Source of the DNA: Nitrospirales bacterium
GTDB taxonomy: Bacteria > Nitrospirota > Nitrospiria > Nitrospirales > UBA8639
Reading direction: 5' to 3'
Length of the DNA: 64,000 nucleotides
Assembly (NCBI GenBank): GCA_022825885.1
Contig: JAJDVY010000050.1
Coordinates: 1-64,000, forward strand
The notes below the pieces were generated by a model that was given only the letters and a program-made list of their open reading frames with translations, did no database searches and was not told the DNA's origin. Positions 1 through 64,000 of this stretch are shown here, one piece after another. The position numbers and the translations under genes are program-made. Numbering within the stretch: position 1 is the stretch's first letter; the number at the start of each line of letters is the position of its first letter.

Positions 1-1
1 A

Positions 2-109
2 CAACGCAAGGTCGCCTTGGTCGCGTGTATGCGCAAATTGTTGACGATCCTGAATGCGATGCTCAAACATCGAACCTATTGGCAAGAACCGATGCATGTG
101 ACGCCTTAA
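2..109 (+). mobile_element. IS110-family transposase, C-terminal end (cut by window edge)
   Basis: An open frame enters from the left edge and stops at TAA 107-109. Its last 35 residues, including KVALVACMRKLLTILNAM, match the C-terminal signature of IS110/IS116/IS902 transposases (DEDD-type enzymes that insert circular intermediates). Only the tail is visible, so it cannot be judged intact or broken. It lies just beyond the 3' end of nuoCD, where further nuo genes might be expected. Family assignment rests on motif memory. Confidence 0.7.
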
Positions 110-239
110 CCTCCAGACAGTTGCTTACAAAGGGGAGGAAACGAACCTGACAACCTGCTCCCTTTTCATCCCTTGATATGCAGGCGGTCAGCCCACACGA
201 GAGCTTCTTATGCATCCTCACTCCACAATCCATGCCCCT

Positions 240-1991
240 TCACCGATCACATTCGCCCATGACGATATCGTAGGTGCCGAAGATGGTGATAATATCAGAA
301 ATCAAATAGCCGCGTGCCATAAAATCAAACGCGCCCATGTGGACAAATGACGGCGAGCGGATCTTCATCCGATACGGCCGCGGACTCCCGTCGCTGATCA
401 GAAAGAACCCCAACTCACCCTTGGGCACCTCGGTCGCGCAATACGTTTCCCCTTTCGGCGGCTTGAACCCCTGCGTAAAAATGATGAAATGATGGATCAG
501 GCTTTCCATGTCCCGCATGACGTTGGGTTTGGCCGGAGGAATCACTTTCGGCATATCCGCCATGATGGGCCCGTCCGGCAACTGATCCAGGCATTGCTCA
601 ATGATACGCGCGCTTTGCTTCATTTCTTCGACGCGAATCCAATACCGGTCATAGGTGTCCCCGCCCTTGCCCACCGGCACGTCCCACTCCACCCGGTCGT
701 ACACGCCGTATGGCTCGGTCTTCCGCACGTCATAGGCCACGCCCGACCCGCGTAGCGTGGGCCCGGTGAGCCCGAAGTTGATCGCGTCTTCCGCGGAAAT
801 CACCGCCACGTTCTTGGTCCGGGCCACCCAGATCCGGTTCCGTTGCAGCAACGTGTCATATTCCTGCACGTGTTGGGGGAACGTCTTCAAAAATTCGCGC
901 AGGCGTTCGACGAGGGCCGGAGTGAGATCGCTGTCCACTCCTCCGATCCGAAAATAATTCAGCGTCAGGCGCGCGCCGCAGAGTTGTTCAAAAAAATCCA
1001 GCAGGACTTCCCGTTCGCGGAACGTCCAGAAGAACACCGTCATGGCCCCGATATCCAGGGCCTGGGTCCCCAGCCAGAAGAGGTGGCCGACGATTCGCTG
1101 CACTTCGGCCACGATCGTCCGGACATACTCGGCCCGCTCCGGTATCGTGACGCCCACCAGTTTTTCAACGGTCCGCACGTAGGCGTAGTTGTTCGTCATG
1201 GCGCACACGTAATCCAGACGGTCCGTATGCGGAATGACCTGCATGTAATGGAGGCCTTCGGCGAGTTTTTCCACGCCGCGGTGCAAATACCCCATGTCGG
1301 GAATGGCCTTGGCGACTCGTTCCCCGTCCAGTTCCAACACCACCCGCAGGACGCCGTGCGTGCTGGGGTGCTGCGGTCCCATGTTGAGCAAGAGTTCGGT
1401 CGTACGCTTGGCGGTTTCAGGCTGATCCCCGGCCAGAAAGACGTGCCGCTGATCCTGCGGAATTTCACGTTCGCTCCATTCACTCTCCGGCTCATCCAGG
1501 CGGGGAATGAAATCAAAGGTACTGCGCCACCCCTTGCCCTCGGTGGGAAAATCCTTGCGAAGAGGGTGCCCTTCCTCGTAATCCTCGGGCAACAGGATCC
1601 TGCGCAGGTCCGGGTGCCCCTCGAACGTGATCCCCATCAGATCGTAGACTTCCCGCTCCAGGAAATTCGCGCCCTTCCAGATGGACGTCACGCTCCCAAT
1701 GGTGGGATTCTCTTCCGGCAGCCGGGCCTTCAGCCGAATCCGGGTGTTATGCGGAAGGGAGAGAAAGTGGTAGATGACTTCAAACCGTTCCAGGTCGTCG
1801 GGATAGTCCGCCGAGCAGATGTCGGTGATGTGATCGAAGGCCATTCCGGGATCATCGTGGAGGAACCGCGCCACGTCCACGAGATCCCGCGCCCGCACCT
1901 GGGCCGACAGATCGCCCCGTTGCGGGTCCTCGCGCACGGACACGACGGCCTCGGAAAAACGCTCGTGCAGGGTTTCAAGAACTCGATGCAT
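240..1991 (-). CDS. nuoCD: NADH-quinone oxidoreductase subunit C/D fusion
   Basis: This 583-residue protein joins two complex I subunits. Residues ~1-165 are NuoC (the 30 kDa subunit), including the GHPDLRRILLPEDYEEGHPLRKDF signature region. Residues ~200-583 are NuoD (the 49 kDa subunit), with MGPQHPSTHGVLR near its start and the usual end at DIVMGECDR. Both parts sit in the peripheral arm at the cytoplasmic face of the membrane, where NuoD with NuoB forms the quinone-binding pocket. Fused NuoCD is known in several bacterial groups, and the length fits an intact fusion. It lies 30 bp downstream of nuoB as the last gene of the visible cluster; nuoE onward is not in the window on this side. 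Confidence 0.96.
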   Translation of the reverse strand: MHRVLETLHERFSEAVVSVREDPQRGDLSAQVRARDLVDVARFLHDDPGMAFDHITDICSADYPDDLERFEVIYHFLSLPHNTRIRLKARLPEENPTIGSVTSIWKGANFLEREVYDLMGITFEGHPDLRRILLPEDYEEGHPLRKDFPTEGKGWRSTFDFIPRLDEPESEWSEREIPQDQRHVFLAGDQPETAKRTTELLLNMGPQHPSTHGVLRVVLELDGERVAKAIPDMGYLHRGVEKLAEGLHYMQVIPHTDRLDYVCAMTNNYAYVRTVEKLVGVTIPERAEYVRTIVAEVQRIVGHLFWLGTQALDIGAMTVFFWTFREREVLLDFFEQLCGARLTLNYFRIGGVDSDLTPALVERLREFLKTFPQHVQEYDTLLQRNRIWVARTKNVAVISAEDAINFGLTGPTLRGSGVAYDVRKTEPYGVYDRVEWDVPVGKGGDTYDRYWIRVEEMKQSARIIEQCLDQLPDGPIMADMPKVIPPAKPNVMRDMESLIHHFIIFTQGFKPPKGETYCATEVPKGELGFFLISDGSPRPYRMKIRSPSFVHMGAFDFMARGYLISDIITIFGTYDIVMGECDR

Positions 1992-2021
1992 AGAATGGGT
2001 CGGCGTGAGTGGTTAAACCGT

Positions 2022-2501
2022 CTATTTCACGAACACCTTTTCCCTCTGAACCTTTTCCTGCAACTTGATCAGGGCGTCCAACAGCGCTTCCGGACGAGGG
2101 GGGCAGCCCGCCACGTACACGTCGACCGGCACGATCTGATCCACACCCTGCACCACGCTGTAACTGTTGTAATGATTGCCTGAGGTCGCGCAGGACCCCA
2201 TGGAGATCACGTAGCGGGGTTCGGCCATCTGATCGTAGATCCGCCGGATCACGGGCGCCATCTTTCGACACACGGTTCCGGCCACAATCATAACGTCGGA
2301 CTGCCTGGGAGAGGCACGAAAAACCCCGGCCCCGAACCGGTCGATGTCGTACCGGGAGGACACCGACGCGATCATCTCGATGGCGCAACAGGCCAGCCCG
2401 AACGTCATCGGCCACAACGCCGACTTCCGGCACCAACTCACCAGATAATCGAGATTGGTGGTGATGATATTGGAGTCAAACTGGCGTTCGAGCATACTCA
2501 T
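2022..2501 (-). CDS. nuoB: NADH-quinone oxidoreductase subunit B
   Basis: NuoB carries the terminal iron-sulfur cluster N2 that passes electrons to quinone. The sequence shows [10 protein letters not shown] (two adjacent cysteines), GSCATSGN and [10 protein letters not shown], which together supply the cluster ligands. The frame is open to 2531, but I chose the ATG at 2501 (MSMLERQFD): a GGAG lies 8 bases upstream, and the extra ten residues are encoded partly by an intergenic repeat. The resulting protein is 159 residues, normal for the family. It lies between nuoA and nuoCD, with a 229-bp repeat-filled gap separating it from nuoA. Confidence 0.95.
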
Positions 2502-2730
2502 ATAACGCGCTCCGTCTGTCATCCTGAGCAACGCGAAGGATCTGCTTTTGCAGGTACTCGTTTTGAAACGACGAGATTCTTCGCCTATGGCTCAGAATGA
2601 CAAGTATGGTTGTTCCAGCCACTTGATTCCGTCAAGAATGAAGTGAACATTTATAGCTCTGGCTGAGGACGGAAAAAGCCAACCACCGGCCCCCTCACCC
2701 CAACCCTCTCCCTCCGGGGGAGAGGGAGTA
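2502..2730. repeat. Interspersed repeats between nuoB and nuoA
   Basis: The gap holds a copy of the TCATCCTGAGC...GCGAAGGATCT unit (from about 2515), its partner GATTCTTCGC...TCAGAATGACA (to about 2604), and a CCCTCACCCCAACCCTCTCCC / GGGAGAGGGAG hairpin-type unit (about 2690-2730). All recur elsewhere in the window. They split what is normally a tightly packed nuoAB pair. Confidence 0.8.
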
Positions 2731-3102
2731 TTAATCCCATTCCAGCGCCCCTTTTTTCCAGACGTACCAGAATCCCACGACCAGGATGGCGATGAAGACG
2801 CCCATTTCAATGAGGCCCAACAATCCCAGCTTGTGAAATACCACCGCCCACGGAAACATGAAGACGATTTCAATATCAAACACCACGAACAACATCGCAA
2901 TAATGTAATACCGCATCGGGAACTGAACCCGGGCGTCCATGAAGAGCGGGCTTCCGCTCTCGTAGGGAAGCAGTTTTGCGCGATAGGGCCGGCTGGGTCG
3001 CACAATCCATCCGGCCAGCAGCGACACCACGCCAAACCCCAGCGCAATCACGGCAAAGATGGCGATGGGAATATAATTTAACGGAACAGACTCGCCGCCC
3101 AT
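2731..3102 (-). CDS. nuoA: NADH-quinone oxidoreductase subunit A
   Basis: A small membrane subunit of complex I with three transmembrane helices (residues ~8-30, ~62-85, ~93-113). The loop between helices 1 and 2 contains YESGSP, the family signature, which carries an acidic residue thought to matter for quinone coupling. At 123 residues it has the expected length. The ATG is preceded by AAAGG at good spacing. It is the first nuo gene of the cluster, 66 bp downstream of midA on the same strand. Confidence 0.95.
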   Translation of the reverse strand: MGGESVPLNYIPIAIFAVIALGFGVVSLLAGWIVRPSRPYRAKLLPYESGSPLFMDARVQFPMRYYIIAMLFVVFDIEIVFMFPWAVVFHKLGLLGLIEMGVFIAILVVGFWYVWKKGALEWD

Positions 3103-3168
3103 ACTGGGTTACCTTTTATTATGGATTGCTGATTTTTCAATCCTCAATCAAAAATCCACAATCATGCT

Positions 3169-4374
3169 TCAGGCCGTCGCCAACGCCGACTCAAAAAACG
3201 CCCGGTGGCGCAAGCCGCGAAGCGTTGAAACGTCAAGCCCCTTGTGCTGCATCAGAACCTTAAACGTGGTGCCCATGCCGTGCGGTCGCAACAACCTGGC
3301 CGCCGCCCGGACCGCTTCCGATTCCTGATCGCATCCCTCGACCAACTCCTCGATACCGAGGCTCATCAAAAAATGCTGGAGGTTCGTAAACCCCGTCGTG
3401 GTTAACCCAACCCGTTCGCCGGTGCGGGCCAGACTCGAAAAATTCACGTGCGCCGTCAAATCCTGCGCCCCGACTCGTGTCATAGGATTCGTCGAAACCG
3501 TATGCCGATGGTATCCCATCAGGGTTCCGTTCTTTCGTTCGGGAGCGAAATAATCCTGCGCGGTGTGACCATAATCAATCGTGATCACGACGCCACGATC
3601 GAGCACCCCGGCGACCTGTTTGATCCATTTCACGGCTTCCAGGTTGATTTCCGTGGTAAAACCGACGGGCAACTCCACGTCCAAGTCGGAAAGGAACGAG
3701 GCCAATTCAGGCGTGGACGGCTCTCCCCATTGTTCCTGCAACGCATGGTCACGGCTGGTCACGTACAGTTCCCGGAGACCGTCCTGCTCCATGCGAACCC
3801 TGTGGACCGGAAACGCATCAACCAGTTCATTGGAGAGCAACGTGCCGGTCAGACTGCCGTCCGCAATCGACTGGAGATCGTCAACCCATCGAATCGTCAC
3901 TCCCTGCTCCTGCCGGGCAGCCAAAGTTTCCTGTTGCCGCCGGCGAAAAGCCGGACTGCGCTCGACCAGGATGCACGCCAACCGGGGGAGGAGTGAGACC
4001 TGCTGCTCCTGACATTCCTGCAACAGATCCCTGAGCAACGTCCCGTCTCCCGGACCCATTTCCATGAGATGAAAAACCGGGGGATGCCCCAGTCGTTCGT
4101 CAATCTCCACGAGTTGACGGACCAGACACTTGCCCAGGATCGGGGAAAGGCTCGGGGCCGTGAAGAAATCACCCCCCTCCTGACCGATCGGAGAAGTTGC
4201 GGAGGGAGCCCTTCCGCCACCCGTCGTGTAGTACCCATGCGCCTCATCATACAGGGCGAGTTCCATAAAACGCGCAAACGTCAACGGACCCGTTTCCCGA
4301 ATAAGCGCGGTGATGCGCGGCATCAACGGTGAATCCGCCGGTTCCATGGCTTCGTCATCCTGATGGGCCTTCAC
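3169..4374 (-). CDS. midA: SAM-dependent methyltransferase, MidA/NDUFAF7 family
   Basis: The protein has the MidA/DUF185 hallmarks: PLTFARFMELALYDEAHGYY at the N-terminus and a class I methyltransferase motif I, MEMGPGDGTLLRDLL, at about residue 105. The later NELVDAFPVHR motif is typical of the same family. The eukaryotic member NDUFAF7 dimethylates a conserved arginine of the complex I 49 kDa subunit, the NuoD homologue. Here the gene lies directly upstream of nuoA in the same direction, so modification of NuoD is a reasonable inference, not shown. The GTG at 4374 gives 401 residues; an ATG at 4347 is an alternative start. Confidence 0.88.
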   Translation of the reverse strand: MKAHQDDEAMEPADSPLMPRITALIRETGPLTFARFMELALYDEAHGYYTTGGGRAPSATSPIGQEGGDFFTAPSLSPILGKCLVRQLVEIDERLGHPPVFHLMEMGPGDGTLLRDLLQECQEQQVSLLPRLACILVERSPAFRRRQQETLAARQEQGVTIRWVDDLQSIADGSLTGTLLSNELVDAFPVHRVRMEQDGLRELYVTSRDHALQEQWGEPSTPELASFLSDLDVELPVGFTTEINLEAVKWIKQVAGVLDRGVVITIDYGHTAQDYFAPERKNGTLMGYHRHTVSTNPMTRVGAQDLTAHVNFSSLARTGERVGLTTTGFTNLQHFLMSLGIEELVEGCDQESEAVRAAARLLRPHGMGTTFKVLMQHKGLDVSTLRGLRHRAFFESALATA

Positions 4375-4379
4375 TCATT

Positions 4380-4570
4380 CCCTTCGGCTCTGCTTCCTTC
4401 GCTTCGCTTCCTTCGCTTCGCTTCCTTCGCTTCGCTCAGGACAGGCAGGACAGGCAGGGCAGGCGTTGACACGTTCGTTATCTCTTGCCGTCATCCCCGA
4501 TCCTCGATTAAGAACGTCAAGGACAGGCTCTGATCGGGGATCCAGCGTCTCAGGGCTTGTCTTTCCGTCA
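4380..4570. repeat. Composite intergenic repeat
   Basis: This stretch has a GCTTCCTTCGCTTCG tandem, then CTCAGGACAG followed by 10-bp GCAGGACAG-type units, then the GTTGACA link. After that comes a GTCATCCCCGATCCTCGATTAAGAACGTCAAGG / ATCGGGGATCC unit. The same modules recur at 5.6-6.1, 9.65-10.1, 14.3, 19.8, 25.3 and 46.2 kb. No gene is seen in it. Confidence 0.8.
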
Positions 4571-4692
4571 TTCTGTCAACGAATGAACATTAACAATCGA
4601 CCCATTTGACCCAGTCTTTCATGGGCCAAAAGATCTATAAATTAGCTATCCGTCAACGGTTAGTCAAGGGAAGGTCCGGCGCAAGGCCAGAG

Positions 4693-4941
4693 CTATTTCG
4701 GGGGCAAAAATGTATCGGCAAAGGAGCGTGGGGAAATGACGGAGACGTTACCGGGTGGATTTTCAAGAAGGAGCCGGTCGCCCGTCACGAGACACCCCCG
4801 GGGATGGCTGTCGAGCGGCTGGATCCCTCGCAACGTCAGGCTTTCCTCGATGATCGAAGCCATTGAGCGATTCTCCCTCACTGCGGCTTCTTTCAGCGCG
4901 CGATGCGTACGGTCGGCCAAACTGATAGTCAGACGAACCAT
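4693..4941 (-). pseudogene. VapBC-like remnant: antitoxin N-terminus joined to PIN-toxin C-terminus
   Basis: This 82-residue frame appears chimeric. Residues 1-40 (MVRLTISLADRTHRALKEAA and following) look like a ribbon-helix-helix antitoxin. Residues ~50-82 contain LVTGDRLLLENPP and SVISPRSFADTFL, which resemble the last two strands and helix of PIN-domain toxins (typical form: VTGD..LL...I.TP..F...L). The simplest reading is that a vapB-vapC pair suffered an in-frame deletion joining the start of the antitoxin to the end of the toxin. The PIN catalytic acidic core is missing, so ribonuclease activity is unlikely; DNA binding could persist. It could also be an unrelated small RHH protein. Confidence 0.6.
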
Positions 4942-5049
4942 GGGGTATGCTCTGATAGATTAAACCGACAGCCCCCGACCACGTGTATCAGCCGGCGGCG
5001 CTCTTGACAATTCTTTCCGAACGTCACATGCTTACAAAGGAGAACGACT

Positions 5050-5367
5050 ATGGAGACTAACGTCGTCTTTGACACCCACGCTTACATCAAAAGCATGACC
5101 GATGCCGGTGCCGAGCCGCGATTGGCTGAAGCCATCGCGCAAGGGCAAATCGCATACCTCAATGCAACGGCCGCGACGAAAACCGATATTGCCAAGATCC
5201 AGCACGACATTGAACTTCTGCGCAAAGACACGAAAGTGGAAATCGCGAATTTGGAGACCAGACTAACGAAAGCGCTCAGCGACACACAATTTAAAATCAT
5301 CGTCTGGAATGTCGGCGCTCTGTTCGCCTTCGGCGGTCTCCTCGTTGCGCTGTTCAGATTTTTCTAA
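5050..5367 (+). CDS. Small coiled-coil membrane protein, DUF1640-like
   Basis: This 105-residue protein has three parts. An N-terminal segment contains FDTHAYIKSMTDAGAEPRLAEA. A helical, charged coiled coil covers residues ~40-80. A single hydrophobic C-terminal helix (VWNVGALFAFGGLLVALF) ends the protein. This matches DUF1640-type proteins, related to the mitochondrial CCDC90/MCUR1 family; their bacterial role is not established. AAAGGAG sits at good spacing before the ATG. A second member with the same layout lies at 57.9-58.3 kb and carries a long repeat array in the coil. The gene stands alone between repeat-rich gaps. Confidence 0.75.
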   Translation: METNVVFDTHAYIKSMTDAGAEPRLAEAIAQGQIAYLNATAATKTDIAKIQHDIELLRKDTKVEIANLETRLTKALSDTQFKIIVWNVGALFAFGGLLVALFRFF

Positions 5368-5554
5368 TTTTTCTCTTTCTTTATCCCTCTGCCCTCGGAC
5401 GACATCCTCTAAGGGCATCGGCACTCCGATGTCCTCTTGGGCGCGGCACCCACACTGTTCCTGTCTGATCCGCGAGACTTTGCGGTTTTTTCTTCAGCCC
5501 TACGATCCTTCCTCTTTCTCCTGACCTTCACGACGCCGGACACTTCCCTCCCTC
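5368..5554. other. Intergenic, no feature seen
   Basis: Between the small DUF1640-like gene and the repeat block I see no convincing reading frame or structured RNA. Pyrimidine-rich sequence dominates, and the short frames present lack family resemblance or a ribosome site. Confidence 0.4.
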
Positions 5555-6070
5555 CCCGTCATACTTGTAAATGTTCACTCATTCGTTGCCCCTTTCAGTC
5601 GATGGGTTGAGGGAGGGGCCCCCATCCGTTAGTCCACGCACCAGTGGTCATCCTGAGCTTGTCCGGCCTGTCCTGCCTGTCCTGCCTGTCCTGCCTGTCC
5701 TGAGCGTAGCGAAGGAAGCGAAGCCGACGGAAGCGGAGCCGACGGAAGCGGAGCGAAGGAACTCTCAATCAGCGACCGACTACCTACAAAAAACAGATTC
5801 TTCACTGCGTTCAGAATGACAATTCTGGGTGCTCGGAATGACAATTCTGGGGCGATCCGTCCCTTTATTCTGTCAACACCTGCCCTGCCTGCCCTGCTTG
5901 TCCTGCTTGTCCTGCCTGTCCTGCCTGCCCTGCTTGTCCTGCCTGTCCTGCTTGTCCTGAGCGAAGCGAAGGAAGCGAAGCGAAGGAAGCGAAGCGAAGG
6001 AAGCGAAGGAAGCGAAGCCAAAGGAAGTGGAGCGAAGGGAATTACTGAACACATACAAGGATGACAGAAG
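5555..6070. repeat. Composite repeat block, left arm of inverted pair around secA
   Basis: Module X (about 5555-5690) runs from TTGTAAATGTTCACTCATTCG through GGGTTGAGGGAGGGGCCCCC to ATCCTGAGCTTGTCCGGCC. It is followed by CCTGTCCTG 10-bp units. Module Y (about 5813-5872 and 6038-6068) includes GACAATTCTGGGGCGATCCG, TTCTGTCAACA and ACTGAACACATACAAGGATG. Between the Y pieces, about eight 10-bp CCTG(C/T)(C/T)CTG units (5876-5960) lead into GAAGCGAAGGAAGC repeats. X and Y recur in inverted order at 9735-10037. No gene is supported here. Confidence 0.85.
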
Positions 6071-6221
6071 GAAGTCCGTGTTTCGACAACGATTCTCATG
6101 AAACCCATTTTCATCCTGGGGGCAGGCAGCCAGTCCGAATGAGAGGTTCCTTTCACGAACGCAAGGGCTTGCTGTAACTGAGACAAAAACAACGAGACCC
6201 TTTCAAAGCCATTCCTTCCGT

Positions 6222-6521
6222 TTACTCAGGAAACCGTCTTTGGGGTAATGGTGGGGTGGGATACCGTCCGAGCATGACGTTCCAATACGCCCAGGAGCGG
6301 GCATCGAAAATGCCCGGTGGGGCTTGGTCCAGGACTTCCCGCAACTCCTCATCAGAAACGTGTCGGCGAACAACTTTCATATCCTCATGGGTCCCGTACG
6401 TCATGGCATACGTCAAAAATCGGATGGGATCGGACAGGGCCTTTGCCGAAGATTCAAACCAGACAACCCGGGAAGCGACGTTTGTCAGTTCATCTGTAAG
6501 CGTCAACTGTTTCACAAGCAC
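6222..6521 (-). CDS. Small conserved protein, probable partner of AbiEii-like toxin remnant
   Basis: This 99-residue protein contains RVVWFESSAKALSDPIRFL, YAMTYGTHEDMKVV and a C-terminal PPGIFDARSWAYWNVMLGRY. I recall such small proteins next to nucleotidyltransferase AbiEii/AbiGii-type toxins, where they are presumed antitoxins; that association is from memory. It lies 38 bp downstream of the truncated nucleotidyltransferase-like frame on the same strand, which supports the pairing. No transmembrane or signal segment is present. If the toxin is dead, this gene may be a surviving orphan. Confidence 0.6.
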   Translation of the reverse strand: MLVKQLTLTDELTNVASRVVWFESSAKALSDPIRFLTYAMTYGTHEDMKVVRRHVSDEELREVLDQAPPGIFDARSWAYWNVMLGRYPTPPLPQRRFPE

Positions 6522-6559
6522 TCCTTCACTCTCTACCCTCCGCCTTCAAGTACAACCCG

Positions 6560-6895
6560 TTACGAATTCTCAAGGTCAGGCAAACGATCCAAGTCGACGC
6601 CACGAACAGCCTCTACCAACCCCAACCTGATGGATTCGGGCAGGGTGTGTAAATCACCATCGTCGAAATACGTGAGCGCTTTCAAGGTCAGTTGAGGCTG
6701 AAAAGAATCCGGATAGATCCGGCTTGCCGCCGCCAATGCCATAGACAAGTCCACCGCTTCCCGGTTTATGAGCGCATGAAGATCCAGGTAATCTTTGGCT
6801 TCGGCTCGCTGTTGTACAACCGCTGCTTTCATGCCTGCCAAGTCGATGAGTGAAGAAATGTCATACCGGTGAGTTATTCTCTGACGTTTTATCAC
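6560..6895 (-). pseudogene. AbiEii/AbiGii-type nucleotidyltransferase toxin, C-terminal remnant
   Basis: The 111-residue frame carries DISSLIDLAGMKAAVVQQRAEAKDYLDLHALI and later LKALTYFDDGDL, typical of the C-terminal half of AbiEii-family (MNT-like) nucleotidyltransferase toxins. The N-terminal catalytic GS...D.D region expected ~100-120 residues earlier is absent. The frame begins immediately inside the secA stop (in-frame TGA at 6896-6898, GTG 6893-6895). The upstream part was therefore lost, probably when this junction with secA formed. Catalytic activity is not expected. Confidence 0.65.
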
Positions 6896-9619
<2,724 letters not shown>

Positions 9620-9639
9620 GATGAGGTCAACATCTCCGG

Positions 9640-10170
9640 AGAATGATCACTGTTCAGTCCCTTCGACAAGCTTCCTTCGACTTCGCTGTCGCTACGCTCA
9701 GGACAGACATTCGTTGACACGTTTCGCCGTCTCTTTCTGTCATCCCTGTATGTGTTCACTAATTTCTTGACAGAATAGAGGGACTGATCGCCCCAGAATT
9801 GTCATTCCGAAGCTTGCCCTGAGCGTAGCGAAGGGCCTAGCAAGGAATCTTGTCGTTGCAGCCGTCGAACGCCCAAAACAGCAGATCCGTTCGCAGGTCC
9901 GTCGCGTGGCTTCCTTCGACTTCGCTCAGGACAGGCCGGACAAGCTCAGGATGACCACTAGTGCGTGGACTGACGGATGGGGGCCCCTCCCTCACCCCAT
10001 CGACTAAAAGGGGCAACGAATTACTGAACACATACAATCCCCGCCCCCCTCCTGTCATCCCCGACCCCGATCGGGGATCCAGGGTCGTTGCTTTTTCCTT
10101 CATTCGTGAAGGCGAAAGAATCTGGATTCCCGATGTAAGATGTTGGGAATGACAGAATGACAGCCAGAAC
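9640..10170. repeat. Composite repeat block, right arm of inverted pair around secA
   Basis: Module Y' (about 9735-9815) reads CATCCCTGTATGTGTTCACT...TTGACAGAATA...GATCGCCCCAGAATTGTC. Module X' (about 9925-10037) reads GGCCGGACAAGCTCAGGATG...GGGGGCCCCTCCCTCACCCC...GAACACATAC. Both are reverse complements of the left block and occur in mirror order. Next comes a GTCATCCCCGACCCCGATCGGGGATCC unit and its GAATCTGGATTCCCGATG partner (about 10055-10165). The 131-codon minus-strand frame across it consists of repeat sequence and is not called as a gene. Confidence 0.85.
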
Positions 10171-10313
10171 GAATCATTTGATCGAAAACACCTTTTCACC
10201 CAGTAATATACCTGAATGGGTTCATGAAGCAACTAAGGAACCCGTGACTGAAAGAAGAAACCGCCAGGTAATATTTGTTGCTCAGAAGGGGTTTCTATTT
10301 TTTTTCTTCTTAT

Positions 10314-10341
10314 GATATAATCCCGCTGATATAATCCCGCT
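10314..10341 (+). promoter_or_regulatory. Tandem duplicated -10-like element upstream of TonB locus
   Basis: A perfect 14-bp tandem duplication, GATATAATCCCGCT, occurs at 10314-10327 and 10328-10341. Each copy contains TATAAT. The pair lies about 60-80 bp before the chosen start of the tandem-TonB gene in an AT-rich region. No strong TTGACA is seen 17 bp upstream of either copy, so the promoter call is tentative. The duplication could shift start-site choice or strength. Confidence 0.4.
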
Positions 10342-10396
10342 CTGTTCATTCATTTTTGACTTAATGCTTTTTTTTGCATTACAGGAATTCACCAAA

Positions 10397-11542
10397 ATGT
10401 CGTCTGTATTTGCAAAGAAAATAGGGGTTATCCTTGTGCCGTTACTGGGATGTGCCCTTTGTTCTGCCGCAGGAGCACAGGACGTGTCGGATCAATCAAT
10501 TGAATTTCTGGATGCCATCGAAATTGCCGACACACTGACCGCAGCGGAAGACCGGAAAATCAGGATGCCCATAGCCAAACCCGATACCACGACGTTGGTG
10601 CCGTTGAGCGATAAGCCGTTAAGCGGCCTCATGGACGCCACGATTGCCCGAACGTCCTTCGTCCCGCAAGGCAGACCGAAGCCTATCCTCTTCCGGGATG
10701 CCATTGCGGACCGCATGGGACTGTGGCAAACCGTTGCCCCGGTGCCCCGGACGGCAGAGCGCCGCATCAGTCTGGCCGCCCTTGACACCACTTCGGCGGT
10801 GCCGTTCAACGGCCTCCCGGCCGCCACGATTGCCAAGGCGTCCATTGCCCCGCAGGAAAGGCCTGAACCGGAGCCCCCCCGGGATGCCATTGCAGACCGT
10901 AAAGCACTTCGGAAAACCGTCAGGCTGATCAAGTCCGAACGGCCCCCGTATCCGCAAGCGGCTCGCAGGGCGGGCTGGGAAGGCACGGTCGTGTTACGCA
11001 TCACCGTCGGGACCGGCGGGGGCGTGGAACACGTCGTCACACAAAAGAGTACCGGCTTCGATGCCCTTGACGAGAGTGCCATGGAATCAGTCAAACGATG
11101 GCAATTCGATCCGGCAAAAGACGGAGAATTTCCCGTTTCCGCCGTGGTGGACCTGCCCATCAGATTCGACCTTGACGAGTATGGCATCCAATTCTCGAAA
11201 GAAGAGCCGGAACCTGAGCCGGAACCGGAACCCATAAAAGAGAAGAAACCCGCCAGGCTCGTCAAATCCGAACGTCCCCCATATCCGCAAGAAGCTCGCA
11301 AGCAAGGCTGGGAAGGGACTGTCCTCTTACGCATCACCGTCGGAACGGGCGGGGACGTGGAAAACGTGAAAATCCGGGAAAGCTCGGGATTTCCCGAGCT
11401 TGACGAGAGCGCCGCACAGTCCGTCAAAACATGGCGATTCGACCCGGCGAAAGAGGGAGACGATCCCATTTCCTCCGCGGTCGATCTGCCCGTCAGGTTC
11501 GACCTTGAAGAATATAAAGAAGAGACAAGCAACGAAGATTAA
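10397..11542 (+). CDS. Exported protein with two tandem TonB C-terminal domains
   Basis: From the ATG at 10397 the product is 381 residues. It starts with a signal-like segment (GVILVPLLGCALCSAAGAQ) that could be cut after AGA or at a weak lipobox LLGC. Two homologous TonB C-terminal domains follow, each with SERPPYPQ.AR..GWEGTV.LRITVGTGG and later FDPAK. They start near residues 175 and 290 and are separated by an EPEPEPEPEP linker. Before them lies a ~150-residue region with an internal duplication (ATIA..S..PQ.RP.P...RDAIADR). Classical TonB keeps an uncleaved membrane anchor; this one may be released or lipid-anchored. It lies 21 bp before the receptor gene, so the two are probably co-transcribed. 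The function of a double domain is unknown. Confidence 0.8.
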   Translation: MSSVFAKKIGVILVPLLGCALCSAAGAQDVSDQSIEFLDAIEIADTLTAAEDRKIRMPIAKPDTTTLVPLSDKPLSGLMDATIARTSFVPQGRPKPILFRDAIADRMGLWQTVAPVPRTAERRISLAALDTTSAVPFNGLPAATIAKASIAPQERPEPEPPRDAIADRKALRKTVRLIKSERPPYPQAARRAGWEGTVVLRITVGTGGGVEHVVTQKSTGFDALDESAMESVKRWQFDPAKDGEFPVSAVVDLPIRFDLDEYGIQFSKEEPEPEPEPEPIKEKKPARLVKSERPPYPQEARKQGWEGTVLLRITVGTGGDVENVKIRESSGFPELDESAAQSVKTWRFDPAKEGDDPISSAVDLPVRFDLEEYKEETSNED

Positions 11543-11563
11543 CCTACCAAAGGAGATTATTCG

Positions 11564-14260
11564 ATGACCGATTATCGAATTATTTCATCATTGATGATTC
11601 TGTTGTGCCTGTTGGTCATTCCGGTTTCGCAGTCATTTGCACAGGACGCCGCGGGTCAGGACACAGACGTGATCAAACTCGAAGAAGTGATCGTGGTGGG
11701 CTCCCGAGTTCCCACGAGATCGGCCCATGATTCTCCGGTGCCGGTGGACGTGATTGAAGGGAAAGACATGAGGAACTACGGGGTCAGGGACATGAACTCC
11801 CTCCTCAGGGCCACCGTGCCGTCCTACAACGTCAACCAGCAACCCATCGGGGACGCCGCCACGCTGGTACGCCCGGCGAACCTACGCGGTTTGCCCCCGG
11901 ACTCCACCCTGATCCTGCTCAACGGCAAACGGCGTCACCGGGGATCGGTTCTTACGTTCCTGGGCGGCGGCATTTCGGACGGGGCGCATGCGACTGACCT
12001 GGCCTCATTCCCGGCCATTGCCCTCAAGCGCGTGGAAGTCCTGCGCGACGGCGCGGCCGCGCAGTACGGGTCCGACGCCGTGGCCGGCGTGATGAATTTC
12101 GAGTTGAAAGACGCTCCGGACAGTGGCAGTGCGGAAGCCCGCTGGGGTCAGTATTATGCGGGAGACGGCGCCACCAACAGTATCGCAGCCAACCTGGGGG
12201 TTCCCCTGGATCTCCCGTTCATCCAATCCGGGTTTGCCAATTTCAGTTTCGAATATGGAACGTCAGACTGGACCGACCGCAGCATCCAACGCAACGATGC
12301 GCAGGGACTGATAGACGCGGGCAACAGGCACGTGGTGAGCAGCCAGTACACACGGGAACCCAATGCCATGGTCTGGGGTGCACCCGAGGTTCAGTATGAC
12401 TATAAACTCTTCGGCAACTTCGGGATGGACCTGAACAGCAAAACCGAACTCTACGGCTGGGCCAACTATGCCCAACGCAAAATAGAAGGCGGGTTCTACT
12501 ATCGCAATCCCAATACGCGAGGCGGGGTATTCGATGGGCCGGTGGTCGATAATGATGGTACATACAAAACAAACGCGGAACCGGATGTTGCTTTTGCCGA
12601 TCCGGATGACCCCACAGACGCTGAAAAAGAGCGATATGAAAAACAGATTAAAGACGGTCTAAAGAGCGGGAGATATGTTGACACAGTTAAGGTCGCGGAC
12701 CTGACCGGCGAAGGCTGCCCTGCCGTGCCGGCGAACGACGCGGCTGACTACAGCCAAACAATCGAAGACCTTCCCTCTAACTGCTTCATGTTTAACGAAA
12801 AATTTCCCGGTGGCTTCACCCCGTTCTTCGGAGGAACCGTGCGAGACTGGAGCGTTGCCGGGGGTATCCGCGGGGACATCTCTGACTGGCACTATGATTT
12901 CAGTGCTGTGCTCGGGCAACACAGCACGGACTTCTTCATGAGGAACACCATCAATCCGCAACTCGCCTCAATGCGGACCAATATTCCGACGACCTATAAC
13001 CCGGGCATGTACACGGAGACGGATCACGTGTTCAACCTGGATCTCTCCAGGTCGCTACAAACCGCGATGTTCCCCTCCCCCTTGAACGTCGGCATCGGAC
13101 TGGAGTACCGGGTGGAGCAATTCGAAGTTACGGCCGGCGGGGAGAATTCCTGGTATAGAGACGAAGATTCCAAAGGTCTTGCGGCACAGGGCTTCGGTAT
13201 CGGGTCCAACGGCTTTACCGGATTCCACCCCGATATCGCGGGGACAAACAACCGGGGCAGCTACGCCGGCTACGTGGATTTGGAAACCAACCTGTCCAAG
13301 GACCTGCTGGTCGGCGTGGCAGGGCGGTATGAGGACTTTGAAACCTTCGGAGACACCCTGAACGGCAAGTTCAACACCCGTTGGCAAGCCACGCCCATGA
13401 TGGCGCTTCGCGGTTCGGTCAGCACGGGATTCCGTGCCCCAACCGTGGGACAGGCGAACATTCAGAACGTGACCACGGCGTTCGTCGAGGGGAGACTCGC
13501 TAACGTAGGAACCTATCCGGTGAGCCATCCGGTTGCGACCCTGGTAGGGGCGGAGCCGCTGAAGCCGGAAAAATCCTTCAACCTGTCCGCCGGCACGGTA
13601 GTTGACGTCGGCAAGCTGTCCGTGACCATCGACTACTACCGGGTCGCGGTACGGGACCGTATCGCACGGAGCGCCCAAATTCCTTTGAGCCCGGCTCAGC
13701 TTGCTGAGGCTCGACGCTTAGACTTAGGAGATATCGAGAAGGTGGCCTTCTATGCCAACGCGTTCGATACCACCACAAACGGGTTGGACATCGTGGCAAC
13801 TTACCCGATGAAGATAGCCGGCGGGAACACCCTCTGGACGTTCGCGGGCAACTATAATCGAACCGAGGTCACCGATATCAACAATGAAAAGGCTATCGAT
13901 GCCAAGCGAGTAATCCAATTGGAAAAAACTCTGCCGTGGTTCCGGTTCACGTTGACGGGCGATCACAGACAGGGGCCCTGGCGGTTCCTGGGCCGGGTCT
14001 ACATGTACGACGGGTTTACGGAATTTACGACTGATGGTGGAGATAACACCAGAGTCAACGCTGGTCCGCAGTGGCTCGCGGACCTGGAAACCTCGTACAC
14101 CATGAAAACCGGGCTGACGATCTCAGTAGGGGCGCAAAACCTGTTTGATTCGTATCCTGACCGATCAAGGCCTGGGGTTTCGGGCACCAAGTATCCGGAG
14201 TATGCGCCCTTTGGATTCAACGGCGGATTCTATTACCTGAGGGCGTTGTATGCGTTCTAA
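11564..14260 (+). CDS. TonB-dependent outer-membrane receptor
   Basis: The 898-residue product begins with a signal peptide (LMILLCLLVIPVSQSFAQD). A possible TonB box lies around DVIKLEEVIVVGSR. The plug domain follows (SPVPVDVIEGKDMRNYGVRDMNSLL; later LRGLPPDSTLILLNGKRRHRG and VEVLRDGAAAQYGSDAVAGVMNF). A long beta-barrel ends in an aromatic residue (GGFYYLRALYAF), as expected for barrel insertion. AAAGGAG precedes the ATG. The substrate cannot be read from sequence: no haem, cobalamin or siderophore gene is nearby, and I see no riboswitch. It follows the tandem TonB-like gene and precedes a TPR-TonB-ExbBD set, which likely forms one energised uptake system. Confidence 0.93.
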   Translation: MTDYRIISSLMILLCLLVIPVSQSFAQDAAGQDTDVIKLEEVIVVGSRVPTRSAHDSPVPVDVIEGKDMRNYGVRDMNSLLRATVPSYNVNQQPIGDAATLVRPANLRGLPPDSTLILLNGKRRHRGSVLTFLGGGISDGAHATDLASFPAIALKRVEVLRDGAAAQYGSDAVAGVMNFELKDAPDSGSAEARWGQYYAGDGATNSIAANLGVPLDLPFIQSGFANFSFEYGTSDWTDRSIQRNDAQGLIDAGNRHVVSSQYTREPNAMVWGAPEVQYDYKLFGNFGMDLNSKTELYGWANYAQRKIEGGFYYRNPNTRGGVFDGPVVDNDGTYKTNAEPDVAFADPDDPTDAEKERYEKQIKDGLKSGRYVDTVKVADLTGEGCPAVPANDAADYSQTIEDLPSNCFMFNEKFPGGFTPFFGGTVRDWSVAGGIRGDISDWHYDFSAVLGQHSTDFFMRNTINPQLASMRTNIPTTYNPGMYTETDHVFNLDLSRSLQTAMFPSPLNVGIGLEYRVEQFEVTAGGENSWYRDEDSKGLAAQGFGIGSNGFTGFHPDIAGTNNRGSYAGYVDLETNLSKDLLVGVAGRYEDFETFGDTLNGKFNTRWQATPMMALRGSVSTGFRAPTVGQANIQNVTTAFVEGRLANVGTYPVSHPVATLVGAEPLKPEKSFNLSAGTVVDVGKLSVTIDYYRVAVRDRIARSAQIPLSPAQLAEARRLDLGDIEKVAFYANAFDTTTNGLDIVATYPMKIAGGNTLWTFAGNYNRTEVTDINNEKAIDAKRVIQLEKTLPWFRFTLTGDHRQGPWRFLGRVYMYDGFTEFTTDGGDNTRVNAGPQWLADLETSYTMKTGLTISVGAQNLFDSYPDRSRPGVSGTKYPEYAPFGFNGGFYYLRALYAF

Positions 14261-14274
14261 GGATCTTGGCAGTA

Positions 14275-14715
14275 CATTCACCCTGGCCTTCTCCCGTGTC
14301 GGATTACGCTTCGCCTGTCCTGAGCGTAGTCGAAGGGCTAATCCGACCTACTGTCATTCCCGACGCTTGTCCCCGACAGTCTTAATCGGTGATCCAGTGT
14401 ACTTATGGAATCCAGGGTCTTTGGCCTGCACGAACGAAACGCAGGGAAAGACAAAGCAAGGAACTGGATCCTCGATTACTAATAGCCTGTCCTTGACATT
14501 TTTAATCGAGGGTCGAGGATGACAGAAGGAGAACGAAGGAAAAGATCCTGGATTCCCGCTTTCGCAGGAATGACAGAAAGAGAAGGATGACAGAAGGAGA
14601 ACGGAGGAGAAAGATCCTGGATTCCCGCTTTCGCAGGAATGACAGAAAGAGAAGGATGGCAGAAAGAGAAGGATGACAGAAGGAAGAGTCAGGGATGACA
14701 TTACCAACTCCTTAC
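14275..14715. repeat. Intergenic repeat array
   Basis: The stretch includes a CGCTTCGCCTGTCCTGAGCGTAGTCGAAGG unit (about 14300-14338) and a TTCCCGACGCTTGTCCCCGACA unit. Two head-to-tail copies of GATCCTGGATTCCCGCTTTC followed by GCAGGAATGACAGAAAGAGAAGGATGACAG span about 14544-14700. No gene is supported; the long minus-strand frame across it is mostly antisense of the TPR gene. Confidence 0.8.
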
Positions 14716-14734
14716 AAACCATATTGAGGCAGTT

Positions 14735-15790
14735 ATGAACAGACAACTCTTGCGAATCATGTCTATCGGTGTTTTGGGCCTGACGCTGGGGCTGGCCCTT
14801 CCCCTGACGAGCCCGGCGGCGGATGAAGCCCAAGCCTTGTTTAACCAGGGCGCCACGCAATCCAATAATGGCGAGTTCCAGCAAGCCGCCGAATCGTTGA
14901 AACAGGCGCTGGAAATCTTTCCCCGTTTTGCCGCGGCACATCATCTCCTGGGTGTCGTCACGTTCACGGGCCTGCAACAACCCGACCAGGCCGTCACCCA
15001 TTTGAAGAAAGCCGTTGAACTGCACCCCAATTTCGCCAGGGCCTATTTTGACCTCGGGTTGGTCTATCAAACCCAGAAGAACATGGAGGCCGCCAAAACG
15101 GCTCTGCAAAAAGCCCTTGAGGTTTATCCGGGCTTTGCCGACGCGCAACTCAACCTGGCGTTTGCCTATGACCAACTGGGAGAACGGGAACAGGCCATCG
15201 GCGCCTACCAGGCCGTGCTGAACAATGATCCCAAACAACTCACCGCCCGGTTCAACCTGGCGACGCTCTATGATATGCAGGGCGATACGGACCAGGCCAC
15301 GAAGCAACTGCAAGAATTGACGAGCGTGGACCCTCAGGACGCCAATGCCTGGCTCCTGCTGGCCCAGTTGGCCGAAAAGTCCCAAAACGATTCGCAGGCG
15401 ATCGAAGCGTACCAAAAGGCCCTGGGAATCACGCCTGACTTGCTTGACGCCCATTATGCCCTGGGGTACCTCATGCAGGCGCAGGACCAACCGGAACAGG
15501 CCGTGAATCACTTCAAGGAGGTGGTCCGACTGAATCCGAAACACGCCGAAGCGCAACTCAACCTGGGCGTGCTCCTGGCGAACCTCGACAAGCTCGATGA
15601 AGCTGAACAAGCCTACCTGGCCGCGCTGAAGTTGAACCCGAACCTGGTCGAGGGCTATTACAACCTGGGAGTGTTCTACGAGTTTCACCGCAAGGATACG
15701 GATAGCGCCATCGCGCAATACCGGAAATACATCGAACTCGGCGGTCAGGATGACCGGGTTCGCAAGCTGCTGAAAAAAGTCGGGTCGTGA
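14735..15790 (+). CDS. Periplasmic TPR-repeat protein
   Basis: The 351-residue product has an N-terminal signal peptide (IMSIGVLGLTLGLALPLTSPAADE). About nine tetratricopeptide repeats of 34 residues cover residues ~30-340 (recurrent pattern: A...L..AL...P..A.A...LG). TPR arrays are protein-binding scaffolds. The stop codon overlaps the GTG start of the next gene (tonB-like) by four bases, which indicates translational coupling. A role in organising the TonB/ExbBD complex or its receptor on the periplasmic side is an inference from position. Confidence 0.85.
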   Translation: MNRQLLRIMSIGVLGLTLGLALPLTSPAADEAQALFNQGATQSNNGEFQQAAESLKQALEIFPRFAAAHHLLGVVTFTGLQQPDQAVTHLKKAVELHPNFARAYFDLGLVYQTQKNMEAAKTALQKALEVYPGFADAQLNLAFAYDQLGEREQAIGAYQAVLNNDPKQLTARFNLATLYDMQGDTDQATKQLQELTSVDPQDANAWLLLAQLAEKSQNDSQAIEAYQKALGITPDLLDAHYALGYLMQAQDQPEQAVNHFKEVVRLNPKHAEAQLNLGVLLANLDKLDEAEQAYLAALKLNPNLVEGYYNLGVFYEFHRKDTDSAIAQYRKYIELGGQDDRVRKLLKKVGS

Positions 15791-16695
15791 ACCACGCTGC
15801 CGCCATGAATCCTTTCGAGCAGGACTCGTTTTCCCTGCGATTCGGGACGTGGTCCGTGGTGCTGCACGGCGTCTTTTTCGTGCTCGTCAGTCTCGTGCAT
15901 TTTTCCCTTGACGTGGAAAAACCCCCGCCGACGGTCAAGGTTACCTTTGTTGAAATCCCGCCGCCCCCCGAACCCGAGCCGGTTGCCGAACCTGAGGCCC
16001 CGGCCCTGCTCCAGCCGCAACGGCAGATGCAACCGCAACCGGTCCAACGGAAACAAATTCAGCCTACGCCGACACCGCCGGACATTTCTCAACCGGTCGA
16101 GATGCCTGACGTCGTTCCGCCACCGCCCCAACAACAACCGCCGCCCCAGCCCGTGAAACGGCGACTCCTTCAGGATAGCCGTGCCACGGACACCCTACAG
16201 GCACGAAACCTGACCAAAACCACGAGACGGACGACCCGCACGACAACAACAACCAAGGTTGAGGAGCCCCCATCGCTGTTCGTCCCCGGATTTTCGACCG
16301 TCGCCGCCCTGGAAGGCGCCGCGAACCGGCACATCGTCCGCACGTCTCTCCCGTCAACGGCTCCCGTTCGTTCAAGAAAAACCTTGCAGACCGCGACCGG
16401 TGCTGAAGCTCACACGCAGACCAGCGTCGGCGTGTTGCGCAGAATTCATCCGTTGTATCCGTTGATCGCCAAAAAATCCGGGTGGGAAGGGACGGTCCTC
16501 GTTCGCGTGACGGTCGAGAAGAACGGCAGGGCCAGTCAAGTCGACGTGTCACGGAGCAGCGGACATAAAGTGTTGGATGACGCCGCGCTGAAAGCCATCA
16601 GACGATGGACGTTCCGCCCCGCACGGGACGGGAACATCCCCATCCGCAGCGTCGTGGTCATTCCCCTCAAGTTTTCCTTAAAAGAGCACGGCTAA
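15787..16695 (+). CDS. tonB: TonB family energy transducer
   Basis: The 302-residue protein has the classic layout. A short cytoplasmic start leads to one transmembrane helix (SVVLHGVFFVLVSLVHFSL). A long proline-rich periplasmic span follows (PPPPEPEPVAEPE and PPPPQQQPPPQP). The C-terminal TonB domain occupies residues ~210-300 (HPLYPLIAKKSGWEGTVLVRVTV and ALKAIRRWTFRPARDG). TonB carries energy from the ExbBD motor to outer-membrane receptors. GTG 15787 overlaps the previous stop; ATG at 15805 is the alternative start. ExbB and ExbD follow directly. Confidence 0.92.
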   Translation: MNHAAAMNPFEQDSFSLRFGTWSVVLHGVFFVLVSLVHFSLDVEKPPPTVKVTFVEIPPPPEPEPVAEPEAPALLQPQRQMQPQPVQRKQIQPTPTPPDISQPVEMPDVVPPPPQQQPPPQPVKRRLLQDSRATDTLQARNLTKTTRRTTRTTTTTKVEEPPSLFVPGFSTVAALEGAANRHIVRTSLPSTAPVRSRKTLQTATGAEAHTQTSVGVLRRIHPLYPLIAKKSGWEGTVLVRVTVEKNGRASQVDVSRSSGHKVLDDAALKAIRRWTFRPARDGNIPIRSVVVIPLKFSLKEHG

Positions 16696-16725
16696 CCTCA
16701 TTTTCAACCATAAGGATCTCACGCC

Positions 16726-17343
16726 ATGACTGAAATATTCGAATTTGGTTTCATTAAAGCCCTGATGGCCGGTGGGCTGCTCATGCTTCCCATCATCCTG
16801 TGTTCAGTGGTGGCCCTGGCCATTATTCTTGAACGCGCCTGGTTTTTTTACAAGTTACCGTCCACGGACAAGGCCGATGAGATGATTACGCTGGTCACCA
16901 AGGGCAAATATGACGATGCCCTTTCTCTCAGCGAGGAGACTGAACATCCCGTGTTTCGGGTGTTGGCCTCGGGGATTCGCTCGCGCTCCGACGCGCCGGA
17001 AAAGGCCATGGAAGCCACGGGCATGCTCGAGATCAGCCGCCTGAAAAAAGGACTGCCCTCGTTGGACACCATCATTACGCTCTCCCCGTTGTTGGGATTA
17101 TTGGGGACCATCATCGGGATGATTGATTCCTTCGGCATCATGGCCATTGAAGGGATGGGCAGCCCGCATGCCGTCACCGGCGGCGTCGCCGAGGCGTTAA
17201 TCTGTACGGCCGGCGGCATTACCGTGGCCGTGCTGGCCCTCATCCCCTACAACTACTTCCTGGTTCGCACGGAACGGATAACCGAACAGATCGAACATTA
17301 TGCCACGCGCAACGAATCAGCCCTGCAAACCACGGCTGTTTAG
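16726..17343 (+). CDS. exbB: MotA/TolQ/ExbB proton channel subunit
   Basis: A 205-residue inner-membrane protein with three transmembrane helices (residues ~13-37, ~115-140, ~155-180). The MotA/TolQ/ExbB signature region is TIITLSPLLGLLGTIIGMIDSF, followed by AVTGGVAEALICTAGGITVAV. It forms the stator channel that turns proton flow into motion of TonB. It lies 30 bp after tonB and 8 bp before exbD, in the same operon. Confidence 0.94.
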   Translation: MTEIFEFGFIKALMAGGLLMLPIILCSVVALAIILERAWFFYKLPSTDKADEMITLVTKGKYDDALSLSEETEHPVFRVLASGIRSRSDAPEKAMEATGMLEISRLKKGLPSLDTIITLSPLLGLLGTIIGMIDSFGIMAIEGMGSPHAVTGGVAEALICTAGGITVAVLALIPYNYFLVRTERITEQIEHYATRNESALQTTAV

Positions 17344-17351
17344 GTGATAGC

Positions 17352-17765
17352 ATGAAACTGTCTAAAAGTGACCAGAAAAAAGCCCGGATCGAGATTATTC
17401 CCATGATCGACACCATGTTTTTCCTGTTGGTGTTTTTCATGATCTCGACCCTGTCCATGACCCTGCAGAAAGGCATGGAAGTGAACCTGCCGAAGGCCAG
17501 TTCCGCGGCGGATGATCTTCCCGAACAAGTCACCCTCACGATCTCCGATAAGGGCGACCTCTTCTTCAATAAAGACCGTTGTTCGATCTCGGACCTTGAG
17601 TTGCGGCTTCATGATCTCCTGTATTATGGAGAAAAACCCGCGGTCGTCATCAACGCCGATGAAGCGGTTTCCCATGGTCAAGTGATCGAGGTCATGGATG
17701 CCGTGCGGGAAGCCGGCATTTTCGACTTTGCCATTGCGACCAAGCCGGACAAGGCCACGTCGTAG
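17352..17765 (+). CDS. exbD: Biopolymer transport protein ExbD
   Basis: A 137-residue ExbD/TolR protein. A short cytoplasmic N-terminus leads to one transmembrane helix. The start contains IEIIPMIDTMFFLLVFFMISTLSM with the conserved membrane aspartate, which is essential for proton coupling in this family. A periplasmic domain follows. With ExbB and TonB it completes a motor separate from the TolQR pair at 39.9-41.1 kb. The gene converges with the DUF4143 ATPase gene, leaving 58 bp between the stops. Confidence 0.94.
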   Translation: MKLSKSDQKKARIEIIPMIDTMFFLLVFFMISTLSMTLQKGMEVNLPKASSAADDLPEQVTLTISDKGDLFFNKDRCSISDLELRLHDLLYYGEKPAVVINADEAVSHGQVIEVMDAVREAGIFDFAIATKPDKATS

Positions 17766-17823
17766 GCAAGCGAGCCCCGTCGCAACCCGCCTCCGTTGAG
17801 CTGCCGTCGTCACTCCGGCGGCC

Positions 17824-18972
17824 CTACAGCGTTCTGTTTCGGAGCACCTCGACGAAATCGGAAAAGGGAAGGACTTCGATGCCGTCTTGCATCATTCGAC
17901 GGCTGTGCCCGCAATACACCAGTATTTTCCTTCTGATTCCTTTCAGACCGGCAATCGCCCGGAGACCTTTGAGGTACTCGGGTCGAATCGTGTCCGTGGA
18001 CTTTGCTTCAATGGCAATTTTGTCTTTTCCTTGAATCAGGAGAAAATCAACCTCGACGTGTCTGGATTCTGCGGGAGACCAGTAGAACACTTCTTCGAAG
18101 TCGTCAAACGTGTCTTTTTGAAACATCAGCAAGGTAAACATCAATCCTTCAAACAGCGGGCCTCGCTCTTCTACCGTCACGGGTCCGTATTGGCGCTTGA
18201 TCCCCCGAACCAGACCGGGATCGATAAAATAACATTTTGGGCGTTTCCGCTCACGAACGCGCAGCTTGGCGTCATAAGCACTGAGAGTCTTGAGAAGAAG
18301 CGTATCCTGCAGGATCTGAAAAAATCCCGAAACCGTAGGGCGCCCGACTTCGCAGTCCCTGGCGATATTCGACAGGTTTATCGTCTGTCCGTGTAAGAGT
18401 GCCGCGACGGGAAGAAAGCGGGAAAAGCCCGCGAGGTTGCGAACAATGGCTTCGGCCTGAATTTCTTCTTTGAGATACGTTTGGACGTAACTTTTCAACG
18501 TTTCCCGCTTGTCTTCAGCATGAAGGACCAGTGGGATTGTCCCCATGTCCAATGCCGCATTCAGACAAAAATCTTCTCCCATTTCCATGGGGGTTAACGG
18601 ATACAGGTAGCGGGTGCTGGCCCTTCCTGCCAGTAAATTGACTCCTGCGCGTCGCAGCTTTCGCGCACTGGAGCCGGTGAGGACAAAGCGCAACTTTTTA
18701 TCCTCTATCAGACGATGAATCTCGTTTAAGAGATTGGGGAGGCGTTGGATTTCGTCAATGAAGACCCATTGTCCGGCTTTTAAGGAGGAGAGTTCTTCGT
18801 AAAACGTCCTGGGTCTGACGAGATACCGTTGGAACGTTTCTTCATCCAGGAGCGAAACCTCATGGTTGGCCAGACGAAGGCTGCGAACCAACGTGGTTTT
18901 TCCCGTGCCCCTCGGGCCTAACAGAAAGAAACTGGATTTGGGGCATTGAAAGAGGCGAGCATAGAATTGCAT
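17824..18972 (-). CDS. AAA ATPase with DUF4143 domain (copy 1)
   Basis: The 382-residue protein has an N-terminal AAA_14-type ATPase: Walker A GPRGTGKTTL at ~residues 19-28, Walker B WVFIDEIQRLPN, and sensor LTGSSARKL. A C-terminal DUF4143 nuclease-fold domain contains VDFLLIQGKDKIAIEAKSTD (a D..E.K-like pattern). Such proteins are widespread and often sit in accessory regions; their role is not settled. A second, clearly diverged member lies at 50.1-51.3 kb. The gene is flanked by ordinary genes on opposite strands. A palindrome lies immediately before its start. Confidence 0.88.
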   Translation of the reverse strand: MQFYARLFQCPKSSFFLLGPRGTGKTTLVRSLRLANHEVSLLDEETFQRYLVRPRTFYEELSSLKAGQWVFIDEIQRLPNLLNEIHRLIEDKKLRFVLTGSSARKLRRAGVNLLAGRASTRYLYPLTPMEMGEDFCLNAALDMGTIPLVLHAEDKRETLKSYVQTYLKEEIQAEAIVRNLAGFSRFLPVAALLHGQTINLSNIARDCEVGRPTVSGFFQILQDTLLLKTLSAYDAKLRVRERKRPKCYFIDPGLVRGIKRQYGPVTVEERGPLFEGLMFTLLMFQKDTFDDFEEVFYWSPAESRHVEVDFLLIQGKDKIAIEAKSTDTIRPEYLKGLRAIAGLKGIRRKILVYCGHSRRMMQDGIEVLPFSDFVEVLRNRTL

Positions 18973-18976
18973 ACCA

Positions 18977-19007
18977 TGACATTATAAAACTCCGTAATTT
19001 AATGTCA
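18977..19007 (-). promoter_or_regulatory. Palindrome upstream of DUF4143 ATPase
   Basis: TGACATTA (18977-18984) and TAATGTCA (19000-19007) form exact 8-bp inverted arms with a 15-bp spacer. The element starts only 5 bp from the ATPase start codon. An operator for autoregulation, or a leader hairpin, are both possible. The surrounding AT-rich DNA could also hold the promoter. Confidence 0.4.
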
Positions 19008-19169
19008 AGATATACAAAAACACCTGTCGTTCAACAACCGGACGCCTGACAAGGAAGGCGGCGTTCTTCGTCCTTGCAGAACTTGAGAAAACCCAAGGGT
19101 GGGAGTAGGCTGAAGGGTGTGGGGAAAGGACTCTGTTTAGAACGGATTTTCATGCAGAGGACGTCATCC

Positions 19170-19736
19170 ATGGCCCGTTTCGGAATGCTTGCAGTCGCGG
19201 TCTTCCTGCTCCCGGGCTGTGCCGGGCAGTCGATTATCCCGTTGGATATCGAAAAGCAGGTTGACGCGACGCTTTCGTTTCCCCAGGTCAAAGAAGAGCC
19301 TGCCTCTCATCAGGGAAAGGTCATCGTGTTGGGCGGCGAAATCCTGGACGCGACGCGCCTCAAGAAGCGCACTCGTCTGACCGTGCTGCAGCTTCCGACT
19401 GGCAGGGACTATACACCGGCCATGGATCGCACGAAGTCCCAAGGGCGCTTTCTTGCGTTTCAAACCGAGTTTCTGGACCCGGCCACGGTCCCGAATGGCA
19501 CCCGCATCACGATCGTCGGCAAAATAACGGGGGCCACCACCGAGTTGCTGGATGAAATGGACTACACGTATCCGACGGTTGCCATTGAATTCCTGAAGGT
19601 TTGGCCGGAAACCATGCAACTACCCCCCAGGTACGGACGCTACGGATTTCCCTATTACGGGAATCCCTCCTGGTACGCCGGACCCTACTGGGGACCGTAC
19701 GGATTTTACGGGCCGTACCGGTTTATTTACTGGTAA
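19170..19736 (+). CDS. Slp-family outer-membrane lipoprotein
   Basis: From the ATG at 19170 (AGAGGA 8 bases upstream) the product is 188 residues with a lipoprotein signal ending in LLPGC at residues 13-17. The central part (SHQGKVIVLGGEILDAT, then TVLQLPT and FLDPATVPNGTRITIVGKI) matches the Slp/YeaY lipoprotein family, whose members are made on starvation or stationary phase and are poorly understood. The last 35 residues are rich in Gly, Tyr, Pro and Trp (YGRYGFPYYGNP), a low-complexity tail not typical of E. coli Slp. The gene stands alone between repeat-rich gaps. Confidence 0.83.
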   Translation: MARFGMLAVAVFLLPGCAGQSIIPLDIEKQVDATLSFPQVKEEPASHQGKVIVLGGEILDATRLKKRTRLTVLQLPTGRDYTPAMDRTKSQGRFLAFQTEFLDPATVPNGTRITIVGKITGATTELLDEMDYTYPTVAIEFLKVWPETMQLPPRYGRYGFPYYGNPSWYAGPYWGPYGFYGPYRFIYW

Positions 19737-19739
19737 GAA

Positions 19740-20030
19740 ATAACCGAAGCTGTCATTCCTGTATATGTTCAGTAATTTGTTGACAGAATCCCAGGCTTGA
19801 TCTGAAACGAAGCCACGGTTTGGCTTTTCGCCTTTGTCTGTCATCCTCGATCCTCGATTAAGAACGTCAAGGACAGGCTATTAGTAATCGGGGATCCAGT
19901 GTCTTTGTCTTTGCTGCGTTTCGTTCGTGGCGGCGAAAGACGCTGGATCCCCGATCGGGGTCGGGGATGACGGAGAGAGACAATGAATCTTGTCAACGAA
20001 TAAATGAACACATACAAGGATGGCAACCTG
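19740..20030. repeat. Intergenic repeat block
   Basis: It contains the TCATTCCTGTATATGTTCAGTAATTTG module, a GTCATCCTCGATCCTCGATTAAGAACGTCAAGG unit, GGGGATCCAGTGTCTTTG, its inverted partner GCTGGATCCCCGATCGGGGTCGGGGATGAC, and a closing ACACATACAAGGATGG. The two ends are inverted, so the whole block can fold on itself. Confidence 0.8.
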
Positions 20031-20122
20031 GGCTATTTTCATCGCTTCGCGTGCAGACGATATGCCCGCATGAGGGATGTCGTTGTGCATATTCATTCAA
20101 ATTTCAAAAAGGAGATTTCGTC

Positions 20123-20542
20123 ATGACACGTTTTTTGAGACTGGTCTCGTCTACGGCTTTGATGGCATGTTTTGTGATGGGAGGGATGGGAATGGGCATC
20201 GGCACCGTTGCCGCCGATTCCGGCGGGGAAAAGAACGGCGCTGTCCCGGCGCTCATGACCACCGCCGACTCCAAAGCCCATGCGGCGAACAATGAAGGGA
20301 TCGAGCATTACAACCAGGAGCATTGGGACGTGGCGGTCGGCCACTTCCAGAAAGCGGTCGAGGCTGACCCGAATTCAGCGGAAGCGCACTATAACCTCGC
20401 GCTCGCGTTGGATAAATCGGATAAGCACAAGGAAGCCGCCATGGAGTTCAAAAAGGCGCAAGATCTCGGGAAAGACAATCCCGACATTCAGAATTCAAAA
20501 ATCCTGCTGGGCCACGTCAAGATGCTCGAGGGAGGCATGTAA
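20123..20542 (+). CDS. Small exported TPR protein
   Basis: The 139-residue product starts at ATG 20123 behind AAAGGAGATT. A signal peptide covers residues ~1-33 (TALMACFVMGGMGMGIGTVAADS). Two to three TPR motifs follow (ANNEGIEHYNQEHWDVAVGHF, AEAHYNLALALDKSDKHKEA). It is probably a periplasmic binding protein of unknown partner. A GC-rich hairpin lies 30 bp past the stop. Confidence 0.8.
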   Translation: MTRFLRLVSSTALMACFVMGGMGMGIGTVAADSGGEKNGAVPALMTTADSKAHAANNEGIEHYNQEHWDVAVGHFQKAVEADPNSAEAHYNLALALDKSDKHKEAAMEFKKAQDLGKDNPDIQNSKILLGHVKMLEGGM

Positions 20543-20572
20543 GCGACTTTTTTCCCCTGAAAGACGGAACAC

Positions 20573-20601
20573 GGCAGCGGGCATGAATCCTGCCCGCTGC
20601 C
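20573..20601 (+). terminator. GC-rich hairpin after the small TPR gene
   Basis: An exact 11-bp stem, GGCAGCGGGCA / TGCCCGCTGCC, with a 7-base loop sits 30 bp downstream of the stop. No T-run follows, so it may protect the transcript end or need Rho. Confidence 0.5.
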
Positions 20602-20729
20602 TGAAATCTCACTCCCCTACCCGGCAACCAGCGACTCGACGTTGAGTTCCATGCGGTGCTGCTCGGCGTGCCACAATTCATAACCGGATTGCATGTCTAA
20701 TCGCAATTCGTATATTCACGATCTTCTTA

Positions 20730-21083
20730 TTAAAGGAAATGACTCTCCAATATCCGCATGAATTTTTCTGGAAGAATGCCGTGCCTTTTGGCACATTTCA
20801 CGATCTTTCGACGCAAAGGCAACGGTATTTTGCCTCTACTTGATTTGTCGCTTATTTCGTGTGTGGCAAGGCATATTATCTTTGACGTATCGACGTAAGA
20901 TACGTGATCTAAACAATCAAGATCTCTTGGAGTAATTTCGACTCCCGCGTCTACTTCGATGGGCGGTGGGTCGGAATTTATAAAAAAGAAAAGGGATTCT
21001 TCCGGGCAAACACAGAGTATGAACTTCTTTTTGGGAGGGTCAATGATACGAACATACTGGAAAAAGACCTCACAGGATTCCAT
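20730..21083 (-). CDS. Putative toxin of a Panacea-type toxin-antitoxin pair
   Basis: The 117-residue protein contains FFQYVRIIDPPKKKFILCVC and FFFINSDPPP, later YVDTSKIICLA. Small proteins with this look occur beside Panacea-domain antitoxins and are thought to be toxins; I infer this mainly from position. The start lies 3 bp after the antitoxin stop, indicating one transcript. Base composition is AT-rich compared with neighbours, and two tRNA genes lie just beyond the pair, both consistent with recent acquisition. Confidence 0.6.
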   Translation of the reverse strand: MESCEVFFQYVRIIDPPKKKFILCVCPEESLFFFINSDPPPIEVDAGVEITPRDLDCLDHVSYVDTSKIICLATHEISDKSSRGKIPLPLRRKIVKCAKRHGILPEKFMRILESHFL

Positions 21084-21086
21084 TGC

Positions 21087-21617
21087 TTAAAGTACAATTT
21101 GACGTGCATGTTCTCTCAGATTCTCTATGAGATTTTTCTGGTTAGGACTTTGGTCGATCATGTCTTCATAATCCATCTCTCCATTTTCTGGAGCCTTCTT
21201 CCAAGCAGTCTCCCTATGGGAAATTCTGCTAAGTTCCCTAAACTCTAAACACCCATATTCCTTTAACGCATTCGTCAGGCATTCTATATCCGTACGTGAA
21301 AACATCTCCATGTTCGGTTTCCGAAGCGGACGCAAAGCCCCTTCCTGAACATCAACGGCTTCCCCTAATTTCTCTGAGTACTTTTTCTTTGAACTCGTAC
21401 CCTTAATCAAGTCATATGTTTTGGACGGCACAGGGCCAAAGTTCATTCGGATATATTTATCACCGAGAATGGGCCTGCCAAAGCGGTTGAGATGCTCTTT
21501 CTCTGCAAAATACAGAATTTTCGATACGTAAAACGGAGTGATCCCTAGCTGTTTGTCCGCCAGCCAAACCAAAGACTCAATGGCCTTGTCATGATTCATC
21601 TTAAAACGTATTGTCAT
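21087..21617 (-). CDS. Panacea (DUF4065/SocA-like) antitoxin
   Basis: The 176-residue protein shows the Panacea domain pattern: AIESLVWLADKQLGITPFYVSKILYFAEKEHLNRFG, then ILGDKYIRMNFGPVPSKTYDLI. Panacea antitoxins neutralise many unrelated toxin folds encoded next to them. AAGGAAG precedes the ATG at good spacing. It is the promoter-proximal gene of a two-gene AT-rich unit, with the toxin candidate 3 bp downstream. The order antitoxin-toxin is usual. Confidence 0.8.
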   Translation of the reverse strand: MTIRFKMNHDKAIESLVWLADKQLGITPFYVSKILYFAEKEHLNRFGRPILGDKYIRMNFGPVPSKTYDLIKGTSSKKKYSEKLGEAVDVQEGALRPLRKPNMEMFSRTDIECLTNALKEYGCLEFRELSRISHRETAWKKAPENGEMDYEDMIDQSPNQKNLIENLREHARQIVL

Positions 21618-21700
21618 TCAGACTTCCTTCGTGAGAAGTTGGTGATTCAATGGTGACGCTATTCTTTCTTCTGTCGAGCCATCATAAGTCATCGAAAATA

Positions 21701-21776
21701 TGGTGGGTCGTACAGGGATCGAACCTGTGGCCCGCTGATTAAGAGTCAGCTGCTCTACCAGCTGAGCTAACGACCC
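21701..21776 (-). tRNA. tRNA-Lys (anticodon CTT)
   Basis: The minus strand folds as a full cloverleaf: acceptor GGGTCGT/ACGACCC, D arm TAGCTCAG...GGTAGAGC, anticodon stem GCTGA with loop CTCTTAA, T arm with GGTTCGATCC, and an encoded CCA. It pairs with a tRNA-Arg gene 20 bp away in the same direction. Confidence 0.96.
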
Positions 21777-21796
21777 ACCCAAGAGGCGAGAGGCTA

Positions 21797-21872
21797 TGGC
21801 GCGCCTGGCAGGATTTGAACCTGCGGCACCTGGCTCCGGAGGCCAGTGCTCTATCCACTGAGCTACAGGCGC
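21797..21872 (-). tRNA. tRNA-Arg (anticodon CCG)
   Basis: The minus strand gives acceptor GCGCCTG/CAGGCGC, D arm TAGCTCAG, anticodon stem CTGGC/GCCAG with loop CTCCGGA, T loop GGTTCAAATCC and an encoded CCA. It is probably transcribed first, followed by tRNA-Lys. Confidence 0.96.
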
Positions 21873-21994
21873 CTTCTTTTCGGTGCAAGGCTGAATGGAA
21901 GTACAACTGAAGCGACGCTACCATCTTTGCATGACCCTTGTCCAGATCCGGAATTGCCGGATGACGCGACGCTCATCGGTATAGGGTCTCCTCT

Positions 21995-22185
21995 CCTTCT
22001 GTCATCCTTGCCTTGCCTTGCCTTGCCTTGCCTTCTCTTGCCTTCTCTTGCCTTCTCCTTCTGTCATCCTTGACATCTCCTTCTGTCATCCTTGACATCT
22101 TTAATCGAGGATCCAGTGTCTTTATTTTGTTTTTTGCACGAAAAGAACGACACTGGATTCCCGATCAAGCCGGAAATGACAGATA
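21995..22185. repeat. CCTTG micro-repeat and palindromic repeat unit
   Basis: A TTGCC/CCTTG pentamer runs about five times (22010-22035), then TTGCCTTCTC three times, then a duplicated TTCTGTCATCCTTGACATC. An ATCGAGGATCCAGTGTCTTTATTT unit and its inverted partner ACACTGGATTCCCGATCAAG close the block. Confidence 0.75.
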
Positions 22186-22242
22186 AAGGCAAAAACAGAA
22201 GCCAAAGTGAAACTCCTAGAGCCCCACCCCTGACTCATCCGG

Positions 22243-23133
22243 CTAGTCACACGAGAGCGCTTCGACGGTGGTGTCTTTGGTGGCTTTGATGACAGAACCG
22301 CCCTCATTGACCACGGCTTCGGGTTCTTCCAGCACGACGGCCAGCAGGAGTTCGGCGTCTTCCGGGGTCAGTCCGTTGGAGGACGCAATAAAGCGTTTGC
22401 GCGCCACCCGGCGTTCCTCCGGGTCATCCGGCTCATAATACCCGAGTAATGCTCCGTTCGTATTGGCCTCGGACAGCAACGCCGCCCACGCATCGATCAG
22501 GGGATCGGTCCATGGGCCAATCCCATCGGCCTGCTGTTCCAATTTCGTCCAGATTTGCCATCCGACAAACACGGCCCAGGTCTCGTTCAAGACTTCCCAG
22601 GAATCCTCTTCGGAAAGAAACCGGATTTCCGTCATGTCTCTCCGCTGACGAATCGGATTGATGCGCACGAAACGGTAATGACAGCGCATTTGTTCACGGG
22701 CAAACGACAGGACGCGATTGGCCTGGGGGCTCAATGTCCCGGGGCCCGGCCCATTGAACATGTAATCCAGATAGGCATGCAGCAGTTCATGGTACAGGAG
22801 ACTGACGTCATGGTGGGTCATGCGCTCCAGGTCCATCAATGCCCCACCGGCCTTGTTGAACGACAACCGCAGGTTCAAAATCATGCGATGATCTTCCGGA
22901 TGATATTCAGCGGCATAGGTCCGCAAGTCTTCGAAGGTCACCGTGACAAAATCGGGGTCGATCTCTTTGAGAAACCCCGTCGGCAAATGCAGCGCTTCGG
23001 CTTGGTCAATCAGGTTGAGCCAGGTATTCATGGTCCGGTCGGGACCCGGAGCACTATGGGCAAACTTCGTCAGGCCCAATAAAGCGCCCAACAAGAGCAC
23101 CGCGAAAATCCATTTTATCGTTCCCGTCATCAC
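22243..23133 (-). CDS. Exported protein with HExxH motif (putative zinc peptidase)
   Basis: The 296-residue product starts with a signal peptide (WIFAVLLLGALLGLTKFAHS). Around residue 115 it has LLYHELLHAYLDYMF, a HExxH-type metal site, and ~70 residues later NETWAVFVGW, whose glutamate could be the third ligand as in gluzincins. I do not recognise the family, so activity is inferred from the motif alone. It begins 6 bp after the stop of the UvrD-like helicase on the same strand and is probably co-transcribed, though no functional link is obvious. Confidence 0.6.
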   Translation of the reverse strand: MMTGTIKWIFAVLLLGALLGLTKFAHSAPGPDRTMNTWLNLIDQAEALHLPTGFLKEIDPDFVTVTFEDLRTYAAEYHPEDHRMILNLRLSFNKAGGALMDLERMTHHDVSLLYHELLHAYLDYMFNGPGPGTLSPQANRVLSFAREQMRCHYRFVRINPIRQRRDMTEIRFLSEEDSWEVLNETWAVFVGWQIWTKLEQQADGIGPWTDPLIDAWAALLSEANTNGALLGYYEPDDPEERRVARKRFIASSNGLTPEDAELLLAVVLEEPEAVVNEGGSVIKATKDTTVEALSCD

Positions 23134-23139
23134 GACTGT

Positions 23140-25152
23140 TTACCTCCAGGGTTCGCCATCTTCAACCACGTTCCAGGGTTCGACCAGGGACGCGGGCACG
23201 TCATCGAGAAATCGTGAGGGTTTCGAGAGCACGGACCCGGTGATTTTATCATAAACCTGGACGGGAAACGTCAGGTACAGGGACTGCTTGGCCCGGGTCA
23301 CCGCGACGTAGAGCAACCGCCGTTCCTCTTCGAGTTCCTCATCGGTCAGAAATGAATAGGAGGATGGGAACCGTCCATCCACCAGCCAAATGACGAACAC
23401 GCATCGCCATTCCAGCCCCTTGGCGGAATGGATGGTGGACAAGACAAGCCGTTCATCCTCGCGGTCCGGGGCTTCGACCCCCGTCACGCTTTCGTCGGGT
23501 GGTTCCAGCGTCACGTCGGCCAGGAACCCTTCCAGGTCCCCATAGCGCTCCGCCATCACCAGGAGATGTTCCAAATCGCGGATGCGTTTCGGATAGTCGT
23601 CGTACTGCTCCTTGAGGATCGGATAATAATATTCCAGGAGGCGATGAACCTGATCGGGAGGCGACGCGTCTTCAACGCTGCCGACCGATTCCAGGGCCGC
23701 CGCCAGGTTGCTCAAACCCAAGGCCGTCCGCCCTCTCCCTTGTCGTAACGTTTCATACGGCGCCTCGCTGCTCGCGAGTTGGGCGATCAGGTCCCTCGCC
23801 CGCTTTTGCCCCACCCCGTCAACCAGCAGCAACGAACGGTTCCAACTGACGGTATCCAGGGGATTATGGACGACGCGCAAATGAGCGAGGACGTCCTTGA
23901 CGTGCGCGGTCTCGAGAAATTTAAACCCGCCTCGCTTGACGAACGGGAGATCCCGTTTGGCCAACTCGATTTCCAAATCAAAGGCGTGAAAACTGGAACG
24001 AAACAGGACGGCGACGTCATCCAACGGCACGCCCTCCTCCCGCAACTCCAGAATTTTCTGCGCCACGAACCGGGACTGCGGACTCTCCCCGACCGTTTGC
24101 ACCAATGCCGGCCGTTCACCCTGCCCTTTTTGGGTGAACAACGCTTTACTGTACTTTTCCGTCGCGCCTTGAATGATCTCGTTGGCCAGCGCCAGGATGG
24201 ATTGCGTGCTCCGGTAATTCTCTTCCAGTTTGAAAATTCTGGTCCCCGTAAACAATTCGGGAAAGTCCATGATGTTCCGAACCGTGGCGCCGCGGAACGA
24301 ATAGATTGACTGCGAGTCATCCCCGACGGCCATCACGTTCTCATGGGTCGCGGCGAGTTTGCGGACCACGTCCGCTTGAAGCCGGTTGGTGTCCTGATAC
24401 TCATCGACCAACATGTAGCGATAGGTTTCCGAGACCGTCAGCCGGGCGCGTTCATCGACGGTCAGCAGTTCCAGGAGGCGCGTCAGCAGGTCATCGTAAT
24501 CGACCAACTGTCGCTGACGCTTGGTGGCTTCATACGCTTGTTGCAGTTTGGTCAGTTCGCCGAGATATTCGCCAAAATGACTGTAGTCGGTGAAGAGGAC
24601 GTCCTCGAGCGATTGCCTGGTATTGGCGCATTTGCTGAACAGGTCGGCAATCGTCTTTTTGCGCGGGAACCGCTTGCCCGTCTCGGTGAGACCGGTTTGG
24701 ATGCGAACGAGGTTGACCAGATCTTCGGAATCGCCGCGGTCCAGGATCGTAAACCCCGGCTCAAGGCCGATGGTCCGGCCATAGCGCCGGAGCAGCACGT
24801 TGGCCACGGAGTGAAACGTTCCTCCCATCACCCTGTCGCTCTGCGGACCGATCAGCAGGCCCACCCGCCCCAACATCTCCTGGGCCGCCTTTCGCGTGAA
24901 CGTCAACAGGAGGATGGAAGACGGATCGATACCCGTATCGATCAGTCTGGCCACGCGATACACGAGAACCCGGGTTTTGCCGCTTCCGGCACCGGCAATG
25001 ACCAGGGCCGGACCATCGACGACTTCCACCGCGGCGAGCTGCTGGGGATTCAGTTCCTGCGCGTAATCCCGGGAAAGAGGTTTGTGCGGTGCCTCGGCAC
25101 GCTTCAACACGTAGAGTTTGGAACCGGCATTGACGGAGTCCATCATGGGCAT
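23140..25152 (-). CDS. UvrD/PcrA-type ATP-dependent DNA helicase
   Basis: The 670-residue protein is a superfamily 1A helicase. Visible motifs are Walker A GAGSGKT at residues 54-60, LLLTFTRKAAQEM (Ia), DEYQDTN (II), GDDSQSIYSFRGA (III), LEENYRST (IV), LSTIHSAKGLEW (V) and LYVAVTRAK (VI). Such enzymes translocate 3'-5' in repair and replication restart. It is somewhat shorter than E. coli UvrD (720), lacking most of the C-terminal extension. Its exact orthology (UvrD, Rep or PcrA) cannot be fixed here. Confidence 0.93.
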   Translation of the reverse strand: MPMMDSVNAGSKLYVLKRAEAPHKPLSRDYAQELNPQQLAAVEVVDGPALVIAGAGSGKTRVLVYRVARLIDTGIDPSSILLLTFTRKAAQEMLGRVGLLIGPQSDRVMGGTFHSVANVLLRRYGRTIGLEPGFTILDRGDSEDLVNLVRIQTGLTETGKRFPRKKTIADLFSKCANTRQSLEDVLFTDYSHFGEYLGELTKLQQAYEATKRQRQLVDYDDLLTRLLELLTVDERARLTVSETYRYMLVDEYQDTNRLQADVVRKLAATHENVMAVGDDSQSIYSFRGATVRNIMDFPELFTGTRIFKLEENYRSTQSILALANEIIQGATEKYSKALFTQKGQGERPALVQTVGESPQSRFVAQKILELREEGVPLDDVAVLFRSSFHAFDLEIELAKRDLPFVKRGGFKFLETAHVKDVLAHLRVVHNPLDTVSWNRSLLLVDGVGQKRARDLIAQLASSEAPYETLRQGRGRTALGLSNLAAALESVGSVEDASPPDQVHRLLEYYYPILKEQYDDYPKRIRDLEHLLVMAERYGDLEGFLADVTLEPPDESVTGVEAPDREDERLVLSTIHSAKGLEWRCVFVIWLVDGRFPSSYSFLTDEELEEERRLLYVAVTRAKQSLYLTFPVQVYDKITGSVLSKPSRFLDDVPASLVEPWNVVEDGEPWR

Positions 25153-25249
25153 GCGGGAAAATTGGTTCTCGGGAATCCCTCATGCAGGCCACTGCCTGCA
25201 CACAAAGGGATGAAAAGTAGCACGTGGGTGGTTATTTTCGTATCAATGC

Positions 25250-25480
25250 CGAAAAGGAGGCCTCATGCGAACAGGTTGTCATCCTGAGCTTGCCCTGCCG
25301 CCTGTCCTGCTTGTCCTGCTTGTCCTGAGCGAAGCCGAAGGAAGCGAAGCCGAAGGACCTACGCGAAGGACCTGCGAAGGATCTCGTCGTTGAGGCGCTC
25401 GATTATTGAAGGAAAGATTCTTCACTTCGTTCAGAATGACAAATCCGGGGTACCGTTCAGAATGACAAAGGGGTACCGTT
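25250..25480. repeat. Intergenic repeats before the 283-residue protein
   Basis: CATCCTGAGCTTGCCCTG leads into GCCTGTCCTGCTTGTCCTGC 10-bp units, then GAGCGAAGCCGAAGG. A GATTCTTCACTTCGTTCAG unit follows, with TTCAGAATGACAAA duplicated across 25430-25470. No gene is seen. Confidence 0.75.
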
Positions 25481-25641
25481 GGCTCTTTCCATACCACTAA
25501 ACCCACTTCGTGTATAACATAGGGCCTGCCCTCGCGCAATGCCGAGGCCGGTCCGGCCACCAGTAGGGACCCACGATCGTTGGTCCCTACTTGCGAAACC
25601 TTTCCTCCATTTGATTAGATACACCCTGGGTTTTTCAGCTC

Positions 25642-26493
25642 ATGAACCATTCCATCCAAGAACACGAGCCCATGCTCAAAGACCTGTCGAACACCATCCT
25701 GGACGTGTGCAGGGAATCCGTGACGCTGGTCAAACGGAGCGATCCATCCATCACGACGAAACTCAGTCAAAAGCAGGAATGGGAGGTTTACCTGGAATTC
25801 CTGAAGGTCCTGTTCAACCTGGTGGATCGCATTTCCGCGTTCCACGTGTCCATCCAACAGCAACCCGAATTCATGAACAGTCTCGAAGATCACGTCAGCG
25901 AACGGCTCAAAATCCTGTTGGCGCCCTCGCTGAGTTCCGCTCAGATCGACGAGCAGGAAATCGTCGTGGCCATCGGCCGGGCCGTGGCTGAAAGCCGCGA
26001 GACCTATGAACCGTATAAATTCGTGTGTTCGGAAGACAGCAAAGAGCGCAATGCGTTTTTTCAACACGTGGGCGAGCGCGTGGCCGGCCGGGCCGGTGCC
26101 GTCAACAACCAGGCCATCACGTCGACCGCCACCCTCTGTATCAGCGCCGTGATTCCCGCGCTGACGTCTCTCTTTGAAGGAAAAACCCCGGAACCCGCGG
26201 CCCAAACGGATCCGGAAACGCAGGCCCGGGCGACAGGACAATCCACAAGTCCTTCCGCCGGTCCTTCCGGTACCCGGGTGATCAAACTAATCAGCGTGGT
26301 GGCCTCAATTTCCGGTGAGGAATTTGAAACCCGGTGGGGGCTGCTCCCGCAATTTCGACGGGACCTGAAGCCGGATCAGGTCGAAACCCTGACCGACTAT
26401 ATGAACCGCGTGGCCCGGATTGTGGGCGACCGTTTTGCCATCGAATCCTCCAAGGTCTTAGGCAAGGCCGACCCACCCGTCGGGAACGCCTGA
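25642..26493 (+). CDS. Conserved-looking protein of unknown function
   Basis: The 283-residue product is mostly helical, with no signal peptide. A first part (residues ~10-110, containing QKQEWEVYLEFLKVLFNLVDRI) and a middle part (SEDSKERNAFFQHVGERVAG) precede a low-complexity Pro/Ser/Thr linker at ~185-215. A final helical region contains VVASISGEEFETRWGLLP. I do not recognise a family. The start is uncertain: ATG 25642 lacks a clear ribosome site, and ATG 25672 is possible. Good codon periodicity and high GC agree with a real gene. Confidence 0.65.
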   Translation: MNHSIQEHEPMLKDLSNTILDVCRESVTLVKRSDPSITTKLSQKQEWEVYLEFLKVLFNLVDRISAFHVSIQQQPEFMNSLEDHVSERLKILLAPSLSSAQIDEQEIVVAIGRAVAESRETYEPYKFVCSEDSKERNAFFQHVGERVAGRAGAVNNQAITSTATLCISAVIPALTSLFEGKTPEPAAQTDPETQARATGQSTSPSAGPSGTRVIKLISVVASISGEEFETRWGLLPQFRRDLKPDQVETLTDYMNRVARIVGDRFAIESSKVLGKADPPVGNA

Positions 26494-26628
26494 TCAACGG
26501 GCTTGATTCCTCCTTCTTTTTCCAAACGACATCCGGCCCCTTTTCTTTCTTCTCCACAAGGTCCATAATAGCGTGTAGCGTTCCACCTGAAACCAGCTCT
26601 CCCGGGTCTCATGGGCAGAAACCAAGGC

Positions 26629-27060
26629 ATGAAAAAACTATTGGCTATAATCCTGATCTTCGGGTTGGGCTTTTGGGCAGGATATTACGTGGGACAACGG
26701 CCGCTGGAGGAAGTCAAGGCACAGCTTCAGGAGTTGTCGCAGAAGGTGGTGAAGCAGGCGATCGGCCTGGGTAATGAAGAGTTGCTCGCTCAAAACAACG
26801 TGTTGCGAGCCCTGTCAGGTTTTGCGAACGGCAAAGCGAAAATCCTGGACGGCAAACCTGACGAAGCCTTAACTGAACTGGAGAAAACTCTCGGTTATCT
26901 GAAGGAAGCCGTCAAGGTAAAGGGAATGGAATCCTCGGACGCCCTCATCGAAACCATGTCGAAAATTGATGAACTTCGACAATCCTTGGCCGTCGGCCAG
27001 GCTGTCTCTCAGGAGGCGTTGGAGGACGTGCAAGCCAGGCTGGAAGCCCTCCTGTTGTAG
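26629..27060 (+). CDS. Small membrane-anchored coiled-coil protein
   Basis: From ATG 26629 the product is 143 residues. It has one N-terminal transmembrane helix (LLAIILIFGLGFWAGYYVG) and then a long helical region rich in Leu, Glu and Lys (LEEVKAQLQELSQKVVKQAI, DEALTELEKTLGYLKEAV). No family is recognised. It ends one base before the end of the convergent HEAT-repeat gene, leaving no room for an intergenic terminator, so antisense overlap of the two transcripts is likely. Confidence 0.7.
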   Translation: MKKLLAIILIFGLGFWAGYYVGQRPLEEVKAQLQELSQKVVKQAIGLGNEELLAQNNVLRALSGFANGKAKILDGKPDEALTELEKTLGYLKEAVKVKGMESSDALIETMSKIDELRQSLAVGQAVSQEALEDVQARLEALLL

Positions 27061-27061
27061 T

Positions 27062-27934
27062 TCAGGCGTTGGCCGGCTGTTTTTTCCAGGCCGCGAGAAT
27101 CCGCTCGACCCGTAACCGGACGACAAGGTCCGGATCTTTCATCAACGGCTTGATCGCGTCCCGGCCACGCAAATCCCCGATTTGTTCCAAGGCGGCGGCA
27201 GCCGTCAGACGCGTCAGCCAATCCTGATCCTGCAGCATGGCGATCAGGGGATCGACGGCGTCCGGGTCCTTAATCTCGCCGAGCGCCAGAACAGCCTGCT
27301 TGCGCACGAACTCTTCTCTGTCGGTCAAGGCCACAATCAATTTAGGCACGGCGGGTTTCCCCAGATCAATCAGGGCCCTCGTGGCGTCATCCTTGAACTC
27401 GTCGTTGTGCAGCATCGACATCAGGGGATCCAGAACCCGCTCGTCATTGATTTTCCCCATGGCCTGGATCACGTACTTCCGGGCCTCCCAATCACGCATG
27501 TACCGGATCAACAACTCGACGGCGGGAGACCCCACTTCAGCAATGGCCTCAACGGCCGCCTCCCGGACCTGCCAATCCCCGTCACGCAACGCTCTGACGA
27601 GCGGCTCCACGCACCGTTCGTCGCCCATTTCACCAAGGGTGACGACGGCTTCACGCCTGACGACCCAATCCGGATCATAGAGAAGGTCGACCTGGATATC
27701 GATTTCATCTTTGACTTTCTCTTCTTCTACGTCAGGCTCTTCCTCCTCCGCCTCTTCCTCGCCTTCCCCCTCCGCGGCCGCCTCTGTCACAACGGCGTCG
27801 CTTTCCATCAAGGATTCCGAGACTGCGTCCACGTATTCATCCGTCACTTCATCCTGTGAGACAGCCCCGGTTTCCTCATCTGACGTTTCTGACGTTTGAG
27901 GATCTTCGGCGGCAGATTGCACATCATCAGTCAT
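27062..27934 (-). CDS. HEAT-repeat protein
   Basis: The 290-residue protein has an acidic, low-complexity N-terminus (EGEGEEEAEEEEPDVEEEK at ~55-75). About six HEAT/PBS-lyase-type helical repeats follow, each near 31 residues and recognisable by R..A..ALG.I.D...V.PL...L.D. Such arrays bind other proteins; no lyase active site can be assigned. The gene is followed head-on by the coiled-coil membrane gene. Upstream lies a small basic protein gene in the same direction. Confidence 0.85.
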   Translation of the reverse strand: MTDDVQSAAEDPQTSETSDEETGAVSQDEVTDEYVDAVSESLMESDAVVTEAAAEGEGEEEAEEEEPDVEEEKVKDEIDIQVDLLYDPDWVVRREAVVTLGEMGDERCVEPLVRALRDGDWQVREAAVEAIAEVGSPAVELLIRYMRDWEARKYVIQAMGKINDERVLDPLMSMLHNDEFKDDATRALIDLGKPAVPKLIVALTDREEFVRKQAVLALGEIKDPDAVDPLIAMLQDQDWLTRLTAAAALEQIGDLRGRDAIKPLMKDPDLVVRLRVERILAAWKKQPANA

Positions 27935-27988
27935 GAACGTTCCCCTTTCACTGAATTCAGCAGGTCGGTCGTCGCCCGGGTTGCGCCC

Positions 27989-28189
27989 TCAGGCCGCCTT
28001 GGCTTTGCTCCCGGCAGCTTTGGCGATCCGCGACGCCCTGAGACGAATTTTTCGCTGGACCCGTTTGAGGCGCTTGCGCAACTTCCGCGCATCCGGGTCG
28101 CCTTCGGGGTTTTCGCTGCCGGCGCGTCGCTCCTTGACCTTTGTTTCAAGGACAACTTTATCTTCCTCTTGCGTTCGTTTTTTTGCCAT
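27989..28189 (-). CDS. Small, very basic protein
   Basis: From ATG 28189 (GGAGGAG upstream) the product is 66 residues. It starts MAKKRTQEEDKVVLETKVKE and ends with an Arg/Lys/Ala-rich helix (RKLRKRLKRVQRKIRLRAS, then IAKAAGSKAKAA). The composition suggests nucleic-acid binding, but I recognise no family. It sits between the HEAT-repeat gene and a cytochrome c gene. Confidence 0.6.
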   Translation of the reverse strand: MAKKRTQEEDKVVLETKVKERRAGSENPEGDPDARKLRKRLKRVQRKIRLRASRIAKAAGSKAKAA

Positions 28190-28245
28190 GCTTGCACTCT
28201 CCTCCACGCGTGAGACGATTCTGACGCTCGAACAGCCGAGTCTAG

Positions 28246-28785
28246 TCAACGGTTCTCACGGGTGTCAACCGGACGTTGTCGTCGCGCGCGCGGCCAGTCT
28301 TCGCAGAAACTTCGTTCATAGGCCAAAATTTTCCAGGCTTCTTCCTCGGTAATCGTCACGGGAATCATCGGCACCATGCCGGTCCCTGGGCTGCCGTTCT
28401 TGATGATCCAGAACAGTTCGCCGTCGCGTCTTCTCTTATGAAACTTGCAATTGGTGAAATTACGAGGCCCGGGCTGCAAGCGCCTGCCGACCGGACCATC
28501 CCCCAAACCGCTTTTTCCATGGCACGACACGCAGGCGCCTTTTCCTTCATACAGGATTCTTCCCTGCTCAACGATCTCCGGGGAAGCCGTTTTCGTCGAA
28601 CCGAAAGGCGGGACCAACGTCCTGGCCCATACTCGCTCACCCACGGGGACCCTGGGCCGTAAGGGTTCTACTTCTTCCGCTTGGCCCGTGGCCGGACCGG
28701 CGACCCCACTCATCAGGCCCATGCTCAGGACCAGCAGTCCCCTGCCCAGGCACGCGAATGAAAAAGCTCGAGATACGGGTTGCAC
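28246..28785 (-). CDS. Periplasmic c-type cytochrome (copy A)
   Basis: The 179-residue protein has a signal peptide (residues ~1-36) and one haem-binding CVSCH at ~83-87. The sequence after it, GKSGLGDGPVG, is typical of class I cytochromes; the likely methionine ligand lies in GTGMVPMIP. Two further cysteines (NFTNCKFH and RSFCEDW) flank that segment and could form a disulfide. It is about 65% identical by eye to copy B upstream, so the pair arose by tandem duplication. Copy A has a longer, basic tail. A terminator between them suggests separate or partly separated expression. Confidence 0.9.
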   Translation of the reverse strand: MQPVSRAFSFACLGRGLLVLSMGLMSGVAGPATGQAEEVEPLRPRVPVGERVWARTLVPPFGSTKTASPEIVEQGRILYEGKGACVSCHGKSGLGDGPVGRRLQPGPRNFTNCKFHKRRRDGELFWIIKNGSPGTGMVPMIPVTITEEEAWKILAYERSFCEDWPRARRQRPVDTRENR

Positions 28786-28795
28786 GATAGGCTAA

Positions 28796-28836
28796 GAGAA
28801 AAAGCCCCGTTCAGGGTTGAACCTGAACGGGGCTTT
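28796..28836 (-). terminator. Rho-independent terminator after cytochrome c copy B
   Basis: AAAGCCCCGTTCAGG and CCTGAACGGGGCTTT form an exact 15-bp stem with a 6-base loop. On the minus strand the stem runs directly into TTTTTCTC, as a classical intrinsic terminator. It lies 27 bp past the stop of copy B and before copy A. Confidence 0.9.
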
Positions 28837-28862
28837 GAACATGCACTCAAGTCGCAAAACGA

Positions 28863-29339
28863 CTACTTGCGCCATTTCTTACAGAAGCTTCGCTCGTAAG
28901 CCAACACCTTCCACGCGTCTTCTTCCGTGATGGTCGCCGGAATCATGGACACCATACCGGTGCCCGGGCTGCCGTTCTTGATAATCCAGAACAATTCACC
29001 ATCCTTGCGTTTCTTGTGGAACTTGCAATTGGTAAAGTTCCGCGGGCCGGGATTCAACACTTTTCCGGCCGGTCCCTGGCCGTCTCCCTTTTTCCCGTGA
29101 CAATTGACGCAGGTACCTTTCCCTTCAAAAATCTTCTTGCCTTCGGCAACGATCTCGTCCGAGGCCTTTTTCGTCTTCTTGTACAACTCGGCGGGTGGCT
29201 TAATTTTCTTAGCCTTTCCACGCTCTGCCTTCGGAACTCGTGGTTTCAGCGGGTCTTTTTCGGGTCCGGCAAAAGCCAAATCGCCGGCGGCGAAGGCCAG
29301 TGCCGTCAACAAACTACAAATGGCGACAAACCGATTCAT
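28863..29339 (-). CDS. Periplasmic c-type cytochrome (copy B)
   Basis: The 158-residue product has a signal peptide ending near LAFAGPE, a lysine-rich spacer, one CVNCH haem site at ~77-81 and a candidate Met ligand in GTGMVSMIP. Like copy A it keeps cysteines in NFTNCKFHKK and RSFCKKW. The core from GPRNFTNC to the end is nearly the same in both copies. It is probably a soluble electron carrier; its partners are not visible in the window. AGGAGGGATTC precedes the ATG, and a strong terminator follows. Confidence 0.92.
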   Translation of the reverse strand: MNRFVAICSLLTALAFAAGDLAFAGPEKDPLKPRVPKAERGKAKKIKPPAELYKKTKKASDEIVAEGKKIFEGKGTCVNCHGKKGDGQGPAGKVLNPGPRNFTNCKFHKKRKDGELFWIIKNGSPGTGMVSMIPATITEEDAWKVLAYERSFCKKWRK

Positions 29340-29471
29340 GAATCCCTCCTTTGATAATAAGTCCGTGTTGCATCCCCTTATACTACACCCCCATCACAAT
29401 CAATTTCAAAACCTGCAAACCCATCGACCATATCAATGTGGGTTCCCCCTGTCAAGAATCCACAGCGGGCA

Positions 29472-30347
29472 TTACCGCCTTAATTCCACGTCCCGAACCA
29501 CGGCTCCGGACTCACCAAAAGGATCCTGCAACTCGCCATTGAGGAGGACTTCGATCCCTCCGGCGTTTCCAAGCGTCAACAGGAACCGGTCATGGGCTTG
29601 CCGTCGCACAACGTCACCGGCCTGCAATAAGAACTCCTTGGGCTTGCCCTCATCCGAACGAATCACGACCCAGGTCGTGTCCAAAGTCCGTATTTCAAGG
29701 TCCAGCGGACCAGTTTCCGAATCCGTCGCGGAGGCAGGCCCTGGCGCAGAGTCCGGAGACGACAAGGAAGGCGTGGGAGTCCCGACGTCCATCTCCGGTG
29801 CCGGCTCCGTGTTGACGACGCGTGAGTCGCCATCTTGTGGTGCGGTCGAAAAAGACCGGCGGTCCTCGACGACGGCGTTCGCGTGATCCGGTTTCGAGAC
29901 CACCTCGTCGCGCGGTTCAACGGGTTGTTGCGAAAACAGGGAAAAGACGGATCTTGAAAGTAATTGTTGTTGGAGTAACACCATCCCTCCCAGCAAGAGA
30001 AGCCCTCCGACGAGGAGAACGACCATGGCTCGGCTCATTCTCTCTTTCTGCACGTCTTCCTTGTGCAGAAGCATTTTCCACATCCTCTTGTTCTCTTTTT
30101 CTTTTTTGTAGAACGACGCGGAACAGTCTTCAAACAACCGCAGACATTCTTCTCCGTCAAGTCCGAGCGAACGGGCGTAGGCCAAGACAAAACCTTTGGT
30201 GAAAACGCGTTCGGGCAACTCCTCAAAAGATTCCGATTCCAACGCTTTCAAATGCGACTCCTGGATCCGGGTCCTTGAGGTCATCTGCTCAAGCGTCAAC
30301 CCTTGAGCTTCACGGGCGGTTTGGAATGTGTTCCCTAGTGACGTCAT
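29472..30347 (-). CDS. RodZ-like helix-turn-helix membrane protein
   Basis: The 291-residue protein has an N-terminal HTH_25 domain (LGNTFQTAREAQGLTLEQMT and the following ~70 residues), a basic segment, and one transmembrane helix (AMVVLLVGGLLLLGGMVLL, residues ~105-125). A Ser/Pro-rich periplasmic linker and a C-terminal DUF4115 domain (TWVVIRSDEGKPKEFLLQAGD) complete the RodZ layout. RodZ links MreB to the cell-wall elongation machinery. No mre gene is nearby. It lies downstream of pfkB, with 62 bp between them. Confidence 0.88.
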   Translation of the reverse strand: MTSLGNTFQTAREAQGLTLEQMTSRTRIQESHLKALESESFEELPERVFTKGFVLAYARSLGLDGEECLRLFEDCSASFYKKEKENKRMWKMLLHKEDVQKERMSRAMVVLLVGGLLLLGGMVLLQQQLLSRSVFSLFSQQPVEPRDEVVSKPDHANAVVEDRRSFSTAPQDGDSRVVNTEPAPEMDVGTPTPSLSSPDSAPGPASATDSETGPLDLEIRTLDTTWVVIRSDEGKPKEFLLQAGDVVRRQAHDRFLLTLGNAGGIEVLLNGELQDPFGESGAVVRDVELRR

Positions 30348-30409
30348 GGAACTCCAACGCGAAAACGTGACCGCGAGAGAACCGGCTCAGCCTGAGGCAC
30401 GTCAAGCGC

Positions 30410-31324
30410 TCACGAAAGATCCTCGAAATGGGTCAGGCGCTTGAAGTCCCGGAAACGGGATTCGATGTCCTGATATTCCAGGGACCGCAAGCGGTCGAGA
30501 CTGAAGCCCTCAACGGTAAACGACGCCATTACGCTTCCGAGAATAATGGCCCGTCTCAAACCGGCATCGGAGAGATCTCCCGTCGACGACAGGTGCCCCA
30601 TAAACCCGCCGGCAAACGTATCCCCGGCGCCGGTCGGATCTTTCACCATTTCCAACGGGAACGCCGGTGCGCCAAAAACGCTTTTTTCATGAAACATCAA
30701 GACGCCATACTCCCCACGTTTGATAATGAAATATTTGGGCCCGCGTGCCAGAACGTCTTTCGCCACTTTCACGAGGCTGAAATCCTGGCCGAGTTCGCGA
30801 GCTTCTCCGTCATTGATGACAAGCACGTCGATTGTTTCCAATACCTTCCATAGGGCTTCGCGCTTTCCATGAATCCAAAAGTTCATGGTGTCACAGGCGA
30901 CGATTCGAGGCCGTTCGACTTGATTCAGGACGTCCATTTGAAGCTCGGGGTCGATATTCCCCAGGAACAACATGTCAGGAGTTCGATAGTGGCCGGGAAT
31001 TTTTGGCCGGAAGGACTCCAGCACGTTGAGCTGGGTATCAAGCGTATGCGCCTCGTTCAGTTGATACGTATATTCTCCTTGCCAGCGAAAGGTCTTGCCA
31101 CTCCGGCGTTCGAGCCCGGACACGTCGATCCCTCGACTCTTCAAGAAGGTGACGTATTCATCGGGAAAATCTTCTCCCACGACCGCAATCAAATCGACGT
31201 CGGTAAAAAAACTGGCGGCCGTGGAAAAATACGTGGCCGACCCTCCCAACACTTCCGTGGCCTCCCCGAAAGGCGTGCGCACCGTATCAAACGCCACGGA
31301 CCCGACGACCAACAATCTACCCAT
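30410..31324 (-). CDS. PfkB-family sugar or nucleoside kinase
   Basis: The 304-residue product has the PfkB family signature DPTGAGDTFAGGF at residues ~230-242, with the catalytic aspartate. The first half contains GGSATYFSTAASFF, a substrate-side glycine motif. The substrate is not readable. The gene overlaps mtnP by 8 bp and follows it, so a role in handling ribose or adenosine products of the methylthioadenosine route is a fair guess only. Confidence 0.88.
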   Translation of the reverse strand: MGRLLVVGSVAFDTVRTPFGEATEVLGGSATYFSTAASFFTDVDLIAVVGEDFPDEYVTFLKSRGIDVSGLERRSGKTFRWQGEYTYQLNEAHTLDTQLNVLESFRPKIPGHYRTPDMLFLGNIDPELQMDVLNQVERPRIVACDTMNFWIHGKREALWKVLETIDVLVINDGEARELGQDFSLVKVAKDVLARGPKYFIIKRGEYGVLMFHEKSVFGAPAFPLEMVKDPTGAGDTFAGGFMGHLSSTGDLSDAGLRRAIILGSVMASFTVEGFSLDRLRSLEYQDIESRFRDFKRLTHFEDLS

Positions 31325-32213
31325 GTTGTCTTCTCCCGTTTGATGTGTTCGCTGGTTTCAAAAAGAGGCCGTAGCGCCGCTTCACGGAGGCCGTCACGGC
31401 TTGCGGCGCCGTGACGATGGCCTGCCGAAGCGCCGTCGTACAGGGACAGCCTCTTAGCTCCCCGATCCGTTGAATGGCGTCCCCGAGCAGCGTCTTGGCC
31501 TGGGCCACGTTCGCGCGCATCACGCTCAAAATCGCTTCGACGGAGACGGGCTCCTCGCTCTGATGCCAACAATCGTAATCCGTGACCAGGGCCAAGGTCG
31601 CATAACAGATTTCCGCCTCCCTCGCGAGCTTGGCTTCCGTCGCATTCGTCATCCCAATGATATCCACGCCCCATTGCCGATACAACAGGGATTCCGCCTT
31701 CGTGGAAAACTGCGGCCCTTCGATACAGAGATACGTTCCGCCCGCGTGGAACGTGGCACCCGCCGACCGGGCCGCCTCGCCCAAACGCTCCGCCAAGGCA
31801 TGACAAATGGGATCGGCAAACGTCACGTGAGCCACAAGCCCTTGATCGAAGAACGTGCTTAGTCGTTTGGTCGTCCGGTCGATAAATTGATCGGGAAGAA
31901 CCATGTGACCGGGGTGGATGCCTTCTTTCATGCTCCCCACCGCACTGACGGATAAAATCTTCGTCACGCCAAGTGATTTGAGCGCGTACACGTTTGCCCG
32001 GTAGTTGATCATGGAGGGAATGAGACGATGCCCGCGTCCATGACGAGAGAGAAACGCCACGCGTTTGCCGGACAACGTTCCCAGCATCACGGCATCCGAA
32101 GGACGGCCGAAGGGCGTGGGCACGCGCGTTTCCCGCACGTTTTCCAAACCGTCCATTTCGTACAAGCCGCTGCCTCCAATGACGGCGACGTCGGCACGTG
32201 GTTTTGCCGGCAC
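31317..32213 (-). CDS. mtnP: S-methyl-5'-thioadenosine phosphorylase
   Basis: The 298-residue enzyme splits methylthioadenosine with phosphate into adenine and methylthioribose-1-phosphate (methionine salvage). It shows the family start VAVIGGSGLYEMDGL, then TPFGRPSDAVMLGTLSG, FLSRHGRGH, and GTYLCIEGPQFSTKAES with IGMTNATEAKLAREAEICYA, which shape the active site. The protein is of normal length or slightly longer. It follows miaA by 18 bp and overlaps the kinase gene. Confidence 0.94.
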   Translation of the reverse strand: MPAKPRADVAVIGGSGLYEMDGLENVRETRVPTPFGRPSDAVMLGTLSGKRVAFLSRHGRGHRLIPSMINYRANVYALKSLGVTKILSVSAVGSMKEGIHPGHMVLPDQFIDRTTKRLSTFFDQGLVAHVTFADPICHALAERLGEAARSAGATFHAGGTYLCIEGPQFSTKAESLLYRQWGVDIIGMTNATEAKLAREAEICYATLALVTDYDCWHQSEEPVSVEAILSVMRANVAQAKTLLGDAIQRIGELRGCPCTTALRQAIVTAPQAVTASVKRRYGLFLKPANTSNGRRQHG

Positions 32214-32231
32214 AGGCGTTATCCTTGTCGA

Positions 32232-33248
32232 TCAGGGTTGAAGCTCATGCACGAATCCTTCAATAAGCGAGAGGATGCGACGGGAGACCGACCGAACGGA
32301 CTCGTCCGCGTGGATCTCGACCCACGCCAGACCGGGTTCTTTTCTGAACCACGTCATTTGCCGTTTCGCAAAATGCCGGGTGTCCCGCTTCAATCGCCTC
32401 ACCGCTTCGGCGAATGAATAGTCTCCTTCCAGATATCCCGCCATCTGACGATAGCCCAAACTTTTCATCGAGACAAGACCCCTGGAGTATCCCTCGGCCA
32501 GGAGGACCCGGGTTTCTTCCACCAATCCCTTCGCCAACTCCACGTCAACCCGCCGGTCAATCCGTTGATAGAGAGCGGCCCGCTCCATCGTCAGCCCCAA
32601 CACCAGGGCCCGAAAAGGCGTGTTCTCTTGGCCGTGTTGTTCATGGGCCTTCGAAAGAGGCGCGCCGGTTTGCCGGTACACTTCCAGGGCCCGCAAAACT
32701 TTCACCGTATCACGCGGATGCAGGCGACGCGCCGTGACCGGGTCCACGCGACCCAATTCCTGATACATCGATTCTCCTCCCCGGACCCGTGCTTCGTCTG
32801 CGAGTCGTCCGCGAAGAACATGGTCGCTGGGCGGACCGGACCATAACCCGTGCAACAACGCGCGGACGTAGAGCCCCGTCCCGCCGACCACCAAAGGGAG
32901 AAGGCCGTTGTCGTGCAGACGCGAGATTTCCGGAAGAGCCCGTCGACGGAATTCCCCGGCGTTAAACGGCTCATCCGGTTCCACCAGGTCAATCAGCCGA
33001 TGGGGTATCCCTTGCCGTTCCTCTTCCGAAGGGGTATCCGTCCCGATATTCATTCCCCGGTAGACTTGAGTCGAATCCGCGGTCAATACCTCCGTACCCA
33101 GGGCTTGAGCCACTTCAATGGCGATGCGACTCTTCCCGATGGCCGTCGGACCCACCAGCACGACGAGGGGCCGTGACGAGGTCGAGGCCTCTATGAGGTT
33201 CCGGAGTTTGTGGTTTGAAAAAAGACACTGTTCGAACGATGGATTCAT
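32232..33248 (-). CDS. miaA: tRNA dimethylallyltransferase
   Basis: MiaA adds a dimethylallyl group to A37 of tRNAs reading codons that begin with U. Motifs are the P-loop VGPTAIGKSRIA at ~residues 32-43, DSTQVYRGMNIGTDTPS, PHRLIDLVEPDE and GGTGLYVRALLHG, with KRDTRHFAKRQMTWFRK near the end. The 338 residues include ~25 extra at the N-terminus. Its ATG overlaps the mutL stop by four bases, so the pair is coupled, as in many bacteria. Confidence 0.96.
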   Translation of the reverse strand: MNPSFEQCLFSNHKLRNLIEASTSSRPLVVLVGPTAIGKSRIAIEVAQALGTEVLTADSTQVYRGMNIGTDTPSEEERQGIPHRLIDLVEPDEPFNAGEFRRRALPEISRLHDNGLLPLVVGGTGLYVRALLHGLWSGPPSDHVLRGRLADEARVRGGESMYQELGRVDPVTARRLHPRDTVKVLRALEVYRQTGAPLSKAHEQHGQENTPFRALVLGLTMERAALYQRIDRRVDVELAKGLVEETRVLLAEGYSRGLVSMKSLGYRQMAGYLEGDYSFAEAVRRLKRDTRHFAKRQMTWFRKEPGLAWVEIHADESVRSVSRRILSLIEGFVHELQP

Positions 33249-35029
33249 AGACGCCGAAAAATCCGGTGCAGTTCTTCACCGCCAAAACGTAACGAGATCC
33301 TTCGGCCGTGAGGGCAGGTCATGGGGGTTCCTTCACGAAGCCAATCGCGTACCACGTGGTTCATTTCCGGCGGCTCCATCCGGCGACCGGCCTGGACCGC
33401 GCCCTTGCAGGCGATCGACGCCAGGACGGACCGGATAGGTTTGGCGAGTGAATCCACGGAGTTCCACTCCGACAGATCCTCGATGATATCTTCGAGTAAG
33501 GCCCCATAGTCCATCTGTCCGACGAGCGCCGGCACCGATCGAATGACAAAAGAAGACAGGCCGAAGCGCTCAAGTTCGAGACCCGCGTTGACCAACTCCG
33601 GCAGGATTTCCGTCAACAGCGCCGCCGCCGTGACCGGGACGTCCACCGGTTCGGGAATCAGCAACGACTGCGTCTGAATATCACGACGTTCCCAACCTCT
33701 CCACAAACGTTCAAACAGCACGCGTTCGTGAATCGTATGCTGGTCCAGCACGTGCAATTCATCGCCAATTTGCGCAACGATATAGGTGGCATGGATTTGT
33801 CCGAGAATCCGAACCTCAGGCTCAAGCGGATAAAGGGACGGCGATTCTTTGACCTGGCCGGCTTCGTTTTTTTGTCCATTCCCGGATCGCGATTGCACGT
33901 CGCGCAGCACGTAAGGGGCCGGCCGTTTGACAAACAGTTCACCGCTCTCCACGGGCATCTCCTTCTCGACGCCGCCGGCCGCCACGGTATCGTGCCCGGA
34001 TGACAGCGCAGGCGACCCCGTTACGTCCGTTTGCAATGGACCGCGAACCGCGGCCTTGATCGCTCGATGGATCACGTCCGGGCTGCGAAATTTCACTTCG
34101 CGTTTTGATGGATGCACGTTGACGTCCACCTCATCGGGGGCAACGTCCACCATCAGCGCAAACGTCGGATGCCGGCCTTTCGGTAAAAAAGAGCCATACG
34201 ATTCGTACACGGCGTGCGCAATCGTCGTATTCTTGACGGGGCGCCGATTCACAAACATTTCCTGGGGCGTGCGTCCCGTCTTCGCATGATGCGGATTGAC
34301 GATCATGCCACGCACGCGCACGTCGGCCCGTTCGTCGTGAACGGGCAGCATCATCCCCATGAGTCTCGGGCCATACACCTGGAGGAGTCGATCCTCCAAC
34401 GTGCCGACCTTGGGATAGTCGAAGACCACGTGGTCATTGTGCGTCAATCGAAATTGCGTGTGGAGGTTGACCAAAGCCGCCTGCTGAACAACGTGCGCAA
34501 CGTGGGAGAACTCCGTGGCCGTGGTCTTCAAAAATTTCCGTCGACCCGGCGTATTGAAAAACAATTCTTCAACTTCGATTCGCGTCCCCGGCGCGGCGCT
34601 TCGCTCTTCGACGGACCGGACGTCCGCCCCATCAATCACCACGGCGGTCCCGGTCAGGGCATGATGCCTGGCCGTCAGCATCCGAAAGCGTGAAACCGCG
34701 GCGATGCTGGGCAGGGCTTCCCCGCGAAATCCATAGGTGGCAATGCCCGTAAGATCGCGTGGATGCCTGATTTTGCTGGTGGCAAAGCGTTGGCAGGACA
34801 ACGGAGCATCGGCCCGGCTCATTCCTTCGCCGTCGTCGATCACGCGAATGAGCGTTCTCCCGCCGTCCACCACGTCCACGGAGACCACCGTACTGCCGGC
34901 ATCCACGCTGTTATCGAGCAATTCCTTCACGACGGACGCCGGACGCTCCACGATCTCTCCGGCGGCGATTTGAGAAGCCACGGATTCAGGCAGGACGTTG
35001 ATTCTTGATTCAACAGACTCCATGGGCAA
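33245..35029 (-). CDS. mutL: DNA mismatch repair protein MutL
   Basis: The 594-residue protein has the N-terminal GHKL ATPase (AAGEIVERPASVVKELLDNS; DDGEGM; ATYGFRGEALPSI) and the C-terminal dimerisation domain. The C-terminal part contains DQHTIHERVLFE, close to the endonuclease motif DQHA..E....E but with Thr for Ala, and a CPHGRR segment. This suggests a nicking-type MutL. It links MutS recognition to strand incision. The gene is first of the mutL-miaA-mtnP-pfkB series. Confidence 0.96.
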   Translation of the reverse strand: MPMESVESRINVLPESVASQIAAGEIVERPASVVKELLDNSVDAGSTVVSVDVVDGGRTLIRVIDDGEGMSRADAPLSCQRFATSKIRHPRDLTGIATYGFRGEALPSIAAVSRFRMLTARHHALTGTAVVIDGADVRSVEERSAAPGTRIEVEELFFNTPGRRKFLKTTATEFSHVAHVVQQAALVNLHTQFRLTHNDHVVFDYPKVGTLEDRLLQVYGPRLMGMMLPVHDERADVRVRGMIVNPHHAKTGRTPQEMFVNRRPVKNTTIAHAVYESYGSFLPKGRHPTFALMVDVAPDEVDVNVHPSKREVKFRSPDVIHRAIKAAVRGPLQTDVTGSPALSSGHDTVAAGGVEKEMPVESGELFVKRPAPYVLRDVQSRSGNGQKNEAGQVKESPSLYPLEPEVRILGQIHATYIVAQIGDELHVLDQHTIHERVLFERLWRGWERRDIQTQSLLIPEPVDVPVTAAALLTEILPELVNAGLELERFGLSSFVIRSVPALVGQMDYGALLEDIIEDLSEWNSVDSLAKPIRSVLASIACKGAVQAGRRMEPPEMNHVVRDWLREGTPMTCPHGRRISLRFGGEELHRIFRRL

Positions 35030-35092
35030 CGCCTTGTGACGGCATTCCGATGATGCAGCTAGTGCTTCGGCTTGGAAGGTGGCGGCCGCCGG

Positions 35093-36898
35093 TCACTTGA
35101 ACTTCTTGAGAGCCTGCTCCACCTCGATGAGTTGCGATTCGTGTGCATCCACCTTGGATCCCAGCTTTTCGCCCATGGCCTTGACCACCGCTTTCAACTG
35201 CGCAACGGACTTCGTCAATTCATTCAGTTGCGTGACGTTGGCCTTCAAGCCCTGCTGAAACTTCGAAACGGCAGCGGATGATTTCGTCGACTCCGACACT
35301 TGACGGGCCTGGGCGTCAATACGGTTGGCCTGCTCTTTCAGTTTGGCGGACATCAGATTCTGGAATTGCTCCAACGATTGCCCGACCGATTGCACGCTCG
35401 ACGTGACGTCCTCGAGATGGGTTGAGACGGCTTGGGTATTCGTGGCTTGCTTGGCGGCTTCGGCCGCCAATTCTTTCTCCAGGACCGCCAGGCGCGCCGT
35501 CAACTGCCCGAGTTGATTCATGTGCTGATCGGTGCGGTTGCCCAACATGCCGGCCATGGAATCCAACACCTCTCGCATCCCGGCCACCGCTTCACTCAAC
35601 TCCTGAACGTGTTTGGCTTGCGATTCCAATTGCTGTTGAGTTTGGGTAACGTTCAAGGCGCTTGCCTGTTCGACGCGTTGGAGATCGGACGTGACCTTGA
35701 TGAATTCCTGGGAGACTTGATTCTTTTCCTGGCTGAACGCGTTGGCGATTGATTCCAGGCTCGGCCGAACGTCCTTGTCCAAATACCCGTGCAGGCCCTT
35801 CAGGTCGGCGTCCAATTTTTTCGCCAATGCCGTATGCTGACCTTGTAATTCCTCAATCCGTTTTGCCGTCCGTTCCAGCCCTTTGCCCTGACTGTCCAGC
35901 TTCGTGCCGAGCTGGGTTCCAGTCGCCCCCAACACGTCACGAAGTTGAGCCAGAGACAGGGTCACCGCCTCCAGATCTTTGCCGTACATGGCATCGGTCT
36001 GTCGAAGCCCCGAGAGTTCAGGACCCAATTTGGCATTCAATTCAGACAGCCGCGTGGCTTGGGCGTCAATATCGGCCTTCAAGTTCCGGTTGCCCTCATT
36101 CAATGCGACATTGATGGCTTCGATGGCCGTTTTGACCTCGGTTTCCAGGTACGTCTTCAACGCCTTGGTATCGGCATCGAGTTTGGCGCGAAAGACTTGC
36201 AAGTGCCTGTCGAAATCCTGCCGTATTTTCGTCTCGGAGCCCGTTGACCGCTTCGCCTCCCGGTCCAATCGTTGATTGACGTCGGTCAAGGCGTCCTTCA
36301 ACTGGCCCAATGACTTTTGAAACGCGACGAACTGGTCTTTGACCGTTTGACCCTGTTGCTGCAAGGCCCGCTCAAAGCTCTGGCCCAAGGCGTCAATCTG
36401 CTTGGACAACTCGGTTTCACGTTGTTCCTGCAATGCCTGCAAGGCACTGATCCGTTGCGTTTGCCGATTCACGGCGTTTTCAAAGCTTCGACGGACCTGA
36501 TGGATCTGTGTTTCCATATCACCCATGGCTTTGGGCAGGCTCTCTTCGCGCAAATTCCGCAAATCACTGTTCAACTGCGCACGGGCCTTCATGATGGTCT
36601 CGCTCAATTGCCCCTGGGCCGTCACGAGTTCTTCGTTTAACTCGGCTTTTTGCCGCTCCAAGGCATCGGCGCTCTCCTCCTTGGCTTGCTTCAGGACTTG
36701 GGCCAACGCTCTTTTTTCCTGATCCAATTTGGTGATTTTTCCGCCAAGGTCTTTTTCCACTTTCGCCAAGTCCGCCTGCTGGGCGCAGGCAGTCAAGCTG
36801 ACGACCAGCCAGGTCAGGCAAAGGCCCGCCTTCAAGGCCCGACCGGCTTTTCCTGAAGAGACGTTTGAGGTCAGGAAAGACATGCGATCAATAGACAT
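35093..36898 (-). CDS. Large coiled-coil lipoprotein in the tol cluster
   Basis: The 601-residue protein begins with a lipoprotein-like signal ending in SLTAC at residues 34-38. It continues as nearly uninterrupted alpha-helical coiled coil rich in Gln, Leu, Lys and Ala (TKLDQEKRALAQVLKQA, ALNVTQTQQQLESQAKHVQEL). I find no OmpA-like peptidoglycan-binding domain, so it is not Pal. It lies 127 bp downstream of tolB, where pal or cpoB usually sits. A structural or spacer role in the envelope, perhaps within the Tol system, is inferred from position only. Confidence 0.75.
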   Translation of the reverse strand: MSIDRMSFLTSNVSSGKAGRALKAGLCLTWLVVSLTACAQQADLAKVEKDLGGKITKLDQEKRALAQVLKQAKEESADALERQKAELNEELVTAQGQLSETIMKARAQLNSDLRNLREESLPKAMGDMETQIHQVRRSFENAVNRQTQRISALQALQEQRETELSKQIDALGQSFERALQQQGQTVKDQFVAFQKSLGQLKDALTDVNQRLDREAKRSTGSETKIRQDFDRHLQVFRAKLDADTKALKTYLETEVKTAIEAINVALNEGNRNLKADIDAQATRLSELNAKLGPELSGLRQTDAMYGKDLEAVTLSLAQLRDVLGATGTQLGTKLDSQGKGLERTAKRIEELQGQHTALAKKLDADLKGLHGYLDKDVRPSLESIANAFSQEKNQVSQEFIKVTSDLQRVEQASALNVTQTQQQLESQAKHVQELSEAVAGMREVLDSMAGMLGNRTDQHMNQLGQLTARLAVLEKELAAEAAKQATNTQAVSTHLEDVTSSVQSVGQSLEQFQNLMSAKLKEQANRIDAQARQVSESTKSSAAVSKFQQGLKANVTQLNELTKSVAQLKAVVKAMGEKLGSKVDAHESQLIEVEQALKKFK

Positions 36899-37025
36899 GG
36901 TTTTTCACTCCCTCCTTCTTTCATGGCCTCCTCTACTCCTGACTTCGGGAAGGCGACCCAAGAAACCCGCCGAACCTCCGTCATCGCACGTTCACGTGCC
37001 GCCGATGAGCCGGTTCGTGTCATCA

Positions 37026-38384
37026 TTACTCCGAAAACGGAGACCAGGCAGGAGAACTATGGTGGATCCCGCCTTTCGTCAACCGTTCCAGCCCTGTCCC
37101 GTCGTAATAAATCATGTAAATGTGACTCTGTCCTCTTCGCGTCGAACTGAAGACCAGGTGACGGCCGTCCGGCGCCCATGAAGGCGAATCGTCGATTTCG
37201 CTTGGGGGGCCGCTCGTCACTCGAACGCGACGCTTCCCGTCCACGGAAATTCGGCACACCTTGAGCCCATAGCCGGGTATGCGGCAGACGTAGGCGATCC
37301 AATCTCCCCGCGGAGACCAAGCCGGGGCGGCATTATACCCCCCATACGTCAACCGTCGGACCTTCGTCCCGTCGGCCCTCATAATGTAAATTTGCGGTTG
37401 ACCGGTCCGGTCTGATGTAAAAGCGAGTTCTCGTCCATCCGGCGACCACGTAGGCGACAATTCCGCACTGCGCTTTTTGGTCAATTGGATTTTCTCTTCC
37501 GTGTCCAGGTTCATGACGAAAATGTCGGAATCCCTCTTCTTGGTGGACGCATAGGCCAACCATTGACCGTTCGGAGAAACGGCCGGAGTGATATTCAACG
37601 TTTGAGACGGCACCAGGATTCGCCTGTTCTTCTTGCCCGACCCTTTGTCCAACTCGAGACGCACGATTTCCTGATTGTTGCCATGATAGGTCGTATACAC
37701 AACGGCGCGGCGGTCCGGCGACCAGTCCGGCATGAGACTTAATACGGGGTCCGACGTGATGCGCTTGGGACCGAACCCATCGTAATCCATCTTGTATAAA
37801 TGCCGTTTGCCTGCCTTGTCTTCGGATACATAGATGATCTTGGTCTCGGCGATACCGGGGTCCCCCGTGTAATACGCGACTAAGGCGTCAGCCCACCGGT
37901 GCACCATTGACCGCAGGCGTCTCACGGTAATCGGACCACCGGCATACCGTTTCCCAAGCGCGATCAAATCCGTCTCCCCGCCATCGTAGGCACAGGCCTC
38001 CAACAACAATTTTCCATCCTTTCGACCGATCCGTCCCCACGTGACCACCGGAGCCGTGCTTGCCTTGGCTCTCGCGATGGGGGCCTCTTCCTTACACCCG
38101 GCCTTGGACAGCGGCAGCGCATCCGTGGCTCGTTCAAGCACCTTGAACACGTGAGTGCGCCGCAAGTCAGCCTTCAGAATCGTGTTGACTTGCTTGCCGA
38201 TTCCGGAGTCATCCTCTTGCGGGTTCTCACTCCCGGCAAACCCCATGATCCAGATGGGAATTTTTTGAAATTCCGACCGTTGCGTTTCCAAAAACACTTC
38301 GGCGTTCTTCTCCTGCGCATACCCGACAAACGGCAGAACGGAAAGCAAGACCAGCAAGACCAGTGGCGTGACGTGTTTCATCAT
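37026..38384 (-). CDS. tolB: Tol-Pal system beta-propeller protein TolB
   Basis: The 452-residue protein has a signal peptide (VLLVLLSVLPFVGYA), an N-terminal domain and a six-bladed WD40-like beta-propeller. Repeats include YVSEDKAGKRHLYKMDYDG, TPAVSPNGQWLAYAS and SPTWSPDGRELAFTSDRTGQPQIY. TolB binds Pal and other envelope proteins in the periplasm during cell division. It overlaps the tolA-like gene by four bases in a tolQ-tolR-tolA-tolB order. Confidence 0.95.
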   Translation of the reverse strand: MMKHVTPLVLLVLLSVLPFVGYAQEKNAEVFLETQRSEFQKIPIWIMGFAGSENPQEDDSGIGKQVNTILKADLRRTHVFKVLERATDALPLSKAGCKEEAPIARAKASTAPVVTWGRIGRKDGKLLLEACAYDGGETDLIALGKRYAGGPITVRRLRSMVHRWADALVAYYTGDPGIAETKIIYVSEDKAGKRHLYKMDYDGFGPKRITSDPVLSLMPDWSPDRRAVVYTTYHGNNQEIVRLELDKGSGKKNRRILVPSQTLNITPAVSPNGQWLAYASTKKRDSDIFVMNLDTEEKIQLTKKRSAELSPTWSPDGRELAFTSDRTGQPQIYIMRADGTKVRRLTYGGYNAAPAWSPRGDWIAYVCRIPGYGLKVCRISVDGKRRVRVTSGPPSEIDDSPSWAPDGRHLVFSSTRRGQSHIYMIYYDGTGLERLTKGGIHHSSPAWSPFSE

Positions 38385-39892
38385 GAATTCGGGTTGACCT
38401 TAAATTTGTGTTGAACCCGACAAAAGGGTTTGGTCACCTTTGCGGGAAAAGGCGGCAAGGCGGTCTCCATGACCGCACGTTTCGCGAGCACGTCAAATTT
38501 CTCGTTTCCCGAGGATTGGACGACGTCCAGGCCCGCCACCCGACCATCCCGCTTGACACGAAAAGCCAGGATCGCCGGCGACTCGACACGATAATGGTAC
38601 CGATAAATTTTTCCATGAACGTCATCAATTTTTTCCTCGACGTCCGCCCAATAGGGATTTTTTTGGGAACAGAATCCCGCCCTCCCCAGACCACGCCTTT
38701 CCTCTGTGCCGCTCTCCGTTCGTTTGGAGAACGGCTGGGGGTCAAAAACCAATAGATCGGGAACAGAAACAGCATCGACCTCCGGCCTTGGAGGAACATC
38801 CGGCTCGGACGCGGTCACCGGAGTCGTGGCCGGCGAAGGGACCGGGTCTTGGACATCGGCCAACTCCGGAGCCTGAGGGGGCACGATTGTGGGAAGCGAT
38901 TGATTCCGGGATTCGGCTGCGCGTGCCGGGGGCACGGGTTCAGAAACGAGCGGAACCGCTTGTGTTACGGGCGGCAAGGTCTTGTTCTTGGGATTTCTTT
39001 TGGGAATCCTCACCGATTGAATGGCTTCCTTCAACGACTCCGCCGTGCTGCTCTTTCGCGCCGTTTTCCTCGGAGTTTCCTGTTTCCGCACCGCAGGCGA
39101 TGCCACGGCTGCCAGGCGAGGCGCCCGGGCGGGCAAAGTAATGTCCGGTGATTCAGAAGTCTTGGGCGCGTCCCGTCTCGGCTGACGTTCTGACGCGACA
39201 GCCGGATTCACGCGTTTGGACACCCGTTGCGGTTTCCTGGGGACGACGGTGGCGTCGACGGCCTGCTTCAATTTTGGGGCCAGCAGGTCAACCTTCTCAG
39301 CGGGAGCGGGCCTGGGCGTGGACGTCTTCCCGACAACCAATTTCGGAGATTGCGGGGGCGCTTTGAAGGCCGGCACGTCCACCTCCACGGCAGACGACTG
39401 TTGAACGGGCGCAGAGGCCGAAGGCCGGCCACGCGCAGCCTGTTGGGGCAATGCCGGAGTTTGCGGTTTTGGCACGACCACGGAATCCAGTGCGCCCATA
39501 AGCGACTCCGTTACCCGTTCCGGCACCCTCGGCTTCTCTTGAGGAATGGGATTGGGAGGAGTGACGGCTTTTCTCTGCGGCACAGCCTTTGGAGCCTTTC
39601 TGGTCTTCGTCTTGGGAGGGGGAACCTTCTCGGCTTTTCTTGCCGGCTTGGACTTCTTGGCCGGTGAAACAGTCGGAGACGCCGAGATGGCCGGAAGCGT
39701 GACGAGCGTGACCTCGTAAGACCCTGAGGACTGTTCGAGCGATGAGGCAAAACGCAAACTCAGGAACGCAACGAACACGACCGCGTGAATGACCGCCGAA
39801 CCGGCAAGAGGCCAAGACAGCCGTTCCGCCACCGAGTCGTCATGATCCGGCAAATGAAACGACAAGAGACTGGAAGGCGCCGCATACGACAT
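38381..39892 (-). CDS. tolA: TolA-like / TonB-family spanning protein
   Basis: The 503-residue protein has a membrane helix at ~28-48 (AGSAVIHAVVFVAFLSLRF) and a very long Pro/Lys/Ala-rich periplasmic region. It ends in a TonB/TolA-type domain (AILAFRVKRDGRVAGLDVVQSSG, ALPPFPAKVTK). It links TolQR in the inner membrane to outer-membrane parts. The stalk is proline-rich like TonB rather than the helical stalk of E. coli TolA, so naming it TolA rests on its operon: tolR lies 14 bp upstream and tolB overlaps downstream. Confidence 0.88.
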   Translation of the reverse strand: MSYAAPSSLLSFHLPDHDDSVAERLSWPLAGSAVIHAVVFVAFLSLRFASSLEQSSGSYEVTLVTLPAISASPTVSPAKKSKPARKAEKVPPPKTKTRKAPKAVPQRKAVTPPNPIPQEKPRVPERVTESLMGALDSVVVPKPQTPALPQQAARGRPSASAPVQQSSAVEVDVPAFKAPPQSPKLVVGKTSTPRPAPAEKVDLLAPKLKQAVDATVVPRKPQRVSKRVNPAVASERQPRRDAPKTSESPDITLPARAPRLAAVASPAVRKQETPRKTARKSSTAESLKEAIQSVRIPKRNPKNKTLPPVTQAVPLVSEPVPPARAAESRNQSLPTIVPPQAPELADVQDPVPSPATTPVTASEPDVPPRPEVDAVSVPDLLVFDPQPFSKRTESGTEERRGLGRAGFCSQKNPYWADVEEKIDDVHGKIYRYHYRVESPAILAFRVKRDGRVAGLDVVQSSGNEKFDVLAKRAVMETALPPFPAKVTKPFCRVQHKFKVNPNS

Positions 39893-39906
39893 TACATCAT
39901 TCCAGC

Positions 39907-40353
39907 TTACAGGGGTTTAAAGATCTCTTCTTTCATCATGGTCCCCTGGGGGTTCGTGACCATGCCCAACCGTTCGATTCCCACCCCCTTGACTTCATCC
40001 ATGACCTGGACGATCCGGCCATAGGGAACGCGTCGATCGGCTCGAAGGTAGACCGACACGAGGGGATTCGACGCTTTGGCTTCACCCAGCCGTTTCCGTA
40101 AATCAAGCAACGTGACAAGGTCTTTGCCCAAGTAGACCCGCCTGTCGGGTTCAATGGTAATCACGAGACGCTCCATGGGCACGACGGTATTCGATTGCGA
40201 ACGCGGAAGCGTAATATCAATGCCCCGGTGCAGCATCGGCGTCGTCACCATAAAGATCACCAACAGCACAAGCACCACGTCGACGAGAGGAACGATATTG
40301 ATTTCGGCAAGAAACCGGCGATTCCGGGGTTCGACCATCACGAGCGACTTCAA
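39907..40353 (-). CDS. tolR: TolR / ExbD-family protein
   Basis: The 148-residue protein has the ExbD/TolR start INIVPLVDVVLVLLVIFMVTTPM, with the membrane aspartate needed for proton coupling. A periplasmic domain follows (GKDLVTLLDLRKRLGEA, VSVYLRADRRVPYGRIVQVMDEV). Its start overlaps tolQ by four bases. It pairs with TolQ to power the TolA-like protein. Confidence 0.94.
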   Translation of the reverse strand: MKSLVMVEPRNRRFLAEINIVPLVDVVLVLLVIFMVTTPMLHRGIDITLPRSQSNTVVPMERLVITIEPDRRVYLGKDLVTLLDLRKRLGEAKASNPLVSVYLRADRRVPYGRIVQVMDEVKGVGIERLGMVTNPQGTMMKEEIFKPL

Positions 40354-41069
40354 CCTCTTTTGCCGTCAAGAACCGGCGCGTGAAGGGCATTCAGAAATTC
40401 GATGCTGAAGGCTTCGACGCCGAAGATGATTTTCCGAATTTGGGCAAGATAGTAATTGTATCCGATGACTGCGGGAATCGCAGCAAACAGTCCGGCGGCG
40501 GTGGCAAGGAGGGCCTCGGAAAGACCCGGAGCGACCGAAGCGATACTGGCCGTGCCCTCGATTCCGATCTGCTGAAAGGCGTTAATGACGCCGACGACCG
40601 TTCCCAATAACCCGATGAAGGGGGTAATGTTTCCCGTCGTGGCCAGGAAGGGCAGGTAGATTTCCTGTTGGGCAATCTGTTGCTGAATGAGGTAGTGGAC
40701 GACCTTCTCCAAATACTGGCGGTCCGGCCCGGATTTCGTCTTCCGGGCTGCCACCGCGACGCCGCCCGTGTTGTGTTCGGCAACATGCCCCACGCGATTC
40801 AACACGTCAACCAACACGGAACCGCTGGGACTGTGAGGCAATTCCGCGGCCACGTGTCGCAGGAGATACAGCTCCTTTTCGCTGAGCGCCTCTTTCTCCT
40901 GATAGGCCCGGAGAAACTGCCGTTCCTCCGCTTTCATCAGCCGGAACGTTCGCCATTTGTACAGGATGACGCCCCACGAAAAGACGGAGAACACCAACAG
41001 GATCAACAGGACGATGATGGAGATGGTCCCCAGGGAACCAAACAGTTCAAGAGGGTCGCTTGCAAACAT
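40350..41069 (-). CDS. tolQ: TolQ / ExbB-family proton channel subunit
   Basis: The 239-residue protein has three transmembrane helices (~15-37, ~140-162, ~178-203). The family signature region is TTGNITPFIGLLGTVVGVINAFQQI, followed by SIASVAPGLSEALLATAAGLFAAIPAVIGYNYYL. It is first of the tolQRAB series and is distinct from the ExbB at 16.7 kb. A tRNA-Asp gene lies 87 bp upstream in the same direction. Confidence 0.94.
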   Translation of the reverse strand: MFASDPLELFGSLGTISIIVLLILLVFSVFSWGVILYKWRTFRLMKAEERQFLRAYQEKEALSEKELYLLRHVAAELPHSPSGSVLVDVLNRVGHVAEHNTGGVAVAARKTKSGPDRQYLEKVVHYLIQQQIAQQEIYLPFLATTGNITPFIGLLGTVVGVINAFQQIGIEGTASIASVAPGLSEALLATAAGLFAAIPAVIGYNYYLAQIRKIIFGVEAFSIEFLNALHAPVLDGKRG

Positions 41070-41155
41070 CGGATGTGATTCTCAGCCCGAAACGTGATGT
41101 AACGTGATAAATTGAACACACACCGTGTAAGCGAGAACAGCCACAACGACGTGAA

Positions 41156-41233
41156 TGGCGGGGCCGACGGGATTTGAACCCGCGACTTCCAGATTGACAA
41201 TCTGGCGTCCTAACCTGGCTGAACGACGGCCCC
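41156..41233 (-). tRNA. tRNA-Asp (anticodon GTC)
   Basis: The minus strand gives acceptor GGGGCCG/CGGCCCC, D arm TCGTTCAG...GGTTAGGAC, anticodon stem CCAGA/TCTGG with loop TTGTCAA, T loop GGTTCAAATCC and an encoded CCA. It lies just upstream of tolQ. Confidence 0.96.
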
Positions 41234-41347
41234 ATTCACGTAAGAGGATAGCCTTTTGACTGTGCTGTCGAAACGAGCCCCGGCCCGGACCAAGAATCCA
41301 ACCAGGTTGTACGTTCGACGTTCTTATTTGGATAGTCCGAGATAGAT

Positions 41348-41422
41348 GGTAGGCGGAACAGGGCTCGAACCTGCGACCTCTGCCTTGTAAGGGCAATGCT
41401 CTCCCAACTGAGCTATCCGCCC
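41348..41422 (-). tRNA. tRNA-Val (anticodon TAC)
   Basis: The minus strand gives acceptor GGGCGGA/TCCGCCT (G-U at the first pair), D arm TAGCTCAGTTGGGAGAGC, anticodon loop CTTACAA, T loop GGTTCGAGCC and an encoded CCA. It lies 114 bp upstream of tRNA-Asp in the same direction. Confidence 0.95.
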
Positions 41423-41621
41423 CACACTCCATGCATTCAAAAATTGCATTCCAAAATACAACGTTTTTCATTATATCAGTCAAGTATGCTGTGTCAACCG
41501 TCAGGAGAGCCGGCCGTGATGACGGTCCAGGCGGCACAAAAATCGACGGCACCCTTGAGAAATACGGGTGCGACCCTTTAGAGTGCAACCTTCGTCTGAG
41601 GATGAATGCTGAAACCGAAAC

Positions 41622-42401
41622 ATGACCTACAAAATCAGACACATCAGCAAACAGGTCGGCGCGGAGAACCCGCAATTCTTGTCCCGAAGCGAACGGATGT
41701 GGCTTTTTGCCGAACTCCATCGCCGGTCGCTCATTACCGGAATCGTCGTCGCCATCACGGTGGTGATCCTTCTCGGGGCCCTGTACGTGGTGCAATACCA
41801 GCAGGAACAGGAAGCGCTGGTCCTTGAACATCAAGCCGCCCAAGCCTACCTCGACCGGCCCCTCGATGACGCCGACGCGGCCACGGAGAAGCTGCAAGAA
41901 GCCGTCACGTTGTATCGCCGGATTATCGAGGAGTTCCCTCGTACCGCCAGCGCCCGCACCGCGTGGTACGTGATCGGTAACGCCTTAGCCGAACAACGCG
42001 ACCACGCCGGCGCCATCGAAGCGTATCAACGGTTTATTGACCAGGCAGGAAATTCTCCCGCCCTGCTCGGGTTGGTCTACCAGCGACTGGGGGCCAGCTA
42101 CCTGGCAAGCGGGGATCGCGCAAAGGGAATCGCCGCCTACTCGCACGTGCTTGACATGCCCCAAACGCTCAATAAGGACCAGGTGCTGTTCGAATTCGCC
42201 AAACTCGAGGAACATGAAAAGCGCACTGACGAGGCGCTCGCCCGTTACAAACAGTTGTTGGATGACTATCCGAACTCACCCTATGCGAGCGAAGCCACCC
42301 TGCGAGTCAAAATTCTTGAACCGCCTTCGGAGGAACCCGAAGCCGCCAACGAGGGAACCGAACGGGAAGAGACACCGGAGGGGAAAGAAACCGGGGAATG
42401 A
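41622..42401 (+). CDS. Membrane-anchored TPR protein
   Basis: The 259-residue protein has a cytoplasmic N-terminus, one transmembrane helix (SLITGIVVAITVVILLGALYVV, ~36-58) and then about four TPR-like repeats (TAWYVIGNALAEQRDHAGAIEAY, VYQRLGASYLASGDRAKGIAAY). This layout recalls YfgM/YbgF-type proteins that assist envelope assembly. An acidic low-complexity tail ends it (EEPEAANEGTEREETPEG). It is transcribed away from the tol cluster. Confidence 0.8.
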   Translation: MTYKIRHISKQVGAENPQFLSRSERMWLFAELHRRSLITGIVVAITVVILLGALYVVQYQQEQEALVLEHQAAQAYLDRPLDDADAATEKLQEAVTLYRRIIEEFPRTASARTAWYVIGNALAEQRDHAGAIEAYQRFIDQAGNSPALLGLVYQRLGASYLASGDRAKGIAAYSHVLDMPQTLNKDQVLFEFAKLEEHEKRTDEALARYKQLLDDYPNSPYASEATLRVKILEPPSEEPEAANEGTEREETPEGKETGE

Positions 42402-42419
42402 GGGACAGGAAAGGGGTGG

Positions 42420-43997
42420 TCAGGAAGAAATCATCAACCGCCGCCCGACCCGAATCAGACTGCTTCGCAAATTATTCAGGACCTTCAGCTCCTTCACCGA
42501 TACTCGAAACCGCTTGGCAATACTCCAGAGGCTGTCGCCCATCCGCACGCGATACCACGTCACTTCCCCGGCCTTCGCCACGTCCCGGTTGACGCGCAAC
42601 CGCTGCCCAACCCTGATCAAATTCCCCGAGAGATCGTTGAGGCGCTTCAATTGCCGGACGCTGGTCCCGAAACGATGCGCAATCGCCGATAGGTTGTCTC
42701 CCCAACGCACGCGATACCACGTCGCCCCCCCGGCCTTCGTCACGGCCCCGGCCTCTATCACGTCCCGGTTGACGCGCAACCGCTGCCCAACCCTGATCAA
42801 ATTCCCCGAGAGACCGTTGAGGCGCTTCAATTGCCGGACGCTGGTCCCGAAACGATGCGCAATCACCGATAGGTTGTCCCCCCAACGCACACGATACCAC
42901 GTCTGCTGAGACGGACGTTGCGTCCACGTCTTCATTCGGGCTTTGACCTGCTCCACGCGCCCTGACGTTCCCACGGGAACCTTGAGAGCATAGCCGTTCC
43001 GGTCCGGTGGAATGACGCTACGGCGGAGTTCAGGATTCAACCGCAGAAGTTCCTCAAAAGCGATCCCCGACGTCTTGGCAACGGATCGCAAATGGATGGA
43101 CCTGTCCATGGGAATCTCTTCGTATTGATGAACCGGTTGAAAATTCGCGTGAAACCCAAACAGCGAGGGACGCGCAGCAATAATCATGGCAGCCATGAAC
43201 CTGGGGACGTATTGCTTGGTTTCCCGTCGAATGTAGCGGGTCCTGGCAATCGTCCAGAAGTCCCGTGTCCCGGTTCTATCAATCGCACGGCTGACCTTCC
43301 CGGCCCCGGCGTTATAGGCCGCCAGCGCCAAGGGCCACGAGCCGAACAGGTCGTACAGATCCCGCAGGTGTCTGGCCGCCGCGACTGTGGATTTGATGGG
43401 GTCCCGGCGTTCATCCACGTACCAGTTGACCGTCAAGCCGTACATCCGTCCCGTACTCCTGATAAACTGCCACGGACCCGACGCGTGCGCGCGTGAATAA
43501 GCCCTGGGGTTAAATCCGCTTTCGACCAACGACAAGTACACCAGTTCTTTCGGCAAGCCGAACTCAACAAAGATCTGCTCGATTAACGGCCGGTAGGGAT
43601 AGAATCTGGTCAACCATTCTTGAAAGCGGTCATGAATCACGTTTTGAAAGTAGTGAATATTGCGTTCGACTGCAGGATTGACGATAACGGGAATATCTTC
43701 ATACCCGAGGTCTTCCCCTTCCTGGGGGGGAAGAGCCTGCCCTGAGCTTGTCGAAGGGGCTGGGGTGAGGGAGGCATGAGTGGCAGAACGGGATTGGGAG
43801 TCCGGGGGGAAATACAAGAGCCCCCTGGAACTGAACGGTAAGGGCGGAGATGACGACATCGCCGCATCCGGCGATTGGGGAATACCGGCAGCACGAACGT
43901 CGCCGGCACTAAAGAAAAACACTGATAGGCAGAGCGTGAAGAACGAAACAACGCTCAAGCAAGAGCTGTTTTCTTCTAACCAGTTGATTTTTCTCAT
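42420..43997 (-). CDS. mltD: MltD-like lytic transglycosylase with three LysM domains
   Basis: From ATG 43997 the product is 525 residues with a signal peptide (CLSVVSFFTLCLSVFFFSAG). The catalytic SLT domain spans ~120-260: GLPKELVYLSLVESGFNPRAYSRAHASGPWQFI contains the catalytic glutamate, and LALAAYNAGAGKV follows. Three LysM peptidoglycan-binding domains end the protein (TWYRVR.GD.L..IA.RF...V..LK.LN). The first two are nearly identical at DNA level over ~165 bp. The enzyme would cut glycan strands to anhydro-muropeptides. A linker at ~80-95 is encoded by an interspersed repeat. Confidence 0.92.
   Translation of the reverse strand: MRKINWLEENSSCLSVVSFFTLCLSVFFFSAGDVRAAGIPQSPDAAMSSSPPLPFSSRGLLYFPPDSQSRSATHASLTPAPSTSSGQALPPQEGEDLGYEDIPVIVNPAVERNIHYFQNVIHDRFQEWLTRFYPYRPLIEQIFVEFGLPKELVYLSLVESGFNPRAYSRAHASGPWQFIRSTGRMYGLTVNWYVDERRDPIKSTVAAARHLRDLYDLFGSWPLALAAYNAGAGKVSRAIDRTGTRDFWTIARTRYIRRETKQYVPRFMAAMIIAARPSLFGFHANFQPVHQYEEIPMDRSIHLRSVAKTSGIAFEELLRLNPELRRSVIPPDRNGYALKVPVGTSGRVEQVKARMKTWTQRPSQQTWYRVRWGDNLSVIAHRFGTSVRQLKRLNGLSGNLIRVGQRLRVNRDVIEAGAVTKAGGATWYRVRWGDNLSAIAHRFGTSVRQLKRLNDLSGNLIRVGQRLRVNRDVAKAGEVTWYRVRMGDSLWSIAKRFRVSVKELKVLNNLRSSLIRVGRRLMISS
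42553..42905. repeat. Two-copy ~180-bp direct repeat (LysM units in mltD)
   Basis: About 165 bp from 42553 onward is repeated with few changes 180 bp later (to ~42905); both contain CGCAACCGCTGCCCAACCCT and TTGCCGGACGCTGGTCCCGA. Each encodes one LysM domain. The near identity suggests recent duplication or gene conversion, with copy number able to vary by recombination. Confidence 0.85.
43715..43775. repeat. Interspersed repeat inside mltD reading frame
   Basis: The segment CTGCCCTGAGCTTGTCGAAGGGGCTGGGGTGAGG, with the preceding CCCCTTCCTGGGGGGGAAGA, matches in inverted form the composite unit at ~46752-46805. It is read in frame as ...TPAPSTSSGQALPPQEGE..., between the signal region and the catalytic domain. 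Confidence 0.8.
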
Positions 43998-44057
43998 ATT
44001 TTTCTCATGCTTTTCAGCATGGCATTGGAATGTAACCGGAATGCACGTCTCTGTCAA

Positions 44058-44369
44058 GAACTTAATAGGCTTGACAACGAATCATCAAGATCTTGTGGAT
44101 CGCTTTTCATTCAACGATTCTTGAACAACTACAGGTTGTGGTATAGAAGGTAAAACCGACTTGCGTGGCTTGGGCCCCCTCATTTGGATTATCTCTCTCG
44201 GGCATTATCATTACCGGTTTATACGGCTATTGGCATGAAAATACCCAACGACACCCGAAGCTGTCATTCTGGAAGCTGTCATTCTGAACGAAGTGAAGAA
44301 TCTCTCCCTCAATAACCAGGCGCCTCAACGACAAGATTCCTCGCGACAATTATCGCCACCTGGGGAGGG
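44058..44369. other. Intergenic: AT-rich lead region plus repeat unit
   Basis: Bases 44058-44250 contain no convincing gene and may hold the mltD promoter. From about 44263 a GCTGTCATTCTG unit is doubled. GAACGAAGTGAAGAATCTCTCC and CGCCTCAACGACAAGATTCC follow, as in the gaps at 25.4 and 9.85 kb. Confidence 0.5.
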
Positions 44370-45212
44370 TCACGGCGTCGGCGTCGGAAGGCCGGCGGCA
44401 CAGCGAAACCCGGTCGAATGATTCCGGTCGAGCGGATTGCTGGCGACCCGGGTAAAAATTCTCACCTGCGGAGTTTCCACCTGCCACCCGGAACTGCGAA
44501 TGACCCGGCGGGTCCCCGTCGCAGGCCCTTGAGGATTCCGGCGGGGGCTTTTGGAGTAATACGTGGCGTCATACCAATCGGCGACCCACTCCCAGACGTT
44601 ACCCGCCATATCATAAACCCCATAGGGGCTTTTGCCTTTTTCATAAATCCCAACCGGCACCAGGGTCTTTTCACCCTGCCACGTCCGGTTGAAATTCAAG
44701 TGCTTGTGCGTGGGTTCAACGTCTCCCCACGGGAACCGTCGATCATCGGTCCCGCGCGCGGCCTTTTCCCATTCGGCTTCGCTTGGCAACCGTTTGCCCG
44801 CCCACCGACAATAGGTATCGGCGTCAAACCAATCCACGTTGACGACCGGTAACGAAGCAATGGACTCCGGCATGAGCCCACCCTGCCAGAGGTTTTTCGA
44901 TGGGTCGGCCGGATGAGACGGCGTGCGATGACCGGTCGAGCGAATAAATTCCAAATACAGGCCGTTGGTCACCTCGTAGGTATCAATGGCATAGGCGTCC
45001 AAGTCAACTTCGTGATTGGGGTATTCATCCAGCCCGCCGTCCCGCGCCCACTTGGGCACGCCCATGAAAAACGGACCGGCGGGAATAACCACCATGGACG
45101 CCCCGTCCTTGCTCGACGCGGACTCGTCTGCATGGACCCGCTCGACAACGGCATCGTTTACGCTCATTCCCATGAACGCGCACGCGGCGATAGCCAATAT
45201 CCTCTTCGTCAT
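44370..45212 (-). CDS. SUMF1/FGE-like (formylglycine-generating-sulfatase-fold) protein
   Basis: From ATG 45212 (GGAGGAGAGG upstream) the product is 280 residues with a signal peptide (RILAIAACAFMGMSV). The SUMF1 fold is clear: MVVIPAGPFFMG, DEYPNHEVDLDAYAIDTYEVTN, PVVNVDWFDADTYCRWAGKRLPSEAEWEKAARG, YDMAGNVWEWVADWYD and a final STGFRCA. The paired cysteines used by true formylglycine-generating enzymes are absent from the C-terminal half (SSGWQVETPQVRIFTRV), so that reaction is unlikely. Members of this fold also serve as binding or maturation partners. It follows the 283-residue unknown gene by 68 bp. Confidence 0.88.
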   Translation of the reverse strand: MTKRILAIAACAFMGMSVNDAVVERVHADESASSKDGASMVVIPAGPFFMGVPKWARDGGLDEYPNHEVDLDAYAIDTYEVTNGLYLEFIRSTGHRTPSHPADPSKNLWQGGLMPESIASLPVVNVDWFDADTYCRWAGKRLPSEAEWEKAARGTDDRRFPWGDVEPTHKHLNFNRTWQGEKTLVPVGIYEKGKSPYGVYDMAGNVWEWVADWYDATYYSKSPRRNPQGPATGTRRVIRSSGWQVETPQVRIFTRVASNPLDRNHSTGFRCAAGLPTPTP

Positions 45213-45280
45213 CACCTCTCCTCCGTCTACCAGGACAACCGGGGTTCCCCGTCGAACGACATGAAACCAGGCCAATTCCG

Positions 45281-46132
45281 TCAGCCGGCGCTTTCCCGCT
45301 CGGCCCGTCTCAACGCACCCATCAACACGGGATCGTTCAACGCCATCTCACTCAGCGCGTCCATGACGTGAAGACCCTTGGTGTCCATCAACTCCTTGGC
45401 CTTGGCGTACTGTTTGCCGTTGAAGCGGGCCACCGTCGGCTGGTTGTTGATTACCTGGCACGCCAGCACTCCGTCTTCCAGGTCCAACGTACCCCCCTGC
45501 TCCATCAACGTCTGCGCCTGCGCAACCGTGATGCCGTGAAGCTCGGCAAATTCCCCGATCCCGCCGGTTTCGACCATCGAGCCGTCCGGCATCGAACACT
45601 TGCGTTTGAAATAGGGTGACCAGTCCTTCCGAAAATCAATATACCGGATATCGCCCCCTCGAGCCCGCTCCAGCTTGCTGTAATCGAGGCCGAGATTCTT
45701 CCGGGTGAGGCGTTCCCGCAAGTCCTCGGAAAGCCCCCGGTAAAACACGCGCTCGGCGGCCTCGGCCAAGGGGATATCCGAAAACTTCGCAAGCTGTTCG
45801 GCCTGCGCGGTCTGCTCCAAATCCAGAAGCCAGGTCTGCTTGGGCTCCTGTCCGGTCGGATCGATCCGGCACACGAACATCCCGCGCGTCACCACGCCCC
45901 CGGCTTCCGGATACGTATACAGCCCCCCGTCCGTCAACAGCCGGAACATGTCGCCATAGGGGATCTCATAACTTTCCCCGAGCACCTTGGCGTGATGTTC
46001 GATATTCTCCTCGCCGGCCATGGCGCAGACCATGACGTTCCCCGGAGGATCGAAATCCGTGTAATTCTCCAGCACGTTGTACAGTTGCGGCTCTTTGGCC
46101 GGTTTAAGCGGCCGCTTTTTTATCTTGAACAT
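45281..46132 (-). CDS. Unknown protein with a decayed relative at 56.2 kb
   Basis: The 283-residue cytoplasmic protein has no recognised family. Notable segments are YTDFDPPGNVMVCAMAGEEN, TYPEAGGVVTRGMFVCRID, DIRYIDFRKDWSPYFKRKC and ITVAQAQTLMEQGGTLDLED. The last part is also found, broken by frameshifts, in a remnant at 56148-56362, so the family was once present at least twice. It starts a likely two-gene unit with the SUMF1-like gene. Confidence 0.7.
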   Translation of the reverse strand: MFKIKKRPLKPAKEPQLYNVLENYTDFDPPGNVMVCAMAGEENIEHHAKVLGESYEIPYGDMFRLLTDGGLYTYPEAGGVVTRGMFVCRIDPTGQEPKQTWLLDLEQTAQAEQLAKFSDIPLAEAAERVFYRGLSEDLRERLTRKNLGLDYSKLERARGGDIRYIDFRKDWSPYFKRKCSMPDGSMVETGGIGEFAELHGITVAQAQTLMEQGGTLDLEDGVLACQVINNQPTVARFNGKQYAKAKELMDTKGLHVMDALSEMALNDPVLMGALRRAERESAG

Positions 46133-46149
46133 AATCGTAGCTCACAAAT

Positions 46150-46805
46150 ACGCTGACATTTTCCGCTCTCTTCCCTTCCGTCATTCTTGTATGTGTTCAG
46201 TCATTCCCTTCGCTACGCTTCCTTCGGCTACGCTCAGGACAGGCAGGGCAGGCGTTGACAAGATGCATTGTCTCTTTCTGTCATGCCCGGCTCGATCGGG
46301 CATCCAGCATCTTTGCTGTTGCCTTTCGTCCGTTCTCCTTCTGTCATTCTCGACAAAAAAACTGGATCCCCGATTAACAATGTCGAGGACGAATCCCGTG
46401 TTTTGTCTTTCTACGCCATTCATAAAAGACAAAGACCCTGGATCCTCGCGTGCGCAAGGATGACCACTCCTTCTGTCATGCCCGGCTCGATCGGGCATCC
46501 AGCATCTTTGTGGTTGTCTTTCGTCCGTTCTCCTTCTGTCATTCTCGACAAAAAAACTGGACCCCCGATTAACAATGTCGAGGACGAACCCCGTGTCTTG
46601 TCTTTCTACGCCATTCATAAAAGACAAAGACCCTGGATCCTCGCGTGCGCAAGGATGACAGAGAAAAGCGTAAGGACGACGGAGAAAAGCGCAAGGATAA
46701 CCACTCCTTCTGTCATGCCCGGCTCGATCGGGCATCCAGCGCCTTTGTCCTTGCCCCCTTACCCCAGCCCCTTCGACAAGCTCAGGGCAGGCTCTCTCCC
46801 ACCAA
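46150..46805. repeat. Dense repeat field with ~190-bp direct duplication
   Basis: Beginning with CATTCTTGTATGTGTTCAGT and the CTCAGGACAGGCAGGGCAGG unit, the region then holds a unit of about 200 bp twice in tandem (about 46277-46475 and 46476-46672). The unit is CTGTCATGCCCGGCTCGATC...GGATCCCCGATTAACAATGT...AAAGACAAAGACCCTGGATC. A third partial copy starts at ~46711 and leads into the CTTCGACAAGCTCAGGGCAGG composite unit. The long frames across it are repeat translations, not genes. Confidence 0.85.
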
Positions 46806-46851
46806 AAGGGAAAACGGGGTTGGAGGTTACTCGTGCAAACATCGCATTGCT

Positions 46852-46990
46852 ATGCCATGCTATGATTTTGCTATGCCATGCTATGCCTTGCTATGTTTTT
46901 GCTATGTTTTGCTATGATTATGTTATGAATTGCTATGTTTTATGCTATGCAATGCTATGTTTTGCTATATCCTGCTATGATTGTGCTATG
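46852..46990. repeat. GCTATG-motif repeat tract
   Basis: Twelve exact GCTATG hexamers and two near copies (GTTATG, GCTATA) occur in about 140 bp, spaced 9-14 bases, with T-rich variable spacers. The tract is not a simple tandem and not a CRISPR, since units are far too short. It separates the repeat field from the glycosyltransferase gene. Confidence 0.85.
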
Positions 46991-47045
46991 TTCCACAAAG
47001 CTGTCGGCCAGTCAGGGAGTTAGTCAAGGCTTCACAAGTTGTACG

Positions 47046-48116
47046 CTATGAAGGCCGGGTAACATTTTTGCAATCGAACTGCCGTATGACATCATGATAA
47101 AGAGTCAGAATTTTTGGCACAACGGCATCCGCGGCATAGCAGCTTTTATATAAGGTTAACGCATTTTGCGCCCGAATTCGACAACCTTCCGGGTCTCGTA
47201 TGGCTTGTCGCAGTCCCTGGAAAAGTGCGCCTTTGTTCCCTTTGTCGACGAGGATTGCTGATGTATCGTCAAGGATTTCGAGCGGCCCCTCACACCGGGT
47301 CGCAAGAATCGGCGTTCCCATTGCCATGGCTTCCAGCATGACGATTCCAAACGGTTCATTAAGAGACGGCAGCACGAACAAGTCGGCATCTTTCATCAAA
47401 TTCAGAATGTCGCTTCTGTAACCCAGAAACTGGACCTTGTCATTTATTCCCAATTTCGTTGACAGTGCCTTGAGCGTGGGAAACTCCGGGCCATCCCCGG
47501 CTATCTGCAGCGAAAAATTCCCATCACTCGGGTTCAGCTCGGCCAGGGCTTCCAGCAAAAGATGAAACCCCTTTTTCCTGACAAACCGGCCTGCGGCAAA
47601 AACCTTGTTTATTCGAGCAGGCTTGACAACGTTCGACACAGGTTCAAGTCGCGAAAAATTCGGAATGACCGTAGCAAATTTATGCCGGGGAACATTGGAG
47701 TGGGATTCCGATTTCGCGGCCTGTGTCGTCGTTGGCACGATGACGTCCACGTTCCGGTAATACTTGCCGTTCAGGCTGTTATGCGTTTTGGCAATCAACG
47801 GCCACTTGCCGGCGGGTTTGGTTTTCCCGGCGAGAAACGCCGCTCGAGCCAGGTGTGCTTCGACAACATTCGGCTGAAAGCGGTCGAAGGCAATTTTCAT
47901 TTGATTCACAGCAAATGGATCATACCACCCAAACCGGTTGCTGATAACTGCCACCTTTATATTCCCCACTGCGACTAATTCAGACTCTAAGACGCTGTTC
48001 TTCCGGATTATCGAGAGCACCGAATGTCCCCTGCCGGCGAGTTCCAAACAAACATCTGCAAAATATCTCTGCGCACCACCATAATTCGGGTCGAGCATAA
48101 CCTGTGCAATGTTCAC
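47046..48116 (-). CDS. Glycosyltransferase family 4
   Basis: The 356-residue protein is a GT-B fold enzyme. It starts IAQVMLDPNYGGAQRYFADVC (donor-acceptor glycine region) and carries the GT4 E-x7-E motif in LNEPFGIVMLEAMAMGTPILATRCEGP at ~residues 255-275. It transfers a sugar from a nucleotide donor, probably onto an envelope polysaccharide. It opens the 47-57 kb glycosyltransferase island but is on the opposite strand from the others. Confidence 0.9.
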   Translation of the reverse strand: MNIAQVMLDPNYGGAQRYFADVCLELAGRGHSVLSIIRKNSVLESELVAVGNIKVAVISNRFGWYDPFAVNQMKIAFDRFQPNVVEAHLARAAFLAGKTKPAGKWPLIAKTHNSLNGKYYRNVDVIVPTTTQAAKSESHSNVPRHKFATVIPNFSRLEPVSNVVKPARINKVFAAGRFVRKKGFHLLLEALAELNPSDGNFSLQIAGDGPEFPTLKALSTKLGINDKVQFLGYRSDILNLMKDADLFVLPSLNEPFGIVMLEAMAMGTPILATRCEGPLEILDDTSAILVDKGNKGALFQGLRQAIRDPEGCRIRAQNALTLYKSCYAADAVVPKILTLYHDVIRQFDCKNVTRPS

Positions 48117-48258
48117 CGGAAAATCCTGTCGAAGCGACGAACGGCAAAAATTTTTCAGAACGGAACGGAGAACGATTTATCTGTGTCGATCATTGCCATC
48201 ATTTACCCTCGAATGCTAGAACTGCCTGTCGATGATCGTGTCGGCCGGTCTTCCGCTC

Positions 48259-48831
48259 ATGTCTACCGCTCAACTGGCAAATCTGTTCCGGCAATACGAA
48301 GCGTTTCAATGGGACCCGGGCAAAGGTTTTGTGCTGGCCTCCGGGGAAACGAGCCCGTATTACGTGGACTGCCGGGCCCTGCTCGCGCATCCCGATGCCC
48401 GGTGGCTCGTAGCGGAACTGGCGTGCGCGGCCATCCGCGATCTTCCCCTCGATGCACTAGGCGGTCTGGAGATCGGCGCCATCCCCCTGGCCACAGCTAT
48501 ATCCGATTATGCCTTTGCGACTCAAGCTCGGCAAACCTACCGTACCTTTGTCGTGCGAAAACAGGCCAAGGGTCATGGACTGGGAAAACGAATCGAAGGC
48601 GCGGTCAAGCCCAATGATCGCGTGTTGGTCGTCGATGACGTGTTGACGAGCGGCGGGTCGCTCCTGCAAACCCTTCAAGCCGCCAGGGAAGCGCAACTGC
48701 ACGTCTCGCACGCCCTGGTCATCGTGGACCGGCAGGAACAGGACGGCAAACAGAAAATCGAAGCGCAGGGGGTGTCATTGATCAGTCTGTTAACCCTGGA
48801 CGATTTGAAAACCACCCAACCCGGCATGTGA
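48259..48831 (+). CDS. pyrE: Orotate phosphoribosyltransferase-like protein
   Basis: From ATG 48259 the product is 190 residues. PyrE features are FVLASGETSPYYVDCRALL, GGLEIGAIPLATAI, FVVRKQAKGHGLGKRIEG, and the PRPP-binding loop VLVVDDVLTSGGSLLQTL. The enzyme joins orotate to PRPP in pyrimidine synthesis. Its stop is directly followed by the TTG start of the next glycosyltransferase gene. An alternative start at 48232 would add nine residues. Confidence 0.88.
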   Translation: MSTAQLANLFRQYEAFQWDPGKGFVLASGETSPYYVDCRALLAHPDARWLVAELACAAIRDLPLDALGGLEIGAIPLATAISDYAFATQARQTYRTFVVRKQAKGHGLGKRIEGAVKPNDRVLVVDDVLTSGGSLLQTLQAAREAQLHVSHALVIVDRQEQDGKQKIEAQGVSLISLLTLDDLKTTQPGM

Positions 48832-49926
48832 TTGATACCCGGCCAACGCCTGATGTCGAGGATCGCCTTGACGCCCGACAAGATCGAAGTGATCGCGCCG
48901 AATCTCAAGCGACGCCTGTCGGGTGTCACGGCCACGATCGTGCGGTTGTTGCCGGTGCAGGCCGAATCGATCGGGATCGCGGCGACCGGCCCGGGGCTGC
49001 CGGCTCACGTCCCCCATATCCCGCTGTGGTCCGTGATCCGGATGTCCGGACGGACGTGCCGGGTTTGGCACGCGCGGCGCAACACCGAGATGCTCTTCGG
49101 GCTTGTCCTGCGTCACGTTCTCAGAAAGCGCCTGAAGCTCGTGTTCACCTCCGCCTCGCAGAGACATCACACGCGCTACACCCGCCTGCTGATTTCGGGC
49201 ATGGATGCCGTCGTCGCCACGTCACGCAAGTCCGCGTCTTACCTGCGCCGCCCGGCGCGCGTGATCATCCATGGGATCGACACCGGGACGTTTCACCCCC
49301 CACGGGACCGGCGCGCGCACCGGCGTTCACTTGGTCTGTCCGAAAACCTGACCATCGGGTGCTTCGGACGCATCCGGCACCAGAAGGGCACGGACGTGTT
49401 CGTCGACGCGATGCTCGCAGCACTACCCCGGCACGCCGGAGTGACGGCCCTGGTGATGGGCCGCGCCGCGCACAAGCACGGACCGTTTTTACAAGAACTG
49501 CGCGAGAAGGTGGCACAGGCGGGGCTCCGGGACCGGATCCTGTTCCTGCCGGAGGTACCGGTGGAGGAGATGCCGCGCTGGTATCAGGCACTCGACCTGC
49601 TCGTGGCCCCGCAACGCTGGGAAGGCTTCGGGCTGACCCCGCTCGAAGCGATGGCATGCGGTGTGCCGGTAATCGCCACGACGGTCGGGGCTTTCGACGA
49701 GTTGGTGGTGGAGGGCAAAACCGGACGCCTGATCCCTCCCGGTGACGTGGAACGGATGCGCGCGGCGGTCGATGCCACGCTTGCCTCACCCGCCACGCTC
49801 CAGCAATGGTCGACCGCAGCCCGGCGCCACGTCGAGAAAGGATTTCGAATCGAGGACGAGGCAACGGCCCTCAACGCACTCTACCGGGAACTGCTGGACG
49901 GCGGCGAGGAACACGAACCTGAATAA
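48832..49926 (+). CDS. Glycosyltransferase family 4, LPS-core type (full copy)
   Basis: The 364-residue protein has the GT4 motif QRWEGFGLTPLEAMACGVPVIATT near residue 275 and a donor-side start region with HARRNTEMLFG at ~80. It resembles LPS core mannosyl/glucosyl transferases. Start TTG 48832 abuts the pyrE stop; ATG 48853 is possible. It is very GC-rich compared with the genes at 53-57 kb. Bases 49263-49905 recur at 51605-52247, where a truncated second copy lies. Confidence 0.88.
   Translation: MIPGQRLMSRIALTPDKIEVIAPNLKRRLSGVTATIVRLLPVQAESIGIAATGPGLPAHVPHIPLWSVIRMSGRTCRVWHARRNTEMLFGLVLRHVLRKRLKLVFTSASQRHHTRYTRLLISGMDAVVATSRKSASYLRRPARVIIHGIDTGTFHPPRDRRAHRRSLGLSENLTIGCFGRIRHQKGTDVFVDAMLAALPRHAGVTALVMGRAAHKHGPFLQELREKVAQAGLRDRILFLPEVPVEEMPRWYQALDLLVAPQRWEGFGLTPLEAMACGVPVIATTVGAFDELVVEGKTGRLIPPGDVERMRAAVDATLASPATLQQWSTAARRHVEKGFRIEDEATALNALYRELLDGGEEHEPE
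49263..49905 (+). repeat. 643-bp direct repeat, copy 1
   Basis: Begins GATCATCCATGGGATCGACA and ends with CTGGACGGCGGC. Copy 2 at 51605-52247 has the same length with about 3% base changes by eye and no indel. It encodes the C-terminal two thirds of the glycosyltransferase. Confidence 0.93.
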
Positions 49927-49931
49927 CCGGA

Positions 49932-50098
49932 TGCCGAGTTGGACACGGTTCCGGCCTGTCAACGAAGATCAAAAGTTCTTCGGGGAGACCGGACTCAGGG
50001 TGGCGCTGGTACTGCCATCGCCGGTGCTGATCGACGATATGCAGGCAATGACTCGCACGGTCGAAAATAAGCGACGGTTATTAAAAAGGTACGCGTGA
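49932..50098 (+). CDS. Short frame after the glycosyltransferase (doubtful)
   Basis: A 55-codon frame starts ATG 49932, 3 bp past the glycosyltransferase stop, and contains FFGETGLRVALVLPSPVLID. No family is recognised. It may be a real small gene, or a fragment of a lost gene cut where the DUF4143 ATPase segment was joined. Confidence 0.25.
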
Positions 50099-50103
50099 TT
50101 GAA

Positions 50104-51327
50104 TCAGAGGTAGGCGATGGGAACAGCGGTCACGGTTTCTGAAAGGGGAATCGCTTGTTCTACGAAACACAACACGGAACCGTGCCCGACTCGCTTGCCG
50201 AGCTTCTCCAGCAGGCGAAAATGCCGGGATGCTGTTTTTGAGGGAGTTGCGGTTTTTTTGAATTCTACCGGATAAAAGGCGTCACCCGTTTCGATAATCA
50301 GGTCAACTTCTCGCTGATCAATATCCCGAAAGTAATAGAAGTGCGGCTCCACGCCATTGTGCCAATAACTCTTCAGAATCTCAGCAAACAGGTACGTCTC
50401 AAGAAAAGCACCTGACGAGGCTCCGGCCTCTAACGAAGCCGGCGTCGGCCATTTGCACAGATACGTACATAACCCCGTATCGAGAAAATACAACTTCGGT
50501 GCTTTGACAAGGCGTTTCGTGACGTTACGATAATAGGGTTTCAGCAGATAAATCAGCCCTGAAGTTTCAAGAACGGAAAGCCATGATTTGGCTGTTTTAT
50601 TGTCAATAGCCACGTCCCTGGCCAATTCTGCATAATTAAGCAATTGTCCCGTTCTGGCGGCTACGGCGCCTAAAAACTGATGGAACGAGGTTTCGTCAGA
50701 AATGGAGAGAATGTCTTTTACGTCACGCTGGATGTAGGTCTGAACATAGGACCGATAAAAAAGATTGTGCGTGGGGCCTTCGGCATCATTCACTTTTGGA
50801 AAGGAGCCACGCCAAATCCGTTTATAAATGTCCATCAAACGTTTAGGCTCTTCGACGCGTTTTTTCGCTAGCTCAATCCAGGCTGGCGTTGGAACGAACG
50901 GCGTGACTATTTGGCTTCGATGATCGATCTCTGCTTGCGAAAGACCTAAAAGATCAAGAACGGCGACGCGGCCGGCAAGACTTTCCGTGATTCCTTTCAT
51001 GAGGTGAAACTTTTGCGAACCGGTGAGCCAGAACATCCCGTTCTTTTTCTCACGATCGACGACGATTTTCAGATAACTGAATAATTGAGGAGCATATTGC
51101 ACTTCATCAATAATAATCGGCGGTCTGTATGTTTGGAGAAAGAGACCGGGGTCATTGCGGGCCAGTCCCCGGGCATCCAGGTCATCGAGGGTGACGTAGT
51201 TTCTGTCGGCTTCAGCACACATCTGCAGCAGGGTTGTTTTACCTACCTGACGCGGACCAGTCATCAACAGAACGGGAAAACTACCGTTGACGTGTTGAAT
51301 CGTGCTAGCTAGTGTTCGCCGATACAT
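50104..51327 (-). CDS. AAA ATPase with DUF4143 domain (copy 2)
   Basis: The 407-residue protein has Walker A MTGPRQVGKTTLLQM at ~residues 22-36, Walker B PIIIDEVQYAPQLF and sensor WLTGSQKFHLM. The C-terminal DUF4143 region has YFRDIDQREVDLIIETGDAFYPVEFKKT, a restriction-nuclease-like acidic/lysine pattern. It is only distantly similar to copy 1 at 17.8 kb. It lies between the two 643-bp repeats and faces the glycosyltransferases, which marks it as an insertion into that locus. A large palindrome precedes it. Confidence 0.9.
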   Translation of the reverse strand: MYRRTLASTIQHVNGSFPVLLMTGPRQVGKTTLLQMCAEADRNYVTLDDLDARGLARNDPGLFLQTYRPPIIIDEVQYAPQLFSYLKIVVDREKKNGMFWLTGSQKFHLMKGITESLAGRVAVLDLLGLSQAEIDHRSQIVTPFVPTPAWIELAKKRVEEPKRLMDIYKRIWRGSFPKVNDAEGPTHNLFYRSYVQTYIQRDVKDILSISDETSFHQFLGAVAARTGQLLNYAELARDVAIDNKTAKSWLSVLETSGLIYLLKPYYRNVTKRLVKAPKLYFLDTGLCTYLCKWPTPASLEAGASSGAFLETYLFAEILKSYWHNGVEPHFYYFRDIDQREVDLIIETGDAFYPVEFKKTATPSKTASRHFRLLEKLGKRVGHGSVLCFVEQAIPLSETVTAVPIAYL

Positions 51328-51343
51328 CGTTTTTTGTCAATTT

Positions 51344-51380
51344 TTCGTTTATTATGGATTCTGAATCCAATATAAACGAA
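51344..51380 (-). promoter_or_regulatory. Large palindrome upstream of DUF4143 ATPase copy 2
   Basis: Two 17-base arms (TTCGTTTATTATGGATT and AATCCAATATAAACGAA) are inverted with two mismatches around CTG. The element ends 17 bp before the ATPase start. It is a strong operator candidate or a stable RNA leader hairpin. Confidence 0.5.
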
Positions 51381-51604
51381 TTATTCTGGAAGTCAAGGTA
51401 CATGTACTCTCAAATTCGTCTTGCCTTTCATCGCAGAACGCCGTCCGGAAGGCTCGCTGATATGTTCGACAGCCGCTGTAATCTTGGGTTTGCCAAGTCC
51501 CGGATGAGGTGAGCATGGGGGTTCTGATTTATCGACCGACTTCGGTGCTGATACCGGAAGAGAGTGCGTGCAGGAGAGCCTTCTTGTCACGTCGAAGCAC
51601 GGTC

Positions 51605-52250
51605 GATCATCCATGGGATCGACACCGGGACGTTTCACCCCCCACGGGACCGGCGCGCGCACCGGCGTTCGCTTGGTCTGTCCGAGAACGTGACCATCGG
51701 GTGCTTCGGACGCATCCGGCACCAGAAGGGCACGGACGTGTTCGTCGACGCGATGCTTGCAGTACTGCCCCGGCACGCCGGGGTGACCGCCCTGGTGATG
51801 GGCCGCGCCGCGCACAAGCACGGACCGTTTTTACAGGACCTGCGCGAGAAGGTGGCACAGGCGGGGCTCCGGGACCGGATCCTGTTCCTGCCGGAGGTGC
51901 CGGTGGCGGAGATGCCGCGCTGGTATCAGGCACTCGACCTGCTCGTGGCCCCGCAACGCTGGGAAGGCTTCGGGCTGACCCCGCTCGAAGCGATGGCATG
52001 CGGTGTGCCGGCAATCGCCACGACGGTCGGGGCTTTCGACGAGTTGGTGGTGGAGGGCGAAACCGGGCTCCTGATCCCTCCCGGTGACGTGGAACGGATG
52101 CGCGCGGCGGTCGATGCAACACTTGCCTCACCCGCCACGCTCCAGCAATGGTCGACCACGGCCCGGCGCCACGTCGAGAAAGGATTTCGAATCGAGGACG
52201 AAGCAGCGGCCCTCAACACACTCTACCGGGAACTGCTGGACGGCGGCTAA
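51605..52250 (+). pseudogene. Truncated second copy of the LPS-type glycosyltransferase
   Basis: Bases 51605-52247 repeat 49263-49905 and encode the C-terminal ~215 residues, with intact EGFGLTPLEAMACG. The N-terminal acceptor domain (~145 residues) is missing; the frame opens at 51564 with unrelated residues. It ends with TAA directly after GGG-rich LLDGG, six residues shorter than copy 1. Without the N-terminal Rossmann domain it is unlikely to be active. It may be a donor for gene conversion. Confidence 0.85.
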
Positions 52251-52341
52251 AGGACTTATAGTAATGCTAGCCCGAAGATTTTTCAGACGGAACTGAGGGC
52301 GGGAAAGAGATTGTCGTATCAGAAGTTGATTGTGCGAAAAT

Positions 52342-52596
52342 TTATTTGACGAGTTGCAACCTTCTTAAATCGTCTTCTGTCCATCCAATATCATCAAGCA
52401 GGGATTTCAGCGTTTTTGCTCCATAAGTCTTTTTAGGATGGTAGTGTATGACAACGCGCTTACCCGAACCTTTACGGAACGCAAGAGTTGCACCTCTACG
52501 CACATCCTCTTCCCAACAATCTGCTGTAAGGGCACGGATTAGCCTGTCGGCTGTGGTGTTCTTAAGTTGGTCCCAAATGGCTTTACGGAATGCCAT
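52342..52596 (-). CDS. hicA: HicA-family toxin
   Basis: The 84-residue protein resembles HicA mRNA interferases: TADRLIRALTADCWEEDVRRGATLAF, then RVVIHYHPKKTYGAKTLKSLLDDIGW, with the catalytic-type histidine in VIHYHP. The double-stranded RNA-binding-like fold is inferred from family. Its start overlaps the end of hicB by 58 bp, so expression is coupled. A cysteine stands where many relatives have glycine (DCWE). Confidence 0.8.
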   Translation of the reverse strand: MAFRKAIWDQLKNTTADRLIRALTADCWEEDVRRGATLAFRKGSGKRVVIHYHPKKTYGAKTLKSLLDDIGWTEDDLRRLQLVK

Positions 52597-52877
52597 TGCG
52601 CTTTAACAGACTGTAATGACGTTTTGCCCTCAGTTTTATGCACGAATAATCCAGGCCCCTCGGTTAGTTCTTCGCCATGCTTGCGGAGAGATTCTAAATA
52701 AACGTCGATGGCTTTCTTGGCCCGTTCTATAGCTTCATGCTGCGTTGAGCCATCAACGTGAAGTCCTTTTAGTGCCGGCGTATAAGCGTGAAATCCGTCA
52801 TCATCTTTTTCAACCACTATAGCAACAAAAATCTCAACGGCGGAACCAATCTTCTGATCCGCTGTAGGGCGTTTCAT
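52539..52877 (-). CDS. hicB: HicB-family antitoxin
   Basis: The 112-residue protein has the HicB partial RNase H-like core: EIFVAIVVEKDDDGFHAYTPALKGLHVDGSTQHEAIERAKKAIDVYLESL. No C-terminal DNA-binding domain is recognisable; the tail is irregular. It precedes hicA, the less common but known HicBA order. The pair lies downstream of the truncated glycosyltransferase, on the opposite strand, in an AT-richer region. Confidence 0.82.
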   Translation of the reverse strand: MKRPTADQKIGSAVEIFVAIVVEKDDDGFHAYTPALKGLHVDGSTQHEAIERAKKAIDVYLESLRKHGEELTEGPGLFVHKTEGKTSLQSVKAQWHSVKPFGTNLRTPQPTG

Positions 52878-53099
52878 GATTAACCCCTTTTACCGAGACC
52901 TGATGAATATCAGGATAGACCTTAGACAACCCTGGAAATAGCAGAAAAAATAGGGGATTCAGACAAAAATGCCAACAAAAGCCAAATCCGACCATGTTGG
53001 CAAGAAGAGTATATGGGGAAGAGAAGAGGGAAATCAAGAAGCTTTCACCATGGCAATTAAGGCGTTTTGCAACCAATGTATGGGAGAACACCAGCATAG
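52878..53099. other. AT-rich gap upstream of hicB
   Basis: About 220 bp with AT-rich composition. It probably contains the hicBA promoter; no gene or structured RNA is evident. Confidence 0.4.
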
Positions 53100-53327
53100 T
53101 TACAGAACGATGCACTAAGTCAATCGAATAAGACTTGCTTTTACTGTACGTTGAGGTTAGAGGGTATTCGGTATCATCAGGAAATCCCCGTTGCAGCACA
53201 CCCCGGACTGTCGAAAAGCGATTCCGATGCTTTGGCCGAGGAGGAGTCGCGCATTCCGGCAGCCGTCTGCCGATGGTGTATGGAAAGGGCCGGTAAACCA
53301 CGTTTTCTTCAGGACGAGACCTGGTAA
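53100..53327 (+). pseudogene. Possible 3' remnant of a gene ahead of the DXD glycosyltransferase
   Basis: A frame open from 53100 to TAA 53325-53327 ends with EIPVAAHPGLSKSDSDALAE and then ESRIPAAVCRWCMERAGK. It has no plausible start codon. The stop is directly followed by the ATG of the next gene, a spacing typical of coupled operon genes. This suggests the tail of a lost upstream gene, perhaps another glycan enzyme. No family is recognised. Confidence 0.3.
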
Positions 53328-54134
53328 ATGTTCAAGCAGGTTATCTGTATCAACTGGGGTACCAAGTATGGCCCTACCTACATTAACAGACTGTATGCGA
53401 TGGTGGAGCGAAATATCACTCCTCCTTTTCGCTTTGTCTGTTTCACCGACCGGAATAATGGCATCCGACCCGAAGTCGAGTGCCACCCCTTGCCGCCAAC
53501 CCCTGTCGAGATACCCGTAACCCCAAAGGGCATTTGGGGCAAATCCCGTCTCTGGGGTACGAGGTTGGCCGACCTTGCAGGCCCGGTGTTGTTTCTTGAT
53601 CTTGATATTGTCATCACCGGCAATCTGGATGAACTGTTCAGCTATGGTCATCGTGACGATGTGATTCTTGCGCGTAATCCCGTCAAGCCTTTGGAACGGC
53701 TTGGGCAAACCTCCGTCTTTCGCTTTCCCGTGGGCAAGCTTGCCCCGCTTCAGGAGATGTTCAGCAAAAACCCGGCTGACATTTTTAAGGAATATATCTA
53801 TGAGCAGCGCTTCGTCACTCGTCATGCCCCAGGCGGCATCACATTCTTTCCCGGACGATGGGTCCAGCATTTTCGACTTCAGTGTATGCGTAGATTTCCA
53901 ATGAACCTTCTGCTTCAGCCCAAGCTTCGCTCAAGAACAAAAATCGTGATTTTTCCGGGGGGACTGCATCCTCAACATGGAATCCGAGGCGGCTGGAAAG
54001 GCAGGGAAGGAATCAATGTTACTGAGCACCTGCTTGGATACCCACGACTTAAATTGGGGAATGAAAGCTTTTTTTCTTACCTGCCCCATTACACATTACC
54101 AACCCAGTGGATTATTGAAGCATGGCGCGAATAG
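53328..54134 (+). CDS. DXD-containing glycosyltransferase-like protein
   Basis: The 268-residue protein starts FKQVICINWGTKYGPTYINRL, has RFVCFTD at ~40 and a metal/nucleotide-sugar site AGPVLFLDLDIVITGNLDEL near residue 90. This pattern fits GT-A enzymes related to family 8. Later HAPGGITFFP and PLHPQHG-like segments fit the same fold. It probably adds a sugar to an LPS or capsule chain. It is the first of three closely spaced same-strand glycosyltransferases of lower GC than the copy-1 glycosyltransferase. Confidence 0.75.
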   Translation: MFKQVICINWGTKYGPTYINRLYAMVERNITPPFRFVCFTDRNNGIRPEVECHPLPPTPVEIPVTPKGIWGKSRLWGTRLADLAGPVLFLDLDIVITGNLDELFSYGHRDDVILARNPVKPLERLGQTSVFRFPVGKLAPLQEMFSKNPADIFKEYIYEQRFVTRHAPGGITFFPGRWVQHFRLQCMRRFPMNLLLQPKLRSRTKIVIFPGGLHPQHGIRGGWKGREGINVTEHLLGYPRLKLGNESFFSYLPHYTLPTQWIIEAWRE

Positions 54135-54292
54135 TCAATCCTACGCTCGCACCCTACTCTATTGGGAAAAACTGGCTATTTTCAGTAACTTATCGATTCA
54201 ACTTGATGATATGCATTATCTTGTGATTCCTATGTTGATAAAAACGATATCTTGCACCTCGTCTAGTTAAATATATAAGTCCTGACATAATC

Positions 54293-55333
54293 ATGCCAAA
54301 AGTCTTACACCTACATTTCGGCAAGGATGGTGGCGCGGAACGCTTCTTCGTAAATCTGGCCAATGCGTTGGGCGAACGCGGCGTGGAGCAACGATTCATC
54401 ATTCGCCCACAACGATTATGGCGGAAAGAAATCGAAGCGCTTGGCCCGATCATTGAGAATCATTACCGATACATCTCACTTTCAAGTCTTCTACTGGAAT
54501 GGCAAGTGCGTTGGATGCTCAAACAGTGGCAGCCCGATGTCATCATGGCCTGGATGTCCCGTGCCGCGAAGCTAATTCCAAACTGGTCAACGGCAATCAA
54601 GCTGGCACGGCTTGGGACCTTTCCTACAGACTTGAAAAGCTATTCCCGGTGCGATGCGTTGATCGGTAACATGCCGGGCATCAGGAGTCACTGCAAGGAT
54701 CTGGGCTGGACCCGGCCAGTGTTCACCATCTCTAACTTCCCCCGCGAAGTAACCCCGGTGCCGGTGGGGCGAGCCGAACTCGATACTCCTGAAGACGCTT
54801 TTTTAATCTCGGGTGCGGGTCGGTTTGTGCCAAGAAAAGGGCACGACCTACTGATCCACGCGGCTGCGCAAATCCCTGATGCATGGCTCTGGCTCATCGG
54901 CGACGGGCAGGAACGCCGTGCCTTGGAAAAGCTGGCACACACGGCCGGCATAGCCGATCGAGTCCGCTTTGTTGGTTGGGTAGAGGAACCGATCCACTAT
55001 ATCGCCGCGACAGATGTCTTCGGAATGCCGTCACGCCATGAACCGCTCGGCAACGTAATCCTGGAGGCATGGCAGGCCGGTGTACCGGTGGTCGCGACCC
55101 GTAGCGAGGGGCCAAGCTGGTACATGATCGATAACGAGAATGGCATGCTCGTTGACATCGACGACCTTGATGCCTTCGTCACGGCAATGCGCCGATTACG
55201 TAACGATTCCGGATTTGCCGAGACGCTGGTCGCAGGCGGCCACATGCGGCTGGAAGAGGTGTTCAACAAAAATCGAATTGTCGATCAATACATGGATCTC
55301 TTCGCTGGAAATCCAAGTGGCGGTGAAAAATAA
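54293..55333 (+). CDS. Glycosyltransferase family 4
   Basis: The 346-residue GT-B enzyme starts PKVLHLHFGKDGGAERFFVNLA and has ISGAGRFVPRKGHDLLIHAA at ~165. The E-x7-E segment RHEPLGNVILEAWQAGVPVVATRSEGP lies near 250. This matches LPS core transferases. Its TAA overlaps the ATG of the next gene (TAATG), a sign of coupling. Confidence 0.9.
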   Translation: MPKVLHLHFGKDGGAERFFVNLANALGERGVEQRFIIRPQRLWRKEIEALGPIIENHYRYISLSSLLLEWQVRWMLKQWQPDVIMAWMSRAAKLIPNWSTAIKLARLGTFPTDLKSYSRCDALIGNMPGIRSHCKDLGWTRPVFTISNFPREVTPVPVGRAELDTPEDAFLISGAGRFVPRKGHDLLIHAAAQIPDAWLWLIGDGQERRALEKLAHTAGIADRVRFVGWVEEPIHYIAATDVFGMPSRHEPLGNVILEAWQAGVPVVATRSEGPSWYMIDNENGMLVDIDDLDAFVTAMRRLRNDSGFAETLVAGGHMRLEEVFNKNRIVDQYMDLFAGNPSGGEK

Positions 55334-56112
55334 TGGGTCCGGCAATGCGGGTGCTGATCATCAACCTTTCCGTAGCAACGACCCGCATGAAGTTTCAAGA
55401 GATGCAAATGGCAGCACTCGGACTGGAATGGGAGCGAATAGATGCCGTAACGCCCGAAACTTTGCCCCTACCCGCTGACGACTTGCAATGGCAACGCTGG
55501 GAACGACCAATGAAAGCAGTCGAAATCGCCGTGTTTGCCTCCCACTGTATGGCGTGGAGACAAGTCAAGACAGCGGAAGTGCCTCATCTGATCATTGAAG
55601 ACGACGCACTCTTGGCAGCGGAGACGCCCGTGTTTCTACAGAAACTAAACCGTGAAGCAGAGATTGACCATGTCACACTCGAGATACGTAGCCGGAAGAA
55701 ATTGGTTGGTCGCCGACACCGGAACCTGCCAATGCGACGTCTCTATCAGGACCGGACAGGCGCAGCGGCCTATGTGCTCTGGCCTTCAGGCGCCGGGAAA
55801 CTCCTCTCTCGTGCCACCATCCGCCCAGGATTGGCGGACGCAGTCATATGCGCGGCTTATGAATTGAACTCGTGGCAAGCCGACCCGGGACTTGCTATAC
55901 AACTCGACCAATGCGCCGCCTATGGAGTGACGCAACCCATCAAGACAGAATCATCGACCAGCAAGGATGCGCCACAACGCGCAAGCGGTCTATATCGTGC
56001 CCGCCGGATTGCCTCGCAACTTCGCATGGGTCTTCGCCATCTGTCGAGGCTCTTTGTAGCCGAACGGCATCTGATCGCCCTTTCCTCTAACTGGCCGGAC
56101 TTTCGACCGTAA
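55333..56112 (+). CDS. Glycosyltransferase family 25-like protein
   Basis: The 259-residue protein begins RVLIINLSVATTRMKFQEMQM (GT25 starts with a similar INL...R). A core at ~65-90 reads IAVFASHCMAWRQVKTAEVPHLIIEDDALL, with the EDD metal site. An GAAAYVLWPSGAGKLL segment at ~145 also fits. GT25 enzymes add galactose to lipooligosaccharide. It is coupled to the preceding GT4 gene. The second ATG (55345) is an alternative start. Confidence 0.82.
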   Translation: MGPAMRVLIINLSVATTRMKFQEMQMAALGLEWERIDAVTPETLPLPADDLQWQRWERPMKAVEIAVFASHCMAWRQVKTAEVPHLIIEDDALLAAETPVFLQKLNREAEIDHVTLEIRSRKKLVGRRHRNLPMRRLYQDRTGAAAYVLWPSGAGKLLSRATIRPGLADAVICAAYELNSWQADPGLAIQLDQCAAYGVTQPIKTESSTSKDAPQRASGLYRARRIASQLRMGLRHLSRLFVAERHLIALSSNWPDFRP

Positions 56113-56147
56113 ACGATGGGAGCAGATTTCAGTATAGCCCGGCATGA

Positions 56148-56362
56148 CCGTTGGCGCCTCGCTTCAGCGCGTCCATGACACGAAGAAGGCCCTCAGTGCC
56201 CATTAACCCCTTGACGTATGATTTGGCATTGACGCGAGCAACCATCGGTTACTGTTGATCACGTGGTACGCCAGCGCCCCGCCTTCCCAGTTCAACGATC
56301 CGCTCTGCTCCATCAACGTCTGTGTTTGGGGAACCGAGATGCCCTGAAGTTCGACAAAACGT
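56148..56362 (-). pseudogene. Decayed relative of the 283-residue unknown protein (45.3 kb)
   Basis: The minus strand reads, with interruptions, VELQGISVPQTQTLMEQSGSL and GGALAYHVIN, aligning with AELHGITVAQAQTLMEQGGTL and DGVLACQVIN of the gene at 45281-46132. Further similarity runs down to GCGCGTCCATGAC (56169 onward). Frameshifts and stops break it, and only the C-terminal third is left. Confidence 0.75.
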
Positions 56363-56581
56363 GCCCTTGTAAAAGGCTTCCTTTCCCACAGACACAGCGG
56401 CGGCTATAATTCCACCAATTCCTCGCGCTCTAGATAGACCAGGAAAGATCAATGCAACCACAAAATGGCTCTAAAAAAAACAAGCTTGAGAAAATAAGGA
56501 AAAGTATCTCTCATTCTTCGACAAGAAAAAAGGCTGGAATTTGGATACAAAATTATCGGATACGAAAAGTTCAACCGTTAC
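56363..56581. other. AT-rich gap, no gene seen
   Basis: A short frame at 56452 has no family resemblance. The region may carry the promoter of the following gene. Confidence 0.4.
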
Positions 56582-57523
56582 ATGTCAGAGGAAAAATTTT
56601 TAATGCTTGCCCTTGGCCCCCGTGGCTTGAAGACTCGCGGCAAGGTGAAGGCTCGCCGGTTTTTTCCACCATTTTGTAGAGTGTTGGGGCAATGCGGAAT
56701 TGCGTCAGCCTATATCGGTGATCATGAGAGTCTGAAGCGCGAACTGTGTTTGGCCGATGGCCTGCCGCATGTCCTTGTCAATCTTGTCAATGAAGATTTA
56801 GAGGATCTTGAACCATACAAGATTCCGAATGATTTGTTGCAACACGTCACCGCGGCATTCAACTCTCACGAAATTGCAGGGATCATAAGAGATAAGAAAG
56901 AAACTAATTTATTTTTCTCTGAACACCATATATCCGTACCTGGACACAACCTTGATGAAAGAACCAATGTGTTCAGTAACGCGAGATTTGGCACTGGCGC
57001 GAGGGCATGTATTGTCGACAATTCACAGGAATTGGATGAGGAACGTTACAATACGCAGTTTATTGATACAACGGTACGATTCAAAGAATCGGTTTATTTC
57101 ACATGTATCAGGTTGATGTGCATCGGTACGTACTTGACACGAATTTATATTCGGGCTCGAGATGTGAGAGAGAATAACCCATCCGTCCACACTAAGGATA
57201 CTCCGAAAGATCGTGAACTTCTGAATTACCTGCACGAAACACTCGTGGCACCACGCTTGGAAGCATTTCGTGAATTAAGTTACCGTATTGGATGTCTCTT
57301 GAATCCGGGGTTTTACGCGCATGACGTGTTAATTGACAATAAAACCGGCCAACTGTTCTTGTGCGAAACCGGATTCAAGTTTTATGACGATACATATGAG
57401 GAACGGATGATCGACGTAGTCGGCAACAGGAATTTTCTCTTCAATATATCCGATCAGGAAACCTATGCCGGATATGCAGCTTCCATTTTCGTCACCTACT
57501 GTGGAGAAATGGGTTTCTTGTAG
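56582..57523 (+). CDS. Unknown protein, possibly ATP-grasp-like
   Basis: The 313-residue protein starts EEKFLMLALGPRGLKTRGKVK. The C-terminal half has LNPGFYAHDVLIDNKTGQLFLCETGFKFYDD, reminiscent of the catalytic loop of ATP-grasp ligases (D.L.D..G...L.E). No family can be named with confidence. No clear ribosome site precedes the ATG. Composition is AT-richer than the core genome. It ends the glycosyltransferase run and may act in the same glycan or peptide product. Confidence 0.6.
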   Translation: MSEEKFLMLALGPRGLKTRGKVKARRFFPPFCRVLGQCGIASAYIGDHESLKRELCLADGLPHVLVNLVNEDLEDLEPYKIPNDLLQHVTAAFNSHEIAGIIRDKKETNLFFSEHHISVPGHNLDERTNVFSNARFGTGARACIVDNSQELDEERYNTQFIDTTVRFKESVYFTCIRLMCIGTYLTRIYIRARDVRENNPSVHTKDTPKDRELLNYLHETLVAPRLEAFRELSYRIGCLLNPGFYAHDVLIDNKTGQLFLCETGFKFYDDTYEERMIDVVGNRNFLFNISDQETYAGYAASIFVTYCGEMGFL

Positions 57524-57624
57524 AACCGTTCATTTGGTGCATGCTACAGACCTTCTCTCGCAGTAGTGATTAGGGGGAAGTGGGCAGCGATTAGAAAAAT
57601 ATTGGGAGAAAACGGAATCACCCC

Positions 57625-57798
57625 ATGAACGTCATGACGCTCGGGAACATGAAGGCAAAAATTGAGTTTGATCAGGATACGGCATTGTTCCGTGGAGAGA
57701 TCCTGGGATTAACCGGTAGTGCGGATTTTTACGGGAAAACGGTGGCTGCGTTGAAGCAGTGGCAGGAGCGTTTTTTTCAAGAAGAGGCGTCTTGCTAA
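57625..57798 (+). pseudogene. HicB-like antitoxin fragment
   Basis: A 57-codon frame reads KAKIEFDQDTALFRGEILGL then GSADFYGKTVAALKQW, the first half of HicB/DUF1902-type antitoxins. It stops where the family usually continues into FE..VDDYL and a DNA-binding part. No hicA lies next to it. It is probably a remnant; an independent small gene cannot be excluded. Confidence 0.6.
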
Positions 57799-57854
57799 AG
57801 CAGAACGTTGTCGAGGCAGAGGGCGAATGATCGGTAGTAGCGGGTTGCTCTCGT

Positions 57855-58334
57855 TTAAAGGAGTTTCACCAGCGTGGCTACGACGCCAATGCCGACAACC
57901 AGCATCGAGCCCAGACGAATTGTGAGTTGCAGGGTCAACCGGGCTTCCAATTCCTTCATCTGGTGGTTGAACTGGGCTTCCAGTTCCTTCATCTGGTGAG
58001 TCAACTGGGCTTCCAGTTCCTTCATCTGGTGAGTCAACCGGGCTTCCAATTCCTTCATCTGGTAGTTGAACTGGGCTTCCAGTTCCTTCATCTGGTGAGT
58101 CAACTGGGTCTCCAGTTCCTTCATCTGATGGGTTAACCGGGTTTCCAATTCTTTCATCTGATGGGTCAACCGAGCCTCCAATTCCTTCAAGTCGTGCTTG
58201 GTGGCTAGCTTCTCATCAATCAACTGCGCCTGGGAGTCTGCGAGCACTTCGGCTTGGGATTCCGGCATGCCCGCCTGTGTCAGACGCTTCACGAACGTAT
58301 GTGTATCAAAACTGAGCGTGCTCATCCCGTTCAC
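57855..58334 (-). CDS. DUF1640-like membrane protein with hendecad repeat array
   Basis: The 159-residue protein shares its layout with the gene at 5.05 kb: LSFDTHTFVKRLTQAGMPESQAEVLAD, a charged helix, and a single C-terminal membrane helix (LGSMLVVGIGVVATLVKLL). Its middle consists of seven 11-residue units, ELEA(R/Q)LTHQMK and variants, plus an eighth worn unit. Units come in a higher-order R-Q-F pattern (ARLTH, AQLTH, AQFNH). Eleven-residue periodicity suggests a right-handed coiled coil. Copy number could change by slippage. Function is unknown. Confidence 0.75.
   Translation of the reverse strand: MNGMSTLSFDTHTFVKRLTQAGMPESQAEVLADSQAQLIDEKLATKHDLKELEARLTHQMKELETRLTHQMKELETQLTHQMKELEAQFNYQMKELEARLTHQMKELEAQLTHQMKELEAQFNHQMKELEARLTLQLTIRLGSMLVVGIGVVATLVKLL
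57930..58180. repeat. 33-bp tandem repeat array
   Basis: Seven to eight units of about 33 bp, CAGTTCCTTCATCTGGTGAG and following, encode the 11-residue repeats of the overlapping gene. Units differ by a few bases each, and groups of three recur, which indicates block duplication. Confidence 0.9.
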
Positions 58335-58505
58335 CGAAGCCCCATGGTGTTCTGCTTCGAGTCTGATAGCATTGGGGACTCGTCCTGTACTCTAGCAAAG
58401 AAGGCTGTCGGCTTTCAATCTGTTGTATAAAAAGGGATTTTTGGGGCCATTATTCCAGGAATGACCATGATGATGATGGGGGCGGATGGGCTCTGCGCTG
58501 AGGGA

Positions 58506-59765
58506 CTACTGAATCCGGCGGATGCCTTCGTGCGGTTGCTGGGACCGGGAAGCCGGTGGACCGATGCATTGCTCCCGGATCGTATCCAAAATGCGGTCGG
58601 CGAGGATCCGTTTCGGCAGGCGTTCGACCTGTATCGGTGTTCCGTCACGAGGAAGCAGGATGACTTCATTGGTCTCGTTGCCGAATGCGGATTGCGGCCC
58701 CGTAATCCTGTTCACGACCAGCAAATCCAGGTTTTTTTGATGCAGTTTTTTGCGGCCGTTGGCCAGCAGGTCCTCGGATTCCGCGGCAAAGCCGACCAGC
58801 ACGTGGTGCGTCCGTTTCTGCGACAACGATTGCAGGATGTCCGGGGTCCGCTCCAGTTCCAGGGGCTCGCCGGTCCACTCGTGTTTTTTGGTCTTTGCGG
58901 AGGAAGGATGCCTGGGCCGGAAGTCTCCGACCGCGGCCGTCATCACCAGGACGGTGGACCATGCAAACCGGGACTCCAACTCCTGGTGCATTTCTTCAGC
59001 CGTGAGCACCGGGACACACGTCACGTTCGGGGGAGGCGGCAGCGCCGTCGGTCCGCTGACGAGCACGACTTCCGCTCCCCGCTGGGCCGCGGCTTCCGCC
59101 ATCGCGTATCCCATTTTTCCCGACGAGGCATTTGTGATGAACCGCACCGCATCGATCGGTTCCCGCGTGGGACCGGCCGAGACGAGCACCCGCTGCCCGG
59201 CCCAATCTCGCTGACGAGCCAAGCGAGCACGCACCGCCTCCAGGATCATGTGTTCGGCAGGCAACCGGCCTTTTCCGGTCAGGCCGGACGCCAGCGGGCC
59301 ATCCTCCGGTTCAAGTACCACAACTCCGCGCTCGCGCAACGTCCGCACGTGCGCCGCCAGCGCAGGATAGTCCCACATGTCGCCATCCATGGCCGGAGCC
59401 ATCACGATGGGACATCGTGCGGCCACGAACAACGTGCCCAGCAGATCATCGGCCAAACCCAGCGCACATTTGGCCAGGCAGTTTGCCGTGGCCGGTGCCA
59501 CCAGGATCAGGTCCGCGTCTTCCGTCACCTTCAGGTGCGGCATGGGGTGGACGTCGGCAAAGAGTCGTTGCAATACCGGCCGGCCGGACAACACTTCGAA
59601 GGTCAACGGCGCCACGAACTGCGTGGCGGACGACGTCATGACCACGGACACCTCCGCCCCCTCCTCGATCAACGTCCGAAGCAGGGACACGGCCTTATAG
59701 GCGGCAATGCTGCCCGTGACACAGAGGACGATTCGTTTGCTTTGTAACGCCTTTTCACTCATCAT
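58506..59765 (-). CDS. coaBC: Bifunctional phosphopantothenoylcysteine decarboxylase/synthetase
   Basis: CoaBC makes phosphopantothenoylcysteine and decarboxylates it in coenzyme A synthesis. The N-terminal flavin-dependent CoaC part has VTGSIAAYKAVSLLR, PHLKVTEDADLILVAPATANC and APAMDGDMW. The usual motif is P.MN..MW, so Asn is replaced by Asp here. The flap shows LASGLTGKGRL without the classical cysteine. The C-terminal CoaB part starts near VLVSAGPTREPIDAVRFITN. The 419-residue length is normal. It is last of the hflX-nth-yicC-gmk-rpoZ-coaBC series. Confidence 0.94.
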   Translation of the reverse strand: MMSEKALQSKRIVLCVTGSIAAYKAVSLLRTLIEEGAEVSVVMTSSATQFVAPLTFEVLSGRPVLQRLFADVHPMPHLKVTEDADLILVAPATANCLAKCALGLADDLLGTLFVAARCPIVMAPAMDGDMWDYPALAAHVRTLRERGVVVLEPEDGPLASGLTGKGRLPAEHMILEAVRARLARQRDWAGQRVLVSAGPTREPIDAVRFITNASSGKMGYAMAEAAAQRGAEVVLVSGPTALPPPPNVTCVPVLTAEEMHQELESRFAWSTVLVMTAAVGDFRPRHPSSAKTKKHEWTGEPLELERTPDILQSLSQKRTHHVLVGFAAESEDLLANGRKKLHQKNLDLLVVNRITGPQSAFGNETNEVILLPRDGTPIQVERLPKRILADRILDTIREQCIGPPASRSQQPHEGIRRIQ

Positions 59766-59804
59766 GAGGCACCGTCCGGTTACGCTCCACGAACCCGACC
59801 TATC

Positions 59805-59990
59805 ACTTGTCTCTTTCCGTCATCCCCGCCTTTTCTTCTGTCATCCCCGCCTTTTCTTCTGTCATCCCCGACCCCGATCGGGGATCCAGGGCCTTTCTCT
59901 TCACAAACGAATGAAAAGACAAAGACTCTGGATCCCCGATTACCAACGTCGGGGATGACAGAGAGGGAGGATCGGGGATGACACCTTCTT
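59805..59990. repeat. Intergenic repeat between rpoZ and coaBC
   Basis: GTCATCCCCGCCTTTTCTTCT occurs three times in a row, then CCCGACCCCGATCGGGGATCCAGG and the inverted ACTCTGGATCCCCGATTACC with GTCGGGGATGACAG. Confidence 0.8.
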
Positions 59991-59997
59991 CACCCTC

Positions 59998-60375
59998 TCA
60001 CCCCTCGGCTTCTGCCTCCGCGGCGGGTTCGGCGGGTTCCTTTGGCGAATCGTCGACGTAGACGCTGAGTTGCTGCTTGATTTCTTTGGCATCTTCATCC
60101 GCCTCCACCAACAACGCCGGTTCGAATTCACGGTCCAGGCTTTTCCTGGCTTCCCGAAGTGCCTCACGCGCTTCTTGTCCCATCAAATATTCCACGTTGT
60201 CTCCCAGCACTTCCTCGAGCGCAATGGAGGTTTCTTTGGCAAATTTGCTCGTCTGAGCGTGCGTGGCTCCGCGCATGATCTGTTTCGCCCGTTGGGCGGC
60301 CACCAGCACAACTCGATAGCGGGAATCAAACTTGCCGGCTCTCTCGTCCGGCAACAAGGGAAGCATATCAATCAT
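59998..60375 (-). CDS. rpoZ: RNA polymerase omega subunit
   Basis: The 125-residue protein has the omega core SRYRVVLVAAQRAKQIMRGA and KETSIALEEVLGD. It helps assemble RNA polymerase and is a ppGpp-binding part in many bacteria. A long acidic tail follows (AEPAAEAEAEG). It lies 26 bp after gmk, a linkage common in bacteria. Confidence 0.92.
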   Translation of the reverse strand: MIDMLPLLPDERAGKFDSRYRVVLVAAQRAKQIMRGATHAQTSKFAKETSIALEEVLGDNVEYLMGQEAREALREARKSLDREFEPALLVEADEDAKEIKQQLSVYVDDSPKEPAEPAAEAEAEG

Positions 60376-60401
60376 GATCGAAACTCCTTTGGTGAATACG
60401 G

Positions 60402-61052
60402 TTACGTGGCAATCTTCTTTCTCGTCATGGATTCGACCAACCCATTTTCCACAAGCACGTCAGGATCCAATCGGTCGGTCTTCACCCGTTCGGCCAGAAT
60501 AATGGATTCCAACTCTTTTGTCGCCTGGAGAAGTTCGTCGTTCCGCACGAAATAATGATAGGCTTTGAAATTGGCGATTTCATCACTCGCTTCATGCAGG
60601 CGACGCTCGATTTCCTCCTGGTCCTCCATCGAATCTTCAGCCCGTCGACAGAGCCGCTTTCGCAGAACGTCGAGCGACGGCGGGGCCACGAACACGTACA
60701 CGGCCCCGGCAAAACGTTCCATGATTTGCTTGGCACCCTGCGCATCAATCTCCAACAACACGTTGATCCCTTTATGCAAAGATTCCAGCAACGCTTGTTT
60801 CGGGGTGCCGTACTTGTGGCCGTAGACTTCAGCCCACTCGATAAAGGCCTCCTCCCGGATCAGGTCCTGGAACCGTGCATCATCGACGAAAAAATACTCA
60901 ACCCCCTCGCGCTCGCCCGGCCTCGGTTTTCTTGTCGTATAAGACACCGAAAACACGGTAGCCGGCAACCGGGTCACGATGTTTTTACACAACGTGGTTT
61001 TTCCCACGCCGGACGGACCCGACACCACGACCAGGACACCGTTACGCAACAT
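60402..61052 (-). CDS. gmk: Guanylate kinase
   Basis: From ATG 61052 (GGAGAAGG upstream) the product is 216 residues. It shows the P-loop VVSGPSGVGKTTLC, then SVSYTTRKPRPGEREGVEYFFV, EWAEVYGHKYGTPKQAL and LEIDAQGAKQI, all standard for GMP to GDP phosphorylation. It lies between yicC and rpoZ, as in many genomes. Confidence 0.96.
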   Translation of the reverse strand: MLRNGVLVVVSGPSGVGKTTLCKNIVTRLPATVFSVSYTTRKPRPGEREGVEYFFVDDARFQDLIREEAFIEWAEVYGHKYGTPKQALLESLHKGINVLLEIDAQGAKQIMERFAGAVYVFVAPPSLDVLRKRLCRRAEDSMEDQEEIERRLHEASDEIANFKAYHYFVRNDELLQATKELESIILAERVKTDRLDPDVLVENGLVESMTRKKIAT

Positions 61053-61078
61053 CAGCCACGCCTTCTCCGCGAGGAGCA

Positions 61079-61951
61079 CTATTCCACATTTTGGACCTGC
61101 TCGCGAATCTTTTCCAATTCACTCTTGAGTTGAATGACGTGTTTCGCGATTTCCGCGTCATTTGCCTTGGACCCGATCGTATTGACTTCACGACCCATTT
61201 CCTGCAACAAAAAATCCAACTGCCGTCCGACCGGCTCCCGTTTTTTGAGCATCTCCTCGAATTGTACGCCATGACTGCGGAACCGGGTGAGTTCCTCCGT
61301 CACGTCATACCGGTCGGCCACGAGCGCTAATTCCTTGTTGAGCCACGTGTCCTGCTCACCCCCGGACAACGCATGCACGCGCGACTGCAGACGCTCCTGA
61401 AGACCTTCGACCACGAGCGGCAGACGGCGTTCGATCGCCCGGTGAACCCCGCGCATCGCCTTCAGCCGTTCCGTGATATCGACTTGGAGGGCTTTCCCCT
61501 CTTTGAACCGCATGCGATCAAGATCCGCGAGCGCGCCCGTCGTGAGCCGCTTCACCACCCGATGCAGGTGCTTGTCGTCGACCGGGATCTCGGCAACGTG
61601 AAAAATATCACGGAAGGAGGCCAGCAGTTCGACGTCGATTTCTCCCTCCAACCGGAAGTCCCGTTGCAAATCTTTGAGTGCCCGATGATACTGCCGCGCC
61701 AAGGGACGATCAAGCGTGACGTGTTTGCCGCGTTCATGGCCTTTCCCATAGACAGCGACGAGTTCGATTCGTCCCCGGCGACACGTTCGGGCGACCAACT
61801 CCTTCAATTCTTCTTCCCACTCGAACCCTCCCTTGGGCACCCGAAGGACGATTTCCCGAAATCGATGGTTCACCGACCGGACTTCCACGGCCACGGCGAG
61901 CCCGTGACTGGTCCCCTCCCTTTTGCCGAAACCCGTCATGCTTTTCAACAT
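61079..61951 (-). CDS. yicC: YicC-family endoribonuclease-like protein
   Basis: From ATG 61951 the product is 290 residues starting MLKSMTGFGKREG, the family signature. The C-terminal DUF1732 region shows EEMLKKREPVGRQLDFLLQEMGREVNTIGSKANDAEI. E. coli YicC is reported to be an RNase that affects small-RNA stability. Its start lies 7 bp inside nth and its end 26 bp from gmk. Confidence 0.94.
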   Translation of the reverse strand: MLKSMTGFGKREGTSHGLAVAVEVRSVNHRFREIVLRVPKGGFEWEEELKELVARTCRRGRIELVAVYGKGHERGKHVTLDRPLARQYHRALKDLQRDFRLEGEIDVELLASFRDIFHVAEIPVDDKHLHRVVKRLTTGALADLDRMRFKEGKALQVDITERLKAMRGVHRAIERRLPLVVEGLQERLQSRVHALSGGEQDTWLNKELALVADRYDVTEELTRFRSHGVQFEEMLKKREPVGRQLDFLLQEMGREVNTIGSKANDAEIAKHVIQLKSELEKIREQVQNVE

Positions 61952-62580
61952 GGACGCGGCCCCTTTCCTTCCCACGGACAGTCTTCATACAACACGCAGG
62001 CGGCACATTGGGGTTTCCGTGCCAGGCACACGTAGCGGCCATGAAGCAATATCCGTTGCGAGCCTTCGGTCCAGTTTCGGGCGGGCCAGACCGCCTGCAA
62101 GTCAAACTCGATTTTGGTCGGGTCGGTATTCCGGGTCAAGTGCAAGCGCTGCGCCACGCGTTTGACGTGCGTATCCACCACAATCGCCGGCACGTGGAAA
62201 CAGGCGCCCAACACCACGTTGGCGGTTTTTCTGCCGATCCCGGGCAATGAGGTCAATTCTTCCATGGTCCCGGGCACGACTCCCCCGAACTCCGACACGA
62301 GAGCTTGACTGCACTGCACCAAATGTTTCGCCTTGTTCCGGTAAAATCCCGTCGGCTTGATCAACGTTTCGAGTCGCGCTTGAGACGCCCGGGCCAATTC
62401 CCGGGCCCCCGGATAGGCCGCGAACAGCGCCGGTATCACCCGGTTCACCCGCTCATCCGTACATTGGGCCGACAGGATCGTCGCCACCAGCAACTCAAAG
62501 GGATTGGTGTGGCTGAGTTCCACCGGCGCGTTCGTCCCCTGCGTGCAAAGGCGTTTCAGGATTCGACGGGCACGAATCAT
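61945..62580 (-). CDS. nth: Endonuclease III
   Basis: From ATG 62580 (MIRARRILKRL) the product is 211 residues, normal for the family; the longer open frame reads into hflX. It has NPFELLVATILSAQCTDERVN, the helix-hairpin-helix LTSLPGIGRKTANVVLGACF with the catalytic lysine, DTHVKRVAQRL with the catalytic aspartate, and a [4Fe-4S] loop C-x6-C-x2-C-x5-C near the end. It removes oxidised pyrimidines. It follows hflX by 17 bp. Confidence 0.95.
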   Translation of the reverse strand: MIRARRILKRLCTQGTNAPVELSHTNPFELLVATILSAQCTDERVNRVIPALFAAYPGARELARASQARLETLIKPTGFYRNKAKHLVQCSQALVSEFGGVVPGTMEELTSLPGIGRKTANVVLGACFHVPAIVVDTHVKRVAQRLHLTRNTDPTKIEFDLQAVWPARNWTEGSQRILLHGRYVCLARKPQCAACVLYEDCPWEGKGPRPC

Positions 62581-62597
62581 GGTTGATTGTTGATTCT

Positions 62598-64000
62598 TCA
62601 CCCTGCCTCCGCCACCAACACGCCGGACTCCAGGACTTCGGCAATCGCCTCCCGCAACAAGGCCAGGGTCTCTTTCCGAAGCGCGGAGACGCACAAGGCC
62701 CTTCGGCTGCGCTCAGGGGACGCCTGAAAACGCCGGTCGAGCACGTCCACGGCTTCCGGCGACAAACGATCACATTTGTTCATGACGAGGACCCGTGTCA
62801 CGTGTTGCAAGTCAAGTTCATGGAGGAGTCCTTCGACAACCTGTATTTGCTGATCACGATCCGGCGCACTCGCATCCACGACATGCAGCAACACGTCGGC
62901 TTGGTGAAGCTCGTCGAGCGTCGTCCGAAAGGCTTCCAGGAGATCACGGGGCAGGTCCCGAATGAATCCGACGGTATCGGTCAGAATCACGTGTCGTCCC
63001 GAGGGAAGCCTGAGCCGCCGATTCACGGTATCCAGGGTTTCAAACGGCTGATCTTTGGCCGAAACGCAGCTACGGGTCAAGGTGTTCAGCAAGGTGGATT
63101 TCCCGGCATTCGTATAGCCGACGATCGACACCACCGGAATCCCCCGGCGCAGTCGCTTGGGGCGTTGCTGTTCCCGTTGACGACTCAAGTCCTTCAACTC
63201 GCGTTCGAGGTGATGAATCCGGTCTCGCACCCGCCTCAGGTCGGTCTCCAGTTTGGTTTCACCGGGACCCCGAGCCCCGATGCCGCCTCCCAAACGGGAA
63301 AACGCCGTGCTGGATTGAGACAACCGCGGCAACCGATACTTCAGTTGTGCGAGTTCCACTTGAATTTTCCCTGCGCGTGAATGCGCCCTGCTGGCAAAGA
63401 TATCCAGGATCAACTGCGTTCGGTCGATGACCTTCAATTCGATCATCTCGGATAACGATTTGATCTGGGTCGGAGTCAGGTCACGGTCAAAAATCAACAG
63501 GTCGGCCCCGCTTTGCAGCGCGTGGATGATCACTTCGGTAATCTTTCCCACCCCCAACACGTACTTGGGATTGATCCGGGGCAATCGTTGCATCACCGTG
63601 CCGACCACCTGAATACCCTGCGACGCGGCCAAGTCCTGACATTCCCTCAGACGTTCTTCCTGATCGGACCGTCTTTCCTCCGTGACGCTGACCAGCAACG
63701 CACTGGCGCCGTCGTCCATTCGGCGAAGCGCCGGGGTCGCCCTGGAAATTTCAGCTTCCAGCGATTGCACGAACTGATCACATTGACACTGAAACGATTG
63801 GAAGCTCTGCGGGACCCAGGCCTCATACGCTTTGCCTTGCGGGTTGGGCGGCACCAAGTGAGCCAGCGAGATGGAAACCGGTTCTCCTCCGTTCCCCACT
63901 CCAAGGACCGCCATCAAATCCAAGCGCAGCAGCGCCAGGTCGGTCAGGTCGTCCTTGTTTAACGGTTGATTGTTGAGATGCGTGTGCACGAACCGGACGC
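62598..64000 (-). CDS. hflX: GTPase HflX (5' end beyond the window)
   Basis: At least 463 residues are visible. The start of the visible part, THLNNQPLNKDDLTDLALLRLDLMAVLGV, is an N-terminal extension seen in long HflX proteins, and the frame is open to the right edge, so the true start is probably outside. The GTPase part shows VSIVGYTNAGKSTLLNTL (G1), LTDTVGFIRDLPRDLLEAF (G3) and VMNKCD (G4). The glycine-rich linker GGGIGARGPGETKLETDRR-like region is present. HflX splits stalled ribosomes. A repeat-derived insert, SPERSRRA, lies near the C-terminus. Confidence 0.95.
   Translation of the reverse strand, partial: VRFVHTHLNNQPLNKDDLTDLALLRLDLMAVLGVGNGGEPVSISLAHLVPPNPQGKAYEAWVPQSFQSFQCQCDQFVQSLEAEISRATPALRRMDDGASALLVSVTEERRSDQEERLRECQDLAASQGIQVVGTVMQRLPRINPKYVLGVGKITEVIIHALQSGADLLIFDRDLTPTQIKSLSEMIELKVIDRTQLILDIFASRAHSRAGKIQVELAQLKYRLPRLSQSSTAFSRLGGGIGARGPGETKLETDLRRVRDRIHHLERELKDLSRQREQQRPKRLRRGIPVVSIVGYTNAGKSTLLNTLTRSCVSAKDQPFETLDTVNRRLRLPSGRHVILTDTVGFIRDLPRDLLEAFRTTLDELHQADVLLHVVDASAPDRDQQIQVVEGLLHELDLQHVTRVLVMNKCDRLSPEAVDVLDRRFQASPERSRRALCVSALRKETLALLREAIAEVLESGVLVAEAG
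62699..62718. repeat. Interspersed repeat core inside hflX
   Basis: CCCTTCGGCTGCGCTCAGGG matches the intergenic core found at 4.44, 9.92, 14.3 and 46.2 kb. It is read in frame as SPERSRRA between DRRFQA and LCVSALRKE, close to the G5 region. Confidence 0.8.

Follow-up and report, generated by a model that had tools for sequence, protein, structure and literature searches.

In the usual teaching, the Ton system works by a direct handshake, with anchored TonB on one side and the box of the receptor on the other. For TonB and its receptors, beta-augmentation is an established mode of TonB-box binding (PMC11658791), and a segment of TonB is known to bind ExbD (PMC10771500). The nearest described protein to the one reported here is VreA (PA0674) of the Pseudomonas aeruginosa PUMA3 system, an exported and mostly soluble periplasmic protein in which an N-terminal part derived from a TonB-dependent receptor (TBDR), with a predicted TonB box, is joined to a TonB/TolA-like C-terminal domain (CTD); it has an STN signalling domain, and its partners are an ECF sigma factor and a FecR-like regulator (PMC2729926). 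MxcH-type receptors (NCBIfam NF038079) likewise have a receptor-associated TonB CTD outside the inner membrane. FusB and HasB are TonB paralogues, each specialised for one uptake system. In the Vibrio TonB2 system the TPR accessory protein TtpD2 is encoded with the Ton system and is essential to it (PMC6957404). VreA apart, the literature searched, mostly papers open without subscription, yielded no account of an exported protein with a box-linker-CTD build encoded in a Ton operon; multi-CTD TonBs may have been described earlier, on bioinformatic grounds, in papers beyond it.

Here we describe such a protein, encoded at 10397..11542 in a window of 64,000 nucleotides from a Nitrospirales bacterium (positions 1 to 64,000 of contig JAJDVY010000050.1, assembly GCA_022825885.1; features lie on the forward strand unless marked otherwise). 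The product, a TonB paralogue of 381 residues, consists of a predicted signal peptide, a TonB-box-like strand, a flexible linker and two TonB CTDs. An earlier in-frame ATG lies at 10364; the start at 10397 is at the position favoured by most orthologues. Pfam TonB_C (PF03544) matches the protein twice, with E = 8e-46 for the whole protein. CTD1 was placed at 10940..11173 by genome domain search, AlphaFold2 and Foldseek, and CTD2 lies at 11273..11506, with 83% DNA identity between the two segments. An AlphaFold2 model built on 18 orthologues contains two separate CTD folds, with block mean pLDDT mostly above 85-90, and leaves residues 17 to 155 disordered. The best solved Foldseek matches of both CTDs are TonB CTDs (9ddz, 9dc4 and 6i97), the matches including the Neisseria TonB CTD and a TonB CTD complexed with the receptor FoxA. 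The preliminary description of this window had recognised both the two CTDs and an EP-rich linker, and was right on each count: the sequence EEPEPEPEPEP lies between the CTDs, in a stretch at 11183..11248. The linker is disordered, and is strongly proline-rich only in this short stretch; DNA repeat comparison detected in it a duplicated unit with copies at 10615..10734, containing RDAIADRMGLWQTV, and 10801..10920, spaced by 186 nt and 72% identical. Pfam identified neither a plug nor a beta-barrel domain in the protein. Within the genus both CTDs are under purifying selection (dN/dS 0.25 for CTD1 and 0.22 for CTD2), compared with a dN/dS of 0.57, at 59% identity, for the linker stretch that follows the box-like island.

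The gene stands at the head of the genome's Ton genes. As the preliminary description had it, a TonB-dependent receptor follows directly (11564..14260, 898 residues, plug and barrel by Pfam), its start 21 bp downstream and preceded by an AAGGAG site, and a classical TonB, at 15787..16695, begins 1.53 kb past the receptor. This TonB has the SxxxH anchor motif, a segment resembling the ExbD-binding one (TVKVTFVE) and a single CTD (16447-16680), and is succeeded by ExbB of the MotA/TolQ/ExbB family (16726..17343, Pfam) and ExbD (17352..17765). Between the receptor and tonB lies a gene for an exported TPR protein (14735..15790), identified by Pfam, and the operons of relatives keep it in this place, after the exported CTD/receptor genes and ahead of tonB. 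The genome inventory comprises one TonB, one TolA-like protein, two ExbD/TolR proteins and six receptors, the second ExbD/TolR protein belonging to a separate Tol cluster at 37026-40353 on the reverse strand, which encodes TolB-like, TolA-like (with a weak TonB_C match) and TolR/ExbD-like proteins. With one TonB and two ExbD/TolR proteins, the operon is therefore the sole Ton system, the one that the exported protein must serve; and since a single Ton motor supplies six receptors, access of receptors to the motor is a real problem. Other features of the window include interspersed repeats, among them a 69-nt tandem repeat, in the receptor-TPR gap (14261-14734), which is shorter in most relatives; a reverse-strand ATPase-like ORF beginning with the P-loop GPRGTGKTT (17824-18972), found beside exbD at three loci of the genus (L044, L047 and L056); a minisatellite of 9-nt units (TGTCCTGCC) with AGCGAAGGA-type repeats at 5648-6041, with related stretches at 4392-4464 and 9655-9945; and a 33/99-nt tandem repeat at 57932-58189, with 85-89% matches and a unit that is a multiple of three.

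The N-terminus of the exported protein has the form of an export signal. Residues 1-27 (10397..10477) make up a rule-based predicted cleavable signal peptide, with a positively charged n-region, a hydrophobic core and then the site CSAAGA/QD; alanine at the -1 position is nearly invariant among orthologues, and polar residues come next. The preliminary description held that a signal peptide replaces the normal TonB anchor. The export-type N-terminus and the absence of the SxxxH motor motif, which 26 of 27 operon TonBs carry and which has only two matches, probably by chance, in the exported set, agree with this, but hydrophobicity alone does not separate the two kinds of segment, the value over 19 residues being 2.17 here and 2.08 for the TonB anchor. 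Taken together, the N-terminal sequence fits a type I signal, and an uncleaved anchor is unlikely. The protein had also been called soluble or lipidated. It does contain LLGC, but the candidate lipobox cysteine is missing from two of 11 genus members (G001 and G006) and from nearly all orthologues beyond the genus, and a PROSITE-type pattern fits only 2 of the 30 orthologues. Because the cysteine is not conserved while the alanine at -1 nearly always is, lipidation is unlikely and the lipoprotein reading was set aside.

How the protein compares with the described systems can now be stated. It shares with TonB of the ExbB-ExbD-TonB complex the CTD fold and sequence (PF03544), the operon and a paralogous CTD branch; unlike TonB it has an export signal, a receptor-like box and, in this genus, a tandem CTD. 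Since two defining features, the SxxxH anchor and the ExbD-binding segment, are absent from its sequence, it is best classed as an unanchored TonB paralogue and not as a TonB transducer in the strict sense. FusB and HasB differ from it in being inner-membrane anchored with a single CTD. Unlike VreA, it carries a strand-type box in a disordered tail, one or two clear TonB CTDs and a place in a Ton operon. Signalling of the VreA type was rejected, Pfam matching no STN domain in the protein and no FecR being found in the genome; matches to sigma-70 region 4 sit on other contigs. Its CTDs match the N-terminal 91 positions of the 792-position NF038079 profile, at 95 bits against a cut-off of 925, but protein and receptor are separate ORFs (10397-11542 and 11564-14260), whereas the CTD of MxcH is fused to the receptor. 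TtpD2 parallels, by description, the neighbouring TPR gene and not the CTD protein. The preliminary remark that this layout has no described role still holds, in that we found no described family with a defined function.

Directly after the signal peptide, every orthologue carries a short conserved island that the preliminary description had missed. In this protein linker window scoring and dN/dS place it at residues 35-48 (IEFLDAIEIADTLT, 10499..10540). The N-terminal island peptide is IEFLDAIEIADTLTAAE here and PVETLDTIEVPATFVIRE in a single-CTD orthologue, and receptors of the same genomes carry VETLDPVVVTAT, IEQLDPIVITAT and ITQLDPVIVTAS at the equivalent place; the box peptide of the neighbouring receptor is VIKLEEVIVVGSRVPT, and its TonB box region (VIKLEEVIVVGSRV) lies at 11669..11710. 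Beyond the genus the consensus is typically [VI]E[TQ]LDxIEV[PT][GA]T, and L38, E42 and R53 (numbering of the exported protein) are invariant in a 19-sequence alignment. Within the genus the island has drifted to FLDAIEIADT, yet its dN/dS is 0.21, with 82% identity over residues 34-46.

Several comparisons connect this island with receptors. When each 14-residue window of the linkers was scored against 35 TBDR boxes of the same genomes, the island was the window most like these boxes in 26 of 30 orthologues and came first of 150 in this protein, and a relaxed TonB-box pattern was found in 16 of 19 non-genus orthologue linkers, against 0.3 expected from shuffles, and in only one of 11 genus members; the orthologues are kin, and these box counts overstate their independence. 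The block similarity of the island to TBDR boxes reached z = 3.7 beyond the genus (0 of 300 column shuffles) and z = 2.75 inside it (1 of 300). Its similarity to TonB's ExbD-binding segment was at chance in the same block test (z = 0.1-0.6), and an ExbD-docking motif was discarded as a reading of the island. A strict 10-mer PSSM trained on the 35 boxes missed the motif both here and in most orthologues, because a fixed glutamate replaces a hydrophobic residue of the receptors and the genus also has A-D, not T-A; the box of this protein is degenerate, with A-D at the usual T-A/G positions and a glutamate within the strand. AlphaFold2 models of the exported protein and of a single-CTD orthologue, from shallow alignments and with disordered tails, gave no intramolecular docking of the N-terminal box. 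On these sequence comparisons the island is akin to the TonB boxes of receptors encoded by the same genomes, clearly so in orthologues beyond the genus and in degenerate form here, and is unlike the ExbD-binding motif of TonB. With this box-like island at one end and CTDs at the other, the protein would have a receptor-type handle and TonB-type hands.

The preliminary description is also silent on a second conserved island, RDAIADRKALRKTVRLIKSERP, at residues 162-183 before CTD1 (10880..10945). With its RDxIADRK motif, 97% identity and a dN/dS of 0.026 in the genus, it is the most constrained part of the exported protein. TonB linkers hold a similar LxD..A element, for example KRRLLQDSRATDTL in the TonB of the window.

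Comparison across relatives separates what is old in this locus from what is recent. The tandem-CTD protein occurs in nine members of the genus, this one included, so that a chance origin of the layout is excluded, and the same receptor directly follows the exported gene in all 12 genus members with a readable junction; in two members, G007 and G010, the protein has one CTD and the receptor is present. Among f1 members outside the genus, and in family f2, the exported protein has about 190-200 residues, a single CTD and no adjacent receptor, and its gene usually adjoins secA, followed by the TPR and TonB genes and, in f1, also by ExbB-ExbD. A box-to-CTD profile used across the order recovered the protein in f1 and f2 and not in families f3 and f4; matches outside f1 and f2 in a phylum-wide search were weak and mostly covered the CTD and linker, not the box-bearing form. 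A CTD tree of 66 rows and 82 columns splits into a group of operon TonB CTDs and a group of exported CTDs, both containing members of f1 as well as of f2; support at the fork itself is weak (60/78). CTD2 forms a single clade (100/98) nested in the genus, as an intra-genus duplication of CTD1 would. Judged from the tree and gene order, the exported CTD protein is an old TonB paralogue whose gene opens the Ton operon in two families of Nitrospirales, and the single-CTD form without a receptor appears as the ancestral state, to which receptor and tandem CTD were added within this genus. The second CTD can therefore not be essential to the basic function, and a tandem CTD as a general conserved design was ruled out, only this genus having it. 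The double-CTD protein paired with a receptor, as first reported, is thus real here but represents late, genus-level states of a far more widespread form, and the proposed role as a receptor plug partner does not fit a component of the Ton system whose ancestral operon has no adjacent receptor. At L055 811-5254 and L067 978-5170 (both reverse strand), in other members of the family, exbB and exbD are separated by a receptor gene and an amidohydrolase gene; receptors have therefore joined the operon more than once. A tandem-CTD ORF with a signal-like N-terminus in Terriglobia (L174 6878-7591) has no TonB-box-like stretch before its first CTD and is probably an independent case.

Two further genus members, G002 and G008, have neither the exported gene nor the receptor in the operon, and their TonB (L046 5749-6444 and L048 2-766, both on the forward strand, the latter cut by the contig end) bears an island 2 and a CTD of the exported type (FRDTTADRK..., and DGEF in place of DGN), preceded by upstream sequence of the TonB type. 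The SxxxH anchor is seen in the G002 protein, the G008 ORF being the truncated one; the CTD tree includes G002 only, the G008 CTD having been missed by the extraction pattern and assigned by reading its sequence. These chimeras look like gene conversion or fusion between paralogues, and fit the idea that either CTD type can replace the other at the end that contacts the receptor.

Architecture, operon place, paralogy and selection can be read from the sequence of this gene and its relatives. For function, our tentative preference, which we hold as plausible and no more firmly than that, is that the exported protein acts as an accessory link, a relay or adaptor, of the genome's single Ton system. 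A relay is proposed because the CTD of TonB would bind the box of the exported protein and the exported CTDs would bind the boxes of receptors. Anchored TonB would capture the N-terminal box in the periplasm by beta-augmentation, as it does that of a receptor, the exported CTD or CTDs would capture the TonB box of a receptor, and the pull would pass from TonB through the adaptor to the receptor. With its two CTDs an adaptor of this genus could engage a pair of receptors or a single dimer, and the adjacent receptor may be its favoured client, the box having drifted to a lineage-specific version. A soluble, dedicated periplasmic intermediate that is pulled by TonB via its own box and pulls receptors via its one or two CTDs, possibly in head-to-tail chains, is possible but doubtful. 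For a relay speak the two CTD folds like those of solved TonBs, the similarity of the first island to receptor boxes, the purifying selection on both islands and both CTDs, the conserved place of the gene in the sole Ton operon, and the TonB of G002 and G008, whose exported-type CTD gives the impression that the relay was bypassed by building its receptor end into the anchored protein. Against it, the box is degenerate in this protein, the strict PSSM is blind to it and AlphaFold2 gave no docking; the long linker of anchored TonB should reach receptors unaided; and the two genus members without the exported protein keep one to three receptors.

The main rival to a relay is a competitor with the same binding properties. 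In E. coli, periplasmic fragments of the TonB CTD can be dominant-negative, and the parts list for a soluble competitor or buffer is identical (a box, CTDs, no anchor): the CTDs would fill the boxes of receptors and the box would fill the CTD of TonB, and transport would be damped or timed whenever motor or substrate is in short supply. However, the gene's operon-like grouping with those for receptor, TPR protein and motor points to a positive role, selection on both CTDs and both islands exceeds what a mere decoy needs, and the chimeric TonB of G002 and G008 suggests that the exported CTD type can serve in a transducer, so that we regard a competitor as somewhat unlikely. A lineage-specific structural or regulatory protein, whose islands bind the TPR protein, peptidoglycan or ExbD and whose resemblance to a TonB box is incidental, would account for the strongest constraint lying in island 2 and not in the box, for the similar element in TonB linkers and for the nearly constant company of the TPR gene, TtpD2 being essential for the Vibrio TonB2 system (PMC6957404). 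But the similarity of the box to receptors of the same genomes beats the column-shuffle controls, and this explanation seems quite unlikely.

The two remaining alternatives put the protein elsewhere in the chain. It might keep its N-terminus uncleaved and act from the inner membrane as an atypical second transducer, alone or together with ExbBD, as a hydrophobic stretch matching the TonB anchor would allow; yet the protein has neither SxxxH nor an ExbD-binding-like motif, keeps a small residue at -1 with polar residues after it, and would have its conserved box directly at the membrane, all of which make such a transducer improbable. Distinctly improbable, too, is a receptor-dedicated bridge in which the tandem CTDs would join one copy of the neighbouring receptor to another, or to a different TBDR, independently of anchored TonB. 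The receptor junction present in all 12 readable genus members and the confinement of both CTD duplication and receptor to it would suit a bridge, but G007 and G010 have the receptor and yet one CTD, and because the exported protein exists beyond the genus without an adjacent receptor, bridging cannot have been its original role.

An unanchored box-plus-CTD protein as a middle link in the Ton chain appears to be undescribed. A conserved member of the operon that lacks an anchor and bears both handle and hand would be a third, mobile Ton partner, whether as relay, competitor or bridge. Anchorless proteins annotated as "TonB" can be old, selected components, not fragments.

Follow-up and report, generated by a model that had tools for sequence, protein, structure and literature searches.

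Related systems

Membrane proteins of the CCDC90-like family (DUF1640, PF07798), which includes human MCUR1 and CCDC90B, yeast Put6 and Put7, and prokaryotic homologs, have a known architecture; a 2019 paper in Structure on MCUR1, CCDC90B and their prokaryotic relatives reportedly describes it as head, neck, stalk and anchor. In DUF1640 membrane proteins a beta-layer with the consensus [aliphatic]-A-T-K-[polar]-[DE] is found where the C-terminal stalk begins (PMC4786415). Both Put6 and Put7 are integral membrane proteins that face the matrix (PMC7519068). Trimeric autotransporter adhesins such as NadA3, which contains undecad coiled coils (PMC6191539), likewise have a head on a stalk whose coiled coil contains 11-residue repeats, and these adhesins carry beta-layers at the stalk and neck (PMC4786415). 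An 11-residue helical periodicity also occurs in the 11/22-mer repeats (PF01442) of apolipoproteins A-I, A-IV and E.

The gene described here occupies positions 57855..58334 on the minus strand of the window, the 64,000-nucleotide stretch of a Nitrospirales bacterium contig that was analysed. It very probably encodes a tail-anchored CCDC90-like (DUF1640) protein with a head, a neck, a stalk that changes by 33-bp units and a membrane helix. With the CCDC90-like proteins it has in common an FDTH-type head, an ATK beta-layer neck, a coiled-coil stalk and one C-terminal transmembrane helix. It differs from them in a stalk of near-identical tandem hendecads, 98 residues long compared with a median of 36 in 71 relatives, and in an ortholog group that falls just under the Pfam cut-off. 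The notable part is not the architecture but the variation in stalk length, and what is specific here is the long, near-identical hendecad array together with the many paralogs in the genus. Unlike the adhesins, the protein has no signal peptide or outer-membrane barrel apparent in its sequence and terminates with one hydrophobic helix; another membrane and topology are therefore expected. It shares the 11-residue periodicity of the apolipoproteins, hence a repeat-driven match to PF01442, but is set apart from them by a narrow core stripe, the CCDC90-type head and the C-terminal anchor.

Gene and genomic context

The open reading frame encodes 159 amino acids from a GTG codon. An ATG at 58325, three codons inside the GTG, coincides with the position where the orthologs begin; because of this correspondence the true start is probably the ATG, giving 156 amino acids. 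Residue numbers below are those of the 159-residue frame. Neighbours at the locus include coaBC, rpoZ, gmk, yicC, nth and hflX. An antisense reading frame (57927..58136, plus strand) was dismissed as a mirror image of the hendecad array. A further frame at 57625..57798 (plus strand) resembled a HicB antitoxin remnant by eye, and was set aside when a Pfam search of it gave no match.

Head and neck

The head (residues 9-44, FDTHTFVKRLTQAGMPESQAEVLADSQAQLIDEKLA, 58203..58310) matches both PF07798 and CCDC90B. PF07798 scores 31.3 bits (E 2.2e-7) against the window protein and matches all ten aligned relatives. The ortholog group as a whole scores 26.6-33.0 bits, just below the curated Pfam cut-off of 33.5 bits, and paralogs that share this head within the genome lie above it (34 to 39.9 bits). 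Where an ortholog has one unit or none, the profile aligns to the head alone (profile positions 1-36), and the match is therefore not driven by the repeat. A depressing effect of the array on the window protein's Pfam score was considered and dropped, as orthologs lacking the array score no higher. A profile of the relatives (A1) finds the solved human CCDC90B construct 6h9m with an E-value of 3.5e-4, the next match being at 0.93. From these comparisons the head is homologous to that of the CCDC90-like family of MCUR1, CCDC90B and Put6/Put7. Where the stalk begins, the neck motif LATKHD (residues 43-48, 58191..58208) agrees with the beta-layer consensus of DUF1640 proteins.

Whole-protein searches reveal less. 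The repeat draws them to apolipoproteins in both Pfam and the PDB, and an NCBIfam search of the window protein returned nothing but repeat-driven matches far below the cut-offs. The original prediction, made from the DNA alone, recognised the array and the anchor but overlooked the CCDC90-like (DUF1640) head and neck and some eleven paralogs.

The hendecad array

The stalk consists of seven full 33-bp units encoding 11 residues each (residues 56-132, 57939..58169), with the consensus LTHQMKELEA(R/Q). In order these are LTHQMKELETR, LTHQMKELETQ, LTHQMKELEAQ, FNYQMKELEAR, LTHQMKELEAQ, LTHQMKELEAQ and FNHQMKELEAR. Ahead of them and in the same register lies a diverged eighth unit, TKHDLKELEAR (residues 45-55, 58170..58202). 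Self-identity at a lag of 11 residues is 0.79 over residues 49-132, compared with a maximum of 0.23 in 10,000 shuffles, and the seven units predicted earlier are thus borne out. Tandem Repeats Finder reports two periods for the gene, one of 33 bp (7.8 copies, score 341) and one of 99 bp (2.6 copies, score 407). Counted over all eight units, the DNA of units 4, 6 and 7 is identical and a single base distinguishes unit 5 from unit 8. A higher-order pattern had also been proposed; the higher-scoring three-unit period does exist, yet in only about two copies, and it looks like the trace of a block of units duplicated recently, not like a super-repeat with a function.

The longest exact repeat within the gene is 44 bp, and the array should therefore survive short-read assembly. 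The contigs of two relatives break inside hendecad arrays (at the end of L054, position 5243, and at the start of L031), and unit numbers are therefore partly lost in the draft genomes of the genus.

Other repeats occur elsewhere in the window. A 180-bp tandem duplication (42558-42903, 1.9 copies, 93% matches) lies inside a minus-strand reading frame (42420..44057), and presumably, judging by eye, corresponds to a LysM-like segment of a lytic-transglycosylase-like protein. A 195-bp tandem duplication (46272-46659, 96% matches) is followed at 46847-46992 by an array of 10/21/31-bp units of the TTGCTATG type. The plus-strand frame at 51564-52250 repeats the C-terminal part of a glycosyltransferase-like frame at 48832-49926 (plus strand), with which it shares IIHGIDTGTFHPPRDRRAHRRSLGLSEN, as if partly duplicated; an ATPase-like frame (50104-51327, minus strand) lies between the two.

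Stalk and membrane anchor

The AlphaFold2 monomer prediction, made with ten sequences, consists of a helix at residues 11-20 and one continuous helix at residues 25-158 (mean pLDDT 89.3). For the stalk, the hydrophobic moment is highest at a period of 3.67 residues per turn. Within each unit Leu1, Met5 and Leu8 fall within 66 degrees at 11/3 periodicity, and this narrow stripe and its period are as for the seam of a hendecad coiled coil. A hydrophobic segment at the C terminus (residues 140-159, RLGSMLVVGIGVVATLVKLL, 57858..57917) is present in all relatives. The predicted helix and the stripe agree with the earlier proposal of a long coil before a C-terminal anchor, and the modelled protein has the DUF1640 order of coiled-coil stalk followed by C-terminal transmembrane helix. 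A Foldseek search of the model against the PDB found nothing significant (best E 2.2), and is uninformative for one long helix.

At 0.15 nm per residue, the 98 residues between neck and anchor of the window protein amount to about 15 nm. The corresponding distance is 54 residues in an ortholog with three units and 32 in one with a single unit.

Variation in stalk length

Orthologs at the same locus beside coaBC in related species have seven, three and one units. The three-unit copy is that of Nitrospira sp. RHO3_bin_20 (G011, L053) and the one-unit copy that of G005 (L056), while the copy of G009 (L054) is cut by a contig end inside the array. Elsewhere, neither the copy in Nitrospira bin75 (L057) nor the one in a genome labelled Binatia (L058) has an extra unit. 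The in-frame expansion and contraction by 33 bp put forward in the original prediction is therefore seen between species at one syntenic locus. The head is under strong purifying selection, with dN/dS of 0.04-0.07 between the window and its relatives. Comparison of the array's units with one another gives pS 0.41 and pN 0.084. The heads of L053 and L056 are separated by a dS of only 0.10 and their arrays by two units. Taken together, these values indicate a sequence that is selected and a stalk length that changes fast.

Length differences were compared among related members with at least 75% identity in the head and at least 50% in the tail. Most are of 4, 7, 11, 15, 18, 22, 29, 36, 40, 44 or 47 residues. 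Among 103 differences, multiples of exactly 7 show no excess (12, with 14.7 expected) and multiples of 11 do (24, with 9.4 expected). Unique differences per cluster concentrate at multiples of 3.64 residues, with a score of 0.75 against a maximum of 0.37 in 5000 trials with individual lengths jittered by as much as 5 residues; this whole-turn test is post hoc, devised after viewing the same differences, and pairs within a cluster are non-independent. Steps of 3.64 residues are what a coiled coil should look like if its length drifts and its register is kept. Eleven residues make three helical turns.

Paralogs and distribution

A profile search of the window's own genome gives 13 matches. As two of them represent the window gene in two halves, it has about 11 paralogs there, one of them with an in-frame stop. 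A related genome (G013) has 21 matches. Matches occur in 13 of the 14 genomes of the genus and, in a sample of the phylum, in 13 of 118 genomes, mostly in few copies. At least 2.5 tandem 33-bp units are present in 23 of the 89 distinct family proteins recovered, nearly all of these from the genus, and in some family proteins heptad arrays replace the hendecads. The 71 stalks that could be measured range from 14 to 212 residues.

One further CCDC90-like paralog lies within the window at 5059-5286 (plus strand); it has the head FDTHAYIKSMTDAGAEPRLAEAIAQGQ and no tandem array. Four are found within about 8 kb of contig C37 (G000, L142:8113-16234). The one at L142:8113-8424 (minus strand) is flanked by frames of 510 and 1361 amino acids, which by eye look like conjugation proteins of the TraH and TraG kinds. 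Paralog G000:C9:7037-7402 (L017) carries a hendecad array of the KKDIEGLRAAT type with alternating R/H, and G000:C49:67994-68278 (L022) one of the RQETKGNIETL type. These arrays are of unrelated sequence, so arrays arose more than once in the family.

Alternative explanations

The 11-residue periodicity could instead belong to an amphipathic helix that lies along the surface of a membrane or of lipid, in the manner of apolipoproteins, and is additionally anchored by the hydrophobic tail. Matches to PF01442 (41.8 bits) and, in the PDB, to apolipoproteins A-IV and E would fit such a helix, but all are confined to the repeat, and the PF01442 score falls well short of that family's cut-off, 90 bits. 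The hydrophobic face, a narrow stripe of Leu/Met at positions 1, 5 and 8, suits a coiled-coil core, the head and neck belong to a coiled-coil family, and the paralogs with heptads in place of hendecads keep the coiled-coil seam. A surface-lying helix is therefore very improbable. We give equally little credence to the view that the gene matters little and its repeats slip neutrally, or that the frame is not expressed. Tandem repeats of 33 bp do slip easily and unit number does vary, but the low dN/dS of the head, the excess of pS over pN between units, the conserved synteny and anchor, and length steps of whole helical turns all argue against it.

Another possibility, in line with the ruler of the original prediction, is that selection, or phase variation inside a population, tunes the unit number, such that the stalk acts as a molecular ruler setting the working distance between head and membrane. 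Close species differ in unit number, the small dS between the three-unit and one-unit heads implies a fast change of length, and paralogs of one genome have different stalk lengths. Relaxed constraint on length, however, explains this fast drift at least as well as tuning, and a ruler is considered unlikely.

Proposed function

In the preferred reading, that of a tail-anchored CCDC90-like protein, the beta-layer neck would connect a small helical N-terminal head to the stalk, an alpha-helical coiled coil that is probably a parallel trimer and ends in a C-terminal membrane helix. By analogy with the matrix-facing Put6 and Put7, the head is probably cytoplasmic. The stalk lengthens or shortens as 33-bp units are duplicated in tandem or lost, always in frame; each adds about 1.65 nm with the hydrophobic core in register, because eleven residues complete three turns. 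Selection conserves the head and tolerates changes in length. The protein may serve as a scaffold or tether that offers its head to a partner, either soluble or in a membrane.

More tentatively, and with considerable doubt, the genus may possess its own set of CCDC90-like tethers, numbering between 10 and 20 per genome in certain species, in which stalk evolution by whole turns places different heads at graded distances from the membrane and yields a natural series of coiled-coil spacers. Functional data on bacterial members of the MCUR1/CCDC90B family are few. A paralog-rich genus, with orthologs at one locus that differ by whole helical turns, offers a natural series in which the importance of stalk length can be examined, and the case shows how coiled-coil stalks change in length in evolution.
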